This document shows positions 1-64,000 of a DNA stretch of 64,000 nt, in pieces. Position numbers and translations under genes: made by a program. Source of the DNA: Solirubrobacter deserti (GTDB lineage: Bacteria; Actinomycetota; Thermoleophilia; Solirubrobacterales; Solirubrobacteraceae); the NCBI RefSeq assembly GCF_027587175.1, contig NZ_JAPCID010000030.1, forward strand, positions 1-64,000, read 5' to 3'. Each line of letters begins with the position of its first letter. Position 1 is the stretch's first letter. A model generated the notes under the pieces. It was given only the letters and a program-made list of their open reading frames with translations. It did no database searches and had not been told where the DNA came from.

Positions 1-2
1 CC

Positions 3-3000
3 GCCGAGGCCGCGCCCGCCGTCGCCGCTTCGGCCCCGCCCGTCGAGCCCGCGCCCGCCGCCGCGGCCGCCCCCGCCGAGCAGGGCATCGGCGAGGCCGC
101 GCACGCCGAGAACCCGCCGGCGCCCGCGCCCAAGCAGATCTCCGCGCCCGCTCCGGCCGCGACGATCTCCGCTCCCGCGCCCGCGCCGTACATCGCCGCG
201 CCCGCTCCGGTCGCGCCGGTCGTCTACTACGCGCCTCCGCCTCCTCCGCCCCCGCCGCCGCCGATCGCGCCGGAGATCATGGCCATCGGCGCCGACACGC
301 TCGCGGCCGCCGCGGACGTGCCGGTCACGGACTTCACGAGCAGCGAGGCGCCCGCGCCGGTCGCGCCGATCACGGTCGAGGGCATCGAGACGCCCGAGCA
401 GATCAGCGTGGAGCTGGTCGCGCCCGAGCAGCCCGTCACGACGCCGGCGCCGCCGCAGGCGCCCGAGGCCACGGGCGACCTGCCGCTGATCGCGCCCGCG
501 GGCTCGCAGCAGATCGCGAGCAAGCTCTCGTCGGCGACCGCCGCTCCGCAGCCGCCCGCGACGATCTCGTCCGGCGAGCCTTCGCCGTTCGACACGAACC
601 TGGCGACGAAGACGATCAACGCCGCGCAAGCGCGCGGACCGCCGACGCTCGCCGACTTCAACCAACTGCTCGCCGGCCTCGGCCAGGTGATCCAGACACT
701 GGGGACCCTCAAGGACTACGCCGACCTGGCGAAGGACCTGCCGCTGATCGGCGAGAGCGTCGGGACGTTCACGAACTTCATCGACGGCCTCACGGCGACC
801 TACGACCTGATCCGGGACTACATCGCGAGCCATCCGGCGCCGCGCCTGGATGAGATCGCGGCGCTGCTGCTGGGCCGGATCGACAACCCGGCGGTCACGC
901 CCGTCACCGACGAGACCCAGATCGCGCTGCAGATCACGCACCGTGGCTCGCACACGATGACCCTTCCGCTCGGCCTCGGGACCAACGCCCTGGGCCTGTC
1001 GCTGAACGGCACCGCGACGGTGACCGGCACGATCGCGCTCGACTACACGATCGGCGTCCGCCTCGACGAGGGCCTGCCCACCAGCGAGCGCTTCTTCGTG
1101 CGCATCACCAAGCTCGAGCTCGGCGGCTCGGTCTCCCTCGACGATCTCAGCGCGACGGCCAAGCTCGGCCCGCTCGACGCCGCGATCGCCAATGGCAGCA
1201 TCGCGCTCGACGCCAAGGCGACGATCACGCTCGCCGACACCGAGCTCACGCTCGCGGAGCTCCAGGCCGCCACGCCGGCGAGCCTGTTCGGGACTCCGAC
1301 GCTGACGAGCTCCCTCAGCAGCCGCCTCCCGCTCGACCTGCAGCTCAACGGCGTGCGCCTGCTCGGCGGCACGCTCAAGCTCGACAGCACCGATCTCTTC
1401 GGCGGCGACCTTGACATCAGCTTCGACAACGTCGCGTACCTGCGCGAGACCCGCACCGTGGACGTCGACGGCAACGGCTCGACCGAGCAGGCCACGATCA
1501 CGGCGTTCAAGATCGACCTGCCCGCGGACCTGATCGACGTCGGCGGCTTCAGCCTGCGCAGCGGCAGCGCGCGCGTCGCGATGATCGAGGCCGACACGCG
1601 CACGTGGTACGCGGGTGAGCTGACGAACCTGAGCGGCGGCCTCGCGCTGAACGGGGCGACCGCACGCCTGAACGACGTCGCGCTGAGCATCAACACCGGC
1701 CCGACCGCCGTCGACTGGGCCGCGCTGGCCATCTCGGTCGGCGGTGACGTCGTCGACCCCGGCACCGGCGCCCTGCGCCTGAGCGGCAGCCTCGACGAGC
1801 TCAGCGTCGCCGACCTGGTCTCCGGCAGCGCCACCTTCACCGCGGCCGTCGACGGCGACCTCACCACCTTCACGCTGACCGCGACCGACCTGCGCATCGG
1901 CGGCGCGCTGATCCTCACCTCCGGCAGCATCGCCTTCGCCCACCGCGCGAACACGATCGCGGCCATCGCGAGCAACCTCGCCGGCACCGCCAGCCTCGGC
2001 GGCGCCGTCACCGCGACCTTCACCGGCGGCGCCCTCAAGCTCAACCGCGGCGCGTTCAACTGGAGCACCGCACCGGTCGGCGACATCGACTTCGCCGCGC
2101 CGATCGCCCAGGCCGAGGGCACGTTCACCGAGGTCAAGGTCGGCGAGATCGCCACCGCGGCCGGCACGTTCACGCTCACGTCCACGGCCGAGCTGACCAG
2201 CGTCACGCTGACGCTCGCGAGCCTGCGCATCGGCGCCGCGACCGGCCCGCGCTTTACGGCCGGGGGCGGCACGCTGAACGTCGCCAAGCGCGGCACCGAC
2301 GTCACCGCCGACGGCGGCCTCACCGGCGCCAAGCTCGAAGGCGTCACCGGCTTCACCGTCACGGTCACCGACGCCGCGTTCGAGATCACCAGCACGCTCA
2401 CGCGCGCGAAGGGCACGCTGACCGCGACCGTCGGCGCCAACAACTCGATCGGCGGGTCCTTCAGCTTCGAGCGCCAGGGCCAGACCACCGTGCTCGGCCT
2501 CGCCGACGCGACCGTCGCGATCGCCGGCGCGACCCAGGTCACCGACGGCGAGGGCGTGTTGATCCTCGCCGCCGACGGCCTCGCCGGCTACCTGTCCGGT
2601 AAGGCCGCGATCGACGGCGGCGGCGCCTTCCAGCTCAACGGTCGCGTGCTCTTCCGCGTCAACACGACCGGCCGCGCCGTCGACCAGACCGTCCGCGTGG
2701 GTGGCCGCGACCTGACGGTCAGCTTCGGCGCCGGCGAGGGCAACACGTTCTCGGTCTCGGTCTCCGACCTCGAGCTCAGCATCGCCGGCGTGGTCACGGT
2801 CAAGGGCGCGGGCACGTTCAAGTCCGGCAAGCTCAGCGACAACGTCACCGTCGTCGAGACGTTCGCCGGCACGGGCCTCACGCTGTTCTTCGGCGAGGGC
2901 CCGATGACGCTCGCCAACGGCCAGCTCAACCCGCTCGCGCGCGGCCTGATGATCACCAACGCGACCGTCGGCCTGATCCGCACCGCGGACGGCAAGTGGG

Positions 3001-6000
3001 CGCTGGACGCACGCGGGATGGTCGAGCTCGTCGGCCTCTCCGGCACCCAGGGCGTCGGCCTCTCGGGCGAGGTCCGCGTGCGCGTGAACAGCTTCGGCCA
3101 GGCGATCAGCGAGACGCTGCGCATCGAGGGCACGAGCAACGACGTCAACGTCGTCTTCGCCGCCGACGAGACGCTCGAGAACAGCACCCCGTTCGCGTCG
3201 ATCACCGCCACCGGCATGCGCGTGGACGTGCTCGGCGCCACGCTCACGGGCGATTGCAGCTTCGCCAAGCAGGGCGAGACGCTCACGATCACGGCCACCA
3301 ACGTCGAGATGGCGTTCGGCGGCGCCGCCGACGGCACCAGCGCGCGCGGACCCCCGGTCTCCATCACCAACGGCTCCGGCACCCTCACCATCGGCGCCGC
3401 GGGCCTCACCGCCGACATCGGCGGCACCGTCGCGGTCGCGATCCCGGGCGTGAGCATCTCCACCGGCCTCCGCCTCAAGATCGACCCGACCTCCGTCTCG
3501 GTCACCGGGACGGGCCTCAAGCTCACCGTCCTCGGCAACGAGCTCACCGGGAACTTCTCCTTCACGCACAGCGCGGAGTCCACGCGCGTCGTCGTCGAAG
3601 GCGCCACGCTCTCGCTGCCGGGCGCCCTCTCGCTCAAGGACATCGAGGGCGAGCTCACGATCGACGCCTCCGGCGTCAGCGGCCGCCTCGCCGCAACGGT
3701 CGACACGCTCGCCATCAGCGACCTCACGCTGAACACCGTCGAGATCGCGTTCTCGCCGACGTCGGTCTCCGTCGCCGCCACCGGCGCGGGCTTCAGCCTC
3801 GGCGGCCAGTCGCTCACCGCCGACCTGTCCTTCTCCCGCGCGGTCGACGGCACGACCCGCGCGACCGCCGCCAACGTCTCGCTCATCCTCGGCACCGTCG
3901 CGCGCCTCACCAACGGCACGGGCGAGCTGACGATCACCGCCGGCAACGTCGCGGGCTCGTTCTCCGGCACGTTCGCGCTGACCGTCCCGGGCGTCGCGCT
4001 CGCCGGTGACGTCCGCGCTGAGCTCGACACCGCCACCGGGTTCGTCCGCCTCGCCGTCACCGGCGGCACGCTCGACGTCGCGGGCCAGACGCTCTCCGGC
4101 GACATCACGCTCACGCGCGCGGGCGGCACGATCGCGCTCACGGTCACCAACGCCGCGCTGAGCCTCGGCGGCGGCCTGGTCACCGTCAGCAGCGGCACCG
4201 CCGACCTGACGATCGGTAGCGCGGTCAGCGGCTCCTTCAGCGGCACGGTCACCACGAGCCTCCCGGGCGTCGCGTTCGGCGGCACGCTGACCGCGACCTT
4301 CGCGCCGGGCAGCGTCGTCGTCACCGGCACGGGCACGAGCCTCACGATCGCGGGCACGACCCTCACCGCCGACTTCACGCTCGACGCCACCGGCGAAGCG
4401 GTCAAGGTCGCGGTGGCCAACACCGGTCCGGGCTCGCTGCTCAAGCTCGGCACGGTCGTCGACGTCCCGGACGCGACCGGCGTGCTCGTCATCCGCCGCA
4501 CCGGCGTCGCGGGCACGCTCACCGCCACGAACCCGGTGTTCACGCTGCCGGGCGTCCAGGTCACGGCGACCGGCGTCACGATCGCGATCAACACGAGCGC
4601 GACCGCCGTGAAGGAGGTCGTGATCGTCGGCGGCACGCCGCTCGTGCTCGACCTCCCGGCCGGACCGACCGTCACGGTCAAGGTGCTCGGCGGCAAGCTC
4701 ACGATCGGCACCAACGAGCTCACCGGCGACTTCCTGTTCGACCGCGCCGGCACGCAGACCCGCTTCGCCGCCATCAACCTGAGCGCGTCCGCCTCCGGCG
4801 TGGCCCTCAGCGGCGGCGAGGGCGCGTTCGTCATCACGTCCACCGGCATCGCCGGCCAGGCCTCGGGCACGCTCAGTGGCGACTTCGGCCCGGTCAAGGC
4901 CGGTGGCCGCGCGCTGCTGCGGGTCAACTCCACCGGCGGCGCCGTCGACGAGACGCTCACGATCGGAACCCGCACCGTCGCGGTGAAGTTCGCCGCCGAC
5001 GACCCCGCCTTCGCCCTCTCGGTCTCCGGCGCGAGCCTCAACATCGGCGACTTCGTCACGATCGAGGGCGACGTCACCGTGCGCGACGGCGTCTTCGCCG
5101 GCGACGGCCTGACGATCTTCCTCGGCCGCGGCCCCGCGCGGATGGCCAACGGCGACCTCAACCCGCTCGCGGTCGGCGTGATGATCACCTCCGCGAAGGT
5201 CGGCCTGATCCAGGTCGGCACCAAGTACGCGGTGTACGCGACCGGCACGGTGCAGCTCGTCGGGCTGGGCGGCGTGACGCTGAGCGGCACCGTGACGCTG
5301 CTCTACAACGACACGGACGCCGACGTCGACCACCTGATCGAGATCCCCGGCTCGACCAACCCGGGCGTCCAGGTCACGGTCGCCAAGGGCACGAAGGCGT
5401 TCAAGGTCACCGCCGGCACGCTCGCGATCCTCGGCCAGTCGATCGCCGGCGACTTCGAGTTCGCGCCGCAGGCCAACGGCGATCTGCGGATCACGGCGAG
5501 CAACGTCGCCGTCACGCTCGGCCCGGTCAGCTTGACCGCCGCGTCCGGCACGCTCACCGCGGGCGCGGGCGGCATCGCCGGCCGCTTCACCGGCACGCTC
5601 GCCTTCGCCGTCGGCGGCTTCAGCTTCGACGCCGGCATCGGCCTCGCGATCAACACGTCCAACGCCGCCGTCGGCGACCTGCCGGCCGGCCCGTACGTCC
5701 GCTTCGACGGCACGGGCGTGAAGCTGCGCATCGGCGGCCAGGAGCTGACGGGCGACTTCTCGTTCGAGCGCGCGACGCTCGCCGACGGCACGGCCGTCAC
5801 CGCCATCGCCGCGCGCAACGTCAGCTACGCGATCGGGGCGGCCGGCGCGGGCGCCACGCTCAGCGGCGGCACGGGCGCGCTGCTGGTCACCACGGTCGGG
5901 CTCGCGGGGACGCTGCGGGGCACGATCACGCTCTCGCTGCCGGGTGACGCGGCCTTCTCCGGCACGTTCGCGCTGGCGGTCAACACCAGCCACGCCGCCG

Positions 6001-9000
6001 TCAGCGAGACGCTCACCGTCGGCGGCCAGACGCTCGCGCTGAGCGTCGCGGGCGGCCCGTACGTGCGCATCGCCGGCACCGGCGTCCGCCTCTCGCTCGC
6101 GGGCCAGACGCTCGAGGGCGACTTCGCGTTCGAGTCGGTCACCACCTTCGGCGACGACGGCGTCCCGGGCGGCAGCGGCGCGAACGCCGACGGCAAGGTC
6201 CTGCGGCTGGCGATGGCGAACGTGAGCCTGTCGCTCGGCGGCGGCGCGCTGACGGTCGGCGGCGCGTCCGGCACGCTGCTGGTCACGAGCGCCGGCATCG
6301 CGGGCGACTTCGGCGGCACGATCGGCTTCAACGTCCCGCAGGCCGCGCTCACCGGCACCCTGCGCGTGCAGGTCAACACGACGCTCGACGAGATCGACGA
6401 GACGTTCGAGCTCGCCGGCCAGCCCGTCAAGCTCGAGCTCCCCGCGGGCCGCTTCTTCAAGGTCGCCGGCACGGGCCTGAAGCTCACGATCCTCGGCCAG
6501 GAGCTGAGCGGCGACTTCAGCGTCCAGTCCGCGGGCGGCGTCACGACCATCACGGCCGAGAACGTCACGGCGCAGTTCGGCGGCTCGGTCCTCTCGATCG
6601 CCCAGAAGAACACCGCCACGTTCACGATCAGCCCGGCGGGAATCAAGGGCGAGCTGACCGCGACCGTCTCGCTGAGCGTCCCGAACGTCGCGTTCGGCAG
6701 CGACGTCACGCTCGCGATCGACACCACGGCGGCCGCCAAGTACCTGCGCGTCGAGGCGAGCAACGCGACGCTCGACATCGCGGGCCAGCGCATCGCGGGC
6801 TCGTTCGTGGTCGAGCGCACCGCGGGCGTCGTCAAGCTCACCGTGACGGACGGCTCGATCGTGCTCGCCGCGGGCGTCGTCAGCGTCGAGGCGGTCAACG
6901 GCTCGCTGACGATTGGCACGGCCGGCATCGCGGGCACGATGAGCGCCTCGCTCACGCTCGCCGCGAGCGCCGACGTCTCGTTCACGGGCGCGTTCAAGGT
7001 CGCGGTCGACACCGCCGCGGGCTACCTCAAGGTCGACGCCACCAACGTCGCCGTGCGCGTCGCCGGCCAGCGCCTGAACGCCGACGTCTCGGTCGAGAGG
7101 ATCACGTCCAGCAGCGGCGCGGCGATCAAGCTCGCGCTGGCGAACGTCTCGTTCGCGTTCGGCGACGGCCAGCAGGACCTGCTCACGCTCACGAACGGCA
7201 GCGGCCAGTGGCTGATCCTCAGCGGCGGCGTCGCCGGCCGGCTGCAGGGCACGGTCGCGCTCCAGAACGTCCCGAACGTCACGCTCCAGGGCACGCTCGG
7301 CCTGGAGGTCAACACGACCGGCCGCGACATCGACGAGACGTTCACCGTCGGCACCGAGCAGGTCACGCTCGAGCTCGCCGCCACGCGCGAGTTCGCCGTC
7401 AGCGGCACGGGCCTGAGCATCGCGCTCGCGGGTGTCTCGATCACGGGCGACTTCACCTTCACCAAGGACACCGGCGCGACCACGCTGACGATCGCGAACG
7501 GCGAGATCGCGATCGCCGGCGGCGGCACGCGCCTGGTCGCGGTCACGATCGCCATCGGCACGCTGCGGATCGCCACCGTCACGGGCGGGACGCGCGCGGC
7601 GGTCACCGGCTCGTTCGATGTCGGCATCGTCGTCGACGTCCCGAACGTCGCCTTCACCGGCGCCTTCACGGTGGACTTCGACACGTCGGCCGCGACCCCG
7701 ACCTTCACGGTCAAGAGCAAGGCCGGCCAGCGCGTGGAGCTTTCGGTCGCGGGCCAGACGTTCAGCGTCGGCGCGCTCGAGGTGACCAAGAACGCCGCGG
7801 GCGTGTACGTGAAGCTCGAGTCGATCACGATCACGCTCGGCGACTTCATCGACATCACCGCCGACAACAACCTCGACGGCGAGCTGCAGATCACGGCCGG
7901 CGGCGTCGCGGTCAAGCTCAGCGGCGATCTGTCGCCGAGCCCGTTCAAGCTCCCCGGCGACCTGACGCTGAGCGCCGCCGCGTTCTCGATCGAGATCAAC
8001 ACCGCGCCCGTCGCCTCCGCCGCGCTCGGGCTCCCGGCCGGCCCGTTCGTCCGCGTGCGCGTCGACAGCGCCACGCTCGCGATCGGACCGATCAACGTCA
8101 CCGGCTCGTTCCTCTTCCACCAGTCCACGAGCGCCGGCTTCGCGCCCACGGTGACCGTCACGCCGTCCGCGGCGACGGCCGCGATGGCCAGCGGCGACGT
8201 CGACCGCGACGGCGACATCGACCTCGTGCTCGGCACGAGCAGCGGCGCCAACCGCCTGCTGCTCAACGGCCCCACGGGCTTAACCGAGGCGGCCGACCGG
8301 ATGCCGGCCCAGGCCGAGACGACCCGCGCGCTCGCGCTCGCCGACGTCAACGGCGACGGCTTCCTCGACCTGATCGTGGTCAACGACGGCACCTCGCGCG
8401 TGCACCTCGCGGTCGTTGCGGCCAACGGCGTGACCTGGCAGCGCTTCGCCGCCGACGCCGCGTACACCTTCAGCACCGCCGGCGCCCGCGCGGTCGCGGT
8501 CGGCGACCTCGACGGCGACGGCCGCAACGACGTCGTCGTCGGCGGCGACAACGGCGTCACGCGCTTCCTCGCCCTGGAAGCCGGCGGCTTCGGCGCCGGC
8601 ACGGCGATCACCGCCGACGCCGTGACCGCGATCGCGCTCGGCGATCTGGACAGCAGCGGCAGCCTCGACCTCGTCCTCGCCGCCGCCACGTCGCGCGTGT
8701 TCACCAACGACGGCGCCGGCGTCTTCACGGCAGTCTCCGGGCTCACGCTCGGCGGGGCGAGCCGCGTCCTGCTCGTCGACGTCGACAACGACCGCAAGCT
8801 CGACCTGGTGCTCGGCAGCGCCACCGCCGTGACGCTGTTCAAGAACACGGGCGACGGCACCGTGCAGTTCGCCACAGGCTCCGCCCTGGCCACCGCGAAC
8901 GCCACCGCGCTGGCCGCGGGCGACCTCGACAGCGACGGCTACGCGGACCTGATCGTCGGCGTGAGCAACGGGCGGCCGCTGCTGCTGGCCAACAAGGGCG

Positions 9001-12000
9001 GCACCGCCGCGGGCACGTTCAAGCCGGCCGCGACGATCGGCACCGAGGACCTCGCGACCACGGCCGTGCTGGTGGTCAACGTCGACACCGACCGCGACCT
9101 CGACGTGCTCATCGGCGTCACGGGCGGCGCCACCCGGCTCGCGCGCAACACGCCGGTGCAGCTCACGCGGCTCGCGTTCTCCAACGTCAGCGTCCAGCTG
9201 GGCGACGGCGGATCGTCGCCCAACACCCTCAAGGTGGTCGAGGGCAACGGCGCGTTCCTGCTCCTCAAAGGCGCCGACGGCGGCATCGCCGGCCAGCTCT
9301 CCGGCCGCATCGAGGCCGTGATCGGCGGCTCGGGCGGCTTCAACGGCAACGCCAGCGTCGCCGTCAAGCTCAACACGACCACGAGCACGTTCGACGAGAC
9401 GATCGAGGTCGGCGGCGTCACGCTCGCGATCAAGTTCGAGGCGGGCCAGGTGGCCAGCGGCACGCCGCGCAAGCCCTACGTGCTGTTCTCGGGCAGCGGC
9501 TCGTTCAAGATCGGCGACTTCATCGAGGTCTCCGGCAGCCTCACGGACGACTCGGCCGCCGGCACCAAGTTCGGCAGCGACATCAAGATCTTCCTCGGCC
9601 TCGGCCCGGGCCTGCTGGCCGACGGCACCGTCAACTCGAACGCGCGCGGCCTGTTCCTGCGCAACGCGAGCTTCGAGTACAAGACGATCGGCACCACCGG
9701 CTACGTCGTGTACGCGCGCGGCCGCGTCGAGCTGCTGGGCATCCCGGGCGTCACCGCCTCGCTCGACGAGGTGGAGATCTTCTACAACACCGAGACCGGC
9801 GACGTCGAGCTCAAGAACGTCAAGCGCGCCGACGGCTCCAACCCGGTCGTCAAGGGCGGTACCGGCCCGTCGCTGAGCGGCGTGCTCGACCTCGCGTTCG
9901 CCGGTATCTCGATCCGGGGCAGGTTCTCGTTCGCGAACTCCGCCGCCGCCGGCGCCACGCGCGGCGACCTGCGGATCACCGTCGAGAACGCGGAGCTCAA
10001 GCTCGGCGACGTCGTCACCGTCGCCATCGCCAGCGCGACGCTGCTGAGCACGGCCAAGGGCATCTCGGCGTCGATCAAGGGCGACCTGACGCTCGCGATC
10101 CCCGGCCAGGACCCCGTCACCGCGACGAACATCGACGTCGCGATCAACACCGCGGCCGAGGTGCTGGACGGGCGCGCGCCCAACTCGGTCGTCGTCAAGG
10201 CCACGCTCAACCTCAGCCTGTTCGGCCAGTCGCTCGGCGGCGACTTCAGCTTCGAGCAGTACACGGTGCCCGCCGCGCCCGGCGCGCCCCCCGTCAAGCT
10301 CATCCGCGTCGCCGCGAGCAACGTCACGCTCGACCTCGGCACCGCCACCGCGGGCGTCGCGCTGCGCGACGGCACGGCGCTGTTCGTGATCCGCCCGACC
10401 GGCCTGGCCGGCCGCGTCGAGGGCACCGTCACGGTCAAGGTCCCGGGCGACGTGGCGCGCATCACGGGCACGTTCGGCGTCGCGATCAACACCTCCGGCG
10501 TCGCGGTGAGCGAGCAGGTCACCGTCGGCGGCCAGACCGTCAGCCTGTCCGTGCCCGCCGGCCCGTTCCTGCGTGTGACGGGCACGAACGTCGAGCTGGC
10601 GCTCGGCGGCCAGCGCCTGACCGGCACGTTCGTGTTCGAGTCGGCGACGGTCGGCACCGAGAAGGTCGTCCGCGTGCTCGTGACCGACGTCACCGCCGGC
10701 TTCGGCGACGGCACGCGCGACTACGTCACGCTCAGCGGCGGCACGGGCTTCTTCGTCCTGCGCCCGGGCGGCCTCGCGGGTGACCTCGGCGGCTCGGTCG
10801 CGGTCACGATCCCCGGCGTCTCCCTCAGCGGCACGTTCCGCCTGAAGATCAACACGGCCGCCGCCGCGGTCGACGCGACGATGACGTTCGGCCCGGCGCC
10901 GGCGACGCGCACCGCGGTCGCGCTCGGCGACGTCAACGGCGACGGCCTCGCGGACCTGATCTCCGGCAGCGACGGCGAGGGCATCGTCGTGCACGTCAAC
11001 GACGGCTCCGGCGACGCGTTCGACGGCGTCGCCGGCCGCGTGATCGCGAGCACCGACGCGGTCACCTCGCTCGCGCTGGGCGACGTCGACGGCGATGGCG
11101 ACCTGGACCTCGTCGCCGGCGCCGCGACCGGCAACGCGCGCCTGTACCTCAACGACGGCGCCGGCGCCTTCACCGCCGCGGCCACCGCGCTCGGCGCGGC
11201 CAAGGCCGTCGCGCTCGGCGACCTCGACGGCGACGGCAAGGCCGACCTCGTGCTAGCCGGCGCCGACGGGGCCAGCTGGCTGAAGGGCGGCGGCACGGGC
11301 ACGTTCGGTGCGAGCACGGCGATCGGCTCCGACGGCGGCATCGACGCGGTCGCGCTCGGCGACGTGGACGGCGACGGCAAGCTCGACGTGGTCATGACGG
11401 GCGCGGGCCGCTCGACCGTCGCCTTCCGCAACGGCGCGTGGACGACCGGCGTGAGCGTCGCCACCACGGGCGCGACCACGCTCGCGGTCGCGGACACCGA
11501 CGGCGACGGCGTCGCCGAGGTCATCGTGGGCAACCGCCGCTTCGCCGCCACGGTCGCGGACACCGTCCTCACCTTCGCCGCCCCCGAGGACGTGGCCGCC
11601 ATCGCCGCCACGGCGACCGGCGTCGCGTTCGCCGACCTCGACGGCGACGGCAACCTCGACCTCGCGGTCGCCCACGGCGCCGCCGCGACGCGCATCCACC
11701 TCGCGAGCGCGCCGGCCGTGTTCGCCGCCGGCGCCGCGCTCGGCTCGGTGACGCTCAAGGTCGAAGGCGGCCCGTTCCTGCGCGTCGAGGGCACCGACGT
11801 GGACCTCACGATCGCGGGCCAGACGCTCAAGGGCAACTTCAGCTTCGAGCGCAAGACCGTCGGTGGCGTCCAGCGCATCGACCTGACCGTCACGAACACC
11901 ACGCTCTCGCTCGCCGACGGCCTGGTCGCGCTCACGCTCAGCGGCGCCTTGCAGATCGGCGCGGGCGGCGTCGCGGGCGTGCTGACGGTCACCCCGGACA

Positions 12001-15000
12001 ACGGCGCCGACGGCCTCAACCTCGGCCCGGTCACGCTGCGCGGCACCTTCAAGCTGCAGATCAACTCGGCGCCGACCGCGGTCGTGCTGGCCGACGGCAC
12101 GCGCCTGCCGGCGGGCAGCTTCATCCGCGTGGAGGCGATCGGCGTCAAGCTCACGTTCGGCGACGTCGAGCTCGCCGGCGGCTTCGCGATCGAGCAGGTC
12201 ACCAGCACCACCGGCGCCAAGCGCCTGATCCTCGCGATCACGGGCCTGACCGTGAGCTTCGGCGGCGCCGCGGTGCTGACCGGCGGCGAGGGCGTGCTGG
12301 TGATCGTGCCGGACGCGCCGGGCCAGGCCGGCAGCGGCGGCGTGGCGGGCCGCATCGGCGGCACCGTCTCGCTGGCCGCGATCACCGACGCGGTGACGCT
12401 CCAGGGCACGCTCTCGCTGGCGATCAATCAGAGCTCGCGCGCGGTCGAGGAGTCGATCGAGGTCGACGGCGAGACGATCCAGCTCGGCCTCCCGGCCGGC
12501 AAGTTCATCCGCATCGCGGGTACGAACCTCGAGCTCTCGGTCGCGGGCCAGACGCTCGCGGGCGACTTCGGCTTCGAGCGCCGCGGCACGACCATCCCGG
12601 TCACGGTCATCACGGCCGCCAACGTCCGCATCAGCCTCGGCGGCGTCGTCAACGTCACGGGCGCCCGCGGGGAGTTCACCATCAGCGCCGGTGGCATCAA
12701 GGGCTCGCTGCAGGCGAGCGTCGCGGTCACGATCCCGGGCGTCACGCTCGGCGGCGAGAACCTGATCCTCGACGTCGACACCACCGGCGGCAAGAAGCTG
12801 CTGCGCGTCGGCGCCGAGAAGCTCGTCCTCGAGGTCGCGGGCCAGCGCCTGGAGGGTGCGATCTACTTCGAGCAGACGACCAACGCCGCCGGCGCGAAGG
12901 TGATCCGCCTGGCGATGACGGGCGTCAAGCTCTTCCTCGGCGACCCGGGCGCGACCGATGCCACCACCGACGACATGGGCCTCTACCTCGCCCAGCCGGA
13001 CGGCGACGTCGCCAAGTTCCTGATCACGCCGGCCGGGCTCGCGGGCGAGCTGAGCCTGGAGGCCGCGCTGCGCGGCCTGGACACGTCGGTGATCGACCTC
13101 GGCACGCTCAAGCTCACGCTGAAGATCAACACGACCACCAAGGCCGTCCACGAGACGTTCAAGATCGGCACGATCGACTCGACGCTGACGGTTGCGGCCG
13201 GGCCGTACGTGCGCGTCGAGGTCGCCGGCGCGATCAGCATCGCCGGCCAGCAGCTCAGCGGCACGTTCGCGTTCGAGCGGGTCGTCAGCGCCGGCGCCGA
13301 CAAGGTCACCGGCACCTCCGACGACCTGCCCGTGATCCGGATCGCCGCCGCCGACGTCGGCCTGTTCCTCGGCGCCGGCACCGTCGGCGTGCGGATCGAG
13401 CAGGGCAACGGCCGCTTCCTGATCACGCGCGCGGGCGTCGCCGGCGAGTTCAGCGCGAGCGCGTCGATCGACCTCGGCGGCGGCATCACCGCAGGGCCCG
13501 TCCAGGTCGGCTTCGCGCTGAACACGATCACCGCGGCGGTCAACGAGACGTTCACCATCGGTGGCCAGACGTCGCGGCTGCAGCTGCCCGCCGGCCCGTA
13601 CATCCGCGCGTCGCTCACGGGCCTGACGATCGACATCGCGGGCCAGCGCCTGACGGCCGACTTCAGCTTCGAGAAGCGCGGCACGACCACCACGGTCAAG
13701 CTCGCGAACGCCGGCCTGCGCATCGGCGCGGACGGCCGCGACTACGTCGTCGTGTCCGGCGGCACGGGCACGTTCACGATCACCGCCGCGGGCATCGACG
13801 GCTTCATCGCCGCGAGCGTCGCGCTCGACGTGCCCGGCGTCACCTTCAGCGGTGCGTTCACGGTCGCGCTCAACACGGCGGCCAAGACGATCAAGGTCAG
13901 CGGCACGGACGTGCAGCTGGGCGTGATGGGGCAGACGCTCAAGGGCTCGTTCGAGTTCGCCAAGAACGCGACCACGGTGTCGATCAAGCTGACCAACGTC
14001 AGCCTGGAGCTCGGCAACGGCACCGAGACGCTGGTGACCGTGCGCGTGCCCACGGGCTCGATCACGCTGCGCCCGGACGGCATGATCGCGTCGATCTCGG
14101 CCTCGATCGAGCTCGCGCCTTCGCTGACGCAGGACTTCGACTTCACCGGCACGGTCACGGTCGACATCAACACGACCAGGACCGCGGGCGGCCCGTCATT
14201 CGGCGTCAAGCTCACCGACGGCACGTTCACCGCGTTCGGCCAGTCGATCGGCGGCGATTTCACGTTCTCGCAGACGACGACCAAGACCGGCATCAAGGTC
14301 GTCAAGGTCGCCTTCGAGAAGGTCAAGCTCACGCTTGGCGCCGACGGCTTCGGCGCGACGGTCACGGACGGCTCGGGCCAGCTGCTGATCCTGCCGGCGG
14401 GCGTCGCGGCGAGCATCGACGGCACGGCCGCGCTGACGATCCCCGGCTTCTCGCTGACGACGACGATCACGGTCGAGATCAACCGGATGGGCGCCGCCGT
14501 CAACGAGGAGGTCGGCGGCAAGCTCCTCAAGCTCCCGAAGGGCCCGTTCATCCGCGTGGGCGCCTACAACACCACGCTCAAGATCGGCGGCCTGGACGTC
14601 ACGGCCGACTTCTTCTTCGAGCAGGCCAGCACCGGCACGCTGCCGACCAGCCCGAAGATCACCAAGCTTGCGGTCGTCAACCTGAGCCTGCAGATCGGCA
14701 CCACCAAGATCGAGGGCGCCACCGGCGCGCTCGTGATCAAGCCGAACGGCATGGCGGGCGTGGTGCTCGGCAAGTTCGCGCTCGGCGGCACGGTCGGCGC
14801 CAGTCTCGGCCTGCTGATCAACACGACGGGCGCCGCGGTCAAGGAGACGCTGGTCGTCAACGGCACGACGATCACGATCGAGGCCGCCAAGCCGACTGAG
14901 CCCGGCACGAGCTTCGAGTTCCTCATCCAGGACCTCGAGGTCGATCTCGGCGGCCTGCTCGAGGTCCGCGGCGACTTCCGCGCCGGCAGCGGCCTGTTCC

Positions 15001-18000
15001 AGGGCAGCGGGCTGGAGATCTTCGTCGGCAACGGCCCGTACCAGCTCGAGGGCAACGCGCTCAACCCGGACGCCGTCGGCATCCTGATCACCAACGCGAC
15101 GATCTACTACCGTAAGGTCGGCACGATCCCGGGCCAGTACGTGCTGCGCGCGAGCGGCACGCTGACGATCCTCGGCCTGCCGGGCCTGGGTGTCAGCGGC
15201 ACGGTGCGCTTCGAGGTCAGCACGGCGCTGGCCGACGTCACCGACATGCCGACCGACACCGGCAGCGCGCTGCTGAAGGCCAACACGTTCTCGCTGCAGC
15301 TGCTCGGCGTCGAGCTCAAGGTCGCCGACGTGCTCTCGATCCGGGGCTCGGTGTTCGTCACGCGCAAGCCGTCGGGCGACCTGGACCTGGCGCTCGCGGG
15401 CGGCACGATCGCGGTCAACGTCGGCGGCTCGCAGCTGTTCCAGATCCGCGGCAACGCGTCCTTCACCATGAGCAAGGCCGCCGGCTTCCGCATGCAGACG
15501 TTCCAGATCACCGGGATCGGCCTCGGCGGGTCGGCCGCGCCCGAGCCGACCGGCACGGCGCCGACGCCGCCGCCGACGGCCGACGTGGTGCGCAAGAGCG
15601 ACCGCATGACGGCCGGCGAGTGGCCGTCCGAGAACGGGCGCCAGTACATCGACGTCGTCTTCAACGACCGCAGCGGCACGGGCCTGCGCACCGAGCTGAT
15701 CGAGGACGTCGCGCACGAGTTCAAGCTGATGGTCAACGGCACCGACCGCACGGCCGAGTTCCTGGTCTCGGGCAAGCCGACGCTGGTCAAGGGCACGACC
15801 TACCGCTACACGCTCAAGACGCCGCTGCCGTCGGGCCTGATCGCGATCGTCTTCGACCCGGCCTCGTTCGCCGACAAGACCGACGCCGGTTTCAACCTCG
15901 GCGAGACCGAGCAGTTCGTGCTCACGGCGAACGCGTCCGGCGCCGTCGCCCCGATCGCCGAGGTCGTCAGCCCGGCCAACGGCGAGGCGATCGGCGTCAC
16001 GACGTTCAACGCCCGCCGCTCGATCGACATCACCTACCGCAGCCTCGACAGCAACCCGCTCAACATCGCGTCGCTGAAGGCCGCGCCGTTCCGCTTCGTG
16101 CGCGCCGACGGCAGCTCGCTCGGCGACGTCGAGCTGATCGCGGGCTCGGGCGGGCGGCCCGTCACCACCGCCGTGCTGCTGGGCGGCGTCAAGGACACCG
16201 ACAAGGTGACCACGGTGACGGTCCGGTACTACCTCAAGGACGCGAACACCCGCAACACGATCGACCTGTTCCTGCCGGGCATGCTGAGCGTCGAGTTCCT
16301 CGACACCAACGGCTTCTACACGCAGGCGACCGGCTCGACGGTCCAGACGTGGAACGCGCAGGGCATGAGGTCCTCGTTCAAGCTCGACCCGCTGGCCGCG
16401 GGCGCCGCCGCGCCGCCGACCGCGGGCGTGCTCAGCCTCGGCCCGGTGCGCCTGCAGAACCCGACGGTGGCCATCGCCGACCTCGGGTTCAGCCCGAGCG
16501 GCGAGCTCGTGCTCACGATCGCGATCGGGATCGAGCGCACGACGCTGGCGTTCGGCGGCGCCGCGCCGACCGCCAACGGCCCGAGCGTGGAGATCTTCAA
16601 CCTGCTCGGCACGTTCGACATCGCCGTCGACGCGTTCGGCCTGCTCAGCGGCAACGTCTCGATCGCGCCGACCGGCAAGTTCTCGATCAGCGCCGCGCAG
16701 CTCACCGCGACCGTGCCGGACGTGATGGTCATCAACGCCACGGCCATCGACATCAAGTGGGACCCGAAGGGCCCGGCCAACCAGGAGATCGTGCGCATCC
16801 TGAGCGCGTCGATCACGTTCCCGAAGTTCGGCGTGACGGGCTCGATCCGCCAGTCCGCGAGCGGCAAGCCGGGCCTGCTGATCCGCGGCACGGGCTTCGA
16901 GCTCGGCGAGGCGGAGCTCAAGTACAGCGGTCCTCCGCCCACCGGCACGCCGAACCCGAACCCGGATCCGAACGCGCTGGCCGCGACCAACCCCGGCGCG
17001 GGCGTCTCGTTCGGCAGCATGATCCAGTTCACGGATCTGCGGATCGGCGTCAAGGACTTCGTCGTGGACTTCAGCAACGGCGTCCGCTTCTCCGGCACGC
17101 TGTTCTTCGCCTCCGGCGGCGCGAAGTTCTTCCCGGGCAAGCCGATCACGGCCACGTTCACCGACCGCCTGACGGCCGACGACCGCAACGCTGACGGCTC
17201 GATCAACGACGAGGCGCTGCGGATGGAGCTGGAGTTCGACGCCAGCGGCGCGATCCAGGCCTTCCGCTTCAAGGTCGACACGCTCGAGATCCAGATCTCG
17301 CAGTTCGTGACCATCACGGCGCGCGACTTCATGCTCAACACGGGCGCGAACGGCACGCAGGAGCTCGTCGCGTTCGCCGCCGTCGGCGCGAAGGTCAAGG
17401 TCGGCCCGCTCGAGCTGTCGGGCGAGGCGCGCAACTTCGCGTTCCTGGGCGACGGCTCGTTCAAGGCCAAGACCGGCTTCGGCGTGTTCGTCGGCGTCGG
17501 CGGCGCGACCGGCGACTCGTTCCAGTGGCCGTCGTTCATGCCGGTGCGGATCGACTCGATCGGCGTGCGCTGGCTCGGCAACCCCGAGACCGACCCGGGC
17601 AACTTCGAGCTCGTGCTGTCGGCGAGCGTCCAGAGCCTGGCGGGGATGAGCGGCCTGTCGATCACCGGCTCGATCGAGGGCATCCGCATCAACCCGAAGC
17701 TGCTGGCCGAGGGCAAGATGCCGATCACGCGCATCGACGCCATCGGTGTGCTCGTCAAGGGCGACATGTTCGGCGGGGAGATCGAGGCCGGCCTGGTCGG
17801 CGGCATCCTGCGCCTGGACCAGAACTTCAACATCATCGGCTCCACCGACGACACCACCCCGGTTCGCCAGCGCGTCTTCTACCTCGGCCTCCAGGGCGGC
17901 TTCAGCATGGCCGGCATCGCGGGCTTCACGATCCGCGTCGGCCTCTCCGAGCTCGGCCCGCTGTCGGCGTTCATCAACGTCGAGATCCCGGGCGGCATCC

Positions 18001-21000
18001 TGCTCGAGCCGACCACCGGCCTGACGATCAACGACTTCGCCGCCGGCGTCGAGTTCTTCAAGACGCTGCCGTCGATCGACGACCCGTTCGCACTGACCGG
18101 TCCGGACTTCGGCCTGCCGACGCAGCAGACGGCCGACCAGTGGCTGGACGGCCTGCAGCGCCAGGTCGCGCTCCAGGCCAAGACGCTGGCGCAGCCCGGC
18201 AACGCGAACAAGGTCGGCTTCCTGGCCGCGTTCACCTCGCCGATGACGATCACCGGCTCGGCGCGCGTGTACTCGATGTACACCTCGCAGGAGGTCTTCA
18301 ACGGCCAGGTGATCGTGAAGATCTCCACCGACGGCAAGTTCCTGATCGTCGGCAAGCTCAACTTCGCCGCCGACAACATCTCGATCAGCGGCCGCCTGTA
18401 CGCGGACCTGTCGAAGATCGCGGCGGGCAGCGCGACCGTGCTGTTCCTGGCCGACGTGCCGGACCAGATCCAGCTGCTGCGGCTGTACGGGCGGCTGAAG
18501 ATGGGCTTCAAGAACGCGAGCGGCCAGGACGTCGTGTTCACCGTCTTGGACCCGACGGCCAACACCGCGGCCGGCAAGCCGACGGCGACCGTCGTGGACC
18601 CGGCGCCCGCGGGCGGCAGCACGCAGCTCTCCCAGCTGCGCCAGCGCGACTTCCTCGACATCATCTACACGGCGCCCAAGGGCGGCGCGCTCGACTACGC
18701 GTCGATCCTGGACGCCGTCAACCGGGCCAAGCTGCAGCTGACGATCGGGTCCTCGACCCCGTACGGCTTCTCCGGCCTGACGCCGATGGCGGCCGTCACG
18801 ACCGACGGCGGCGTCGAGTACGTGCCGCTCGTGGTCGAGACCGTCGACGGCGTGAAGGTCGTCAAGCGCGGCGCCGAGGTCATGCTCAGGATGACCGAGC
18901 TGCCGGCGGGCGCGACGGAGCAGGACCTGCTGATCGCCGCGATCAAGCGCACGGGCACGACGCGCTTCCGCTACTTCATCAACGGCTCCCCGTGGGCGCT
19001 CGGCGAGGCCACCGTCCGCTTCCCGGCGGGCTCGTTCCGGGCCGCCAACGGCACGGCCAACGACGCCATCACGGTCAGCTTCGGCATCGACGGCGCGACC
19101 GCGCGGCTCGTGGATCCGGCTGCGAACGGGACGATCGACGTCAACGTCGTCAACGCCCGCAACTGGGTCGACGTCACGTTCACGCCGCCGTCCGGCCCGC
19201 TCTCGATCGACTACGCGTCGATCACGGACCTCGCGCCCGAGTTCATGCTCGACGGCCCGGGCCTGGGCACGCTGGTGCTCGACGCGGCGCGCGCGCCGAC
19301 CCGCCTGGGCACCACGAACACGTTCCGCTACTGGCTCACGGGCGTGCGCGGCGAGGGCGGCATCTCGCTCACCTACCTGCCGAACACGTGGTCGTTCAAC
19401 TCCAGCGAGGTCACCGGCCTCGAGCTGGTGGCGACCGTGTCGCTGGCGAACGCGAACGGCACCACGCCGCTGACGCCGCAGTCGCTGCAGATCACGCTGC
19501 CGGTGCCGACGGGCCTCTCGCTCGACCCGGACTCGGTCCTGATGGACGCCTTCAACCAGCTCACGATCGACGGCACCGGCTGGGCGATCGCGCTCGACCC
19601 GACGCGCTCGCCGGTCATGCGCACGCTCGAGGACGGCAGCGTCGTGTGGGACCTCCCCGTCGTGATCACGCCGCCGGCCGGCGCCGACGAGACGGCCGTG
19701 ACCACCGCGCGCGTCAAGCTCACGCAGGGCGGCCTGTCCTACACGGGCGCGACCACCGGCACGCAGGCGGACGGCACCGCGATCCCGCTCGACGCGACCG
19801 CGATCCAGACCGGCCGCACCTACGTCGACGTCCAGTACCGCCCGGGCCTTAACCGCATCCTCGACGAGAGCTCGATCGACGGCGACGAGCTCGTGCTGTC
19901 CGGCTTCGGCGGCTCCGGCGCGCAGATCGCGAGCGGCGGCTTCGCGGTGCTGAAGGTCGGCGAGAACACGTGGCGCTACATGGTCCTCGGCACGCTGCGC
20001 CCGGGCGAAGTGCTCGCGCAGTTCCAGGCCGGCTCCTGGAGCGACTCCGCGCGCGGACCTCCGGCCGGCGCCTCTGAACCCGCGAACCGCGCCTTCACGC
20101 AGCGCTTCAACGTGACGGGCGCCAGCGCCGACCTGATCCGGACGGTGCTCGCCGACAACTCCACCGTCGCCCTCTCCGGCGCGACGATCGGGCTCGGCAC
20201 CCTCCGCTACCTGGAGGTCACGTTCCGCGGCAGCGCCGGCCACGCCGTCGATCACACAACGATCAACGGCGGCGAGATCGAACTGCGCGACGCCTCCGGC
20301 GCGCTCGTCGCCCTCGGCGGCACCTACACCCGCGTCGGCCTCACCGACACCTACCGCTACGCGCTCGGCAGCACGCCGCTGGTCGCGGGCAAGTACACGG
20401 TCACCTTCGTCGCCGGCTCCTTCGCCGACACCGGCGGGATCATCAACCAGGCCGAGAACGAGGACTTCTTCCTCGGCGTGGCCACCGCCGAGCTCGGCGA
20501 CCCGACGCACGCGCAGACGCTCAGCCGCGAGGCGCTCGAGGGCCGTGGCTGGGTCGACGTCACGTTCCTCACGATCGGCGGCGCCGCGTTCGACTCGGCC
20601 TCGATCACCGACGGCGACGCCGAGATCACACTCACGAGCCCGGGCTCGAAGATCAGCGTCGACGGCCGCGCCGTCAGCCTCGGCAACGGCGTCTTCCGCT
20701 TCTTCTACACCGGCTACAACCGCGCCGGCGCGCTCACCGCCGCGCTGAAGGCCGGCAGCTGGACGACCTCGGCCGGCGTCGCCGTCACGCAGGAGCAGCT
20801 GGCGACGGCCGCGACGATCGAGGACCTCACGACCACCGAGGCGATGACGCGCGTGTGGCTCGACGTGCGCTTGAACCCGGTCGGCACCGCCACCGTCGAC
20901 GCGTCCTCCGTGAACGGAGACGAGATCGCGCTCAGCGGCGCCGACAGCGAGAACCTCGTCAAGTCCGGCACGACGCGCATCAACGCGACCACCTGGCGCT

Positions 21001-24000
21001 ACCTGTACACCGGCCGCCTGACGACCGGCAAGGTCACGGTCAGCTTCCTCGCCGGCAAGTGGAACGACTCCGAGGGCAACCAGGGCCAAGCCGGCGCGCG
21101 CGAGTTCGCCGTCGTGACGCAGGCCAAGTCGTTCTTCATCGAGCTCGACGGGGGCATCATCCTGTCGGCCGGGCCGACGGTGAAGCTGCTCGAGGCCAAG
21201 GCCAAGGTCATCCTCGAGATCGACGCGGCGCGCAAGGCGTTCCGCCTCTCGTTCACCGGCTCGCTGTGGATCATCGGCCTGGAGACGGTCGGCGCGACCG
21301 CCGGGCGCTTCGTGCTGGAGACCGGCAGCGCGTCGGACACCAAGCCGCGCTTCTGGGGCGTCGCGACGATCGAGACCAACTTCGACAAGCTCAAGCCGTA
21401 CGGCATCGAGCTGTTCGCCAAGGGCACGCTGCAGATCAACACCACCGGCATCCAGCGGACCGAGACGCTGACGCTGCCGGGCCTGGGGCCGAACAACACC
21501 GACCTCACGCGCACCTACACGCTGCGCAAGGAGAGCTTCGGGCTCGAGCTCGTGGGCAAGCTGGCGGTCACCGCCAACGGCCAGCAGCTGCTCAACATGC
21601 AGGGCGGCTTCGCGCTCAACCTGAGCCCGGAGAAGTTCGAGCTGTTCGCGACCGCTTCGCTGTCCTTCGGCATGGACGGCACGCAGATCAACTTCGGTGA
21701 GGCGACGGGCCTGATCGTCGTCCAGACCGGCGTCACGCCCGGCCGCACCCCGGGCGTCGCGGGCATGCTGACCGTCAGCCGCTCGGCCAACATCGGCCTG
21801 CCCAACGTCGGCTCGCTGTTCTCGGTCGAGGGCTCCGTGAAGGTGATGTTCAACACCACGATGCAGGACCAGGTGTTCGTCATCCCGGAGAACTTCAAGC
21901 CGCTGATGAAGGCGGGCGACGCGCCGACGATCTCGATCTTCGCCGCGGCGCCGACGTTCAGCGGCGAGCGCGACCCGAACGCGCCCCCCGGCGGCGAGAT
22001 CTACATCGCGGCCAGCATCTCGGCGACGCTGACGATCGGCGGCGTGATCAACCTGTACGGGTTCATCGGCATCGAGGCGGCGGGCAGCGGCGCCGGCCTG
22101 CGCTTCGAGCTGGTGGGCGCCGTGAGCGCGCAGATCGACTTCATCGGCTCGGTCGAGGGCTCGATCAGCCTGACCGTCTTCGCGGGCGCCGAGACCGGCG
22201 TCGTCGGCCGCGTGTACCTGCAGCGCAAGTCGTCGGACGGCATCCCGGGCATCTCCCTGCGCGGCCAGCTGCTGCTGGAGATCAACACGTTCTCGGACCC
22301 GCGGCCGATCGACACGTTCCTGATCGACACCGACCCGAACAACAACCGCTTCGTCGGCTTCCGGCTGGACGCGCAGAAGCGGCCGATCCTGGGTCGCCAG
22401 ACGATCAACGTCATCAACGGCTTCGAGCTCAAGCTCGCCGGCGAGATCATCTTCGGCCCGCTCAAGATCGAGGGCGAGTTCAAGCTCGCGCTGGGCGCGA
22501 CGGGCGTGGAGCTGGTCGCGAACGCCTCCATCCAGCTCGACATCATCGGCAAGCTCGAGCTGCGCAACAGCGGCTTCCGGATCAACGCGCAGGGCCTGGT
22601 GGCGCGCTTCGCCCCGACCTTCGACGCGAACCTCTTCGGCGCCGGGATCGGCTTCGCGTTCCAGGCCACCGCGCTGATCGAGCTCAACACGACCGGCGTG
22701 ACGCAGACGTTCGCCGGGCGCCCGATCGCCGCCGGCTTCCGCCTGCGCCTGGACGGCACGATCACGATCCTCGGCGCGAGCGCCAAGGGCTACCTCGACG
22801 TGACGATCGCCGCCGGCCGCTTCGAGCTCGCGCTGGGCGTGAAGTTCTCGATCGGCGCCGCCGACACCAGCCCGCTCGTGTTCGACGTCAGCGGCTCGCT
22901 CGGCCTCTACGGCGACGGCGTGACCGCGACGCTCGATGTCCACATCGACATGGACCTGCTCGGCATCCTGCACCTCAAGCTCGACGGCTCGATGCGTCTG
23001 AGCACGCGGACCTCGCAGACCAAGTACTTCAACCTGGACCTGTCCGGCAAGCTCGACCTGCTGGGCGTGATCTCGATCAGCGGCGGGGTGAAGATCGTCG
23101 TCCAGGGCAACTACTGGTCGATCACGATCCCGCAGTCGAACCCGCTGAGCGCCAGCCTCGCCAGCCTGCTGAGCCTGACCGTCTACGGCTCGCTGGACTC
23201 CAACGGCAACTTCGAGCTGCGCGTCCAGGGCTCGATCAACCTCTCCTACGCCGGCAACGGCATCAACGGCGCCGCCTGGGTCCACCTCAAGTTCAAGCCC
23301 AACGACCCGACCGGTGACGACTTCATCGCCGAGATCGGCGGCTCGTTCGGCGCCTACCTGGGCGGCGTGGAGCTGTTCGGCGTGGCCGCCTACGGGCGCA
23401 TCTCGGGCAACCTGGGCGACACCGTCACGCTCAAGGTGGGCGTCAAGGGCACCGGCGTGTTCTTCGAGTGGGTCACCAAGATCGTCGAGATGCTCGAGTC
23501 CGCGGCCAAGGCCGCGGGGTACGCCATCGTCGGCTTCTTCGAGGACGTCGGGTGCGCGATCGCGTCGCTGTGGGGCGGCTGCCCGCCCAAGCGCGTGAAA
23601 GTCGAGCAGCGCGTGCAGGAGCGCAAGGAGAAGGACGCGTGGTTCGAGCTGACCGTCGCCACCTTCCGCCTGCCGGGCTCGCTCAAGAGCACGCCTCCGC
23701 CGCCGCCGAACCTCGCGTTCCGCGACAGCACCGGCAAGCTGATCCTCAACGTCGGCGACCGGGCGGGGAACCGCAACTACTCCAAGACCGACATCCACGA
23801 GGTCTACGAGATCGCACACCTGGGCGGTGACGTGGGCCACGAGACCGTGCGCGTGAGCGCCTTCGGCCTGCAGGAGACGTTCGAGGACATCAACGCGATC
23901 GAGGGCGTCTTCGGGAGCGGCAACGACGGGCTCAACATCCTCGACGGCGTGGTCACGAACGTCCGGGCCTACGGCGGCGCGGGCGACGACAACTTCGGCT

Positions 24001-27000
24001 ACTCCGGCTACGGCAGCGTGTTCTTCGCCGGCGGCGCGGGGGCGGACACGCTGTACGCGGGCCAGTTCGCGACGGGCTCGGTGACCCTGCACGGCGATGA
24101 CGTCAACGATCCGGCCGGTGCGGGCGACGCGCGCGACGTGCTCACCAACGACTCGTCCGCCACCGGCGTCCTCACGGGCGGCGGGGGCAACGACGAGCTC
24201 TACGGCGGCAGCGGCGCGGACGCGCTGAACGGCGGGGCGGGCGACGACCTGCTCGTGGGCCGCGGCGGCGTGGACGGGTACGACGGCGGCAGCGGCAACG
24301 ACATCCTGCGTACGACGCTCGCCGACCTCGCGATGGGCGAGACCTACGAGGGCGGCACGGACACCGGCAAGGACGCCAACGACGCGACGTTCGACTTCAT
24401 GGACGCGCTCGAGGTGCTCGGCGACGGCGGTAACAACTCGGTCCGCCTGCGCGTCGAGGGCACGCAGCTCGTGTTCGAGGAGCTCGCCGGCGCGAACATC
24501 ATCGGCTCGCTGCGCGGCCAGGGCGTCGAGCGCATCCGCCTCTCGGGCGGCTCGGGCAACGACAGCTTCACGTTCGCGGGCGCGCTCGAGAACGGCGGCG
24601 TCGTGAGCGTGAGCGTGGACCTCGGCACGGGCGCCGACGTCGTCACCCACCAGGCGTCGACCGGCAACGACACGGTCAACGTGATCATCGCCGCGGACGC
24701 GACGTCGATCGACTGGACCGGCCACTACGCGCTCGCCATCACCGACGCGAGCCGCACGGGCGGCGACCGCCTGCGCGTCGAGGCGCTCGGCGGCCACGAC
24801 GTGATCGACGGCTCGCAGTCGGCGGGCGTCGCCTACTGGGCCGCGGTCGAGCTCGTCGGCGGCGACGGCAACGACGTCGTCGTCGGCACGCCGGTCGCCG
24901 ACCTGGTCGATTCCGGCCTGGGCAACGACCGCGTCTCCGGCCTCGGCGGCCAGGACACGTTCGCCGACGCGGGCGGCACGGACGAGATCATGGAGGTCTG
25001 GGCCGGCGACTTCGGGCTCTACGGCAACCTGCTCGTGCTCGGCGTGCTCGAGACGACGTGCGCGGCCAACACGACCTGCTTCCGCGCGGGCGCGACCGGC
25101 GAGGACATCTCGGTCTTCGAGCGCGCGACGCTCAGCGGCACGCAGCGGCGGACCGTCGAGCGCAACGGCAGCAACGTCGTCGTCGACGGCGAGTCCAACC
25201 GCTTCTTCGTCGGCAGCTTCGGCGCCGTCCTGATCGGCGGCGCCGCGCAGGTCGGCGTGACGCCGTGGGCGGGCGTCGCGGACCTGATCGGCCGCGACGA
25301 CGCCGACACGTACGTGATCGCTCCCGGCGGCGTGCGCAACGGCACGGTGCGGATCGTCGAGGTCGACCTGGTGGGCGGCGGCGACACCGTCACCATCAAC
25401 GGCACCAACCTGCGCGAGACGGGCCGCGTCGAGGCCGGTCAGCAGCTGCGCGACCCCGACGCGAGCGCGGCCGCGGGCGCCGACCGCTTCGTGGCGGCGA
25501 CGCAGCTGCGCCTGGACGACGGCTCGGCCACCACGACCGTGATCGTGTCCCGCTTCGTCGAGAGCACGTCGCTGCTGCTCGCCGGCGGCGACGACACGCT
25601 CGCGGTCCGCGGCCTGAACCTGCCGCTGACCGTCGACCTCGGCGCGGGCGACGACACGGTGCTCGCGGGCACGAACGCGGCCGAGCGCGAGGGCTTCAAC
25701 GGGGGCGGCACGCTCAACGGGCTCGGCGCGCGCCTGACGCTGATCGGCCGCGAGGGCAACGACCTGCTGTGGGCCGACGACAGCGCCGACACCGCCGACA
25801 ACACCGGTGCCCTGAGCGCGACCGAGCTGACCGGGCTCGGCATGACCGGCGGCATCGCCTACACCGGCTTCGAGGACTTCACGCTCGCGCTCGGCTCGGG
25901 CCACGACACGCTGAACGTGGCCACCACGGTCACCGGCGTCGTGCGCATCACCACCGGCGCGGGTGACGACACCGTCACGATGGTCAGCGTCGACGGCGAC
26001 CTGGACCTCGCGACGGGGGCGGGCACGGACAAGGTCCGCATCGACCTCGCGCGCAAGACGCTCGCCCTGGACACCGGCAGCGAGAACGACGAGGTCCTGC
26101 TCGGCGACCTGCGCGGCGTGACGACCGTGAGCACCGGCACCGGCGCCGACACGGTCACGATCGTCAGCGCGGCCGCCGCACTGACGCTCGACACCGGCGC
26201 GGGCGCCGACACGGTGCTCGTCGAGTCCGCCGGCGGCGTCACCGCCATCACGACCGGCGACGACAACGACCTCGTCACGCTGCGCAACCTCGGCGCCGCC
26301 ACCACGCTGGACACGGGCGCGGGCGACGACATCGTGCGGGTCGGCAACCTCGCCCAGCGCCTGGACGGCATCGCCGCGACGCTGACCATCGAGGCCGGCG
26401 CGGGCGCCGACCAGCTCTTCCTCGACGACAGCGGCGACACCACCGCCAACACGGGCCGCGTCACCGCGTCCACCGTCGTCGGGCTCGGCCTCGGCGGCAC
26501 GCTCACCTACCTCGGCTTCGAGGCCTTCGAGCTGCTGCTCGGCTCCGGCGCCGACGTGCTGTTCGTCGACTCCACGCACACGGGCACGACCCGCATCGAC
26601 CTCGGCGCGGGCGCCGACCGCGTCGACCTGGAGACGACGGGCGGCCTGACCCGGATCGAGGGCGGCGCGGGCACGGACACGTTCAACGTCAACCCGGTGC
26701 TGGACGCGGTCAACGGCCTTGCGGCCAAGCTCACGCTCGACGGCGAGGGCGAAGGCGACACCTACAACGTCAACCTGTGGGGCATCGGCGGGTCCGTCAT
26801 CGACGTCGCCGACAGCGGGGTCTCCGGCGCCGACGCGCTCAACCTCAACGGCACGCAGGTCGCCGACGTGTTCCTGCTGCGCCGCGACCTCGTCGCGCTC
26901 CTGAACGCCGGCGCGCTGGTGGAGCGCATCGAGTACGACACCGCGATCGAGACGCTGTTCATCGACGCGCTCGGCGGCGACGACCGCTTTGCGCTCGACG

Positions 27001-30000
27001 ACAACTCGTCGGTGACCACCATCGAGGGCGGCGCGGGCAACGACCGCTTCCAGGTCGGCCAGATCTTCGGCGACATCGTCTCCACCGAGCCGCCCGCCTG
27101 GACGCAGACCACGCGCGGCAAGCTCACCAACGGCAACTCGTTCGCGACCACGATCCGCGGCGAGGCCGGCAACGACACGTTCGGCATCTTCAACCACCAG
27201 GCCACGCTCGACGCCCAGGGCGGCGACGACGACGACACCTTCATCGTGCGCACGTTCACCACCGGCACGACGGTCAGCGGCGGGGGCGGCAACGACGTCA
27301 TCAACTACGTGGGCAACGCGCCGCTGAACGTCGACGGCGGCGAAGGCTCGGACCGCGTGATCTTCTATGGCACCGAGCTCGACGACACCTTCCTGCTGAC
27401 GGCGACGACGATCTACGGCGGCGGCCGCGCGTTCGTCTACGCGGGCATCGAGCTGTTCGAGCTCGACACGCTCGAGGGCGACGACCTGGTCGTCGTCCAC
27501 TCCACGGCCGCCGGCGTGACGACGCGCATCCGCACCGGCCTCGGCGGCGACCGCGTCGTCATCGGCGGCGACCACCCGACGGTCGACACCGGCGCGGCGA
27601 CCCCGGTCATCCCGGCGGCCGAGCACCGCGCCGCGCTGATCCGGGGCCCGCTGTTCATCGACGGCGGCCGGGGCGGCGTCGGCGAGCTCGACCTCCCGCT
27701 CGCGATCATCCTGCCGGGTGAGACGGCCACGCCGCCGCTGCCCGCGCCGCTGCCGCCGACGGCGCTGCCCGAGGACGACCACGTCGACTCGCTGACGATC
27801 GACGACTCGCTCGGCACCGGCGGCAACGGCGTGCTCACGCGCGACACCATCGGCGGCCTCGGCATGGGCGCCCTGATCACCTACGCCGCCTTCGAGACGC
27901 TGTACTTGCAGCTCGGCGCCGGCGTGGACACGTTCACGATCGAGACGACGATCCTCGGCCGCACGGTGCTGCGGACCGGCGGCGGCGCCGACGTCGTGCG
28001 GGTGAAGACGATCGACGGCCTGACGACGGTCGAGACCGAGGGCGGCGACGACCGCGTCACGGTGAGCAGCGACCTCGGCACCCTCAACCAGATCACGGCG
28101 CTGCTCACGCTCGACACGGGCGACGGTGTGGATTCCGTCCGCCTCGACGACGTGGCCGAGACCCAGGCCGAGACGGCGACGATCAACCCGACGACCGTCA
28201 CGGGCCTCGGGATGAACGCGGGTGCGCCGGTGGGCGTCGCGCAGCGCCTGACGATCACCGGCCCGACGCTCGTGCTCTACGTCGTGCTCGCCGACGGCAC
28301 GTTCAAGACGACGGCGCCGCTCGCGGCCAACGCGTCCGCGGCGCAGATCCAGGCCGCGCTGTCGGCGATCGTGAACCCGTACAGCGGCTCGGCGCTGCCG
28401 TTCACCGACAACGTGCGCGTCGCGCGCTACGGCAACGTCGTCGAGCTCTACTTCGCCGGTCAGTACCGCACGCGCGGCGTCGCGTTCGCCGAGGGCGCGA
28501 ACCTCGAGGAGCGTCGGGTCGGCATCGACTATTACGGGGTCGAGAACCTCGAGATCCTCACGGGCTCCGGGGCGGACGTGATCAACGTCAACGGCACCTC
28601 CGCCGCGACCACGATCAAGGCCGCCGGCGGCGACGACCGCGTGTACGTCTCCTCGCTCGCCGCGTTCGGCCTGACCGACCGCCCGGCGTACCTGCGCGGC
28701 GACCTGAACGCGCTCGCCGGGTCGCTGACGCTCGACCTCGGCGCGGGCCGCCACACGCTGATGGTCAGCGACGAGGCCGCGACGGTGGGCGACACGGTGA
28801 GCATCTCCGCCGTCGGGGACGCGATCGCGATCGCCGGCCTGGCCGTGGGTGCGATCAGCTACCGGACCGACGGGACCTTCGCCGACGGGATCACGGTCTG
28901 GACCGGCTCCGGCGCCGACACGATCTCCATCACCGCGACCCACCGCGCCGCCGGCGTGCGGACGGTCACGTTCCTCAACACCGGCCTCGGCAACGACGTC
29001 GTCACCGTGGACCTGGACGCGGGCGAGGACGACCTGCTCGTGCTCGACACGCAGGGCGGCGTCGACCACGTGCTCGGCCTCGGCGGCTCCGACGTCGCCT
29101 CGGTCAGCGTGGACGGCCTGACGCTTGCGCCCACCGCGTGGGTCGCCTACAACGGCCGCGTCGGCCTGCTGAGCGCGCCGCAGCCGGGCTCGACGATCTC
29201 CGTCACGTGGCGCACGACCACCATCCGCGCGTACCACCGCAGTGCCACCGGCGTGATCGCGACCGGGCTGGACCTGAAGGCCGGCGACGTCGTCACCGCA
29301 ACCGTGAACGGCGTCGCGGTTTCGGTCACCGTGGACTTCGGCGCGGACACCGTGACGGTGGCGGGCGCGGACGGCGCGCTCGTCGTGCTCACCGTCGTCG
29401 CCTTCACGACGCAGACGTTCAACGCGCCGCAGACGCCGCTGGTGAGCGACAACGACACCGTTCACGGCGAGGCCTCGACGCTGGGGCTGATCATCTTCGG
29501 CGGACAGGGCGACGACGAGCTGCACGGCGGCTCGGGCGCCGACCTCATCTTCGGCGACCGCGGGCGCGTGGTGGCCGGCGGCAGCGTGTTCGGCAACGGC
29601 GGCCTCGGCGACACCACGGACGGGCTCGCGACGCCGGTCGGCCTGATCCAGGGCACCGACGCGTGGGTCGGCGGCAACGACAAGCTCTACGGGCGCGGCG
29701 GCGACGACGTGCTCGTCGGCGGCTCCGGCGCGGACACGATCGACACGGGCGAGGGCGACAACGTCGCGTTCGGCGACAACGGCGTCATCGAAGTGGGTCG
29801 CACCATCGCGACGCAGAACCCGACGTTCGGCGCCGGCGACCACATCATCGGTGGTGGCGGCCGCGACGTCCTGCTCGGCGGCGCCGGCGACGACACGGTG
29901 ATCGGCAGCGCCGGCAACGACCTCCTGCTCGGCGACCACGGCGTGCTCAGCTACGACACGCACCTCGTGCGCACGAGCGACTTCAACGACGGCGGCCGCG

Positions 30001-31679
30001 ACCGCATCGAGGGCGGCGAGGGCGACGACGTGCTGGCCGGCGGCACCGCGGGCGACACGATCGACGGCGACGCGGGCCACGACCTCATCTTCGGCGACCA
30101 GGTCAGCCTGGACGGCGCCACGATCGTCGACCTGTTCCACTCCGTCGCGCACGCTGCCGCGACGATCCCGGCGGGCAAGCTCGGCGCGTTCGGCGACGAC
30201 TACGTCACCGGCGGCGCCGGCCACGACCGCATCTTCGGCCAGCTCGGCCACGACGTCCTGCTCGGCGACGGCGCGATCGAGGACCCGGCCGCGGGTGCGA
30301 CGCGCCTGCCCGGCGCCGGCGATCCGCTCGGCGCCCTGATCGTCGCTCCGGCGATCGAGCGCCTGACCGACGGCAACGACTGGATCGAGGGCGGCGGCGG
30401 CAACGACGTGCTGTTCGGCGGACTCGGCAACGACGTGCTGCTCGGCGGCAGCTCGAGCGCCTTCACGCTCGTGCGCGCCGACCAGCGCCCCGACGGCGGC
30501 GACTACATCTTCGGCGGCGCGGGCACGCGCATCGCGGCGAACACGATCTCCGACGGCCTCGCGGACGCGGACACGATCATCGGCGACAACGGCAACGTCG
30601 GCGACGGCAGTGTGACGCTGCTCGACGGCTCCGGCGCGGACGAGGTCCACGGCGAGGCCGACGCCGACCGCATCCACGGCGGCGTCGGCAACGACCGCCT
30701 GTTCGGCGACGCGGGCGCCGACAGCATCCTCGGCGGCTCCGGCCACGACTGGATCTCCGGCGGCACCGGCAACGACGGCGCGCTCGGCGAGGACGGCGAC
30801 GACGTGATCTTCGGCGGCCTGGGCGACGACGCGATCGACGGCGGCGCCGGCGACGACGCGCTCTCCGGCGCCGAGGCGCTCGAGTTCGCGTACGCGGCCA
30901 ACCGCTTCGACGGCGGCGTCTCCGACGTGGTCCGCAGCGACTACCTGCGGCCCTACAACCCGGGCAGCCTGCTGCACTACGGCCTGCACGCGACGGGCGC
31001 GACGCTCGCCGGCTTCGCGCTGTTCGACGAGACGCGGCCGTTCCAGCGCATCCTCGTCGGCGGCGTCGACTTCTTCCTCAACCACGACGCGGCCAACGGC
31101 CCGAAGCTCCCGCTCGTCCCGAGCGACGGCGACGACCAGCTCGTCGGCGGCACCGGCAACGACTGGCTCTCGGGCGGCACGGGCCGCGACGCGCTGGCCG
31201 GCAACGACGGCGACGACGTGCTCAACGCGGACGACGACCTCACCACGGGCGCCGGCGCGAACCTCGTCAACGACTCGGGGGCGACCTACGCCGACACGCT
31301 GCGCGGCGGCGCCGGCCGGGACCGCTTCCTGACCAACAACGACGGCGACCAGGTCGTCGATCCGGACGCCGCCGACACGGCCACGCCACTGCCGCAGCCC
31401 AACACGCCGCAGCCGGGCTCGCCGCAGCCGCTCGACCCGGCGCCGCTGCCGGTGCCGTCGGTGGAGCAGACCATCGTCTCCAGCGCGCCGCTGAACCCGG
31501 GCGCGGTCCGGCCGGGCGTGCGCCTGAACCCGGAGCGCGACAAGGCGAAGCCGAAGAAGAAGAAGGCCAAGAAGAAGAAGGCCAGCAAGAAGAAGAAGAA
31601 GGCGTCGAAGAAGAAGACGTCCAAGAAGAAGAAGCCTTCAAAGAAGAAGAAGCCGAAGAAGAAGGGGACCAAGTCGTGA
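3..31679 (+). CDS. Giant repeat protein with FG-GAP, Ig-like and RTX regions and a poly-lysine tail (5' end outside window)
   Basis: One frame is open from the first bases of the window to the TGA at 31677-31679, giving 10,558 visible residues. The first in-frame ATG is at 279, but the Pro/Ala-rich coding pattern continues upstream without a stop or any ATG/GTG/TTG, so the true start and any secretion signal lie to the left. Order by approximate visible residue (base divided by 3): Pro/Ala-rich 1-210; beta-rich region with tandem repeats to about 5040, interrupted by FG-GAP blocks at 2719-3050 and 3635-3915; Ig-like repeats within 5200-7035; further beta-rich sequence to 7900; RTX repeats 7990-10460; Pro-rich linker; lysine tail 10515-10558. 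I found only five cysteines. Proteins with RTX and FG-GAP repeats are usually secreted or surface-bound calcium-dependent adhesins or matrix proteins; that role is inferred here. No LPXTG motif, hydrophobic C-terminal anchor or enzyme domain is visible. The stop overlaps the next gene's start. Confidence 0.95.
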   Translation, partial: AEAAPAVAASAPPVEPAPAAAAAPAEQGIGEAAHAENPPAPAPKQISAPAPAATISAPAPAPYIAAPAPVAPVVYYAPPPPPPPPPPIAPEIMAIGADTLAAAADVPVTDFTSSEAPAPVAPITVEGIETPEQISVELVAPEQPVTTPAPPQAPEATGDLPLIAPAGSQQIASKLSSATAAPQPPATISSGEPSPFDTNLATKTINAAQARGPPTLADFNQLLAGLGQVIQTLGTLKDYADLAKDLPLIGESVGTFTNFIDGLTATYDLIRDYIASHPAPRLDEIAALLLGRIDNPAVTPVTDETQIALQITHRGSHTMTLPLGLGTNALGLSLNGTATVTGTIALDYTIGVRLDEGLPTSERFFVRITKLELGGSVSLDDLSATAKLGPLDAAIANGSIALDAKATITLADTELTLAELQAATPASLFGTPTLTSSLSSRLPLDLQLNGVRLLGGTLKLDSTDLFGGDLDISFDNVAYLRETRTVDVDGNGSTEQATITAFKIDLPADLIDVGGFSLRSGSARVAMIEADTRTWYAGELTNLSGGLALNGATARLNDVALSINTGPTAVDWAALAISVGGDVVDPGTGALRLSGSLDELSVADLVSGSATFTAAVDGDLTTFTLTATDLRIGGALILTSGSIAFAHRANTIAAIASNLAGTASLGGAVTATFTGGALKLNRGAFNWSTAPVGDIDFAAPIAQAEGTFTEVKVGEIATAAGTFTLTSTAELTSVTLTLASLRIGAATGPRFTAGGGTLNVAKRGTDVTADGGLTGAKLEGVTGFTVTVTDAAFEITSTLTRAKGTLTATVGANNSIGGSFSFERQGQTTVLGLADATVAIAGATQVTDGEGVLILAADGLAGYLSGKAAIDGGGAFQLNGRVLFRVNTTGRAVDQTVRVGGRDLTVSFGAGEGNTFSVSVSDLELSIAGVVTVKGAGTFKSGKLSDNVTVVETFAGTGLTLFFGEGPMTLANGQLNPLARGLMITNATVGLIRTADGKWALDARGMVELVGLSGTQGVGLSGEVRVRVNSFGQAISETLRIEGTSNDVNVVFAADETLENSTPFASITATGMRVDVLGATLTGDCSFAKQGETLTITATNVEMAFGGAADGTSARGPPVSITNGSGTLTIGAAGLTADIGGTVAVAIPGVSISTGLRLKIDPTSVSVTGTGLKLTVLGNELTGNFSFTHSAESTRVVVEGATLSLPGALSLKDIEGELTIDASGVSGRLAATVDTLAISDLTLNTVEIAFSPTSVSVAATGAGFSLGGQSLTADLSFSRAVDGTTRATAANVSLILGTVARLTNGTGELTITAGNVAGSFSGTFALTVPGVALAGDVRAELDTATGFVRLAVTGGTLDVAGQTLSGDITLTRAGGTIALTVTNAALSLGGGLVTVSSGTADLTIGSAVSGSFSGTVTTSLPGVAFGGTLTATFAPGSVVVTGTGTSLTIAGTTLTADFTLDATGEAVKVAVANTGPGSLLKLGTVVDVPDATGVLVIRRTGVAGTLTATNPVFTLPGVQVTATGVTIAINTSATAVKEVVIVGGTPLVLDLPAGPTVTVKVLGGKLTIGTNELTGDFLFDRAGTQTRFAAINLSASASGVALSGGEGAFVITSTGIAGQASGTLSGDFGPVKAGGRALLRVNSTGGAVDETLTIGTRTVAVKFAADDPAFALSVSGASLNIGDFVTIEGDVTVRDGVFAGDGLTIFLGRGPARMANGDLNPLAVGVMITSAKVGLIQVGTKYAVYATGTVQLVGLGGVTLSGTVTLLYNDTDADVDHLIEIPGSTNPGVQVTVAKGTKAFKVTAGTLAILGQSIAGDFEFAPQANGDLRITASNVAVTLGPVSLTAASGTLTAGAGGIAGRFTGTLAFAVGGFSFDAGIGLAINTSNAAVGDLPAGPYVRFDGTGVKLRIGGQELTGDFSFERATLADGTAVTAIAARNVSYAIGAAGAGATLSGGTGALLVTTVGLAGTLRGTITLSLPGDAAFSGTFALAVNTSHAAVSETLTVGGQTLALSVAGGPYVRIAGTGVRLSLAGQTLEGDFAFESVTTFGDDGVPGGSGANADGKVLRLAMANVSLSLGGGALTVGGASGTLLVTSAGIAGDFGGTIGFNVPQAALTGTLRVQVNTTLDEIDETFELAGQPVKLELPAGRFFKVAGTGLKLTILGQELSGDFSVQSAGGVTTITAENVTAQFGGSVLSIAQKNTATFTISPAGIKGELTATVSLSVPNVAFGSDVTLAIDTTAAAKYLRVEASNATLDIAGQRIAGSFVVERTAGVVKLTVTDGSIVLAAGVVSVEAVNGSLTIGTAGIAGTMSASLTLAASADVSFTGAFKVAVDTAAGYLKVDATNVAVRVAGQRLNADVSVERITSSSGAAIKLALANVSFAFGDGQQDLLTLTNGSGQWLILSGGVAGRLQGTVALQNVPNVTLQGTLGLEVNTTGRDIDETFTVGTEQVTLELAATREFAVSGTGLSIALAGVSITGDFTFTKDTGATTLTIANGEIAIAGGGTRLVAVTIAIGTLRIATVTGGTRAAVTGSFDVGIVVDVPNVAFTGAFTVDFDTSAATPTFTVKSKAGQRVELSVAGQTFSVGALEVTKNAAGVYVKLESITITLGDFIDITADNNLDGELQITAGGVAVKLSGDLSPSPFKLPGDLTLSAAAFSIEINTAPVASAALGLPAGPFVRVRVDSATLAIGPINVTGSFLFHQSTSAGFAPTVTVTPSAATAAMASGDVDRDGDIDLVLGTSSGANRLLLNGPTGLTEAADRMPAQAETTRALALADVNGDGFLDLIVVNDGTSRVHLAVVAANGVTWQRFAADAAYTFSTAGARAVAVGDLDGDGRNDVVVGGDNGVTRFLALEAGGFGAGTAITADAVTAIALGDLDSSGSLDLVLAAATSRVFTNDGAGVFTAVSGLTLGGASRVLLVDVDNDRKLDLVLGSATAVTLFKNTGDGTVQFATGSALATANATALAAGDLDSDGYADLIVGVSNGRPLLLANKGGTAAGTFKPAATIGTEDLATTAVLVVNVDTDRDLDVLIGVTGGATRLARNTPVQLTRLAFSNVSVQLGDGGSSPNTLKVVEGNGAFLLLKGADGGIAGQLSGRIEAVIGGSGGFNGNASVAVKLNTTTSTFDETIEVGGVTLAIKFEAGQVASGTPRKPYVLFSGSGSFKIGDFIEVSGSLTDDSAAGTKFGSDIKIFLGLGPGLLADGTVNSNARGLFLRNASFEYKTIGTTGYVVYARGRVELLGIPGVTASLDEVEIFYNTETGDVELKNVKRADGSNPVVKGGTGPSLSGVLDLAFAGISIRGRFSFANSAAAGATRGDLRITVENAELKLGDVVTVAIASATLLSTAKGISASIKGDLTLAIPGQDPVTATNIDVAINTAAEVLDGRAPNSVVVKATLNLSLFGQSLGGDFSFEQYTVPAAPGAPPVKLIRVAASNVTLDLGTATAGVALRDGTALFVIRPTGLAGRVEGTVTVKVPGDVARITGTFGVAINTSGVAVSEQVTVGGQTVSLSVPAGPFLRVTGTNVELALGGQRLTGTFVFESATVGTEKVVRVLVTDVTAGFGDGTRDYVTLSGGTGFFVLRPGGLAGDLGGSVAVTIPGVSLSGTFRLKINTAAAAVDATMTFGPAPATRTAVALGDVNGDGLADLISGSDGEGIVVHVNDGSGDAFDGVAGRVIASTDAVTSLALGDVDGDGDLDLVAGAATGNARLYLNDGAGAFTAAATALGAAKAVALGDLDGDGKADLVLAGADGASWLKGGGTGTFGASTAIGSDGGIDAVALGDVDGDGKLDVVMTGAGRSTVAFRNGAWTTGVSVATTGATTLAVADTDGDGVAEVIVGNRRFAATVADTVLTFAAPEDVAAIAATATGVAFADLDGDGNLDLAVAHGAAATRIHLASAPAVFAAGAALGSVTLKVEGGPFLRVEGTDVDLTIAGQTLKGNFSFERKTVGGVQRIDLTVTNTTLSLADGLVALTLSGALQIGAGGVAGVLTVTPDNGADGLNLGPVTLRGTFKLQINSAPTAVVLADGTRLPAGSFIRVEAIGVKLTFGDVELAGGFAIEQVTSTTGAKRLILAITGLTVSFGGAAVLTGGEGVLVIVPDAPGQAGSGGVAGRIGGTVSLAAITDAVTLQGTLSLAINQSSRAVEESIEVDGETIQLGLPAGKFIRIAGTNLELSVAGQTLAGDFGFERRGTTIPVTVITAANVRISLGGVVNVTGARGEFTISAGGIKGSLQASVAVTIPGVTLGGENLILDVDTTGGKKLLRVGAEKLVLEVAGQRLEGAIYFEQTTNAAGAKVIRLAMTGVKLFLGDPGATDATTDDMGLYLAQPDGDVAKFLITPAGLAGELSLEAALRGLDTSVIDLGTLKLTLKINTTTKAVHETFKIGTIDSTLTVAAGPYVRVEVAGAISIAGQQLSGTFAFERVVSAGADKVTGTSDDLPVIRIAAADVGLFLGAGTVGVRIEQGNGRFLITRAGVAGEFSASASIDLGGGITAGPVQVGFALNTITAAVNETFTIGGQTSRLQLPAGPYIRASLTGLTIDIAGQRLTADFSFEKRGTTTTVKLANAGLRIGADGRDYVVVSGGTGTFTITAAGIDGFIAASVALDVPGVTFSGAFTVALNTAAKTIKVSGTDVQLGVMGQTLKGSFEFAKNATTVSIKLTNVSLELGNGTETLVTVRVPTGSITLRPDGMIASISASIELAPSLTQDFDFTGTVTVDINTTRTAGGPSFGVKLTDGTFTAFGQSIGGDFTFSQTTTKTGIKVVKVAFEKVKLTLGADGFGATVTDGSGQLLILPAGVAASIDGTAALTIPGFSLTTTITVEINRMGAAVNEEVGGKLLKLPKGPFIRVGAYNTTLKIGGLDVTADFFFEQASTGTLPTSPKITKLAVVNLSLQIGTTKIEGATGALVIKPNGMAGVVLGKFALGGTVGASLGLLINTTGAAVKETLVVNGTTITIEAAKPTEPGTSFEFLIQDLEVDLGGLLEVRGDFRAGSGLFQGSGLEIFVGNGPYQLEGNALNPDAVGILITNATIYYRKVGTIPGQYVLRASGTLTILGLPGLGVSGTVRFEVSTALADVTDMPTDTGSALLKANTFSLQLLGVELKVADVLSIRGSVFVTRKPSGDLDLALAGGTIAVNVGGSQLFQIRGNASFTMSKAAGFRMQTFQITGIGLGGSAAPEPTGTAPTPPPTADVVRKSDRMTAGEWPSENGRQYIDVVFNDRSGTGLRTELIEDVAHEFKLMVNGTDRTAEFLVSGKPTLVKGTTYRYTLKTPLPSGLIAIVFDPASFADKTDAGFNLGETEQFVLTANASGAVAPIAEVVSPANGEAIGVTTFNARRSIDITYRSLDSNPLNIASLKAAPFRFVRADGSSLGDVELIAGSGGRPVTTAVLLGGVKDTDKVTTVTVRYYLKDANTRNTIDLFLPGMLSVEFLDTNGFYTQATGSTVQTWNAQGMRSSFKLDPLAAGAAAPPTAGVLSLGPVRLQNPTVAIADLGFSPSGELVLTIAIGIERTTLAFGGAAPTANGPSVEIFNLLGTFDIAVDAFGLLSGNVSIAPTGKFSISAAQLTATVPDVMVINATAIDIKWDPKGPANQEIVRILSASITFPKFGVTGSIRQSASGKPGLLIRGTGFELGEAELKYSGPPPTGTPNPNPDPNALAATNPGAGVSFGSMIQFTDLRIGVKDFVVDFSNGVRFSGTLFFASGGAKFFPGKPITATFTDRLTADDRNADGSINDEALRMELEFDASGAIQAFRFKVDTLEIQISQFVTITARDFMLNTGANGTQELVAFAAVGAKVKVGPLELSGEARNFAFLGDGSFKAKTGFGVFVGVGGATGDSFQWPSFMPVRIDSIGVRWLGNPETDPGNFELVLSASVQSLAGMSGLSITGSIEGIRINPKLLAEGKMPITRIDAIGVLVKGDMFGGEIEAGLVGGILRLDQNFNIIGSTDDTTPVRQRVFYLGLQGGFSMAGIAGFTIRVGLSELGPLSAFINVEIPGGILLEPTTGLTINDFAAGVEFFKTLPSIDDPFALTGPDFGLPTQQTADQWLDGLQRQVALQAKTLAQPGNANKVGFLAAFTSPMTITGSARVYSMYTSQEVFNGQVIVKISTDGKFLIVGKLNFAADNISISGRLYADLSKIAAGSATVLFLADVPDQIQLLRLYGRLKMGFKNASGQDVVFTVLDPTANTAAGKPTATVVDPAPAGGSTQLSQLRQRDFLDIIYTAPKGGALDYASILDAVNRAKLQLTIGSSTPYGFSGLTPMAAVTTDGGVEYVPLVVETVDGVKVVKRGAEVMLRMTELPAGATEQDLLIAAIKRTGTTRFRYFINGSPWALGEATVRFPAGSFRAANGTANDAITVSFGIDGATARLVDPAANGTIDVNVVNARNWVDVTFTPPSGPLSIDYASITDLAPEFMLDGPGLGTLVLDAARAPTRLGTTNTFRYWLTGVRGEGGISLTYLPNTWSFNSSEVTGLELVATVSLANANGTTPLTPQSLQITLPVPTGLSLDPDSVLMDAFNQLTIDGTGWAIALDPTRSPVMRTLEDGSVVWDLPVVITPPAGADETAVTTARVKLTQGGLSYTGATTGTQADGTAIPLDATAIQTGRTYVDVQYRPGLNRILDESSIDGDELVLSGFGGSGAQIASGGFAVLKVGENTWRYMVLGTLRPGEVLAQFQAGSWSDSARGPPAGASEPANRAFTQRFNVTGASADLIRTVLADNSTVALSGATIGLGTLRYLEVTFRGSAGHAVDHTTINGGEIELRDASGALVALGGTYTRVGLTDTYRYALGSTPLVAGKYTVTFVAGSFADTGGIINQAENEDFFLGVATAELGDPTHAQTLSREALEGRGWVDVTFLTIGGAAFDSASITDGDAEITLTSPGSKISVDGRAVSLGNGVFRFFYTGYNRAGALTAALKAGSWTTSAGVAVTQEQLATAATIEDLTTTEAMTRVWLDVRLNPVGTATVDASSVNGDEIALSGADSENLVKSGTTRINATTWRYLYTGRLTTGKVTVSFLAGKWNDSEGNQGQAGAREFAVVTQAKSFFIELDGGIILSAGPTVKLLEAKAKVILEIDAARKAFRLSFTGSLWIIGLETVGATAGRFVLETGSASDTKPRFWGVATIETNFDKLKPYGIELFAKGTLQINTTGIQRTETLTLPGLGPNNTDLTRTYTLRKESFGLELVGKLAVTANGQQLLNMQGGFALNLSPEKFELFATASLSFGMDGTQINFGEATGLIVVQTGVTPGRTPGVAGMLTVSRSANIGLPNVGSLFSVEGSVKVMFNTTMQDQVFVIPENFKPLMKAGDAPTISIFAAAPTFSGERDPNAPPGGEIYIAASISATLTIGGVINLYGFIGIEAAGSGAGLRFELVGAVSAQIDFIGSVEGSISLTVFAGAETGVVGRVYLQRKSSDGIPGISLRGQLLLEINTFSDPRPIDTFLIDTDPNNNRFVGFRLDAQKRPILGRQTINVINGFELKLAGEIIFGPLKIEGEFKLALGATGVELVANASIQLDIIGKLELRNSGFRINAQGLVARFAPTFDANLFGAGIGFAFQATALIELNTTGVTQTFAGRPIAAGFRLRLDGTITILGASAKGYLDVTIAAGRFELALGVKFSIGAADTSPLVFDVSGSLGLYGDGVTATLDVHIDMDLLGILHLKLDGSMRLSTRTSQTKYFNLDLSGKLDLLGVISISGGVKIVVQGNYWSITIPQSNPLSASLASLLSLTVYGSLDSNGNFELRVQGSINLSYAGNGINGAAWVHLKFKPNDPTGDDFIAEIGGSFGAYLGGVELFGVAAYGRISGNLGDTVTLKVGVKGTGVFFEWVTKIVEMLESAAKAAGYAIVGFFEDVGCAIASLWGGCPPKRVKVEQRVQERKEKDAWFELTVATFRLPGSLKSTPPPPPNLAFRDSTGKLILNVGDRAGNRNYSKTDIHEVYEIAHLGGDVGHETVRVSAFGLQETFEDINAIEGVFGSGNDGLNILDGVVTNVRAYGGAGDDNFGYSGYGSVFFAGGAGADTLYAGQFATGSVTLHGDDVNDPAGAGDARDVLTNDSSATGVLTGGGGNDELYGGSGADALNGGAGDDLLVGRGGVDGYDGGSGNDILRTTLADLAMGETYEGGTDTGKDANDATFDFMDALEVLGDGGNNSVRLRVEGTQLVFEELAGANIIGSLRGQGVERIRLSGGSGNDSFTFAGALENGGVVSVSVDLGTGADVVTHQASTGNDTVNVIIAADATSIDWTGHYALAITDASRTGGDRLRVEALGGHDVIDGSQSAGVAYWAAVELVGGDGNDVVVGTPVADLVDSGLGNDRVSGLGGQDTFADAGGTDEIMEVWAGDFGLYGNLLVLGVLETTCAANTTCFRAGATGEDISVFERATLSGTQRRTVERNGSNVVVDGESNRFFVGSFGAVLIGGAAQVGVTPWAGVADLIGRDDADTYVIAPGGVRNGTVRIVEVDLVGGGDTVTINGTNLRETGRVEAGQQLRDPDASAAAGADRFVAATQLRLDDGSATTTVIVSRFVESTSLLLAGGDDTLAVRGLNLPLTVDLGAGDDTVLAGTNAAEREGFNGGGTLNGLGARLTLIGREGNDLLWADDSADTADNTGALSATELTGLGMTGGIAYTGFEDFTLALGSGHDTLNVATTVTGVVRITTGAGDDTVTMVSVDGDLDLATGAGTDKVRIDLARKTLALDTGSENDEVLLGDLRGVTTVSTGTGADTVTIVSAAAALTLDTGAGADTVLVESAGGVTAITTGDDNDLVTLRNLGAATTLDTGAGDDIVRVGNLAQRLDGIAATLTIEAGAGADQLFLDDSGDTTANTGRVTASTVVGLGLGGTLTYLGFEAFELLLGSGADVLFVDSTHTGTTRIDLGAGADRVDLETTGGLTRIEGGAGTDTFNVNPVLDAVNGLAAKLTLDGEGEGDTYNVNLWGIGGSVIDVADSGVSGADALNLNGTQVADVFLLRRDLVALLNAGALVERIEYDTAIETLFIDALGGDDRFALDDNSSVTTIEGGAGNDRFQVGQIFGDIVSTEPPAWTQTTRGKLTNGNSFATTIRGEAGNDTFGIFNHQATLDAQGGDDDDTFIVRTFTTGTTVSGGGGNDVINYVGNAPLNVDGGEGSDRVIFYGTELDDTFLLTATTIYGGGRAFVYAGIELFELDTLEGDDLVVVHSTAAGVTTRIRTGLGGDRVVIGGDHPTVDTGAATPVIPAAEHRAALIRGPLFIDGGRGGVGELDLPLAIILPGETATPPLPAPLPPTALPEDDHVDSLTIDDSLGTGGNGVLTRDTIGGLGMGALITYAAFETLYLQLGAGVDTFTIETTILGRTVLRTGGGADVVRVKTIDGLTTVETEGGDDRVTVSSDLGTLNQITALLTLDTGDGVDSVRLDDVAETQAETATINPTTVTGLGMNAGAPVGVAQRLTITGPTLVLYVVLADGTFKTTAPLAANASAAQIQAALSAIVNPYSGSALPFTDNVRVARYGNVVELYFAGQYRTRGVAFAEGANLEERRVGIDYYGVENLEILTGSGADVINVNGTSAATTIKAAGGDDRVYVSSLAAFGLTDRPAYLRGDLNALAGSLTLDLGAGRHTLMVSDEAATVGDTVSISAVGDAIAIAGLAVGAISYRTDGTFADGITVWTGSGADTISITATHRAAGVRTVTFLNTGLGNDVVTVDLDAGEDDLLVLDTQGGVDHVLGLGGSDVASVSVDGLTLAPTAWVAYNGRVGLLSAPQPGSTISVTWRTTTIRAYHRSATGVIATGLDLKAGDVVTATVNGVAVSVTVDFGADTVTVAGADGALVVLTVVAFTTQTFNAPQTPLVSDNDTVHGEASTLGLIIFGGQGDDELHGGSGADLIFGDRGRVVAGGSVFGNGGLGDTTDGLATPVGLIQGTDAWVGGNDKLYGRGGDDVLVGGSGADTIDTGEGDNVAFGDNGVIEVGRTIATQNPTFGAGDHIIGGGGRDVLLGGAGDDTVIGSAGNDLLLGDHGVLSYDTHLVRTSDFNDGGRDRIEGGEGDDVLAGGTAGDTIDGDAGHDLIFGDQVSLDGATIVDLFHSVAHAAATIPAGKLGAFGDDYVTGGAGHDRIFGQLGHDVLLGDGAIEDPAAGATRLPGAGDPLGALIVAPAIERLTDGNDWIEGGGGNDVLFGGLGNDVLLGGSSSAFTLVRADQRPDGGDYIFGGAGTRIAANTISDGLADADTIIGDNGNVGDGSVTLLDGSGADEVHGEADADRIHGGVGNDRLFGDAGADSILGGSGHDWISGGTGNDGALGEDGDDVIFGGLGDDAIDGGAGDDALSGAEALEFAYAANRFDGGVSDVVRSDYLRPYNPGSLLHYGLHATGATLAGFALFDETRPFQRILVGGVDFFLNHDAANGPKLPLVPSDGDDQLVGGTGNDWLSGGTGRDALAGNDGDDVLNADDDLTTGAGANLVNDSGATYADTLRGGAGRDRFLTNNDGDQVVDPDAADTATPLPQPNTPQPGSPQPLDPAPLPVPSVEQTIVSSAPLNPGAVRPGVRLNPERDKAKPKKKKAKKKKASKKKKKASKKKTSKKKKPSKKKKPKKKGTKS
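8155..9150 (+). other. FG-GAP/VCBS repeat block 1 within the giant protein (seven repeats)
   Basis: Seven calcium-binding-type repeats follow each other, with cores such as GDVDRDGDIDLVLG, ADVNGDGFLDLIVV, GDLDGDGRNDVVVG and GDLDSDGYADLIVG. The DxDxDGxxDLxxG pattern is that of FG-GAP (VCBS) repeats, which fold into a seven-bladed beta propeller in integrin alpha chains and bacterial surface proteins. Seven copies would complete one propeller. The block sits inside a beta-repeat unit: it follows a GSFLFHQ strand and gives way to a LAFSNVSVQLGDGG strand, both elements of the surrounding repeat. The fourth, fifth and seventh copies have weaker acidic loops. Confidence 0.85.
10905..11745 (+). other. 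FG-GAP/VCBS repeat block 2 within the giant protein (six repeats)
   Basis: Six repeats are visible, with cores GDVNGDGLADLISG, GDVDGDGDLDLVAG, GDLDGDGKADLVLA, GDVDGDGKLDVVMT, ADTDGDGVAEVIVG and ADLDGDGNLDLAVA. Their acidic loops are better preserved than in block 1, so calcium binding is likely. The block interrupts a beta-repeat unit between its INTAAAAVDATMTFG segment and its VTLKVEGGPFLRVEGT segment, a different insertion point from block 1. Six full copies would need one more blade, perhaps contributed by flanking sequence, to close a seven-bladed propeller. Confidence 0.85.
15590..21110 (+). repeat. Ig-like repeat series within the giant protein
   Basis: About eight copies share a signature of the form RxWVDVTFxP, an acidic SIxDxxxEF segment, a TxxFRYxLxG segment and a closing GxVxVxFxAGSF segment. 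Signature strands are near 15640 (QYIDVVFN), 16014 (RSIDITYR), 18640 (DFLDIIYT), 19160 (NWVDVTFT), 19815 (TYVDVQYR), 20200 (RYLEVTFR), 20545 (GWVDVTFL) and 20850 (VWLDVRLN). Between copies two and three lies about 2 kb of other beta-rich sequence. The pattern resembles bacterial Ig-like surface repeats, which commonly act as spacers; I cannot name the family with certainty. Confidence 0.65.
23960..31380 (+). repeat. RTX calcium-binding repeat region within the giant protein
   Basis: Nonapeptide repeats of the GGxGxDxLx type occur in clusters at about 23960-24310, 24850-24960 and, most densely, 29480-31310. Examples are GGSGADALNGGAGDDLLVG near 24205 and GGQGDDELHGGSGADLIFGD near 29505. From about 25600 to 29100 they alternate with a longer unit marked by TGLGM...ITYxxFExLxLxLGSGxDT and LTLDxGxGxD strands, seen in at least four copies. 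RTX repeats form parallel beta rolls that fold on binding extracellular calcium. In diderm bacteria they usually go with type I secretion; no such transporter is encoded in this window. Confidence 0.9.
31534..31676 (+). other. Poly-lysine C-terminal tail of the giant protein
   Basis: The last 45 or so residues are about two thirds lysine (30 K), in runs of three to five separated by Ala, Ser, Thr or Pro. They are encoded almost wholly by AAG, so the DNA is a local purine-rich, low-GC island in a very GC-rich gene. A Pro-rich linker precedes it. The strong positive charge could bind anionic cell-wall polymers, phospholipid or DNA; this is inference. The final codons also supply a purine-rich GAAGGGG, eight bases before the GTG of the next gene, that may act as its ribosome-binding site. 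Confidence 0.9.
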
Positions 31680-33031
31680 AGCGACTCTTGACACTCGCCG
31701 CGGCTCTCGTGGTGTGCCAGGCGGCGCCCGCGGCGGCTGCGAGCCTCGACGATCCGGCGGCGCAGTGGCTGCCGCGCACGGACGGCGCCACGTGGATCTA
31801 TGAGTGGGCCAACAGCGCCTACTCGCCGCCGCGAGCCGAGCGCTACACGTTGACGGGGCGCACGGGCACGGGCTTCCGCGTCGCGTGGGAGGAGTTCATG
31901 CTGCGGCCGGAGGACAACCCGGCCAACGGCTTCGCGGACTTCCGCCACACGGACGCGGGCCTGATCAACACGAACTTCCAGTCCACGCCGGTGCCGCCGC
32001 AGTTCCCCGTGCTGTGCGGGACCGCGGCGCGCTGCTCGAACTCGCTCGCCGGCACGGTCTTCCAGCTGTTGTGGGGCACGCGCTCGCCCGTGCTGGCCGA
32101 GCCGCTCGTCGAGGGCACGACGTGGAACTCGGTCGGCGGCACGACCAACGATGTCACGGCCTCCAACCGCTACCGCGGCGTCGTCGACGTCAGCGTCCCG
32201 GCGTTCCCGGCGGGCGTGAAGGCGGCCAAGATCGAGTCCGTGATCACGCAGGCGGGCGCACTCGGCGACCCGTTCGGCTCCGGCCTGCGCACGGTCTGGT
32301 GGGTGTACGGCGTCGGCCCGGTCAAGATCCTCTTCCAGCACACGTCGGGGGAGACGAGCTACGCGACGCTGCAGCAGACCAACCTCGCGCCGCGGCCGCT
32401 GCCCAGCGACGCGAACCTGATGCCGCTCGCGCTCGGCACCGAGTCCACCTACCGCTGGCGCAACTCGCGCCACATGAAGCGCTGGTCCGAGCAGCGGCTC
32501 ACGGTCGCAGCGACCTCGAACAACACCGCGCGCGTGAACGTGCTCGACACGCGCGGGCCGATCGACGTCAACGCGAGCTACGTGTTCGCCAGCCGGCTCG
32601 GCGGGCTCACGAACGTGACGACCGCCGTGCGGAGGGCCAACACGGGCGCGCGGCTGCCGCAGCTCGGCCCGGCGCGTGGGCCGAAGGGCCGCGCGCGCTT
32701 GATCACCCCGCTCGACTTCATGTCCTACGGCTTCAACCCGGTGTTCCCGGCGTACGCGGCCACCGGCCAGGCGTGGCGCTCCTCGCGCGAGTCGGCTGAC
32801 TTCGCCGTCTACGGCGTGACCGGCGACTCGACCGTCCTCGGAACGCGCACGGTGCGCGTGCCGGCCGGGCGCTACCGCGACGCGGTCGCGATCCGCTCCA
32901 AGCTGCGCCAAGCCGACCACCCGTTCGGCTCGGGCACGCGCACGATGTACTTCGCGCCGGGCGTCGGGCTGGTGAAGATCACCTTCCGGCACGCGGACGG
33001 CAGCACGTCGACCGTGGAGAAGACGGGCTGA
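31676..33031 (+). CDS. Exported two-module protein A1 of unknown function
   Basis: The 451-residue product starts at a GTG that overlaps the giant gene's stop as GTGA, indicating translational coupling. Residues 1-22 form a Sec signal peptide ending in APAAAA, followed by the conserved N-terminus SLDDPAAQWLPRTDGATW. The protein appears to contain two copies of a module of about 200 residues: FGSGLRTVWWVYGVGPVKI in the middle matches FGSGTRTMYFAPGVGLVKI near the C-terminus. The GVGxVKxxFxHxxGxxS pattern recalls families with a YFAPGVGLVK motif (TapB/DUF3108-like), but I do not claim membership. It is a paralogue of the product at 35323-36660. Placement directly after the giant gene suggests a role in its assembly, anchoring or display. 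Confidence 0.9.
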   Translation: MKRLLTLAAALVVCQAAPAAAASLDDPAAQWLPRTDGATWIYEWANSAYSPPRAERYTLTGRTGTGFRVAWEEFMLRPEDNPANGFADFRHTDAGLINTNFQSTPVPPQFPVLCGTAARCSNSLAGTVFQLLWGTRSPVLAEPLVEGTTWNSVGGTTNDVTASNRYRGVVDVSVPAFPAGVKAAKIESVITQAGALGDPFGSGLRTVWWVYGVGPVKILFQHTSGETSYATLQQTNLAPRPLPSDANLMPLALGTESTYRWRNSRHMKRWSEQRLTVAATSNNTARVNVLDTRGPIDVNASYVFASRLGGLTNVTTAVRRANTGARLPQLGPARGPKGRARLITPLDFMSYGFNPVFPAYAATGQAWRSSRESADFAVYGVTGDSTVLGTRTVRVPAGRYRDAVAIRSKLRQADHPFGSGTRTMYFAPGVGLVKITFRHADGSTSTVEKTG

Positions 33032-35271
33032 TGCGCCGCGCTATCGCGTTGGCCGGTGCCCTGGCGGGCGCGCTGACCGGGCTGAGCGCCGCGCCGGCGG
33101 GCGCGCAGATCCAGCCGCCGTCACTCACCGCGGACACGACGTTCGCGTTCGCGGGCGTCTCGCAGTACGACTTCCGGCCGGGCACGGACGCCGACCGCGC
33201 GCGGCGCGTCGCCGTCGACGAGCTCCGGGGCCGCATCTACGCCGTCGGCTCGACCGAGACGGCGGGTGCGAGTTCGGTGGCGGTCGTCGCGCGGCGCACG
33301 GACGGCTCGCTGGACGCCACGTTCGCCGGGGACGGCTCGCTGGAGCTGCCGCTGGGCCGCGACGCCGAGGGCGTGGACGTCGTCGTGCTGCCGAACGGTC
33401 ACCTGCGCGTGCTGGCTCGCACCGACGTGGCCGCGTCCGGCGCGGCCGACTACGACACGGCGATCGTCGGCCTGCTGACGGACGGCTCGCCCGACCCCGA
33501 CTTCCCCACGGACACGTTCGCGGCGGGCACGGGCGACGACGCGCCGAGCGCGCTGGCGCTCGCGCCGGACGGCCGGCTGGCGGTCGCGGGTGGGACGGGG
33601 AACGACACGTTCGTGGTCGTCGGCGACAGCGTCGAGGTCATCGACGCCGCGCCGGCCGCGGTCGACGCCGCGGTGGACGTCGCGTGGGCCGCCTCCGGGC
33701 CGGTCCTGCTGATCGGCACGCCGACGGGCGCGGTGCTGGCGAGCGACGCGTTCGCCACGCCGATCGCGGTACCGGGCGCGACGTCGGTCACGCCTGGCGC
33801 CCTGCTCGCGTACGGCGGCGGCTACTGGGTGACGGGCACGACGGTCGTCGCGGGTGACTCCGACGCGTTCGTGGCCCGCGCCAACAGCGCCGGCGCCGGG
33901 TTGGAGACGCGCCGCTTCGACATGCGCGGCTCCTCCTTCAGCGGCGGCCAGCAGGTGATCGGCCGCGGCCTCGATCTGGCGCTGGCGCCGGGCGATCCGG
34001 ACACGCTGGTCGTCAGCGGCTCCTCCGAGGTCGACCGCGGCCCGCAGTGGGCGCTGGCCGCGTTCAACCGGCTCGACGGGCCGCTCGCGGACCTGGCCTA
34101 CACGGACCTCGTGCTGCCGGTCGTCGGGCACGAAGGCGAGGCGAGCGGCCTCGCGGCCACGACGGGTGCGGTGGCGGTCGCGGGTGTGCTCGAGGACACG
34201 AGCACGGGCGACTCCAGCCTCGCGACCGCGCGGGTGCTGATCGACGCCGAGAAGCGCTGTGACCTCGCACTGGCCGTGGTGTCGCCGGTCGAGCTGCTGC
34301 TGCGCGGCCGGGCGCCGGGTACGGTCACGGTGCGCGCGACCAACAACGGCGCGCGGCCGTGCTCCGGGCTGATCAGCGTCTCCAAGCCGTGGGTCGGCGG
34401 CGGCGTGGACGTCGGACGGCTGCTGCCGGGCCAGAGCGTCACGCGCGATCTGACGGTCGGCTACGACGCGCCGCTCCCGACGGACGCCACGTTGGAGCTG
34501 TCCCTCGTCTCCGCGAGCGACGCCGCGGCGGGCGACAACGTCGTGCGTCTGCGCGCCGTGTTCGCGTTCTGCGATCTCGCGCTGCGCGTGCTGGACGCGC
34601 CGCCGGTGATTGGCACGGAGGGCTCGCGCCCGTTCGCCTTCACGGTCCGCAACGTCGGCACGGCGCCGTGCCGGGGCGCGCAGATCATCACCTCGGCGCC
34701 GGGCGTGCGGTCCGGTGCCGTGATCCCGTACGCGGTCGCGCCAGGCAAGTCCGTCGAGGACGAGATCTCGGTCGGCGTGGTGCGGGGCCTGAAGACCGGC
34801 TCGCGTGCGGCGCTGGCGTTCCGGGTCGTGGACGCGGACGACGTGGTCAACGGCAACGACACCGCGGGCTCGGAGGCGGTCGTCGTGCGGCCGGGCGACA
34901 CGAACGCGCGCACGCCCCAGCGCGGCCGCTCGTTCAGCGGGCGCGCGTCGCGCGGCGCCGCCACGGGTGTCTCCGCGCGGACATTGCGGGTGCGGCGCGT
35001 GCAGATCGCGGTGCGCCGTCTGGGCGGTGGCTGCCGCTGGCTGAGCTCGGCGCGGGGGGACCTGCGGACGGTCGACGAGAGCGCCGCGGGCAAGTGCGAC
35101 GAGCCTGTCTGGGTCACGGTCAAGGGAACGGAGCGTTGGAGCCTGCGGCTGAAGGAGCGCCTGGCGCGCGGGCGCTACGAGCTGCGCACCCGCGCCGTGT
35201 TGGCCAACGGGTTGGCCGAGGGCCGGTGGTCGCGCAGGGACAAGAATCTGATCCGTTTCCGGGTCCGGTAG
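33031..35271 (+). CDS. Exported delta-60 repeat protein B1 with CARDB-like C-terminal domains
   Basis: The 746-residue product begins at an ATG sharing one base with the preceding TGA (TGATG). A signal peptide of about 25 residues ends at AGA. Residues 35-390 contain delta-60 (DUF5122-type) beta-propeller repeats, recognised by RTDGSLDATFAGDGSL and ALAPDGRLAVAGG. Two CARDB-like beta-sandwich domains follow, each opening with CDLAL (Cys410 and Cys514) and containing a second Cys in an RPCSG or APCRG context, which suggests paired disulfides. The last 90 residues form a separate domain with GCRWLSS, a second Cys and ARGRYELRTRAVLANGL. It is a paralogue of the product at 37449-39803. No catalytic motif is visible; an extracellular binding or structural role is the modest inference. 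Confidence 0.88.
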   Translation: MRRAIALAGALAGALTGLSAAPAGAQIQPPSLTADTTFAFAGVSQYDFRPGTDADRARRVAVDELRGRIYAVGSTETAGASSVAVVARRTDGSLDATFAGDGSLELPLGRDAEGVDVVVLPNGHLRVLARTDVAASGAADYDTAIVGLLTDGSPDPDFPTDTFAAGTGDDAPSALALAPDGRLAVAGGTGNDTFVVVGDSVEVIDAAPAAVDAAVDVAWAASGPVLLIGTPTGAVLASDAFATPIAVPGATSVTPGALLAYGGGYWVTGTTVVAGDSDAFVARANSAGAGLETRRFDMRGSSFSGGQQVIGRGLDLALAPGDPDTLVVSGSSEVDRGPQWALAAFNRLDGPLADLAYTDLVLPVVGHEGEASGLAATTGAVAVAGVLEDTSTGDSSLATARVLIDAEKRCDLALAVVSPVELLLRGRAPGTVTVRATNNGARPCSGLISVSKPWVGGGVDVGRLLPGQSVTRDLTVGYDAPLPTDATLELSLVSASDAAAGDNVVRLRAVFAFCDLALRVLDAPPVIGTEGSRPFAFTVRNVGTAPCRGAQIITSAPGVRSGAVIPYAVAPGKSVEDEISVGVVRGLKTGSRAALAFRVVDADDVVNGNDTAGSEAVVVRPGDTNARTPQRGRSFSGRASRGAATGVSARTLRVRRVQIAVRRLGGGCRWLSSARGDLRTVDESAAGKCDEPVWVTVKGTERWSLRLKERLARGRYELRTRAVLANGLAEGRWSRRDKNLIRFRVR

Positions 35272-35281
35272 ACGAATGTCG

Positions 35282-35302
35282 GGGGCGGCTTTGTGCCGCC
35301 CC
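35282..35302 (+). terminator. GC-rich hairpin after B1
   Basis: GGGGCGGC (35282-35289) and GCCGCCCC (35295-35302) form a perfect 8 bp stem with the loop TTTGT, ten bases after the B1 stop. No T-run follows, so this is either a Rho-independent-like hairpin of the GC-rich actinobacterial kind or an RNA-stability element dividing the locus into two transcription units. Confidence 0.55.
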
Positions 35303-35307
35303 AGCAC

Positions 35308-35313
35308 TAAATT
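35308..35313 (+). promoter_or_regulatory. Possible -10 box of a leaderless promoter for A2
   Basis: TAAATT ends nine bases before the ATG at 35323, just after the hairpin. In actinobacteria a TANNNT hexamer at this distance often marks a leaderless transcript that begins at or next to the start codon. No convincing -35 box or Shine-Dalgarno sequence is seen. Confidence 0.4.
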
Positions 35314-35322
35314 CGCCCTCCT

Positions 35323-36660
35323 ATGTGGAGGACGTCCATCGCTGCTGCCCTGACCGCGTTGCTGCTCGTGCCCGCGGTCGCGTCCGCCGGGCCGCTCGAC
35401 GATCCGGCCGAGCAGTGGCTCCCGCGCACCGACGGCGCGGCCTGGACGTACGCGTGGACGAACTCCACCTACCAGGCGACGCCGCGCGTCGAGCGCTACA
35501 CGATGGCGGCGCGCGCGGGTACGTCGTTCCGGCTGCGCTGGGACGAGGTCAACCCGCCGCCGACCGAGACCGCGTCGGCCGGCACGATCGACTTCCAGCA
35601 CACGGACACCGGGCTCGTCAACACGAACTACCAGTCCTCCCAGCCCCCGCCGCGGTTCCCGATCCTGTGCGCGTCGGCCACCGACTGCGCGAGCTCGCTG
35701 AGCGCGGCCTGGTACATGGTCATCTGGGGCACGCGCTCGCCCGTGTTCGCCGAGCCGATGCTCGACGGCACGCGCTGGAGCTCGCTGGGCGGCGCGGCGA
35801 ACGACGTCGCCTCGTCGAATCGGTACGCCGGGCAGGTCAAGGTCACGGTGCCGGCGTTCCCGGCGGGCGTGCAGGCCGCGCGGGTGGACGCCGAGGTCAC
35901 GCAGGCGGGCGCGATCGGCGACCCGTTCGGGACGCTGACCCGGACCGTCTACTGGGTGCGCGGCGTCGGCCCGGTCAAGGTGGTGCTCAAGCACGCGAGC
36001 GGCGAGACCTCGACGGCCGACCTGACCGAGACGAACCTCGCGCCCAAGCCGCTGCCGTCCGACCAGAACCTGCTGCCGCTCAATCGCGGTGACTCCGGCA
36101 CCTTCCGCTGGCGCAACTCGAAGTGGATGAAGGCCTGGTCCACGCAGTCCTACGAGGTCTCCGACGTGTTGAACTCGACATCGCGCGTGGACTTCAAGCA
36201 CGTGCGCGGCCCGCTGCGCGTCGCCGGCGCCTACACGCTGGCCTCGCGGCTGTCGGGCGTGACCCTGCTCGGCGGCTCCACCCAGTCCACGGGCGGCAAG
36301 TTCCCCAAGCTCGGCAGGTCGCGCCGCTTCACGACCCCGTTCGACCTGATGGTGTACGGCTTCAACCCGGTGATCCCGAGCCCGGGCACGGCCAAGGGCA
36401 CGACCTGGCGCTCGTCCCGCACCAGCCGTGACTTCTCGATCTTCGGCGTCTCCGGCAACACGACCCTGTTGGGTGAGCAGACCGTCACCGTGCGCGGCAA
36501 GAAGTACAAGGCCGTCGCGATCCGTTCGCGCCTGACCCAGGGCAGCCACCGGTTCGGCTCGGGCACGCGCACATCCTGGTTCGCGCCGGGCAAGGGCCTG
36601 GTCAAGCTCGTCTTCAAGCACGCCGACGGCTCCGTGTCGACGGTCGAGCGGGTCAAGTAG
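35323..36660 (+). CDS. Exported two-module protein A2, paralogue of A1
   Basis: The 445-residue product has a signal peptide of about 22 residues ending in AVASA. The mature N-terminus GPLDDPAEQWLPRTDGA is nearly the same as that of A1. Further shared blocks are an ERYT segment, a WGTRSPVxAEP block, a VPAFPAGV block, the mid-protein RGVGPVKVVLKHASGE motif and the C-terminal FAPGKGLVKLVFKHADG motif. The two GVGPVK/GKGLVK blocks show the same internal duplication as in A1. It begins a second set of genes (A2, lipoprotein, B2) that repeats the A1-B1 order. Function is unknown; export and conserved pairing with the B-type protein argue for a joint extracellular role. Confidence 0.9.
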   Translation: MWRTSIAAALTALLLVPAVASAGPLDDPAEQWLPRTDGAAWTYAWTNSTYQATPRVERYTMAARAGTSFRLRWDEVNPPPTETASAGTIDFQHTDTGLVNTNYQSSQPPPRFPILCASATDCASSLSAAWYMVIWGTRSPVFAEPMLDGTRWSSLGGAANDVASSNRYAGQVKVTVPAFPAGVQAARVDAEVTQAGAIGDPFGTLTRTVYWVRGVGPVKVVLKHASGETSTADLTETNLAPKPLPSDQNLLPLNRGDSGTFRWRNSKWMKAWSTQSYEVSDVLNSTSRVDFKHVRGPLRVAGAYTLASRLSGVTLLGGSTQSTGGKFPKLGRSRRFTTPFDLMVYGFNPVIPSPGTAKGTTWRSSRTSRDFSIFGVSGNTTLLGEQTVTVRGKKYKAVAIRSRLTQGSHRFGSGTRTSWFAPGKGLVKLVFKHADGSVSTVERVK

Positions 36661-37452
36661 GTGCGGCTCGCGCCCGTCCTCGCGCTCGCGGCCGTGGCCG
36701 TCGGCTGCGGGAGCTCCGAAGACCCCGAGCGGGCCGAGGTCCGCGCCTACCTCGAGCGCGTGAACGCGGTGCAGAAGGGCCAGACCGAAGGCCTCGAGCG
36801 CGCGAACACCGTGCTGCGCGGCTACGCCCAGGGCAAACCGGTCGGCGCGCCCGCGCTGGAGGGGATCATCGGCGACATCACCCGCGCCCGCGGCGCCGTC
36901 GCCGCCGTCAAACCGCCCGCGAAGGCCCGCGACGTCCACGCGAGCCTGCTGCGCATCTACGACGTGGACGCCGAACTGGCCGAGGAGACGCTGCGCATGG
37001 TCCGCTACCAGGAGGCCGCGCCGCGTGCGCTCGCGCCGCTGGACCGCGCGAGCGTCCGCCTGCGCCGCGACCTGGACCGCGCGCGGCTCTCCTCCACCCA
37101 GGCCCGCGCACTCTCGAGGTTCGCCGGCACGGTCGACCGCTCGCACGAGCGCCTTGACGCCCTCGACGTCCCGGCCCTGCTCGCGCCCGCCCACAAGGCC
37201 CAACTCGCCCGCCTCGAGTCGACTCGCTTGCTCTCGCGCAAGCTCCGCACCGCGGTCGCCGAGCGCGACTCCAAGCGCGTCGCCAAGCTGCTGCTGCGCT
37301 TCCGCCGCTCCGCGCGCTCCCAGACCTCCGAGCGCGCCCTCACCAAGCGTGGCCTCGCCGCCTACACCACCCGCCTCGACGAGCTGACGACCGCCCAGGT
37401 CGAGTTCGGCCGCGCGCAGGCCCGTCTCAACCGCTCCCTCCGCTCGACATGA
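36661..37452 (+). CDS. Small putative lipoprotein of the locus, helical
   Basis: The 263-residue product starts with a GTG placed directly after the TAG of A2, with no intervening base. Residues 1-16 (MRLAPVLALAAVAVGC) look like a lipoprotein signal with Cys16 as the lipidated residue; the -3 position is Ala, so the lipobox is imperfect. The rest is rich in Arg, Ala, Leu and Glu with heptad-like spacing and should be almost entirely alpha-helical, in strong contrast to its beta-rich neighbours. The A1-B1 set has no equivalent gene. I do not recognise a family. A membrane-tethered helical partner of the exported A and B proteins is a reasonable guess. Confidence 0.85.
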   Translation: MRLAPVLALAAVAVGCGSSEDPERAEVRAYLERVNAVQKGQTEGLERANTVLRGYAQGKPVGAPALEGIIGDITRARGAVAAVKPPAKARDVHASLLRIYDVDAELAEETLRMVRYQEAAPRALAPLDRASVRLRRDLDRARLSSTQARALSRFAGTVDRSHERLDALDVPALLAPAHKAQLARLESTRLLSRKLRTAVAERDSKRVAKLLLRFRRSARSQTSERALTKRGLAAYTTRLDELTTAQVEFGRAQARLNRSLRST

Positions 37453-39803
37453 AGCGTCTTCTCTTCCTCATCGCCTTCCTGCTGTTCCCGGCGAGCGCGC
37501 ACGCGCAGCTCAAGCCGTCGCTGAAGATCGACTCCAACTTCGCGCCGCTCTCGGGCGTGGCCGCCGACGGCTTCGCCACCGAGTTCGCGACCGAGTCCAC
37601 GATGGACGTCGCGGTCCACGGCGATCGGATCTACACCGTCGGCTACGGGACGGTGGTCAACGACGTCAGCGCTGTCGTCATTGCGCGGCACAAGGACGGG
37701 ACCTACGACCCGACGTTCTCCGGCGACGGCAAGCTGGTGATGTCGGTGAGCCTTCCGGGCGAGCCTGACAACGCGAACGCGGTGTCCGTGCTGCCGGACG
37801 GCCGGCTGCGCGTCGCCGGTCATACCGATGTCGGCGTCGGCACGGACCGCAACGACGAGGTGGTGATCGTCGGCCTGCTTCCGAACGGCGACCTCGACCC
37901 GAGCTTCGGCGACGGCAACGACGGCGTCCAGCTGCTGTCGGTGAGCAGCGGCAACGACAGTGCGCGTAGGATCGCGATCGACGCCGCTGGGCGCATCCTG
38001 CTCGGCGGCTATACCTCGCCGTCCAACATCCGCGACGCCTTCGTCGCGCTGCTGAACCCGGACGGCTCGCCGGTCACCGGCTTCGGGACGAACGGCGTGC
38101 AGCGGCTGCCGGCGGCGAACGGCTTCAACGACGAGGCCAAGGATGTCGCGTTCCGGCCGGGCGGTGGCGTCGCGGTGCTCGTCCAGAACGCCGGCTCGGC
38201 GACGTCGACCAACGACCAGTACCCCGACGCGACCGGCTGGATCCAAGGGCTGCGCGAAGACGGCTCCGTCGATCCGGCGTTCGGCACGAACGGCGTCCTC
38301 GACGCCTCGGGACTCGGTGCGCGGCCGGTGAATCCGCTGTCGATGCTCGTGCACCGTGGACGCCTCTGGGTGAGCGGGAACGTCAAGACGGGCGTCGATC
38401 AGGACGCGTTTGTTGCCCGGGCCGAGGGGGACGGCACCGGCCTCCAGGTCCGTCGCTTCGACTATCGCGGCACGCACACCGGGACGGACGCCATCGTCAG
38501 CTCCGCGGGCCGGATGGTCGTTCTGCCGGGGCCGCCGGAGACCATGGTGGTCGTCGGCGAGTCGAACCGCTCCGGCAACCTGCAGTTCTCGGCCGCGGCG
38601 TTCTATGAGCCGCACGGTGACCTGGCTGCGGCTCCCGCCGGCGACGTCGTCATCGAGACGTCGGCACAGACGCTGCTCAACTCGGTGGCGGTCGAGAGTC
38701 CTACGTCCGTGATCGCCGGCGGCCTCATCCTCAACACCAACAACAACCTTGATCAGAACCTCGCGACCATGCGGCTCCTGCTGGACGCGGACAAGGCGTG
38801 TGACCTCGCGATCGACGTGCCGACCCCGCTCGAGTTGACGTTCCTCGGGCGCCAGGGCACGGCCGCGCAGATCGCGGTCGAGAACAAGGGCGAGCGGCCG
38901 TGCGGCAGCGAGATCGCGCTCGCGGCGCCGTACAAGCTGGGGCGCGCGATCAACACCGGGATCATCCCGCCGGGCGGTCGGTTCGTGGCCGACAACGTGC
39001 CGATCACGGCCGCGACGATCCGGCGCGACGACGACGTGGCGAAGTTCTCGGTCAGCGGGCCGGGGGACAAGGACGCGACCAACAACGTGCGCGGCGTGCG
39101 CGCGGTGTTCTCCTTCTGCGACCTCGCGCTGAGCGCGGTGCAGAAGCCGGCGACCGTGCCCAACGAGGGCGGGCGCCGGGTCGAGATCGGGCTGCGCAAC
39201 GCGGGCACGCGCACGTGCCGGGGCGTGAAGTTCAGCGTGGCGAATGGATCCGGCGCGGGGCTGAGCCGGCCGTACTCGGTCGAACGGGGGCGCAGCGTCT
39301 CCGACGACGTGGTGGTGTCCGCGAAGGCCACGGCGAAGGTCGGGAGCAAGGCGACCGTGCGGGTGACGACGAGCTCGACCGACGAGGACGTCGTTCCCGC
39401 CAACGACTCGATCCGCCTGACCGCGCGGGTGGTCGGCGTGGGCGACACGCGCGTGTCCTCAGCCACCGCCGCGCGCCTCTCCGGCTCGGCCACCCCCGGC
39501 AAGGGCACCAAGGCCGACCGCAAGGGCGTGCGCCTTACCGGCGTGGAGGTGGCGGTGCGCAAGCTCGGCAGCGGGTGCCGCTGGCTGAGCGGCAAGAACG
39601 CCAAGTTCACCAACCGCGAGACCGACTCGTGCACGCCGACCGGCTGGCAGAAGGCGTCCGGCACCCGGTCGTGGCGGTTCACCATGCGGGCGCTGCCCGC
39701 CGGCCGGTACGAGGTCTACACCCGCGCGGTGACCGCGAACGGCTTCAAGGAAGGCCGCTTCTCGACCAAGGACGGCAATCGCCGCACGTTCCGCGTGCGC
39801 TAG
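37449..39803 (+). CDS. Exported delta-60 repeat protein B2, paralogue of B1
   Basis: The 784-residue product begins at an ATG overlapping the previous TGA by four bases (ATGA). The signal peptide is MKRLLFLIAFLLFPASAHA, with cleavage expected before QLKP. At least four delta-60 repeats are visible, for example HKDGTYDPTFSGDGKL, LPNGDLDPSFGDGNDGV, LNPDGSPVTGFGTNGV and REDGSVDPAFGTNGV. These are followed by two CARDB-like domains opening with CDLAI and CDLAL, and by the same C-terminal domain as B1 (GCRWLSG, then PAGRYEVYTRAVTANG). Delta-60 repeats are thought to form a propeller of unknown function. It ends the run of tightly coupled + strand genes that starts with the giant gene. Confidence 0.9.
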   Translation: MKRLLFLIAFLLFPASAHAQLKPSLKIDSNFAPLSGVAADGFATEFATESTMDVAVHGDRIYTVGYGTVVNDVSAVVIARHKDGTYDPTFSGDGKLVMSVSLPGEPDNANAVSVLPDGRLRVAGHTDVGVGTDRNDEVVIVGLLPNGDLDPSFGDGNDGVQLLSVSSGNDSARRIAIDAAGRILLGGYTSPSNIRDAFVALLNPDGSPVTGFGTNGVQRLPAANGFNDEAKDVAFRPGGGVAVLVQNAGSATSTNDQYPDATGWIQGLREDGSVDPAFGTNGVLDASGLGARPVNPLSMLVHRGRLWVSGNVKTGVDQDAFVARAEGDGTGLQVRRFDYRGTHTGTDAIVSSAGRMVVLPGPPETMVVVGESNRSGNLQFSAAAFYEPHGDLAAAPAGDVVIETSAQTLLNSVAVESPTSVIAGGLILNTNNNLDQNLATMRLLLDADKACDLAIDVPTPLELTFLGRQGTAAQIAVENKGERPCGSEIALAAPYKLGRAINTGIIPPGGRFVADNVPITAATIRRDDDVAKFSVSGPGDKDATNNVRGVRAVFSFCDLALSAVQKPATVPNEGGRRVEIGLRNAGTRTCRGVKFSVANGSGAGLSRPYSVERGRSVSDDVVVSAKATAKVGSKATVRVTTSSTDEDVVPANDSIRLTARVVGVGDTRVSSATAARLSGSATPGKGTKADRKGVRLTGVEVAVRKLGSGCRWLSGKNAKFTNRETDSCTPTGWQKASGTRSWRFTMRALPAGRYEVYTRAVTANGFKEGRFSTKDGNRRTFRVR

Positions 39804-39820
39804 CGGGTAGCCCTCAGGGC

Positions 39821-40096
39821 ATGCCTGACATCACGGTGCAGCGGCACGGCGACCGCTGGGCGATCGTCGAGCCCGGCGTGGCGTCGCCGACCAAGGAGTT
39901 CGAGACGCGCGACGCGGCCGAGTCGGCCGCCCGCGCCCTGGCCGGCGACGGCCGGGTGGACGTTCGCGAGGACGACCCGATGGGCCTCGCCGACGCCCAG
40001 GGCCACGGCGCGGGCGAGCCGGAGGGCACACCGGCCGGCGGCCCGACCGGGGTCAGCGGGCGCGAGCGTGCGCGCTCCAACCAGGCCGGTCTCTGA
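39821..40096 (+). CDS. DUF2188 family small protein
   Basis: The 91-residue product starts 17 bases after the B2 stop. Residues 1-55 carry the DUF2188 pattern: a short strand, RHGDRWAIVEPG, a helix of the RDAAESAARALA type and a closing strand VDVREDDP. The C-terminal third is Gly/Pro-rich and probably disordered. DUF2188 proteins are small, soluble and of unknown function. The gene may be read with the upstream cluster, but its content does not tie it to the exported proteins. A strong hairpin follows. Confidence 0.8.
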   Translation: MPDITVQRHGDRWAIVEPGVASPTKEFETRDAAESAARALAGDGRVDVREDDPMGLADAQGHGAGEPEGTPAGGPTGVSGRERARSNQAGL

Positions 40097-40101
40097 AATC
40101 G

Positions 40102-40140
40102 GGGGAACGAAACTGGCGGATAGCGCCAGTTCGGTTCCCC
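40102..40140. terminator. Bidirectional hairpin terminator between convergent genes
   Basis: GGGGAAC (40102-40108) pairs with GTTCCCC (40134-40140), and AACTGGCG (40111-40118) pairs with CGCCAGTT (40124-40131). A two-base internal mismatch separates the stems and the loop is GATAG. It fills nearly all the space between the stop codons of the DUF2188 gene and the minus-strand gene, so it can serve both. Confidence 0.8.
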
Positions 40141-41085
40141 TCAAGGGTCGGGGTAGGGCTGCAGCGGCACGCCGTGGGCGGGCAGCTCACGCGCGCCGAG
40201 CTCGTAGGCGCCGCCCGCGGTCGTCGCGAGCTCCGCGGAGGAACGGCCGGGGCGGCGCACGCCCAGCCGCACGCTCGCCAGCCCTGAATGCAGGACGGAG
40301 CGGGTGTCGCCCTGGCGCGGGCCCGTGTAAGTGAAGGCGACGGTCTGGTCGAGGTCGGCGTGGGCCGCAACGCGCAGCTCGATGCCCCGGCCCGGCACGA
40401 TCGCCTCCAGCCGGCCGGGCGCAGCGACCACCCGCACTCCGGGCACATGACCCAGCCCACCCAGCCGGAAGCGGCGCCCGGCGACGAACACCGCGCCGTT
40501 CGCGATCCACGGCGACAGTGCGCCGCCGACGCGCACCCGTGCCAGCGCCAGCTCGAGCCAGGCGTCGGGCTCGTCGTCGAAGCCGGCAGCGTGCAGCCAG
40601 ACCCAGCGCTCGGCGTGCTCTCGGCCCCAGTTGTGCCCGATCGTCGCCCGCCAGCCGACGACGTCGACCACCACGCCGTCGACGACCACGCGCCCGCTCA
40701 CGATGCCGTCCGGCACCGGTGCGACCAGCTTCGTCTTGGGGAGCGGCGCGCGGTAGAGGAGCCCCGGGCGCAGGTGGCGCAGCTCGGGGGCGCCGGTGAC
40801 GGTGAGGTCCCACTCGGCCATCCGCCCGCGCGCGCGGGCGCCGCCGCGGAAGCGATCATCGCCCGCGGTCACGTCGTCGCCGAACGCAGTCACGGACTCC
40901 TTCACCGCGGCCGGCCCGCCGCCGCCCGCGGGGTCGAAGACGGTGCACCAGAGCGCGGCCGAACCGGCGTCCGCGCCGGTGAAGTGGTGGCGCGTGTGAC
41001 GGATCCAGAGCGCTCGAACCGGACGCCCCGGCTCGGTGTCGCGAGCGCTCACGAACCAGGACTCATAGCGGCCGGCCACAGCCAC
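40141..41085 (-). CDS. Lipocalin-type CrtC/tocopherol-cyclase-like protein
   Basis: From the GTG at 41085 the product is 314 residues; a GTG at 41079 would give 312 and an ATG at 41160 would give 339. The shorter starts are preferred because the conserved part opens with RYESWFVSARD and because the ATG would run into the divergent gene. A GWRATIGHNWGREHAERWVW block near the middle matches the GHxWG signature of lipocalin-fold proteins related to carotenoid 1,2-hydratase (CrtC) and tocopherol cyclase. Their members act on isoprenoid or other hydrophobic substrates, but most actinobacterial ones are uncharacterised. No isoprenoid pathway gene is nearby. A second protein with a related GHSWG block is encoded at 42184-43020. 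Confidence 0.75.
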   Translation of the reverse strand: MAVAGRYESWFVSARDTEPGRPVRALWIRHTRHHFTGADAGSAALWCTVFDPAGGGGPAAVKESVTAFGDDVTAGDDRFRGGARARGRMAEWDLTVTGAPELRHLRPGLLYRAPLPKTKLVAPVPDGIVSGRVVVDGVVVDVVGWRATIGHNWGREHAERWVWLHAAGFDDEPDAWLELALARVRVGGALSPWIANGAVFVAGRRFRLGGLGHVPGVRVVAAPGRLEAIVPGRGIELRVAAHADLDQTVAFTYTGPRQGDTRSVLHSGLASVRLGVRRPGRSSAELATTAGGAYELGARELPAHGVPLQPYPDP

Positions 41086-41115
41086 AATTGTGCCGTCCGA
41101 GGCACCCCGTACCGT
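41083..41115 (+). promoter_or_regulatory. Divergent promoter region with 10 bp palindrome
   Basis: CACAATTGTG (41083-41092) is a perfect palindrome at the start of the minus-strand gene. On the + strand it contains TTGTGC (41088-41093), which is 16 bases from TACCGT (41110-41115), and TACCGT ends ten bases before the ATG at 41126. This is a plausible -35/-10 pair for a near-leaderless transcript. The palindrome could be an operator for both genes. Confidence 0.4.
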
Positions 41116-41125
41116 CTGCGACGCA

Positions 41126-41581
41126 ATGTCCCTCTGCTTCATTGAGCCGCAGGACGCCATCCGCGTGATCGCGGAGTCGGTCGGCCGCGAAGCTCGCCGG
41201 CAGCTGCTCGGCGAGCTCGTCCGCGCCTGGGTGGACGAGATTCCGGAGAACGAGCTCGCCTCGCACTACGCGAAGGCCGTGGCCGACCTCGACGAGCACG
41301 ACCTCTCGATGCTCGCGGCGTGGCACGCCTCGATGGAGGTGGGGACGCCGCTCGCGAACAAGGACTTCCTGGTCGGCGCGTTCAAGAACCTGGGCGAGAA
41401 CCGGCGTGAGGCGCTGAAGATCGCCGCGGGCCTGCGCGGCGAGGACGCGTTCAACGCCGGCGTCGCGGAGGAGCAGGCGCTGGAGTCCGTGCTCCCGTGG
41501 CTGAGCAACGAGCGCGCCACCGAGCTCCTGGCCGAGTGCCTGGAGCTCTACATGTGGGACCGCCTAGGTTCCGAGAACTGA
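41126..41581 (+). CDS. Hypothetical protein, helical
   Basis: The 151-residue product is predicted from the ATG at 41126. An in-frame upstream extension to 41090 exists but lies in the promoter region. The sequence is rich in Ala, Glu and Leu with helix-type spacing throughout, has no signal peptide or membrane segment, and ends in a LLAECLELYMWDRLGSEN helix. I do not recognise a family. Its last 18 bases overlap the end of the convergent HAD gene. Codon use is like that of the neighbours, supporting a real gene. Confidence 0.7.
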   Translation: MSLCFIEPQDAIRVIAESVGREARRQLLGELVRAWVDEIPENELASHYAKAVADLDEHDLSMLAAWHASMEVGTPLANKDFLVGAFKNLGENRREALKIAAGLRGEDAFNAGVAEEQALESVLPWLSNERATELLAECLELYMWDRLGSEN

Positions 41582-42187
41582 TTCGAGGTCCGCGATCGTC
41601 TGCTCGGTGGTGCGGAAGTGCACCCCGTGGAGGCCGACCGCGTTCGCGCCCTGCACGTTGACCTCGAGATCGTCGACGAACGCGCACTCGCCGGCTTCGA
41701 GGCCGAGGCGCGAGAGCGTGATCTCGTAGATCTTCGGCTCGGGCTTGCGCACGCCCTCGAAGCCCGAGTCGACGATCAGCTCGAACATCCCGGTCGGGAG
41801 CAGCGGCATCCAGCGCGGCTGCCACTCGCGCACGTTGTTGGTGAGGATCGCCAGCCGCACGCCCTTGGCCTTCAGCTGCGCGTAGTAGCCGAGCAGCGGC
41901 TCGTTCGGGCGCAGCGAGCGCATCAGCCGCTCGCCGTACCCGTCCAGGACGACCTCGCGCCCGGTCACCTCGCTCAGCGAGGCGGCCATGATCGCGGTGA
42001 ACTCGTGGTCGGTGATCTGCCCGCGCTCGAGCTTGAACAGCGGCGGCTCATCCGCGCGTGAAGCGGCGAGCTTCATGGCCTCGCCGAGCGCGCTGAGCGG
42101 GATGCCGATCTCCTCGTGCGCCTGCGCGAACGCCTCGTCGAGCGGCAGCGTGATCACGCCGCCGAAGTCGCTGATGACGGCCTTCAT
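41564..42187 (-). CDS. HAD family hydrolase (subfamily IA-type phosphatase)
   Basis: The 207-residue product shows HAD motifs in order: motif I as ISDFGGVI near residues 5-12, where the usual DxDG is replaced by DFGG as in many HAD-IA epoxide-hydrolase/phosphatase relatives; motif II as LAILTNN; the motif III lysine in GVRKPEPKIY; and motif IV as FVDDLEVNV. A helical cap lies between motifs I and II. The enzyme probably hydrolyses a small phosphorylated or haloacid-type metabolite; the substrate cannot be read from sequence. Its ATG overlaps the stop of the lipocalin-like gene by ATGA, so the two are translationally coupled. The 3' end overlaps the convergent gene by 18 bases. Confidence 0.88.
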   Translation of the reverse strand: MKAVISDFGGVITLPLDEAFAQAHEEIGIPLSALGEAMKLAASRADEPPLFKLERGQITDHEFTAIMAASLSEVTGREVVLDGYGERLMRSLRPNEPLLGYYAQLKAKGVRLAILTNNVREWQPRWMPLLPTGMFELIVDSGFEGVRKPEPKIYEITLSRLGLEAGECAFVDDLEVNVQGANAVGLHGVHFRTTEQTIADLESVLGT

Positions 42188-43020
42188 GAAGCGAGCCGGA
42201 TGATGTCGTAGCGGCCGACGCCGGTCTTGCCCTCGACGTGCCAGCGGAAGAACGCGACGTCCATCCGCAGCGCGCCCAGCTCCAGCGTCGAGCCGGTGAG
42301 CACTTCGCCGGCCCCGCGGTAGGGGTACTCGGCGTCCTTGTCGAGGTAGATCTCGACGCCGGCGCGGATCTGCCGCTCGGCTTCGTCGGTCGTGGTCGAG
42401 AGCCGCACCTCGTCCACCTGGATCGCGGTGTCGTCGGCGCCGAAGTACGCGCCCCAAGCCGCCTCGTCCGCGTGGTGAGAGGCCTTGGTCGAGCGCACGA
42501 GCGCGAGCGCGACGCCGCCGTCCTCGAACCACGTCGAGACCGAGCGCGTGAGTGCGATCTTGTCCCAGTCCGGGTTGCCCCACGAATGCCCGCGTTGGCC
42601 GAGCCCGTTCACCGCGCGGCCCTCCATCGTCCCGCGCACGCGACAGAGCTGCTCGTAGCCCTCCATCCCGCCGGCCTTCACCACCGCCTGGCGGCCGCCG
42701 AAGCTCACCGGCGCCGTCAGCGTCTCGAACACCAGCTCGAACTCGAGCTCACCGCTCCCGCGCACGGTCCAGCGCGTGAGCGGCTCCTCGGTGGCCGCGT
42801 CCACCTCGGACGGCGAGGAGACGATCGCGCCGAGCGTCTCGCGGCCGAGGAACCCGATCGCGAGCCCGCTCGTCGACGTCTCACCGTCCACGCCCAGTCC
42901 GGAGGCGACGCGCGCGAGCCCGTACAGGCCCGCGTCCGTGTCCGCCCACGAGAACGTCACGGCGTCCGTGTCCCCGGGCTTGCGCAGCGCCCGGGGTGCC
43001 TCCAGCTCCAGCGCGCTCAT
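42184..43020 (-). CDS. Lipocalin-like protein with GHSWG motif
   Basis: The 278-residue product has a beta-rich sequence with a GQRGHSWGNPDWDKIALTRS block near the middle. This resembles the GHxWG signature of CrtC/AttH-like lipocalin proteins and of the protein at 40141-41085, but overall similarity between the two is low. No signal peptide is visible. It lies between fxsA and a HAD hydrolase, with ATGA overlaps on both sides (43017-43020 and 42184-42187), so the three are almost certainly one operon. A substrate-binding or isomerase/hydratase role on a hydrophobic molecule is possible; the function is unproven. Confidence 0.75.
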   Translation of the reverse strand: MSALELEAPRALRKPGDTDAVTFSWADTDAGLYGLARVASGLGVDGETSTSGLAIGFLGRETLGAIVSSPSEVDAATEEPLTRWTVRGSGELEFELVFETLTAPVSFGGRQAVVKAGGMEGYEQLCRVRGTMEGRAVNGLGQRGHSWGNPDWDKIALTRSVSTWFEDGGVALALVRSTKASHHADEAAWGAYFGADDTAIQVDEVRLSTTTDEAERQIRAGVEIYLDKDAEYPYRGAGEVLTGSTLELGALRMDVAFFRWHVEGKTGVGRYDIIRLAS

Positions 43021-43490
43021 CGTGACGGCGGCGGGTCGACGTCGACGGCGCTGCCCTCGATGTCCTGCGGCCGGCCGTTGCCGTTGAAGCCCGAGTGCGG
43101 CGGCGTGGCCGTGCCCGGCATCGCGCCGACGAGCTTGAGCGCGCCGCGCCGGACGAGCAGCCGCCGCAGCACCACACGCGTGGGCGGGAACAGGAACAGC
43201 AGTCCGAGGATGTCCGTGATGAAACCGGGCGTGAGCAGCAGCACACCGCCGAAGATCACCAGCACGCCGTCGACCACCTCGCGGTGCGGCAGCCGCCCGG
43301 ACGCGAGCGCCTCGTTGAAGCGCCGCCACGCGAGCCGCCCCTGCGTGCGCAGCAGGTAGGAGCCCAGCAGCGCGTCCGCGATCAGGATCAGGACCGTCCA
43401 CCACACACCGATGGCCTGCCCGACCTGGATCAGCAGCGCCAACTCGGCGATCGGGACCGCGATGAAGAGGATGACGAGCAGGAGGGGCAT
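43017..43490 (-). CDS. fxsA: FxsA family membrane protein
   Basis: The 157-residue product has the FxsA layout: hydrophobic segments at about residues 2-22 and 28-46, a charged loop with RTQGRLAWRRFNEAL, then VVDGVLVIFGGVLLLTPGFITDILGL, the most conserved part of the family, and a short cytoplasmic tail rich in Gly and Pro. FxsA is an inner-membrane protein first noted in E. coli as a suppressor of phage T7 exclusion by F; its normal function is unknown. It is the first gene of the operon with the lipocalin-like and HAD genes, 24 bases after the STAS gene. Confidence 0.92.
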   Translation of the reverse strand: MPLLLVILFIAVPIAELALLIQVGQAIGVWWTVLILIADALLGSYLLRTQGRLAWRRFNEALASGRLPHREVVDGVLVIFGGVLLLTPGFITDILGLLFLFPPTRVVLRRLLVRRGALKLVGAMPGTATPPHSGFNGNGRPQDIEGSAVDVDPPPSR

Positions 43491-43514
43491 TTCGTGACCC
43501 CGACGATACGACGC

Positions 43515-43877
43515 CTACGTCAACGCGGGCTTAGCGCCGTGGTTGACCCGCACCGCGGGCAACCGGTGCAGGCCGACCGTCTCGATCAGCATCCGGATGT
43601 TCGGCTGCGGATGCGCGAGCCACAACGTCACACCGTTGGCGCGTAGCCGCTGCGCCAGGCACGCCAGATCGATCATCAGCGACGGGTCCGCGAACGTCAG
43701 ATCGCTCAGATCCACGATCACGTCGCGCGTCGCGTTCAGGGCCGCAGAGAACGGCCGCCGGCGCCGACCGCTGGTCGTCCGGTCCTCATCCCCCTCGATG
43801 CGGAGGATCGCGAGCTCTGCGTCAAAGGAGACGATGCACGCGACCCTACAACGAACCGCCCGGTTCGTACAGGTCAC
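43515..43877 (-). CDS. STAS domain protein (anti-sigma factor antagonist-like)
   Basis: The 120-residue product contains a STAS fold: a strand ELAILRIEGD, then DVIVDLSDLTFADPSLMIDL, and LRANGVTLWLAHPQPNIRML. The segment that carries the regulatory phosphoserine in SpoIIAA-type antagonists (DSSG) reads DPSL here, so the second Ser is kept while the first Ser and the Gly are lost. It may work in a partner-switching pathway, but no anti-sigma kinase gene is nearby. The ATG at 43877 is used because no other normal start is in frame before the fold; the first 15 residues align with nothing and may be overcalled. The gene is divergent from the MIP18 gene, 29 bases away. Confidence 0.75.
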   Translation of the reverse strand: MTCTNRAVRCRVACIVSFDAELAILRIEGDEDRTTSGRRRRPFSAALNATRDVIVDLSDLTFADPSLMIDLACLAQRLRANGVTLWLAHPQPNIRMLIETVGLHRLPAVRVNHGAKPALT

Positions 43878-43892
43878 ATTCGCCGAGTTCCC

Positions 43893-43898
43893 TACACT
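43893..43898 (+). promoter_or_regulatory. Possible -10 box for the MIP18 family gene
   Basis: TACACT ends eight bases before the ATG at 43907 and fits the TANNNT pattern seen upstream of several other genes here. It would give a leaderless or very short-leader transcript. No -35 box is clear. Confidence 0.4.
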
Positions 43899-43906
43899 CG
43901 GTAGAC

Positions 43907-44203
43907 ATGGTTGACCAAGACGACGTCCTCGAAGCCCTCTCGAACGTGATCGACCCCGAGCTCGGGCTCGACTTCGTGGAGCTCGGACTCGTCTACGGCG
44001 TCGAGATCGATGGTGGCACCGTGAACATCACGTTCACGCTCACCACCCCGGCATGCCCGATCGGCCCCCAGGTCTCCGAGCAGATGCAGGAGTTCGTCGG
44101 CGAGCTCCCCGGTGTGACCGAGGTCATCCCGAACATGGTCTTCACCCCCGCGTGGACCCCGGACAAGATGTCCGAGGACGCGAAGTTCGCCCTCGGCTAC
44201 TGA
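43907..44203 (+). CDS. MIP18/DUF59 family iron-sulfur cluster assembly factor
   Basis: The 98-residue product covers a full MIP18 (DUF59) domain. It opens with a helix of the DVLEALSNVIDPELGLDFVE type, continues with LGLVYGVEIDGGTVNITFTL and holds the conserved TTPACPIG segment, whose Cys is the cluster- or metal-ligand in SufT, PaaD and MIP18 relatives. It ends FTPAWTPDKMSEDAKFALGY, also typical. Such proteins help to mature or deliver Fe-S clusters. The suf operon is not in the window, so the exact partner is unknown. The gene stands alone between a divergent STAS gene and a convergent secreted-protein gene. Confidence 0.92.
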   Translation: MVDQDDVLEALSNVIDPELGLDFVELGLVYGVEIDGGTVNITFTLTTPACPIGPQVSEQMQEFVGELPGVTEVIPNMVFTPAWTPDKMSEDAKFALGY

Positions 44204-44227
44204 CGCCGCACCGCGCGGTGCGTCGTC
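44202..44227. terminator. Bidirectional hairpin between convergent genes
   Basis: CGCACCGCGCGGTGCG (44207-44222) is a perfect palindrome. It is extended by GACG (44202-44205) pairing with CGTC (44224-44227) across one mismatch. It overlaps the stop codons of both convergent genes and has no T-run, so it acts as a strong stem for either strand. Confidence 0.6.
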
Positions 44228-46025
44228 ACGGGCTGACGCGCACCGCGATCGTCTTGCTCGTGCCGCGCGCGTAGGCGAACGCCGAATCTTCGTCGGCGAC
44301 GACCCGGAACCGGTACGTCGCTGCGTTGAAGGTGCTGCGGAACCGGTAGGACAACCTGAACGAGCCGTCGCGCTTGGTCCGCACCCACCGCTTGGTCGTC
44401 GCGACGGGGATCCACCGGCCGGGTTCGCGCACCTCGAGGGCGACGAGCACACCGCCGCGCGGAATCGGTCCGGCGACCCGTCCGCTGAAGACCACAGATC
44501 GGCCGTTGCGAATGCGGGTGCTGTTCGGCCGCACCGCGATGGTGGCGGGAACCAGCACGTCGATCTGCGCGAGCGCGGCGGGCAAGGCGTCGGACACCAG
44601 GCGTCGGTAGCTGACGAGCAGCGTCCGCGACGCGCCGCCGGGAACCTTCGCGCCGTATTCGCCGTTCTGGTTGGTGGTGGCCGTTCCGATCGCCTTCCAC
44701 GCGCCGGTGGCGGTGCGCGGCTTGGGCAGGAACGCGCGCGCCTGGACGTTGAGGACCGCGCCGACGATCGGCTGGCCGGCCGCGTCCGTGAGTCGCCCTT
44801 GAATGACGGTCGCGCCGTCGCCCTTCACCGTGCGCGAGCTGGGGCCGACGATGGTCAACTGCGCCGTCCCGCTCGCCGCGGGCTCACCGGCCTGCGGTGC
44901 TGCGGTGCCGTTCGGCGCTCCGTCTTCGGAGCTGGGCGAGGGCGTGGGCGTGGGCGACGCGCCGGGATCGATCGGGTCGTCAATCACGGGCGGCGGCTTG
45001 ACCACCGGCGGCGCGGGCACCGTGTAGACCTTGGCCGGGACGAGCGCCGTCTTGTTGCCCGACGCGTCTTCGACGGTGACCCGCAGGTCATGCGATCCGA
45101 CGGGCAGCACGCCAGGGTTGAGCACGATCTCACGGTCTCTCACGGACAGCGGGCACGGCTGCGGTGAGTCGAACTCGTACAGGTAGTCGGTCTCTCGCAG
45201 CGGCGTGCACGTCCCGCCGGTCTGGACCGGCGCGCTGACCACGTCCTTCCACTCTCCGGCACGATCGATGCGCGCCTCGATCACCGCCCTGAAGACGCCG
45301 ACGCCGACGTCGGTGGCGTCGAACGTCAACGTCTCGATACCGAGTTGTGTCGAGGCAGACAGCAACGAGCCCGTTCTCGGGGAAGCCACAGGGGCTTGGA
45401 CATCGGTGACGGAGGCCTTCAGGCTCGACGCTTCCGCCTTGCTGCCCCCGCACCAGAACACGCAGATCGACAGCACCAGCAAGCCGGAGATGCCGGGCCC
45501 TCCTCCGCGCACCATGTTCGGGGCATGACAACACCAGGGAGCCGTTCCTGCGCAGCCGAGCGTTTGGTTGAACGAAGTCACCGAGTTGGCCAGCGTCTCC
45601 GTTGCCGCTGACGTCACGTGTGCGACTGCCGCGGCCGAAGACTGCGACCTCCCGCCGCAAACCGCGACCTCGAACCACGCGAGACTCGTGTTGGCGGCAA
45701 TCCTGAACTGCCAACCAGCGGTCGACACGTTCTCGCTGTCCCCGGTCTGTACGCGAAGCACGCCGGAGGGCCCGATCGAGCACGAGTCATTGGCGACACC
45801 GACGAAACGACCGCCGGGGTCGTACTTCTCCCAACCGTAGGTGCCGACGCTCTTGCCGCTCGGCGTGTGACACGAGTAGAGCGTCATCGTGCCGGCGTGC
45901 GCCGTCGCGGTGTGGGTTGCCGCGAACAGCAACGCGAGCAGTAGGACTTGAGTGATGAACCGACCCACGGGACGCGGGACCGTCCCACGAAACCGCGCGT
46001 TCTGCAAGTTGTTGGAGCGCATCAT
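44226..46025 (-). CDS. Secreted GTMTLYSC-type protein, paralogue 1
   Basis: From the ATG at 46025 the product is 599 residues. A GTG at 45968 would give 580 residues and a more typical signal peptide beginning VGRFITQVLLLALLF. Cleavage is expected after THTATAHA, leaving a mature start GTMTLYSCHTPSGKSVG, which is shared with the next gene. The N-terminal half is a beta-rich domain with several Cys; a central part has Ig-like features (LPVGSHDLRVTVEDASGNK); a Pro/Ser/Thr-rich linker follows; and the C-terminal 200 residues include a carboxypeptidase-regulatory-like sandwich (GRLTDAAGQPIVGAVLNVQA) and a final domain ending TYRFRVVADEDSAFAYARG. I know the general type only as hypothetical exported proteins of this bacterial group. 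No catalytic residues are apparent. Confidence 0.85.
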   Translation of the reverse strand: MMRSNNLQNARFRGTVPRPVGRFITQVLLLALLFAATHTATAHAGTMTLYSCHTPSGKSVGTYGWEKYDPGGRFVGVANDSCSIGPSGVLRVQTGDSENVSTAGWQFRIAANTSLAWFEVAVCGGRSQSSAAAVAHVTSAATETLANSVTSFNQTLGCAGTAPWCCHAPNMVRGGGPGISGLLVLSICVFWCGGSKAEASSLKASVTDVQAPVASPRTGSLLSASTQLGIETLTFDATDVGVGVFRAVIEARIDRAGEWKDVVSAPVQTGGTCTPLRETDYLYEFDSPQPCPLSVRDREIVLNPGVLPVGSHDLRVTVEDASGNKTALVPAKVYTVPAPPVVKPPPVIDDPIDPGASPTPTPSPSSEDGAPNGTAAPQAGEPAASGTAQLTIVGPSSRTVKGDGATVIQGRLTDAAGQPIVGAVLNVQARAFLPKPRTATGAWKAIGTATTNQNGEYGAKVPGGASRTLLVSYRRLVSDALPAALAQIDVLVPATIAVRPNSTRIRNGRSVVFSGRVAGPIPRGGVLVALEVREPGRWIPVATTKRWVRTKRDGSFRLSYRFRSTFNAATYRFRVVADEDSAFAYARGTSKTIAVRVSP

Positions 46026-46028
46026 CGG

Positions 46029-46038
46029 CCTACGTAGG
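46029..46038. other. 10 bp palindrome upstream of paralogue 1
   Basis: CCTACGTAGG is a perfect palindrome three bases before the ATG at 46025, in the 44-base gap between the two paralogues. It may be an operator or chance; there is no other copy near the second paralogue. Confidence 0.25.
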
Positions 46039-46069
46039 GTCCAGCGCGAGAACTTCGCCCCCCACCCGG

Positions 46070-47608
46070 TCAGGGACGGACCAGGACGGAGACACTCCGA
46101 CTCGTGCCGCGGGTGTACTGGAAGGCCGAGTCCTCGTCGGCGACCACCCGGAACCGGTATCTCGTCGGGCTGAACGTGCTTCGGAACCGGTACGAGAGGG
46201 AGTAGGTGCCGCTCGGACGGGTCCGAACCCACCGGCGGTTTGTCGCGACGGGCACCCAACGTCCGTTGCTGCGGACTTCGAGGCCGACCAGCACGCCGCC
46301 ATCCGGGATCGGGCCCTCGACGCGTCCGCTGATGACGGCAGAGCTCCCGTTGCGGACGCGCGTGTGGCGGGCACGAGCCGCGACCCGCGCCGCGGCGAGG
46401 ACCGTCGTCTCCGCCGATGAGCTGCCATCCGGGTGGACGACGCGAAACACGCGCGAGGGACCGCGCGGAAGTGCGAAGGAGAACGCGCCGTTCGCGCGGG
46501 ATGCGAGCTTGCCGATCGTCGTCCACGGCCCGGTTGCCGCGTCGGCTTTGGGAAGGAACCCGCGCGACTGGATCTCGAGCGCACCGCCCGCGATCGGCTG
46601 CGACGAGAGGTCGAGCAGCCGTCCCGTGAGCCGTGCCCGGGTAGCTCGCAGGCGCAGGATCGAGGTCGGTGCGGACGTGGTCACGGGCGGCTGCGCAGGC
46701 GCGGCGACCACATAGGGGCGAGCCGGGGTGACGTCAGCGCGATTACCCGACGCGTCCTCGACCACGAAGCGGATGTCGTGCGTACCGACCGGCAGGGCTG
46801 CCGGGGTGAAGCCGACGACGGCGCCCGAGACCCGCAACGGACACGGCTGAGGCGCTGCGAACTCGTAGCGAGAGCCCGGCGTCTCGCCGAGCGGCGAGCA
46901 TCCGAGCTCCTTGGCCGCGAGTTCTTGCCACGGGCCGGATTGACCGACCCTTGCCTCGACGACGGCGCGGTATGCACCAACGCCCGCATCGGTCACGTCG
47001 AACAGCACTCGTTCGGCCCCGAGCGGGTGGACGTCGGTCACCACCGGCACGTTGTCGTCGCGAATCTCGGCTCGGAACCGCGACAGCGCGATGCTGGCGG
47101 CCACACCGGGCCCACAACTCGCACCGGCGTCGCACCAGACGCGCAGGTGCACGCTCTCCGTCAGGAATCCCGATCCACCGATGGCGCGACCGTCGCATCC
47201 CAGCCGAGCGGGCCACTCGGGCCAGACGTTGGTGGCATACGCGACCGGCCCGCCGGCGCGCGCGACTTCGGCGAACGCACGCGTCCCACGCACCTCCGCG
47301 CACAGGGAGGCGCTGAACGCAGCGATCGACGTGTCGGGAGCCGCGACGAAGGACCACGCCTGCAGCGGATACACCTCAGGCAGCGGCGCCGTCAGCGAGA
47401 CGCTCAACGGCCCGCCGTCGCTGCAGGCGTCCGCGCCGCGCGCAGGCGCCGGTTGCCCGCCGACGCTCGCGGACCGGACCCACCCGGACGCGTTCAACGG
47501 CCGCCCGGAAGGGGTCTGGCACGAATACACGGTCATCGTCCCGGCGCGCGCCGCGTCGACCGTCATACAGCACGCGCCAACCATGACCAATACGGCAAGG
47601 CGAAGCAC
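46070..47608 (-). CDS. Secreted GTMTVYSC-type protein, paralogue 2
   Basis: The 512-residue product starts at GTG 47608 with signal peptide MLRLAVLVMVGACCMTVDAARA and a mature start GTMTVYSCQTPSGRPLN. It follows the same plan as its neighbour: a Cys-containing beta domain, an Ig-like segment (LPVGTHDIRFVVEDASGNR), a shorter linker, a regulatory-like domain (GRLLDLSSQPIAGGALEIQS) and a C-terminal YRFRVVADEDSAFQYTRG block that is almost identical between the two. It is shorter mainly because the linker is reduced. The pair lies head-to-tail with a 44-base gap and probably arose by tandem duplication. Function is unknown. Confidence 0.87.
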   Translation of the reverse strand: MLRLAVLVMVGACCMTVDAARAGTMTVYSCQTPSGRPLNASGWVRSASVGGQPAPARGADACSDGGPLSVSLTAPLPEVYPLQAWSFVAAPDTSIAAFSASLCAEVRGTRAFAEVARAGGPVAYATNVWPEWPARLGCDGRAIGGSGFLTESVHLRVWCDAGASCGPGVAASIALSRFRAEIRDDNVPVVTDVHPLGAERVLFDVTDAGVGAYRAVVEARVGQSGPWQELAAKELGCSPLGETPGSRYEFAAPQPCPLRVSGAVVGFTPAALPVGTHDIRFVVEDASGNRADVTPARPYVVAAPAQPPVTTSAPTSILRLRATRARLTGRLLDLSSQPIAGGALEIQSRGFLPKADAATGPWTTIGKLASRANGAFSFALPRGPSRVFRVVHPDGSSSAETTVLAAARVAARARHTRVRNGSSAVISGRVEGPIPDGGVLVGLEVRSNGRWVPVATNRRWVRTRPSGTYSLSYRFRSTFSPTRYRFRVVADEDSAFQYTRGTSRSVSVLVRP

Positions 47609-47693
47609 AACGGCGCCACCGTGCCATGTGGCGTCGGTTCGCGCAACCCTCCAATGAGGGGACAGTCGACGGCGGTGCGTCCGCGCCGCCGCC

Positions 47694-47699
47694 TACCGT
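47694..47699 (+). promoter_or_regulatory. Possible -10 box for rarA
   Basis: TACCGT ends seven bases before the preferred GTG start at 47707 and is identical to the hexamer before the gene at 41126. The spacing fits a leaderless transcript and supports 47707 rather than the upstream in-frame ATG at 47626. Confidence 0.4.
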
Positions 47700-47706
47700 G
47701 GCAGCG

Positions 47707-48950
47707 GTGACGCTCTTCGAGGGACTCGTGTCGACGGCGGCGCCGCTGGCGGAGCGGATGCGTCCGCGCAACCTCGACGAGGTCGTCGGGCAGCGGGAGC
47801 TGACCGACCCCGCCGGGACGCTGCGGCGGGCGCTCGCGTCCGGGCAGCCGCACTCGTTGATCCTATGGGGCCCGCCAGGGTGCGGGAAGACGACGATCGC
47901 CCAGGCGATCGCGCGGGAGAGCGCGGCCGCGTTCGAGTCGCTGAACGCGGTGACGGACGGGATCGCCGATCTGCGCAAGATCGTCGCCCGCGCGACGGAG
48001 CGCCGTGCCATGGGACAGATGACGATCCTGTTCATCGACGAGATCGCGCGCTGGTCGAAGTCCCAGCAGGACGCGCTGTTGCCGCACGTCGAGAACGGCA
48101 CCATCACGCTGCTGGGCGCCACCACCGAGCATCCTGGGCACGAGATCGTCCGCGCGCTGCGGTCGCGGCTGAAGATCTATCCGCTCACGCCGCTGTCGGA
48201 CGACGACCTGCGCGAGGTCATCGAGCGCGCGCTCGCCGATCCCGAGCGCGGCCTCGGCGGCGCCCACACGCTCAGCGAGCCGGCGCTCGCGCGGTTGCTG
48301 GTCCACGCCGACGGCGACGCCCGCTCTGCGCTCAACGCGCTGCAGGATGCGGCCACGACCAAGCCGCAAGGCGGCGAGATCGACGAGCAGCACCTCGTCG
48401 GCGCCCTCGGCAGCCGGCCCGGCACCTACAGCCGCAAGGACGAGTACTACGCGATCATCAGCGCGCTCATCAAGAGCATCCGCGGCTCGGACACGGACGC
48501 GTCGCTGTACTGGCTCGCGCGGCTCAAGCACGGCGGGGCTGACCCGAAGGTCATCGCGCGCCGGCTGATCGTCGCGGCCGGGGAGGAGATCGGCACCGCC
48601 GCTCCGGGCGCGATCGCGGTCGCCAACTCGGCGTTCGACGCCGTGGAGCGCGTCGGCGCCCCCGAGTGCTGGATCCCGCTCGCGGCGGTGACAGCTACCT
48701 CGCGCAGTCACCCAAGAGCTGGGCGGCCTACCACGGCCTCAAGGCGGCCGAGGCGCTCGTCGCGTCCACGCCGGCCTACCCGGTGCCGCCGCACCTGCGC
48801 AACGCGAGCACCGCCGTGGACGAGCAACTCGGTCACGGCCGCGGCTACGTGCACGCGTCCCAGCCCGGCGGCGACCGGGTCCAGTTCATGCCGGACGCGC
48901 TGCGCAGCACCCGGCTCTATCAGCCCTCGGGCTCGGGTCGCGACCGCTAG
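47707..48950 (+). CDS. rarA: RarA-type AAA+ recombination factor, apparently frameshifted near the 3' end
   Basis: RarA (MgsA) acts at stalled replication forks as a clamp-loader-like AAA+ ATPase. From GTG 47707 the protein opens MTLFEGLVSTAAPLAERMRP, as usual for the family; an ATG at 47626 would add 27 residues of non-conserved sequence. Walker A is GPPGCGKT (residues 55-62) and Walker B is ILFIDEI (107-113), followed by a KSQQDALLPHVE block. The frame fits until WIPLAAVT at about 48690, after which the family's YLAxxPKSxAAY motif appears in another frame as SYLAQSPKSWAAYHG and runs to TAG 48950. One missing base near 48685-48700 explains this and would give 414 residues. As written, the first frame runs on as non-RarA sequence to 49062. 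The 3' end overlaps the convergent permease by CTAG. Confidence 0.85.
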
Positions 48951-49777
48951 CCGCGCCGGAGGGCGAGGACGCCGCGCGGGCCGAACAGGTACGCGAGCCC
49001 GAACAGCACGGTCAGGACGACCACGATCATGCCGCCCGTGGAGGCGTCGAGGTGGTAGCTGAGGTAGGTGCCGAGCACCGTGGAGAGCACGCCCGTGCCG
49101 ATCGCGAGCATCAGCAGCCGGTCGAAGCGGTCGGTCAACAGGTAGGCCGTGGCGCCCGGGGTGATGAGCATCGCAACGACGAGCACGATGCCGACGGCCT
49201 GCAGCGCGACGATCACCGTCAGCGCGAGTGCGCCGAGCAGGACCATCTCCAGCCGCCGCGGGGAGATGCCGATCGCGTGCGCGTGGACGGGATCGAACGC
49301 GTAGAGCACGAGCGACTTGCGCAGCAGCAGGAGCACGACGACCACAAGCACGCCGAGCACGAGCACCTGGAGGATGTCGCCGTCGCTGACGCCGAGGACG
49401 TTGCCGAACAGGATGTGGAAGAGGTCGACCTGGGACGGGATCACGCTCACGAGCACGAGGCCGAGCGCGAACAGGCCGGTGAAGACGATGCCGATGGCGG
49501 CGTCCTCCTTCACCCGGCTCGTGCGGTTCAGGCCGCCGATCAGGCCGACTGCGCCCGCGCCGAAGATGAACGCGCCCGCGGCGAACGGCGCGCCGATCAC
49601 GTAGCTGAGCACCACGCCCGGCAACACGGCGTGCGAGACCGCGTCGCCCATCAGCGACCAGCCGAGCAGCGTCAGCCAGCACGAGAGGACGGCGCACGCG
49701 ATGCCGACGACCACCGCGACGAGCATCGCGCGCTGCATGAACTCGAACGTCAGCGGGTCGATCAGCCAGTCGATCAT
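48947..49777 (-). CDS. Metal ABC transporter permease (ZnuB/MntB/SitC type)
   Basis: The 276-residue product has about eight hydrophobic segments and the ABC-3 permease signatures LGWSLMGDAVSHAVLPGVVL and AIGISPRRLEMVLLGALAL. It moves the metal released by the binding lipoprotein across the cytoplasmic membrane, powered by the adjacent ATPase. The ATG overlaps the ATPase stop by ATGA. It is the third gene of the operon binding protein, ATPase, permease. Its stop codon interlocks with that of rarA on the other strand, so there is no room for a terminator between the two genes. Confidence 0.95.
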   Translation of the reverse strand: MIDWLIDPLTFEFMQRAMLVAVVVGIACAVLSCWLTLLGWSLMGDAVSHAVLPGVVLSYVIGAPFAAGAFIFGAGAVGLIGGLNRTSRVKEDAAIGIVFTGLFALGLVLVSVIPSQVDLFHILFGNVLGVSDGDILQVLVLGVLVVVVLLLLRKSLVLYAFDPVHAHAIGISPRRLEMVLLGALALTVIVALQAVGIVLVVAMLITPGATAYLLTDRFDRLLMLAIGTGVLSTVLGTYLSYHLDASTGGMIVVVLTVLFGLAYLFGPRGVLALRRG

Positions 49778-50514
49778 GCGCGCAGGGCCTCCTGCGGCAC
49801 GAAGCCGCCGAAGGCCTCGGCCAGCAGGTCGGGGCGCAGGACGTCGTCGGCGTCGCCGTGGGCGATGATGCGGCGGTTGATCAGCGCGACGCGGTCGCAC
49901 AACGCGGGCACGGCCACGAGGTCGTGCGTGGAGACGACGATCGTGCGGCCCTCGGCGGCCAGGTCGCGCAGCAGCTCGGTGATCGTGGCCTCGCTGCGCT
50001 TGTCGACGCCCGCAAACGGCTCATCCAGGAACAGCAGCTCCGCGCCCTGGGCCAGGCCACGGGCGACGAACGCGCGCTTGCGCTGGCCGCCGGACAGCGC
50101 GCCGATCTGGCGGTCGCGCAGGTCGAGCAGCTCCACGCGCTCGAGCGCCTCGCTGACGCGCCGGCGGTCCTCCTCGCGCGTGCGCCGGCGCCAGCCCATC
50201 TGGCCGTAGCGGCCCATGGTGACGACGTCCTCGACCGAGACCGGGAAGGCCCAGTCGACGTCCTCGTTCTGCGGGGCATAGGCGACGCGGCCGGCGCGGC
50301 GGGCGCGCTCGGGGTCGGCGCCGTACAGGCGGACCTCGCCGGCGTCGACCTTCACGAGCCCCATGAGCGCCTTGAACAGCGTCGACTTGCCCGAGCCGTT
50401 CATGCCGATCAGCCCGTGCACGAGCCCGGGCTCGACCGTGAAGTCGAGGTCGTCGAGCGCGAGCGTGTCGCCGTAGCTGACGGTCAGGCCGGAGGCGGTG
50501 ATGGCGTCGGTCAT
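49774..50514 (-). CDS. Metal ABC transporter ATP-binding protein
   Basis: The 246-residue ATPase shows Walker A GMNGSGKST (residues 37-45), a Q-loop in APQNEDVDWAFPVSVEDVV, signature LSGGQRKR (140-147), Walker B LLFLDEP (160-166) and the switch His197 in VVSTHDL. The VDWAFPVSVEDVVTMGRYG stretch is characteristic of the Mn/Zn/Fe-chelate uptake subfamily. It overlaps the binding-protein gene upstream and the permease gene downstream by four bases each, so the stoichiometry is set by coupled translation. Confidence 0.96.
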   Translation of the reverse strand: MTDAITASGLTVSYGDTLALDDLDFTVEPGLVHGLIGMNGSGKSTLFKALMGLVKVDAGEVRLYGADPERARRAGRVAYAPQNEDVDWAFPVSVEDVVTMGRYGQMGWRRRTREEDRRRVSEALERVELLDLRDRQIGALSGGQRKRAFVARGLAQGAELLFLDEPFAGVDKRSEATITELLRDLAAEGRTIVVSTHDLVAVPALCDRVALINRRIIAHGDADDVLRPDLLAEAFGGFVPQEALRA

Positions 50515-51425
50515 GTGGAGGCTCCCGTGAGGCCGGCGATGATGGTCTGCGCGTCGCGGCGCAGGAGATCGAGGTAGGTGGGGACCGGGCCGTCGGCCTG
50601 CGAGAGCGAGTCGACGTACAGCGCGCCCGCGAAGCGCGCGCCGGACTCGTTCGCGACCTGCTTCATGGCCTCGTCGCTCACCGTCGACTCGCAGAAGACG
50701 GCGGGCACCTGGCGCTCGCGCACGAAGTTCACGGTGCCGGCGATCTGCTGCGGCGTGCCCTCCTGCTCGGCGTTGACCGGCCACAGGTACTGCTCGGTCA
50801 GGCCGAAGTCGCGCGCCATGTAGGAGAACGCGCCCTCGCAACTCACCAGCGCGCGGCGCTGCGGCGGCAGCGCGGCCAGCTCGCGCTTCACGAGCGCCCC
50901 GACCTCGTCCAGCGCACCGCTGTACTCGCGCGCGTTGGCGGCGTACACGGCCGCACCCGCCGGGTCGAGGTCGGTCAGCGCCTTGCGGATGTTCTCGACG
51001 TAAATTTTCGCGTTGGAGACCGACATCCACGCGTGCGGGTTCGGCTTGCCCGCGTACTCGCTCTCGCCGGCGATCGGGATCGGCTGGACGCCCGTCGAGA
51101 GCGTCACGCTCTTGGCGTCGGCGAGGTCGACGAACTGCTCGAACCAGCGCTCCAGCCCCATGCCGTTCTGCAGGACGAGGTCGGAGGTGGCCGCGTTCTT
51201 GAGGTCGGACGGCGTCGGCTCATAGCCGTGGATCTCGGCGCCGGGCTTGGTGATCGACGCGACCTCGATCCGGTCGCCGCCGACCTGCCGGACCATGTCC
51301 GCGACCACCGTGAACGTGGTCAGCACCTTCGGCTTCCCCGAGTCGGCGTCGTCCGTGGCGCCGCAGCCGGAGAGCGCGAGCGCGAGGGCTCCCACGGCCA
51401 CGATCCATCGGAGCGAGTTAGACAT
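50511..51425 (-). CDS. Metal-binding lipoprotein of Mn/Fe-type ABC transporter (cluster A-I)
   Basis: The 304-residue product has a lipoprotein signal with lipobox LSGC (Cys21). Family alignment gives metal ligands His66 (GAEIHGYEP), His131 (NPHAWMS), Glu197 (CEGAFSYMARDFG) and Asp272 (YVDSLS). The His-His-Glu-Asp set is that of PsaA/MntC/SitA proteins that bind manganese or ferrous iron. Zinc-type ZnuA proteins have a third His and usually a His-rich loop, neither of which is present. Manganese is the best guess. It is the first gene of the three-gene operon, and its start codon lies within a large inverted repeat that is probably the control site. Confidence 0.94.
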   Translation of the reverse strand: MSNSLRWIVAVGALALALSGCGATDDADSGKPKVLTTFTVVADMVRQVGGDRIEVASITKPGAEIHGYEPTPSDLKNAATSDLVLQNGMGLERWFEQFVDLADAKSVTLSTGVQPIPIAGESEYAGKPNPHAWMSVSNAKIYVENIRKALTDLDPAGAAVYAANAREYSGALDEVGALVKRELAALPPQRRALVSCEGAFSYMARDFGLTEQYLWPVNAEQEGTPQQIAGTVNFVRERQVPAVFCESTVSDEAMKQVANESGARFAGALYVDSLSQADGPVPTYLDLLRRDAQTIIAGLTGAST

Positions 51426-51457
51426 GGCTAAAAATCTAGCGCATGACGTCTAACTCG
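51414..51457 (-). promoter_or_regulatory. Inverted repeat and -10 box at the start of the metal transporter operon
   Basis: CGAGTTAGAC (51414-51423) and GTCTAACTCG (51448-51457) are perfect 10 bp inverted arms with 24 bases between them. On the minus strand the interval contains TAGATT (51438-51433), seven bases before the ATG at 51425, so the -10 box and the probable leaderless start site sit inside the repeat. A smaller imperfect repeat (ATGCGCTA against TAGCCAT) lies within it. This layout fits a repressor operator, probably for a DtxR/MntR- or Fur-type metal sensor; no such regulator gene is in the window. Confidence 0.6.
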
Positions 51458-51463
51458 GTCGCG

Positions 51464-52900
51464 TTACGCGGCTGAAGCAGCGCTCCGGCGTCGTCTCGGC
51501 GGCTTGCCGCCCGCGGCTTCCACGAGTTCGGCCAGCGCCTCACGCAGGGCCTGGCCGAAGTCCTCGATGTCGGTGAGGGTGTCGTAGTCGCCGAGCAGGC
51601 CGAAGTCCATCCGGCCGTTGTAGGACATGACCGCGACGGCGAGCGACTGGTTCTCGGGCAGGAACGCGACCGGGAACAGGTCCTCGAGCTCGCGGCCGAG
51701 CACATACAGCGGAAGCTGCGGGCCGGGCACGTTCGTGACGAGCAGGTTGAACAGGCGCGTGGAGAACTGCAGGCGCGACGCCTGGGCGAGGATCGTCGGC
51801 GGGGCGAGCGCCTCGAGGCCGACGATCGCGTCGGCACCGACGGCCTGCTTGGAGCTCTTGAGGTCCTCCATCGCGTGGCGCACGACGCGCAGCCGGGCGA
51901 CCGGGTCCTCGACGTAGACCGGCAGCGGGCCGCGCATCACCACGATGCGGTTGCCGAGCTGGCCGTGCTCGTCCTTGGCCCGGACGGACACGGGAACGAG
52001 CGCCCGCAGCTCCAGCCCTTCGGTACGGACGCCGTGGGAGCGCAGCCAGGTGCGCAACCCGCCGGCCACGACGGTGAGCACGACATCGTTGACCGTGCCG
52101 CCGAGCGTGTTCTTGACGAGCTTGAAGTCGCTCAGGTCGTTGCGGACGAACGAGAGCCGGCGGTGCGGGCCGATCGGCACGTTGAGCGGCGTTTCGGGCG
52201 CCGGGTTCAGGCCCGCCCACGCGACCTCGCCGATGCCCTCCAGCGCCTCCTTGACGTGGTCGAGCGTCGAACCGGGGTGCGTCGCGGCGCCGACCGCGCC
52301 GGCGGCGACGTCGAACGGGAGCTTGAGCAGCCCTTTGACCCCGCGCGCGGCCAGCGCCAGCGGGGCCGGTTCGGGCTTGGCCGCCCATGGCTCGCCCTCG
52401 TGCGGCGCGATCTGCGGGACCGGCTCGAGGTCGAACATCACGGTCATCAGATCCACGCCGGACACGCCGTCCACCAGCGCGTGATGCGTCTTGGAGATCA
52501 ACGCGAAGCGGTTGCCCTCGAGGCCCTGGACGAGCCACAGCTCCCACAGCGGCTTCGCGCGGTCCAGCCGCTGCGAGTGGATGCGGGCGGCGAGCGCGCG
52601 CAGCTGTTCCTCGCTCCCGGGGTTCGGCAGCGCGGTGTGGCGCACGTGGTACTCGAGGTTGAACGTCGGGTCGTCGACCCAGATCGGCCGGCCCGTCTCC
52701 AGCGGCGGGAACGCGAGCTTGTGCCGGTAGCGGGGCACGAGGTGCAGCCGCGACCGAATGTGGTTGAGGAAGTCCTCGTACGACGGCGGCGGGCCTTCGA
52801 AGATCAGCACCGCGCCGATGTGCATGTGGCTGTTCGCCCGTTCCTGAGCCAGGAACGAGGCATCCACGGCTGAGAGCCGGTCTCCGTGCGCCTGCGCCAT
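51464..52900 (-). CDS. Wax ester synthase/diacylglycerol acyltransferase (WS/DGAT)
   Basis: The 478-residue product is a full-length bifunctional acyltransferase that joins acyl-CoA to a fatty alcohol or diacylglycerol, making wax esters or triacylglycerol. The catalytic HHALVDG motif is at residues 139-145. Other family blocks are the PLWELWLVQGL segment before it, NDVVLTVVAGGLRTWL in the second half, and the NVPGPQLPLYVLG segment near the C-terminus. It has no signal peptide; members are soluble or membrane-associated. It begins 12 bases after the TauE gene and ends 38 bases before the metal transporter gene. The nearby acyl-CoA dehydrogenase may share its substrates. Confidence 0.95.
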   Translation of the reverse strand: MAQAHGDRLSAVDASFLAQERANSHMHIGAVLIFEGPPPSYEDFLNHIRSRLHLVPRYRHKLAFPPLETGRPIWVDDPTFNLEYHVRHTALPNPGSEEQLRALAARIHSQRLDRAKPLWELWLVQGLEGNRFALISKTHHALVDGVSGVDLMTVMFDLEPVPQIAPHEGEPWAAKPEPAPLALAARGVKGLLKLPFDVAAGAVGAATHPGSTLDHVKEALEGIGEVAWAGLNPAPETPLNVPIGPHRRLSFVRNDLSDFKLVKNTLGGTVNDVVLTVVAGGLRTWLRSHGVRTEGLELRALVPVSVRAKDEHGQLGNRIVVMRGPLPVYVEDPVARLRVVRHAMEDLKSSKQAVGADAIVGLEALAPPTILAQASRLQFSTRLFNLLVTNVPGPQLPLYVLGRELEDLFPVAFLPENQSLAVAVMSYNGRMDFGLLGDYDTLTDIEDFGQALREALAELVEAAGGKPPRRRRSAASAA

Positions 52901-52912
52901 CCCCGCGGGAGC

Positions 52913-53626
52913 CTAACTGAGCGCTCCGATCAACCCAACCACGACCGCGACGAGCATCACACCGGTTAACACCCGCTCGTAGTGCGGGCTGGCCGCGAGG
53001 CGGGTGAACCCGCGTCGCCCGATCAAGTGCGCGACAACCACCGCGGGCAGCAGGCCGAGCACGAGCGCGCCGTCGGGCGCGACGATGTCGCCGGAGGAGA
53101 CGAGCGCGAAGGCGCCGAGCGCCGCGAGGCCGATGAAGCAGACCGTGAGCGTGTCGCGCACCTGCTCGGGCGGCGCGCCGCGGCCGAGCAGGTGCAGCAG
53201 GATGGGCGGGCCGTTGGTGGACGTGGTCGTCGTGAGCGCACCCGCGGCGAGCCCGGCGACGGACGGGGGGATGTGCGCGGTGGTGATCCGGCGAGCGAGC
53301 AGCGTCGCGAGCACGCCGAGCGTCACCGCTACCTGCAGCGCGACCTCGGGCAGCGCGCGCAGGGCCACGACACCCGCGAACGCTCCGGGCACCGCGAACA
53401 GCAGGATGACCACCGCCGCCCGCTTGAGCGGCTGCGGCGTGCGGTGCTCGGTCATCAGCGTGAGCAGGTTCACCTCGAGCCCGAGCAGGAGCAACAGCAC
53501 CACCGCCGGCTCGGCACCCACCGCCGCGAACACGAGCGGCGCGGCGACGAGGCTGAACCCGAACCCGGTCGCGGCCTGCAACATCGTCCCGACGAACACG
53601 GACACACACGCGGCGGCAAGAAGCAC
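52913..53626 (-). CDS. TauE/SafE family (TSUP) membrane transporter
   Basis: The 237-residue product begins at GTG 53626 and has about eight hydrophobic segments. The two halves each contain a TSUP-type turn: GTMLQAATGFGFSLVAAPLV near the start and GALTTTTSTNGPPILLHLLG in the middle, the family's most conserved loops. TauE/SafE proteins export sulfite, sulfonates or related organic anions; the substrate here cannot be told. A 21-base palindrome lies 11 bases upstream of the start. The gene is followed after 12 bases by the WS/DGAT gene, probably as one operon. Confidence 0.88.
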   Translation of the reverse strand: MLLAAACVSVFVGTMLQAATGFGFSLVAAPLVFAAVGAEPAVVLLLLLGLEVNLLTLMTEHRTPQPLKRAAVVILLFAVPGAFAGVVALRALPEVALQVAVTLGVLATLLARRITTAHIPPSVAGLAAGALTTTTSTNGPPILLHLLGRGAPPEQVRDTLTVCFIGLAALGAFALVSSGDIVAPDGALVLGLLPAVVVAHLIGRRGFTRLAASPHYERVLTGVMLVAVVVGLIGALS

Positions 53627-53637
53627 GCCACCAACAT

Positions 53638-53658
53638 AAAGAGGGACAGTCCCTCTTT
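53638..53658. repeat. Palindrome copy 1 (possible REP-like element)
   Basis: AAAGAGGGAC and GTCCCTCTTT are perfect 10 bp arms around a single central base. It lies just upstream of the TauE gene on the minus strand. Nineteen bases beginning at 53643 are identical to copy 2, 76 bases away in the same orientation. Confidence 0.75.
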
Positions 53659-53706
53659 AGGAAACGGCACCGCACAGAGCCAAAAACCGGTCGTGGACGG
53701 CGGGCG

Positions 53707-53741
53707 GGAACCTAAAAGGGGACAGTCCCTCTTTAGGTTCC
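53707..53741. repeat. Palindrome copy 2 (possible REP-like element or terminator)
   Basis: A 35-base palindrome centred at 53724 has outer arms GGAACCTAAA and TTTAGGTTCC and an inner GGGAC/GTCCC stem, with one mismatch and one G-T wobble. It overlaps the stop codon of the minus-strand gene at 53733 and may serve as its terminator. Confidence 0.75.
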
Positions 53742-54056
53742 GGAGTCGCGCCAGCCCATGAAGGCGCGGGCGGCCGCGGCCTTGGGCGTGAGCGGAAGCG
53801 GCACCGGGGCCGGCGCCGGCGGCGCGGCGGGTGCGGGCAGAACGAGGGTCGGCTCCTCCTCGTACTCCGCGTCGTCGCTCGCGGTGGACACGTGCCACAT
53901 GGCGAGCAGCGGGCCGCCACACACGACGAAGGCCGCGACGCCGAACGTCACGGGCGTCGCCGGCCAGGCCTCGGAGAGCCAGCCGGCGATGGCGGCGGCG
54001 AGGAAGACCGGGGCGGAGAGGGCAGCGAGGAGGGAGAGCGCACGCGGGGACGTCAC
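53733..54056 (-). CDS. Small membrane protein of unknown function
   Basis: From GTG 54056 the product is 107 residues. An in-frame TTG at 54113 would add 19 basic residues but would overlap the divergent permease start. Two hydrophobic segments are visible, at about residues 5-27 and 35-56, followed by an acidic patch DDAEYEEEP, a Pro/Ala-rich linker and a C-terminal AAARAFMGWRDSGT. This layout suggests a membrane-anchored protein with a flexible tail. I do not recognise a family. The stop codon lies in palindrome copy 2. Confidence 0.6.
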   Translation of the reverse strand: MTSPRALSLLAALSAPVFLAAAIAGWLSEAWPATPVTFGVAAFVVCGGPLLAMWHVSTASDDAEYEEEPTLVLPAPAAPPAPAPVPLPLTPKAAAARAFMGWRDSGT

Positions 54057-54112
54057 GCGAACACGTATCGGCCACAAGCGTGAACGGCTTGACAGGCGGG
54101 TACGGGCCGTCA

Positions 54113-55441
54113 ATGGCTGCCTACGCGGACACAGCCGGCCCCAACGAGCGCGAGGGAAGCCCGCTCGCCGCCGGGATCACGAAGAAGACCCTGCTGCTGT
54201 TCATCGTCGGGGACATCCTCGGCGGCGGCATCTACGCGCGGACGGGCGAGGTCGCGGGCGAGATCGGCGGCGCGATCTGGACGGGCTTCCTGGTCGCCGC
54301 GATCGTCGCCGCGTTCACGGCCGCTTCCTACGCCGAGCTCGTCTCCAAGTACCCGCAGGCCGCCGGCGCCGCGCTGTACATCCACAAGGCGTTCAAGACC
54401 GACCTGCTGACGTTCGTGGTCGCGTTCGCGGTCATGTGCTCGGGCCTGGCGTCCGCCGCCGCGCTCGCGACCGCGTTCGGCGGCGACTACCTGAGCCAGT
54501 TCGTGGAGCTGCCGCAGATCCTCGTCGGGCTCGTCGTGATCGGCGTCGTGACCGCGATCAACTTCCGCGGGATCAAGGAGTCAGCCGGCTTCAACGTCGT
54601 CTGCACGCTGATCGAGATCGCCGGCCTGTTCCTGGTGGTCGTGATCGGCGCGACGTTCCTGTTCGACGGCGGCGGCGACCCCGGTGCCGCGCTCGAGTTC
54701 AAAGACGACGCCACGCCCGCGCTGCTGATGGTCGCCGGCGCGTCGATCGCGTTCTACGCGCTGATCGGCTTCGAGGACGCGGTCAACGTCGCGGAGGAGA
54801 CCAAGGACGCCACGAGGTCGTTCCCGCGCACGCTCTTTACCGGCCTCGCCATCGCCGGCGCCGTCTACCTGCTCGTGACGCTGATCGCCGGCATGGCCGT
54901 GCCCGCGGACACGCTGGCGGGCTCCGACGGCCCGCTGCTCGAGGTCGTCGCGCTCGGCCCGCTCGCGCTCAACAGCAAGGTATTCGCCGCCATCGCCCTG
55001 TTCGCGCTCATCAACGGCTGCCTGCTCAACCTCATCATGGCCAGCCGCCTGATGTACGGCATGGCGCGGGAGAAGGTCGTCCCCGAGGTGCTCGGCACGG
55101 TGCACCGCGGCCGCCGCACGCCGTGGGTGGCGATCGCGTTCACCGCCTCCATCGCCGCCGTGCTGGTGATCATCGGCGACCTCTCGACGCTCGCCGACAC
55201 CACCGTGCTCCTGCTGCTGCTGGTCTTCATCGGCGTCCACGTCGCGCTGCTCAAGCTGCGCTCGGAGACCGTCGAGCACGACCACTACCGGGCCCCGACC
55301 GCGCTCCCGTACCTGGGCATCATCACCTGCGCCGGCCTGGCCGTCCAGTCCGTGACCGACGACCCGCAGCTCGTGCTCTGGGCGGGCGGGCTGATCGTCT
55401 TCGGTCTGATCCTGTGGGTGATCGAGCGCGCCGTGCGATGA
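54113..55441 (+). CDS. APC superfamily amino acid permease
   Basis: The 442-residue product has about twelve hydrophobic segments. The first contains the APC signature LLLFIVGDILGGGIYARTGEV, with the Gly-rich unwound helix that binds the substrate backbone. Further family blocks are SYAELVSKYPQAAGAALYIH in helix 2, IAFYALIGFEDAVNVAEETK in helix 6 and the loop after it, and ASRLMYGMAREKVVPEVLG in helix 8. It probably imports an amino acid or amine; the specificity is unknown. The gene ends seven bases before the acyl-CoA dehydrogenase ATG, so the two are likely co-transcribed. Confidence 0.92.
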   Translation: MAAYADTAGPNEREGSPLAAGITKKTLLLFIVGDILGGGIYARTGEVAGEIGGAIWTGFLVAAIVAAFTAASYAELVSKYPQAAGAALYIHKAFKTDLLTFVVAFAVMCSGLASAAALATAFGGDYLSQFVELPQILVGLVVIGVVTAINFRGIKESAGFNVVCTLIEIAGLFLVVVIGATFLFDGGGDPGAALEFKDDATPALLMVAGASIAFYALIGFEDAVNVAEETKDATRSFPRTLFTGLAIAGAVYLLVTLIAGMAVPADTLAGSDGPLLEVVALGPLALNSKVFAAIALFALINGCLLNLIMASRLMYGMAREKVVPEVLGTVHRGRRTPWVAIAFTASIAAVLVIIGDLSTLADTTVLLLLLVFIGVHVALLKLRSETVEHDHYRAPTALPYLGIITCAGLAVQSVTDDPQLVLWAGGLIVFGLILWVIERAVR

Positions 55442-55448
55442 TCGACCG

Positions 55449-56744
55449 ATGGGGTGGGACTTCGCGACAGAGCCCGAGTTCCAGGAACACCTGGACTGGA
55501 TGCGCGACCTCGTGCGGGACGAGGTGTGGCCGATCGAGACTGTTTTCGAGGACCTCGGCTATGAGGGCTTCAAGCGTGCGATAGCGCCGCTGCAGGAGCG
55601 GGTCAAGGAACGCGGGCTGTGGGCGGCGCACCTGCCGCCCGAGCTCGGCGGGCAGGGCTTCGGACAGGTCAAGCTCGGGCTGATGCACGAGATCCTCGGC
55701 ACGAGCCCGCTCGCACCCGCCGTGTTCGGCAGCGCCGCGCCCGACAGCGGCAACAGCGAGATCCTCGCGCTCGCGGGCACGCCGGACCAGAAGGAGCGCT
55801 ACCTGCACCCGCTGCTCGCGGGGGACCTGCGCAGCGCGTTCTCGATGACCGAGCCCGAGACGGCGGGCTCGGACCCGACGCTGCTGCAGACGCGCGCGAC
55901 ACGCGACGGCGACGACTGGGTCATCAATGGCCACAAGTGGTTCTCCACCAACGGCTCGATCGCGGACTTCCTGATCGTGATGGCGGTCACCGACCCCGAC
56001 GCGCGCCCGCACCAGCGCGCGTCCATGTTCATCGTCGACGCCGACACGCCGGGCGTGAACATCGTCCGCGACGTCGCGACGATGGAGCACCCGGCGCAGA
56101 CGTTCGGCGTCTACGGCAACCACGCCGAGATCCGCTACGAGAACGTGCGCGTCCCCGGCGACGCCCTCCTGGGCGGAGAGGGCGAGGGGTTCCTGATCGC
56201 CCAGCACCGGCTCGGCCCGGGCCGCATCCACCACTGCATGCGCTGGCTGGGCGTGTCGAGAAGAGCCTTCGACGCCCTGTGCGAACGCGCCGTGTCACGC
56301 CACGCGTTCGGCGGCGTCCTCGCCGAGAAGCAGTCGATCCAGAACTTCGTCGCGGACTCCGCGGCCGAGATGCACGCCGCGCGCCTGATGACGCTGCACG
56401 CCGCGTGGAAGATGGACAACGAGGGCGCGTCGGCCGCCCGCACTGAAATCAGCATGATCAAGTTCTTCGGCGCGAAGGTCATGCACGACGTGATCGACCG
56501 CGCGATCCAGGTGCACGGGGCACTTGGGTACTCGACCGACCTACCCTTGGAGGCGATGTACCGCTACGCGCGTGCCGGCCGCCTCTACGACGGCGCCGAC
56601 GAGGTCCACCGCCAGTCCGTCGCCCGCCGCGTCCTGCGCGGCTACGAACCCCACGACGTGCCGTCCGAGCACGTCCCCACCCGCCGCGAGGCGGCTCGCG
56701 AGCGCTTCGCGGACCTGCTCGAGGCGGTGACCTCCAACGACTAG
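55449..56744 (+). CDS. Acyl-CoA dehydrogenase family protein
   Basis: The 431-residue flavoenzyme has the ordered ACAD blocks: a helical N-terminal domain, LPPELGGQGFGQVKLGLMHE, the FAD-contacting FSMTEPETAGSDP, WVINGHKWFSTNG in the beta domain, the C-terminal helical block with AIQVHGALGYSTDLPLEAMY, and RLYDGADEVHRQSVARRVL. The last block matches the DGxDEVH ending of the ACAD10/11-like subfamily, where the usual YEGT catalytic Glu position differs. It should oxidise the alpha-beta bond of an acyl-CoA, passing electrons to electron-transfer flavoprotein; chain length cannot be read. It follows the permease gene closely and precedes the M28 peptidase gene without a gap. Confidence 0.94.
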   Translation: MGWDFATEPEFQEHLDWMRDLVRDEVWPIETVFEDLGYEGFKRAIAPLQERVKERGLWAAHLPPELGGQGFGQVKLGLMHEILGTSPLAPAVFGSAAPDSGNSEILALAGTPDQKERYLHPLLAGDLRSAFSMTEPETAGSDPTLLQTRATRDGDDWVINGHKWFSTNGSIADFLIVMAVTDPDARPHQRASMFIVDADTPGVNIVRDVATMEHPAQTFGVYGNHAEIRYENVRVPGDALLGGEGEGFLIAQHRLGPGRIHHCMRWLGVSRRAFDALCERAVSRHAFGGVLAEKQSIQNFVADSAAEMHAARLMTLHAAWKMDNEGASAARTEISMIKFFGAKVMHDVIDRAIQVHGALGYSTDLPLEAMYRYARAGRLYDGADEVHRQSVARRVLRGYEPHDVPSEHVPTRREAARERFADLLEAVTSND

Positions 56745-56928
56745 GTCAGCCTTCGCGCCGCTGCTGTGCGCGCTGGCGTTCGCCGCGTGCGGCGGCGGTG
56801 ACGATCCGCAGCCCACCACGTCCGCGCCGGACCCGCGCGAGCCCGTTCCGGAGGCGTCGCAGGCGGCGTCCTCCCGCCTCGCCGACCGTTTCGACGAGGA
56901 CCGCGCGTGGAGGCAGCTCGAGTACCAG

Positions 56929-57654
56929 GTGAAGATCGGGCCGCGCCCGGCCGGCTCGCCGCAGCTCAAGCAGCTCGCCAGCTATCTGAAGGCGCGGCTC
57001 CCCCGCGGCAGGTTCGAGAGCGTCCCGGGCGGCCTGCAGAACGTCGTCGGCGAGATCCCCGGCAAGGGCAAGGCGATCGTGCTCTCCGCGCACTACGACA
57101 CCAAGGACATCCCGGACTTCGTCGGCGCCAACGACGGCGCGGGCGGCACCGCGGCCGTGCTGGAGATCGCTCGCGTCATGGCGAAGACGAAGCGGCCGAA
57201 GAACGCGCCGCCGATCCGCTTCGTGCTCTTCGACGGCGAGGAAGCCACCAACGACGCCGACTTCTACGGCACGGGCGTGCGCGGATCGAAGGCGTACGCG
57301 AACAAGCACGCCAAGAACATCGAGAAGCTCGTCCTGGTCGACTTCATCGCCGACAAGGACCTCTCGATCCCGCGTGAGGAGAGCTCGGACGAGGAGATGT
57401 GGGCGGACCTGCGCGCGGCGGCCAAGCGCGTGGGGGCGCAGTCCGTGTTCCCGGACGAGTCGTCCGGCGCCGTGATGGACGACCACACGCCGTTCCTGCG
57501 CAAGGGCATCCCGTCGATCGACCTGATCGACTTCGACTTCCCCTGCTGGCACCAGCCCTGCGACGACCTCACCGCCGTGTCCAAGGAGTCCTTGAACTTG
57601 AGCGGTGAGGCCGTGCTGGACTACATGCTCACGGAGTGGAGGTCGCGAGCGTGA
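56929..57654 (+). CDS. M28 family zinc peptidase/glutaminyl-cyclase-like lipoprotein (true N-terminus unclear)
   Basis: The first normal start codon in frame is GTG 56929 (241 residues), but protein-like sequence continues upstream to a stop at 56728-56730. That part reads as a lipoprotein signal, FAPLLCALAFAACGGGDD, with an Asp/Pro-rich spacer, yet has no ATG, GTG or TTG. The gene may use a rare start, be coupled to the preceding TAG, or carry a base error. Numbering from 56929, metal-ligand motifs are AHYDT (His55), GANDGAGG (Asp69), FDGEEA (Glu104/105), LVDFIAD (Asp138) and CWHQPCDD (His). The DGEEA, YGTGVRGSKAYA and FPCWHQPCDD blocks resemble glutaminyl-peptide cyclotransferases as much as aminopeptidases. 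It would act on peptides outside the membrane. The 3' end overlaps the convergent gene by 26 bases. Confidence 0.8.
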   Translation: MKIGPRPAGSPQLKQLASYLKARLPRGRFESVPGGLQNVVGEIPGKGKAIVLSAHYDTKDIPDFVGANDGAGGTAAVLEIARVMAKTKRPKNAPPIRFVLFDGEEATNDADFYGTGVRGSKAYANKHAKNIEKLVLVDFIADKDLSIPREESSDEEMWADLRAAAKRVGAQSVFPDESSGAVMDDHTPFLRKGIPSIDLIDFDFPCWHQPCDDLTAVSKESLNLSGEAVLDYMLTEWRSRA

Positions 57655-60600
57655 ACGTCAGCGTCCGGCTGTAGGTGCCGGTGCGCAGGGGATCGTTCTT
57701 CGCGATCGTCTGCCGGAAGCCGATCGCGAACGTGTCGTTGGTGACCGGGCCGCTGAACGTCTTCGGCAGGTTCGGCGTCTCCAGCGGCTGAGCGAGCTGA
57801 AAGGCGCCGTTGGTCAGGTGGCCGGGGTTGCTGACCGACAGCGTCGCCTCGCCGGCCGTGCTGGTCACCGTCGCGGCGGTGGACGCCTCGTAGGTGTCGT
57901 CGACGCCCGGGACGAACGCCGGGAACGTCGGCGCGGTGCCGAGCGTGAGGGCGAGCGTCGCCGGGACCGAGCCGCCCACCGTGCCCTCGACCGGCGGCGC
58001 CACGTACGGGCCGACGACGATCGTCTTGGAGCCGGTGATCGGGGCGAGGTCGTCGCCGTCGCGCATCGAGTCGGCCTCGGCGGTGACGGTGACCTCGCCG
58101 GCGCGCACCGCGGTGAGCTCCCGCGTCGCGGTGTTCAGGACGGCGACCTTGCCGGCCTTGCGTGCGTCGTCGACGCTGCCGTTGAGCTGCAGCGAGTCGC
58201 TTCCCTTCCAGCGGACGCTCATCGGGTAGCGCAGCGGGACCTTGCGCGTGCCGGTGGCGACGCCGTTGGGCTGCACGAGCTCGCCGCCGAGCGTCGCGGA
58301 CGAGCCCGCGGCCAGCGCGTCGGGACCCGACACGCCCACGCTCTGGGCGAACGCGCGCACGTCGGCCTTGATGTCGTCGGACACGCCGTACCGCACCCAG
58401 CCCGTGAAGCCGCCGCGATCCGGCGTGCCGTACGGCGACTTGCCGCTCGAGGGGAGGACCATGTACGGCACGCCCTCGATGCGGTCGACGTTGACGATCT
58501 GCGCGTGCGAGCCGACCATCATCGCCGGCTTGGAGGACTCGCTCAGCAGCTTCTCGATCAGCTGCACTTCCTTGCGGTCGCCCAGCTGCGAGGCGTCACC
58601 CGGATCCGGGTCGTTGGTCGGGTGGTGGGCGAACACGACGACGCGCTTGACCGAGGCGTCGTCGGCCGCACTCTCCAGCGCCTGCTGGAGCATCGGCAGC
58701 TGCGCGTAGTCCGAACCGCGGAACGTGCCGCGCGTCGAGTTGAGCAGGACGAAACGGACGCCCTTGTGGTCGAACGTGCGGTACGGGTCGCCGAACACGG
58801 CCTTCCACGCGTTCAGGTTGTCGGTGCCGTAGGACTCGTGGTTGCCCGGCACGTAGAGGCAGGGCACCGTGTCGGCCGTCGGCGTCCCGGGCGCGCCGGT
58901 CTCGACCATGTCGCAGCCGCCGGCCTCCAGCGTCTGCTTGGCCAGGTCGACGTCGGCCTGGTAGCCCGTGTCGACGATGTCGCCATTGAGCACGACGAAG
59001 TCCGGGTTGTGCTGGCGGATGCGCTTGAGCGCGGCGATCGCGACGCGCGAGAGGTCCGGCGCGGCGGCCGTGAACTGCACGTCGGAGAGCGCGGCGAACG
59101 TCCAGTTGGCGTCTGAGAGATCACCGTCGCGGCTGACCAGCCGGTCTGCCGGGGCCGCTTCCGCGGCCGGCGTGGCGATCTCCGCCGGGACCTCCACCTC
59201 GAGGTCGTCGAGGATGAACGAGCCCTTGTACTGCTTGGCCGCGGACGTCTCGATCAGGCGGACGTTGTCCACGCGCACCGGGTACTCGACCCCGGTCGCC
59301 GGGAGGTTGACGGAGAACTTCGTCCACTCGGTGCCGGTGGCGTAGCCCGGGCGCAGGTCGAGGACCTTGTTGGCGGCGTCGCGCAGCGAGATCGTCACCC
59401 ACTGGCCGTTGCCGTCGCCCTTGACCCACACGGACGCGCGCAGCGGCTGGCCGGCGAGCACGCGCTGCGTGCGCAGAACGGCGCCGGCGGAGCGGGTCGC
59501 GGTCGCCTGGGTGAAGTCGTAGGTGATCTTCATGCCCTTGCCGGTGCGCCCCTCGTCCACGATCGTCGCGCTGCCGCCGGCGGCGCGGTCGTGGCGGTAG
59601 TTCCAGACGTTCGGCGTGTCGAAGCCGTCGACCAGCACGCGCTGGGCGCCGACCGTGACCGGGATGCGCGCGGTCAGGCCCGCGGCCTTGACGGTGAGGA
59701 TCGTGGCGCCGTCGGCGATCGGGTCCACGCGCAGGCCGCCGTTGACCGGCGTGACCTCGAGCACCGTGTTGTCGTACTCGAGCGTGAGGTCGGCGGGATC
59801 GATGCCGGTGGTGAAGCCGTCCGCGTCGCGGCCGTTGATGCGGACCGTCGAGGTGGCGGCGCCCGGGTCGGCGTAGCTGAGGCGCAGGGCGCTCGGCTCG
59901 AGCTCGACCGGCTTGCCGAGGACGCGCACGTCGGTGCTCGCCTCGACGCTGCCGGACTTGGCCGTGACCGTGACCGTGCCGGGCTCGTTCGGGGCGGTGA
60001 AGACGTTGCTGGCGCCCGTCCAGGTGAGCTCACCCGTGGGGACGGGCGTGTCGTGGTCGTCGAGGCCGGCGGCCGTGAACGTGCGGCGCATGCCGGGGAA
60101 CACGCGCGCGTCGGCGGGCGCGATGACGAGGTCGTGCAGCGTGCCGTCGCCGGGCGCGACGAAGACGCCGACGCCGTTCGGGTCGGCGCGCTCGCTGCCG
60201 TCGGAGGGCGTGTTGCGGACCGTCGCCAGCGGGTTGCCGAGCGGGCGGGCGACCATCGTGGTCGAGCCGCCGCCGTCGAGGTTGAGCGCGGTCTCGGCGC
60301 CCAGGTCGGCCATCAGCTCCGCGGTCTGGCGGACGGTCGGGCCGGCGACCAGCGACTGGCGGCCGTCGGCGGTGACCAGCATCAGCGTCTTGCCGCCGTT
60401 CTTGAAGCCGATCGCCGTGCGGGGCGCCTGCTCGCCACCGGCGGCCGGCTGCGGGATGCCGTTCTGGACCAGGACGACGTTGCCGCCGACGGCGAACGTC
60501 AGCTGGTCGGCGATGTCGCTCTTGAGGTCGTAGGCGAGGCTGACGGCGTCGCCCACCTGGAGCGCGCGGATGGCCTCGGCGCCGGCTTCCCGGCCGACGA

Positions 60601-61276
60601 GCGCGAACGAGTTCGCGGGCAGCTCACCCGCGCCGGCGGTCGTCGGGTTGATCGACGCGACCTTGCCGTCGGTGACGATGACCTCGGCGACGTTGGTCGA
60701 GCCCTGGACGCCGCGCATGCGCGAGTAGGTGCCCCACAGCGGCGTGTACGCCGCGAGGTTGTTCGCGCCGACGTCGGTCGGGTCGTTGAGCGAGCGGACG
60801 GCACGCGTGCCGGAGGGAAGCGTCGCGCTGGCCTGAAGCGTCAAGTTGGCGAGCCGGCCGAGGCGGTCGGTGCTCACGCCCGCGACCAGGGAGCGGCCGA
60901 TGCCGGACTTGCGGACGGCGCCGCTCAGGATCTCCGGGCCGATCGCCGCGTTGGAGTTGTTGATGTCGAAGAAGTCGCCGTTGACGCCGGCGACCGCGCC
61001 CGCCTCACGGACCTGCGCGCTGAGGGCGGAGCCGCGGGCGACCGGGCCGGCGGTCAGGAGGTCGGTGCGGACGGCGCTCTGGTGCAGGTCGACCTCGAGG
61101 ATCTGCGCGTCGGTCCAGCCGATCTCCGACAGCGTGACGAGGTGGCGGAGGGTGACGCCCGGACCGATGCGCTCCGTGTCATCCGTGAGCGCCAGCCCGG
61201 CGGCGGCCGCGGACGACGGCACCGCCAGGACCGCGACGGTCACTGCCGCGGCTAGGGTTCTGGAGAGAGGTTTCAC
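57629..61276 (-). CDS. Exported phosphodiester glycosidase (NAGPA-like) and metallophosphoesterase fusion
   Basis: The 1215-residue product starts at GTG 61276 with a 26-residue signal peptide ending in SSAAAA. Residues 80-375 form a phosphodiester-glycosidase (NAGPA/DUF2233) domain: AGVNGDFFDIN (96-106), APRTAIGF (284-291) and ALNLDGGGSTTM (330-341). Two or more Ig-like or carbohydrate-binding beta domains follow. From about 725 to 990 lies a calcineurin-like metallophosphoesterase with GDIVDTG, GNHESYG and HHPTND blocks. Its first motif reads SDVQF (Asp732, Gln734) rather than DxH, and its last reads GSHAQ rather than GHxH, so the metal site is altered. The C-terminal 220 residues are beta-rich. 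Related enzymes remove sugar phosphodiesters from cell-surface or exopolysaccharide polymers; a cell-wall glycopolymer substrate is an inference. Confidence 0.9.
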   Translation of the reverse strand: MKPLSRTLAAAVTVAVLAVPSSAAAAGLALTDDTERIGPGVTLRHLVTLSEIGWTDAQILEVDLHQSAVRTDLLTAGPVARGSALSAQVREAGAVAGVNGDFFDINNSNAAIGPEILSGAVRKSGIGRSLVAGVSTDRLGRLANLTLQASATLPSGTRAVRSLNDPTDVGANNLAAYTPLWGTYSRMRGVQGSTNVAEVIVTDGKVASINPTTAGAGELPANSFALVGREAGAEAIRALQVGDAVSLAYDLKSDIADQLTFAVGGNVVLVQNGIPQPAAGGEQAPRTAIGFKNGGKTLMLVTADGRQSLVAGPTVRQTAELMADLGAETALNLDGGGSTTMVARPLGNPLATVRNTPSDGSERADPNGVGVFVAPGDGTLHDLVIAPADARVFPGMRRTFTAAGLDDHDTPVPTGELTWTGASNVFTAPNEPGTVTVTAKSGSVEASTDVRVLGKPVELEPSALRLSYADPGAATSTVRINGRDADGFTTGIDPADLTLEYDNTVLEVTPVNGGLRVDPIADGATILTVKAAGLTARIPVTVGAQRVLVDGFDTPNVWNYRHDRAAGGSATIVDEGRTGKGMKITYDFTQATATRSAGAVLRTQRVLAGQPLRASVWVKGDGNGQWVTISLRDAANKVLDLRPGYATGTEWTKFSVNLPATGVEYPVRVDNVRLIETSAAKQYKGSFILDDLEVEVPAEIATPAAEAAPADRLVSRDGDLSDANWTFAALSDVQFTAAAPDLSRVAIAALKRIRQHNPDFVVLNGDIVDTGYQADVDLAKQTLEAGGCDMVETGAPGTPTADTVPCLYVPGNHESYGTDNLNAWKAVFGDPYRTFDHKGVRFVLLNSTRGTFRGSDYAQLPMLQQALESAADDASVKRVVVFAHHPTNDPDPGDASQLGDRKEVQLIEKLLSESSKPAMMVGSHAQIVNVDRIEGVPYMVLPSSGKSPYGTPDRGGFTGWVRYGVSDDIKADVRAFAQSVGVSGPDALAAGSSATLGGELVQPNGVATGTRKVPLRYPMSVRWKGSDSLQLNGSVDDARKAGKVAVLNTATRELTAVRAGEVTVTAEADSMRDGDDLAPITGSKTIVVGPYVAPPVEGTVGGSVPATLALTLGTAPTFPAFVPGVDDTYEASTAATVTSTAGEATLSVSNPGHLTNGAFQLAQPLETPNLPKTFSGPVTNDTFAIGFRQTIAKNDPLRTGTYSRTLTFTLATSTP

Positions 61277-61283
61277 CCGCGAA

Positions 61284-61291
61284 CTTCTCCC
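61284..61291 (-). promoter_or_regulatory. Shine-Dalgarno sequence for the phosphodiesterase fusion gene
   Basis: GGGAGAAG on the minus strand ends seven bases before the GTG at 61276. It is one of the clearer Shine-Dalgarno sequences in the window and fixes the start. Confidence 0.6.
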
Positions 61292-61326
61292 GGAAATCGA
61301 GCATCAGGTCGTCAACGTCCTGTTAC

Positions 61327-64000
61327 TCACCTCGCGGTCATGGCCGTCTCGGCGAGTGCGTCCGCGAGCTCGGTGCGGGAGCGGATGCCGAGCTTCGCGT
61401 ACGCCTTCGCCAGGTGCATCTCGACCGTCTTGACGGTCACGAACAGGTCCTCGGCGATCTCGCGGTTCGAGTGGCCTTCAGCGGCGCGCTGGGCCACCCG
61501 CAGCTCGCTCGGGGTGAGCGAGCCGACGCCGCTGCGGGCGACCCGCCGAGGGCGTGCGCCGGAGGCCAGCGCCTCCTCGCGGGCGCGGCGGGCCAGCGCG
61601 GTCGCCCCGGCGCGGACGGCCAGCTCCTGGGCGAGCGCGGCCGTCTCCCGCGCGCCGGTCTTCTGCCCCGCGCGGCGCTGCGCGTGGGCCAGGTCGGTCG
61701 TGGCCGTCGCGAGTTCGAGCAGCGCGGGCGAGTCGGTGAGCGTCGCGACGGCGCGTTCGAGGCCGGGCAGCGTGCTGTCGTCGTCGGCGACGAGCGCGAC
61801 CGCGCGCTGGGCGACACCGATCGCGCGCGGGGTGCCGAACCGCTCCGCCAGCTCGAGCTCCTCGGCGGCGAGGCGTGCCGCGCGCCGGCGGGCCCCGGCC
61901 CGCGCGAGGGCGAGCGCGGCGTCCGACCGCCACGGCACCACGCTCGGGTTGCCCGCGCCCCACGCCAGGCTGATGCGTCCGCACTCGAGCAGGTCCTCGG
62001 TGCCCGGCTCGTGCGCGCCCTGCGCCAGGCGCAGCAACCCGCGGGCGTGCAGCAGCAGGTGGTACGGCAGCGCGTCCGGATCCGAGTCGCCGTCGAGCGT
62101 CTCGGCCTCGATCCGGGCCAGCTCGTCGCGCCCGGTGTCGCGGGCGAGCGCGATCAACGCCTTCACCGCCCGCGCGGCCGGCACCAGGGCATCCGCGCCG
62201 TGCGCGTCACGCGCGAGCTCCAGTGCGAGCGCGCTGTCCGCGTCGGCGTCCGAGATCCGCCCGCGACGCCAGTTCACCAGCGCCTGCATCGACGCGGCGC
62301 TGACGCGCAGGATCACCGAGCCGCGGCGGCGCGCCTCGTCGAGCATGCGGGCGTTGATGCGGCTCGCGTCATCCAGGCGATCCGCCCACATCGCGGCCAC
62401 GCCCGCGACCAACATGCCGTAGCCGCCCTCTCGCGCATCGACGGGCATCAGGTCGCCCGCGACCGAGCGGACGGCGAGGCCGGCGGTCTCGGCGGCCGGG
62501 CGCAGGCCGCCGGCACCGGCGTCGAAGGCCATGCCCGCGAGGAGGAACGCCTCCAGCCGCGTCTGCGGGGCGTGGCCGGGATCCCGGAGCCCGGCGATTC
62601 GCCCCGCGAGCCGCTCACGCGCGCCGCGGCTGATGTAGGCGAGGCCGATCAGCTCCAACTCGACAAGCTCGCGCAGCTCCGGGTCGTCGAGCGCGGGCGG
62701 CACCGCTTCCAGCACGTCGACGGCGCGCACGGCGTCGCCGCCGAACTTCAGCGCGCGGGCCAGCTCGAGCGCGGCGCGGGCGCGCGCGGCGGGCGCGGAC
62801 GCCTCCGCGACGGCGATCCGCAGGTGCTCGGTCGCCTCCCCGAGCCCGGCGCGGGCCTCCGCGTGGCCGAGCTCGGTCAGGACCTCGCAGCGCAGCTCGG
62901 GCGGAGGCGGCTCGGCCAGCGCGCGGCGCAGGTAGGCGGCGGCGGTCGCCGGTGCGCCGAGCACCCGTGCGCGCTCTGCGGCCGCGCGCAGGATGGCGAC
63001 CCGCTCCGGGTCACGCGCGGGCTCGATGTGCAGCGCGTGCGTGGCCAGCTCCTCCGGGTGCGCGCCACGCTCGGCGAGCACCGCGTAGGCGGCGGCGTGG
63101 TGGCGTTCACGGCGCGAAGCCGACATCCCGGCCAGAACTGTGGTGCGCACGAGCGGATGCGTGAAGGTGAGCCCGGAGTCCCCTTCGAGGATCCCCGCAC
63201 GCACGAGCGCCTCCTCGGCCGCGCCCATCGCTCCGTGATCGAGGCCGGCCAGCCGCGCGGCCAGTCCGGCGCCGGCGCCCTCACCGAGGATTGCGACGGC
63301 CTCGGCCAGCGGCCGCGCGCCGTCCGGCATGCCCGCGAGGCGCAGCTCGATCGCCGTGGAGACGCCGCCCGGGGCGAGCGAGCCGATGCGGCGCGCGGCC
63401 TGGGCGGTCGGGGGCCAGCCGGCGCGCGCTCACCTCGCGCAGCAGCTCCGAGAGCAGGAACGGATTGCCGCGCGTCGCCTCCAGGCAGGCGAGCGCGAAG
63501 TCCTCGTCGGCGTCAGCGCCAGCGGCGTCGCGCACGAGCGTCTCGACCGAGTCGCGGCTGAGCGGCGCCGGCCGCAGGACGGTGGCCCCCGGCTCGGTCA
63601 GCAGCGTCGCGGAGATGTGCCCGGGCGCCTCCGCCACCGGCCGGGTCGCCACGGCCAACAGCACGGGCAGGCCTTCGATCCGGTGGGCGAGAAAGCCCAG
63701 GAACTCGGCCGAGGGAGTGTCCGCCCACTGCACGTCGTCGACGACGATCACGAGCGGCTGCGCCCTCGCCAGGCTGCTGACGAACCAGAACAGGCCGTTG
63801 ATCTGCGAGTAGCGGTCGGCGCCGCGCGCGTCCAGCTCCTGCAGGTCACCCGCGCCCAGCACGGCACGGGCGAGCGCACCGGCGCCGGCGAACAGCTCCG
63901 TGCGCTCGGCCTCGGCGGTGGCGAATACGAGCGGTTCGAACAGCTGGCGGACCACGCCGAAGGCGGCGTGGGCCTCGAGCTCGGTGCCGCGCGCGGCGAA
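61327..64000 (-). CDS. LuxR family regulator with AAA ATPase domain (5' end outside window; apparent frameshift)
   Basis: The C-terminus is a LuxR-type helix-turn-helix: LTPSELRVAQRAAEGHSNREIAEDL, then VKTVEMHLAKAYAKLGIRSR. Before it lies a long helical repeat region of the MalT/LAL type. At the right edge the sequence reads ARGTELEAHAAFGVVRQLFEPL and then VIVVDDVQWAD (Walker B), so the Walker A part lies beyond the window. Between ELLREVSAR and GWPPTAQAARR the frame changes at about 63415-63425; removing one base in the GCGCGCCGG run restores a continuous protein. As written, the gene breaks into 63281-64000 and a downstream frame to 61327. LAL regulators respond to an unknown ligand bound by the repeat domain. 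The phosphodiesterase fusion gene starts 50 bases downstream. Confidence 0.88.

What the first reader, a model, noticed from the sequence alone, without database searches (positions are those of the whole stretch)
51414..51457. Large inverted repeat enclosing the -10 box and start codon of the Mn-type transporter
Perfect 10 bp arms 24 bases apart flank TAGATT and extend to the ATG of the binding lipoprotein. This is where a metal-sensing repressor would block transcription. The arm sequence GAGTTAGAC differs from the usual DtxR and Fur boxes as I know them, so it may mark a different sensor or a lineage-specific box.
Basis: partly seen in the sequence, partly recalled or inferred. Interest (0 to 1): 0.55.

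Follow-up and report, generated by a model that had tools for sequence, protein, structure and literature searches.

The report
Manganese-repressor operator centred on start codon
The repeat is part of a conserved binding site, probably for a manganese-sensing repressor, that lies on the promoter of a manganese-type importer with the gene's start codon exactly at its middle; the kind of switch is known, but this start-codon arrangement is unusual and recurs in several actinobacteria.

Summary
The repeat exists exactly as described, but 10-bp arms with short gaps are no commoner here than chance. The unit that is conserved is an 18-bp palindrome, TTTTAGCCATGTCTAACT (51416-51433), whose downstream half is the start-proximal arm. 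An unsupervised search finds it upstream of 11 of 11 close orthologues examined, and a matrix built only from other actinobacterial classes ranks it first in the window. The box precedes 67 of 76 orthologous actinobacterial transporter genes and 0 of 16 distant paralogues. The distal arm is a left half-site exactly 22 bp upstream, the commonest spacing of paired boxes, so the two "arms" are best read as outer halves of a tandem pair. The start codon is the dyad centre and the -10 abuts the box, so the mRNA is probably leaderless; 30 of 67 loci share start-in-centre geometry. The likely regulator is the genome's MntR-type DtxR protein: relatives lie beside box-bearing Mn-type transporters, and in two congeners the box precedes a regulator-mntH pair. 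Binding, metal and transcription start are untested. New variant of a known kind.

The parts
51416..51433 (-). Main operator box, 18 bp, TTTTAGCCATGTCTAACT in gene direction; 14-bp core TTAGCCATGTCTAA at 51418-51431
   Evidence: top site in the window with matrices from outside the genus and from other actinobacterial classes only; found without supervision in 11 of 11 regions
51423..51425 (-). Start codon ATG of the binding protein, at the dyad centre of the box
   Evidence: in frame with the open reading frame 50511-51425
51433..51438 (-). -10 hexamer TAGATT, 7 nt before the ATG
   Evidence: sequence; TACAGT and TAGCTT at the same place in the two congeners; not tested by transcript data
51447..51455 (-). 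Upstream left half-site AGTTAGACG, in the register of a second box 22 bp upstream (18-mer 51438-51455, otherwise degenerate)
   Evidence: best left-half register between -60 and -20 in all 3 genomes of the genus that have the gene; full 18-mer scores -9.2, -6.4 and -5.9
51414..51423 (.).
51448..51457 (.).
50511..51425 (-). Metal-binding lipoprotein, 304 aa (Pfam ZnuA family, closest solved relative MntC)
49774..50514 (-). ABC transporter ATPase, 246 aa; start overlaps the preceding stop (ATGA)
48947..49777 (-). ABC-3 family permease, 276 aa; start overlaps the preceding stop (ATGA)

Best explanation
The feature is the operator of a manganese-uptake operon (binding protein, ATPase, permease). 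When manganese is plentiful, a metal-loaded dimer of the genome's MntR-type DtxR-family protein binds the 18-bp palindrome whose centre is the ATG. It covers the edge of the -10 and the transcription start and so shuts off transcription. The -10 lies 7 nt before the ATG, so the mRNA is probably leaderless, and the operator's downstream half is also the first codons of the protein. Shown: sequence anatomy, conservation, gene context and regulator residues. Inferred: binding, Mn as co-repressor, the transcription start, and the role of the upstream half-site.
For: Unsupervised palindromic motif search: 11 of 11 regions, score 259.9 against 120.7 +- 3.1 for 12 shuffles (five of the 11 are from one GTDB genus). 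Window site first with matrices from outside the genus and from other classes. 67 of 76 actinobacterial orthologous loci have the box (shuffled false positives 15 of 760); 0 of 16 distant paralogues have it. DtxR1-type genes lie divergently next to the transporter with the box between in L101 and L105 and within 3 kb of 16 of 80 named loci, one of them not actinobacterial. In G063 and G147 the box precedes a regulator gene followed by Nramp/mntH; own mntH has AGTTAGCCACACCATAAT, 14.5 bits, just upstream. Regulator ligand residues D-H-E-E-H as in B. subtilis MntR (reference recalled). Binding protein nearest to MntC. TANNNT ending 6-7 nt before the centre in 20 loci, all among the 30 with an in-frame start at the centre, none among the other 37.
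Against: No binding, metal or transcript data. The regulator gene is not linked to the transporter in the own genome and has no box itself (best 4.5 bits); of 11 stand-alone regulator loci of relatives examined only 1 (L148) has a box. 9 of 76 actinobacterial loci lack the box at the threshold, one of them a close orthologue (L020), and 4 of 17 non-actinobacterial loci pass it. The box score of the nearest NCBIfam MntR model for the regulator is under the cut-off (216.6 of 350), and the NCBIfam scores of the binding protein barely separate Mn (205.7) from Zn (201.5) models, none over cut-off. M. tuberculosis MntR targets quoted in PMC11416365 look different. Many loci are closely related, so counts overstate independence. 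The genome is fragmented (428 contigs, 96.7% complete, 5% contamination).
Confidence: 0.8

Rival explanations
1. The box is read by the second DtxR-family protein (DtxR2, closer to the iron regulator DtxR/IdeR), so the operon answers to iron.
For: DtxR2 exists; both boxes share TTAG-N6-CTAA; DtxR-family proteins can cross-respond to Fe and Mn (PMC3327659 abstract and passages).
Against: DtxR1, not DtxR2, is the better match for each of the 16 regulators near named loci and for those next to box-bearing transporters in relatives. TTAGGG-type sites, not the CATG-centred one, lie by HtaA, siderophore-interacting protein and Peripla_BP_2 genes.
Confidence: 0.09
2. The long 24-nt-spaced inverted repeat is itself a separate operator, for a dimer of another family that spans the -10.
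For: Spacing and the inner GTTAG/CTAAC of the arms are kept in the 3 genomes of the genus although flanking DNA has diverged.
Against: Absent from the other 11 close orthologues; such repeats are no more frequent than chance; the distal arm falls in the 22-bp register of tandem boxes.
Confidence: 0.04
3. A Fur-family zinc or manganese regulator (Zur/Mur) controls the operon.
For: 10 FUR-family matches in the genome; the binding protein belongs to the Pfam ZnuA family.
Against: Of 16 distant binding-protein loci in the order, 7 show a loose Zur-like pattern (recalled) and 0 the box; the window site has DtxR-type half-sites.
Confidence: 0.03
4. The conserved palindrome is an RNA element or a chance result of the start-codon context.
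For: It overlaps the start codon and first codons.
Against: In other loci the same box lies upstream of the start with a different centre and no in-frame start, and before mntR-mntH; it is found by unsupervised search.
Confidence: 0.04

Closest known systems
MntR operators of Bacillus subtilis (mntH, mneP)
   Same: 18-bp sites of two 9-bp half-sites; adjacent sites bound cooperatively; metal-loaded dimer (PMC11275975, passages). Same ligand residues in the regulator (reference recalled).
   Different: Sequence differs (mntH oligonucleotide in PMC11416365); neighbouring B. subtilis mneP sites are 1 bp apart (about 19 bp centre to centre), here 22 bp centre to centre is commonest; the start codon is at the centre here.
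MntR (Rv2788) of Mycobacterium tuberculosis
   Same: Entry 5zr4, the best solved match of the regulator, identified as Rv2788 MntR by recall and by the reference in PMC11416365; it controls mntH and an Mn ABC importer (PMC5855569, passages).
   Different: The target oligonucleotides quoted in PMC11416365 do not resemble this box.
DtxR/IdeR iron boxes
   Same: TTAG-N6-CTAA spacing (recalled for DtxR/IdeR); repressing DtxR sites overlap the -10 or lie downstream of the transcription start in C. diphtheriae (PMC5784534, passages).
   Different: Inner bases GGC/GCC with NATG centre instead of the GGG-type iron boxes of the same genome.
DR2539 of Deinococcus radiodurans and its mntH operator
   Same: DtxR-type Mn/Fe-dependent repressor acting on an inverted repeat before mntH (PMC3327659, passages); a DtxR-like solved structure of putative iron repressor type is the second best match (8pvt).
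   Different: I did not see the DR2539 operator sequence, so similarity of the box is not tested.
MntR of Corynebacterium diphtheriae
   Same: Actinobacterial Mn regulator of an ABC importer, mntABCD (PMC13001254, passages).
   Different: Its site could not be read (papers not held); the two Corynebacterium loci in my set lack the box at the threshold.

Membership tests
DtxR/MntR-type operator | About 18-bp palindrome of two half-sites overlapping the promoter of a metal-uptake gene | tested here: met
   51416-51433 abuts and overlaps the -10 by one base and is centred on the ATG; conserved
DtxR/MntR-type operator | Bound by a DtxR-family protein in a metal-dependent way | not testable with these tools
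   needs gel shift or footprint
MntR (regulator subfamily) | Metal ligands Asp at the DtxR Met10 place and Glu at the DtxR Cys102 place | tested here: met
   D and E in DtxR1; residue meanings recalled; Asn instead of Asp in 4 of the 19 relatives aligned
MntR (regulator subfamily) | Score over the curated NCBIfam MntR cut-off | tested here: not met
   best model MntR of Thermus type, 216.6 bits of 350 needed; therefore called MntR-type, not filed as a named MntR
Mn-type ABC importer (MntC/PsaA group) | Closest characterised relative and ligand residues of Mn-binding proteins | tested here: met
   best match 3ujp/1xvl Mn transporter, E about 1e-100, with the two His, the Glu and the Asp of the recalled ligand set aligned; NCBIfam models all under cut-off
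Leaderless gene | -10 hexamer 6-7 nt before the start codon and no room for a ribosome site | tested here: inconclusive
   sequence register met; no transcript data
Tandem MntR array | Second full box at fixed spacing | tested here: not met
   only a left half-site 22 bp upstream in the window (full score -9.2); full second boxes occur in 20 of 54 other loci

The most novel reading that the evidence does not exclude
In several actinobacterial lineages the free 4-bp centre of the MntR-type palindrome has been used to hold the leaderless start codon of the Mn importer. One stretch of DNA is then at once operator, transcription start and the code for the first residues (Met-Pro-Lys/Asn/Gln and alike), and paired boxes at 22 bp form an MntR array with a register different from that of B. 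subtilis; in the window this array has decayed to one and a half boxes.
Probability: 0.5. Interest if true: 0.6.

Novelty: new variant of a known kind. Interest (0 to 1): 0.45.

Why it matters
It gives a testable Mn box for a little-studied class (Thermoleophilia) and for other actinobacteria, and suggests how iron and manganese boxes of one frame are kept apart in one genome. If the leaderless reading holds, it is a clear case in which a regulatory palindrome dictates the transcription start and the first residues of a protein, so start-site annotation and N-terminal 'conservation' in these genes should be read with that in mind.

Tried and rejected
The arm pair as a chance-beating palindrome: rejected. 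A tandem GGCATG-type pair in G063 (L155) matched the core, but it lies before a short-chain-dehydrogenase-like frame and looks like another operator (my reading); dropped. A perfect pattern match in the own genome at L090, with the start codon of a phosphodiesterase/hydrolase-like frame in the box (best NCBIfam match 39.7 bits, under cut-off), had no counterpart that I could recognise among the few pattern hits of G063 and G147; left open. All this covers open-licence papers only.

Dropped rows and limits: L013, L014 and L019 were left out as near copies. In one search one duplicate (L016 = L156) and 17 non-actinobacterial loci were left out; the latter were scored apart. Sites used to build matrices are partly the ones counted. 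An earlier group-level test (14 of 19) had split one GTDB genus into three groups; merged it is 12 of 17, p = 0.002, and 11 of 16, p = 0.004, without a single TTG locus. My notes say 14 second boxes at 22 bp; searches show 15. An early note gives the 14-bp core as 51419-51432; one search shows 51418-51431.

Full report
Observation. The two 10-bp arms are present as stated: CGAGTTAGAC at 51414-51423 and GTCTAACTCG at 51448-51457, 24 nt apart. The gene is on the minus strand. In its direction the sequence reads GAGTTAGACGTCATGCGC-TAGATT-TTTAGCC-ATG-TCTAACTC. Perfect 10-bp inverted repeats with gaps of 3-40 nt are as frequent as expected (22 against 21.5 +- 3.9 in 20 simulated windows), and the arm pattern is not enriched in the genome (64 per strand against 92 for the reversed control). 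So the palindrome alone proves nothing.

What the unit is. The start-proximal arm is half of a compact palindrome with core TTAGCCATGTCTAA (51418-51431), i.e. TTAG-N6-CTAA. Of 200 genomes of the order, 106 had a match to the binding protein; 14 genomes, the own included, have one at 66-100% identity, and the other long matches listed are at 40% or less. The upstream DNA of these 14 carries the same kind of box. A motif search that was told only to look for palindromes placed it in 11 of 11 regions (near copies left out; five of the 11 from one GTDB genus), score 259.9 against 120.7 +- 3.1 for 12 shuffles. With a pattern written after seeing those sites, 14 of 14 genomes have a place within one mismatch at or upstream of the transporter start. 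A matrix from 10 sites outside the genus scores the window site at 18.8 and the next window site at 9.9; 0 of 60 simulated windows reach it.

Breadth. Of 76 actinobacterial loci (63 of the 80, and 13 of the 14 close orthologues, one being a duplicate), 67 carry a box with consensus AGTTCGGCATGCCGAACT; shuffled false positives are 15 of 760. Loci without it include Aeromicrobium, four Brevibacterium, two Corynebacterium, one Microbacterium and the close orthologue L020, which scores 7.3 there though it has a site by the narrower matrix. A matrix from 31 sites of other classes only still ranks the window site first, 17.5 against 9.7. Of 16 loci with distant binding proteins from the same order, 0 carry the box and 7 show a loose Zur-like pattern (recalled); of 17 non-actinobacterial orthologous loci, 4 pass the threshold.

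Start codon at the centre. In the window and the two congeners with the gene (3 of 6 genomes of the genus have it), the ATG is the centre of the dyad and a TANNNT hexamer ends 7 nt before it. Of the 67 box loci, 35 have ATG, GTG or TTG at the centre, and 30 of these are in frame and open into the binding protein. TANNNT ending 6-7 nt before the centre occurs in 20 loci, all among these 30 and none among the other 37. Fisher p = 5e-10 and binomial p = 2e-10 against one third ignore relatedness; by genus-like groups made by hand 12 of 17 are in frame, p = 0.002. Where the box is not at an in-frame start, the central four bases often differ from NATG (for example CACA, CTAA, GTAC), which suggests that the centre is free and has been used to hold the start codon. 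The predicted N-termini (MSN, MPK, MPN, MPQ, MAK) are then written by the operator. Leaderless transcripts are common in this phylum, 20% in C. diphtheriae (PMC5784534, passages). In four close orthologues (L015, L017, L021, L025) the box lies upstream and holds no in-frame start.

The distal arm. In all three genomes of the genus with the gene the distal arm is a left half-site exactly 22 bp upstream of the matching half of the main box, and this is the best left-half register between -60 and -20. Second boxes within 15-40 bp occur in 20 of 54 named actinobacterial loci (0 of 400 in shuffles), 15 of them at 22 bp; ten of the 15 are Arthrobacter or Paenarthrobacter. That the half-site works is inference.

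Regulator. The genome has two strong DtxR-family genes and a third match just over the cut-off with its neighbours. DtxR1 (221 aa) has the MntR ligand set D-H-E-E-H (reference recalled), best solved match 5zr4, and its best NCBIfam model is an MntR, 216.6 bits of 350 needed; DtxR2 is nearest to the iron regulator model, also under cut-off. Of 200 genomes, 192 have a match to DtxR1 at E <= 1e-20. A DtxR1-type gene is divergent from the transporter with the box between in L101 and L105, and one lies within 3 kb of 16 of the 80 named loci, one of these not actinobacterial. In G063 and G147 the box AGTTAGGCATGCCATAAT precedes a DtxR1 paralogue (63-65% identical) that is followed by Nramp/mntH. The own mntH has AGTTAGCCACACCATAAT just upstream, the best site in 9 kb. 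Against this, the own mntR has no box, and of 11 stand-alone regulator loci of relatives only L148 has one. TTAG-N6-CTAA occurs 16 times in the genome against 5 for the control; of 6 TTAGGG/CCCTAA-type loci examined, 3 lie beside likely iron genes (HtaA, siderophore-interacting protein, periplasmic binding protein) and 3 do not. The iron and manganese boxes thus seem to share a frame and differ in the inner bases.

Mechanism. Shown: anatomy, conservation, gene context, regulator residues, and a binding protein nearest to MntC. Inferred: a Mn-loaded MntR-type dimer on 51416-51433 blocks RNA polymerase at the -10 and start; when Mn is short the operon is read from a leaderless mRNA; the upstream half-site helps a second dimer. 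In C. [quoted passage not shown]

Comparison. B. subtilis MntR uses 18-bp sites of two 9-bp half-sites, neighbouring mneP sites being 1 bp apart (PMC11275975, passages); here the length agrees, the sequence and the tandem register differ. The M. tuberculosis MntR oligonucleotides quoted in PMC11416365 look different. The C. diphtheriae MntR papers are not held, so identity with a known corynebacterial MntR consensus is not excluded. I found no report of a start-codon-centred MntR operator in the listings.

Verdict. Interest 0.45.

Noticed in passing
window 47626-49062 (+) and 48666-48950 (+): A RarA/MgsA-type ATPase gene appears split by a frame change near 48700: the MgsA_C domain is matched at profile positions 1-78 in one frame and 72-155 in the other. 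Sequencing error or broken gene not decided.
   Followed up: partly
own genome, L043, L049 and L050 around 1501-1514: TTAGGG-type TTAG-N6-CTAA boxes beside HtaA, a siderophore-interacting protein and a periplasmic binding protein: a probable iron-box regulon of the second DtxR-family protein.
   Followed up: partly
L090:2390-2403 (own genome): TTAGGCATGGCTCA box with the ATG of a phosphodiesterase/hydrolase-like frame at its centre; a possible second start-centred target.
   Followed up: partly
L155:1797-1850 (unnamed congener G063): Two near-perfect AAGTTGAGG...CCTCAAGTT-type palindromes 30 bp apart before a short-chain-dehydrogenase-like frame; probably another regulator's operator.
   Followed up: no
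L160, L180, L183, L192 and other Arthrobacter-type loci, first codons: Two boxes 22 bp apart lie at and inside the coding start, so that the conserved N-terminus MPNFLFRCAKV-like is largely written by the operators.
   Followed up: partly
L086 (own genome C1:868000-877000) against L087 and L088: A second binding protein-permease-ATPase-permease operon followed by mntH; the congeners have a DtxR1-type regulator gene between them that the own genome lacks at this place.
   Followed up: partly
L105:3295-3312 (unnamed relative G020): A further box-like site ATCTCGCTAAACCGAACC, 13.3 bits, downstream of the transporter genes.
   Followed up: no
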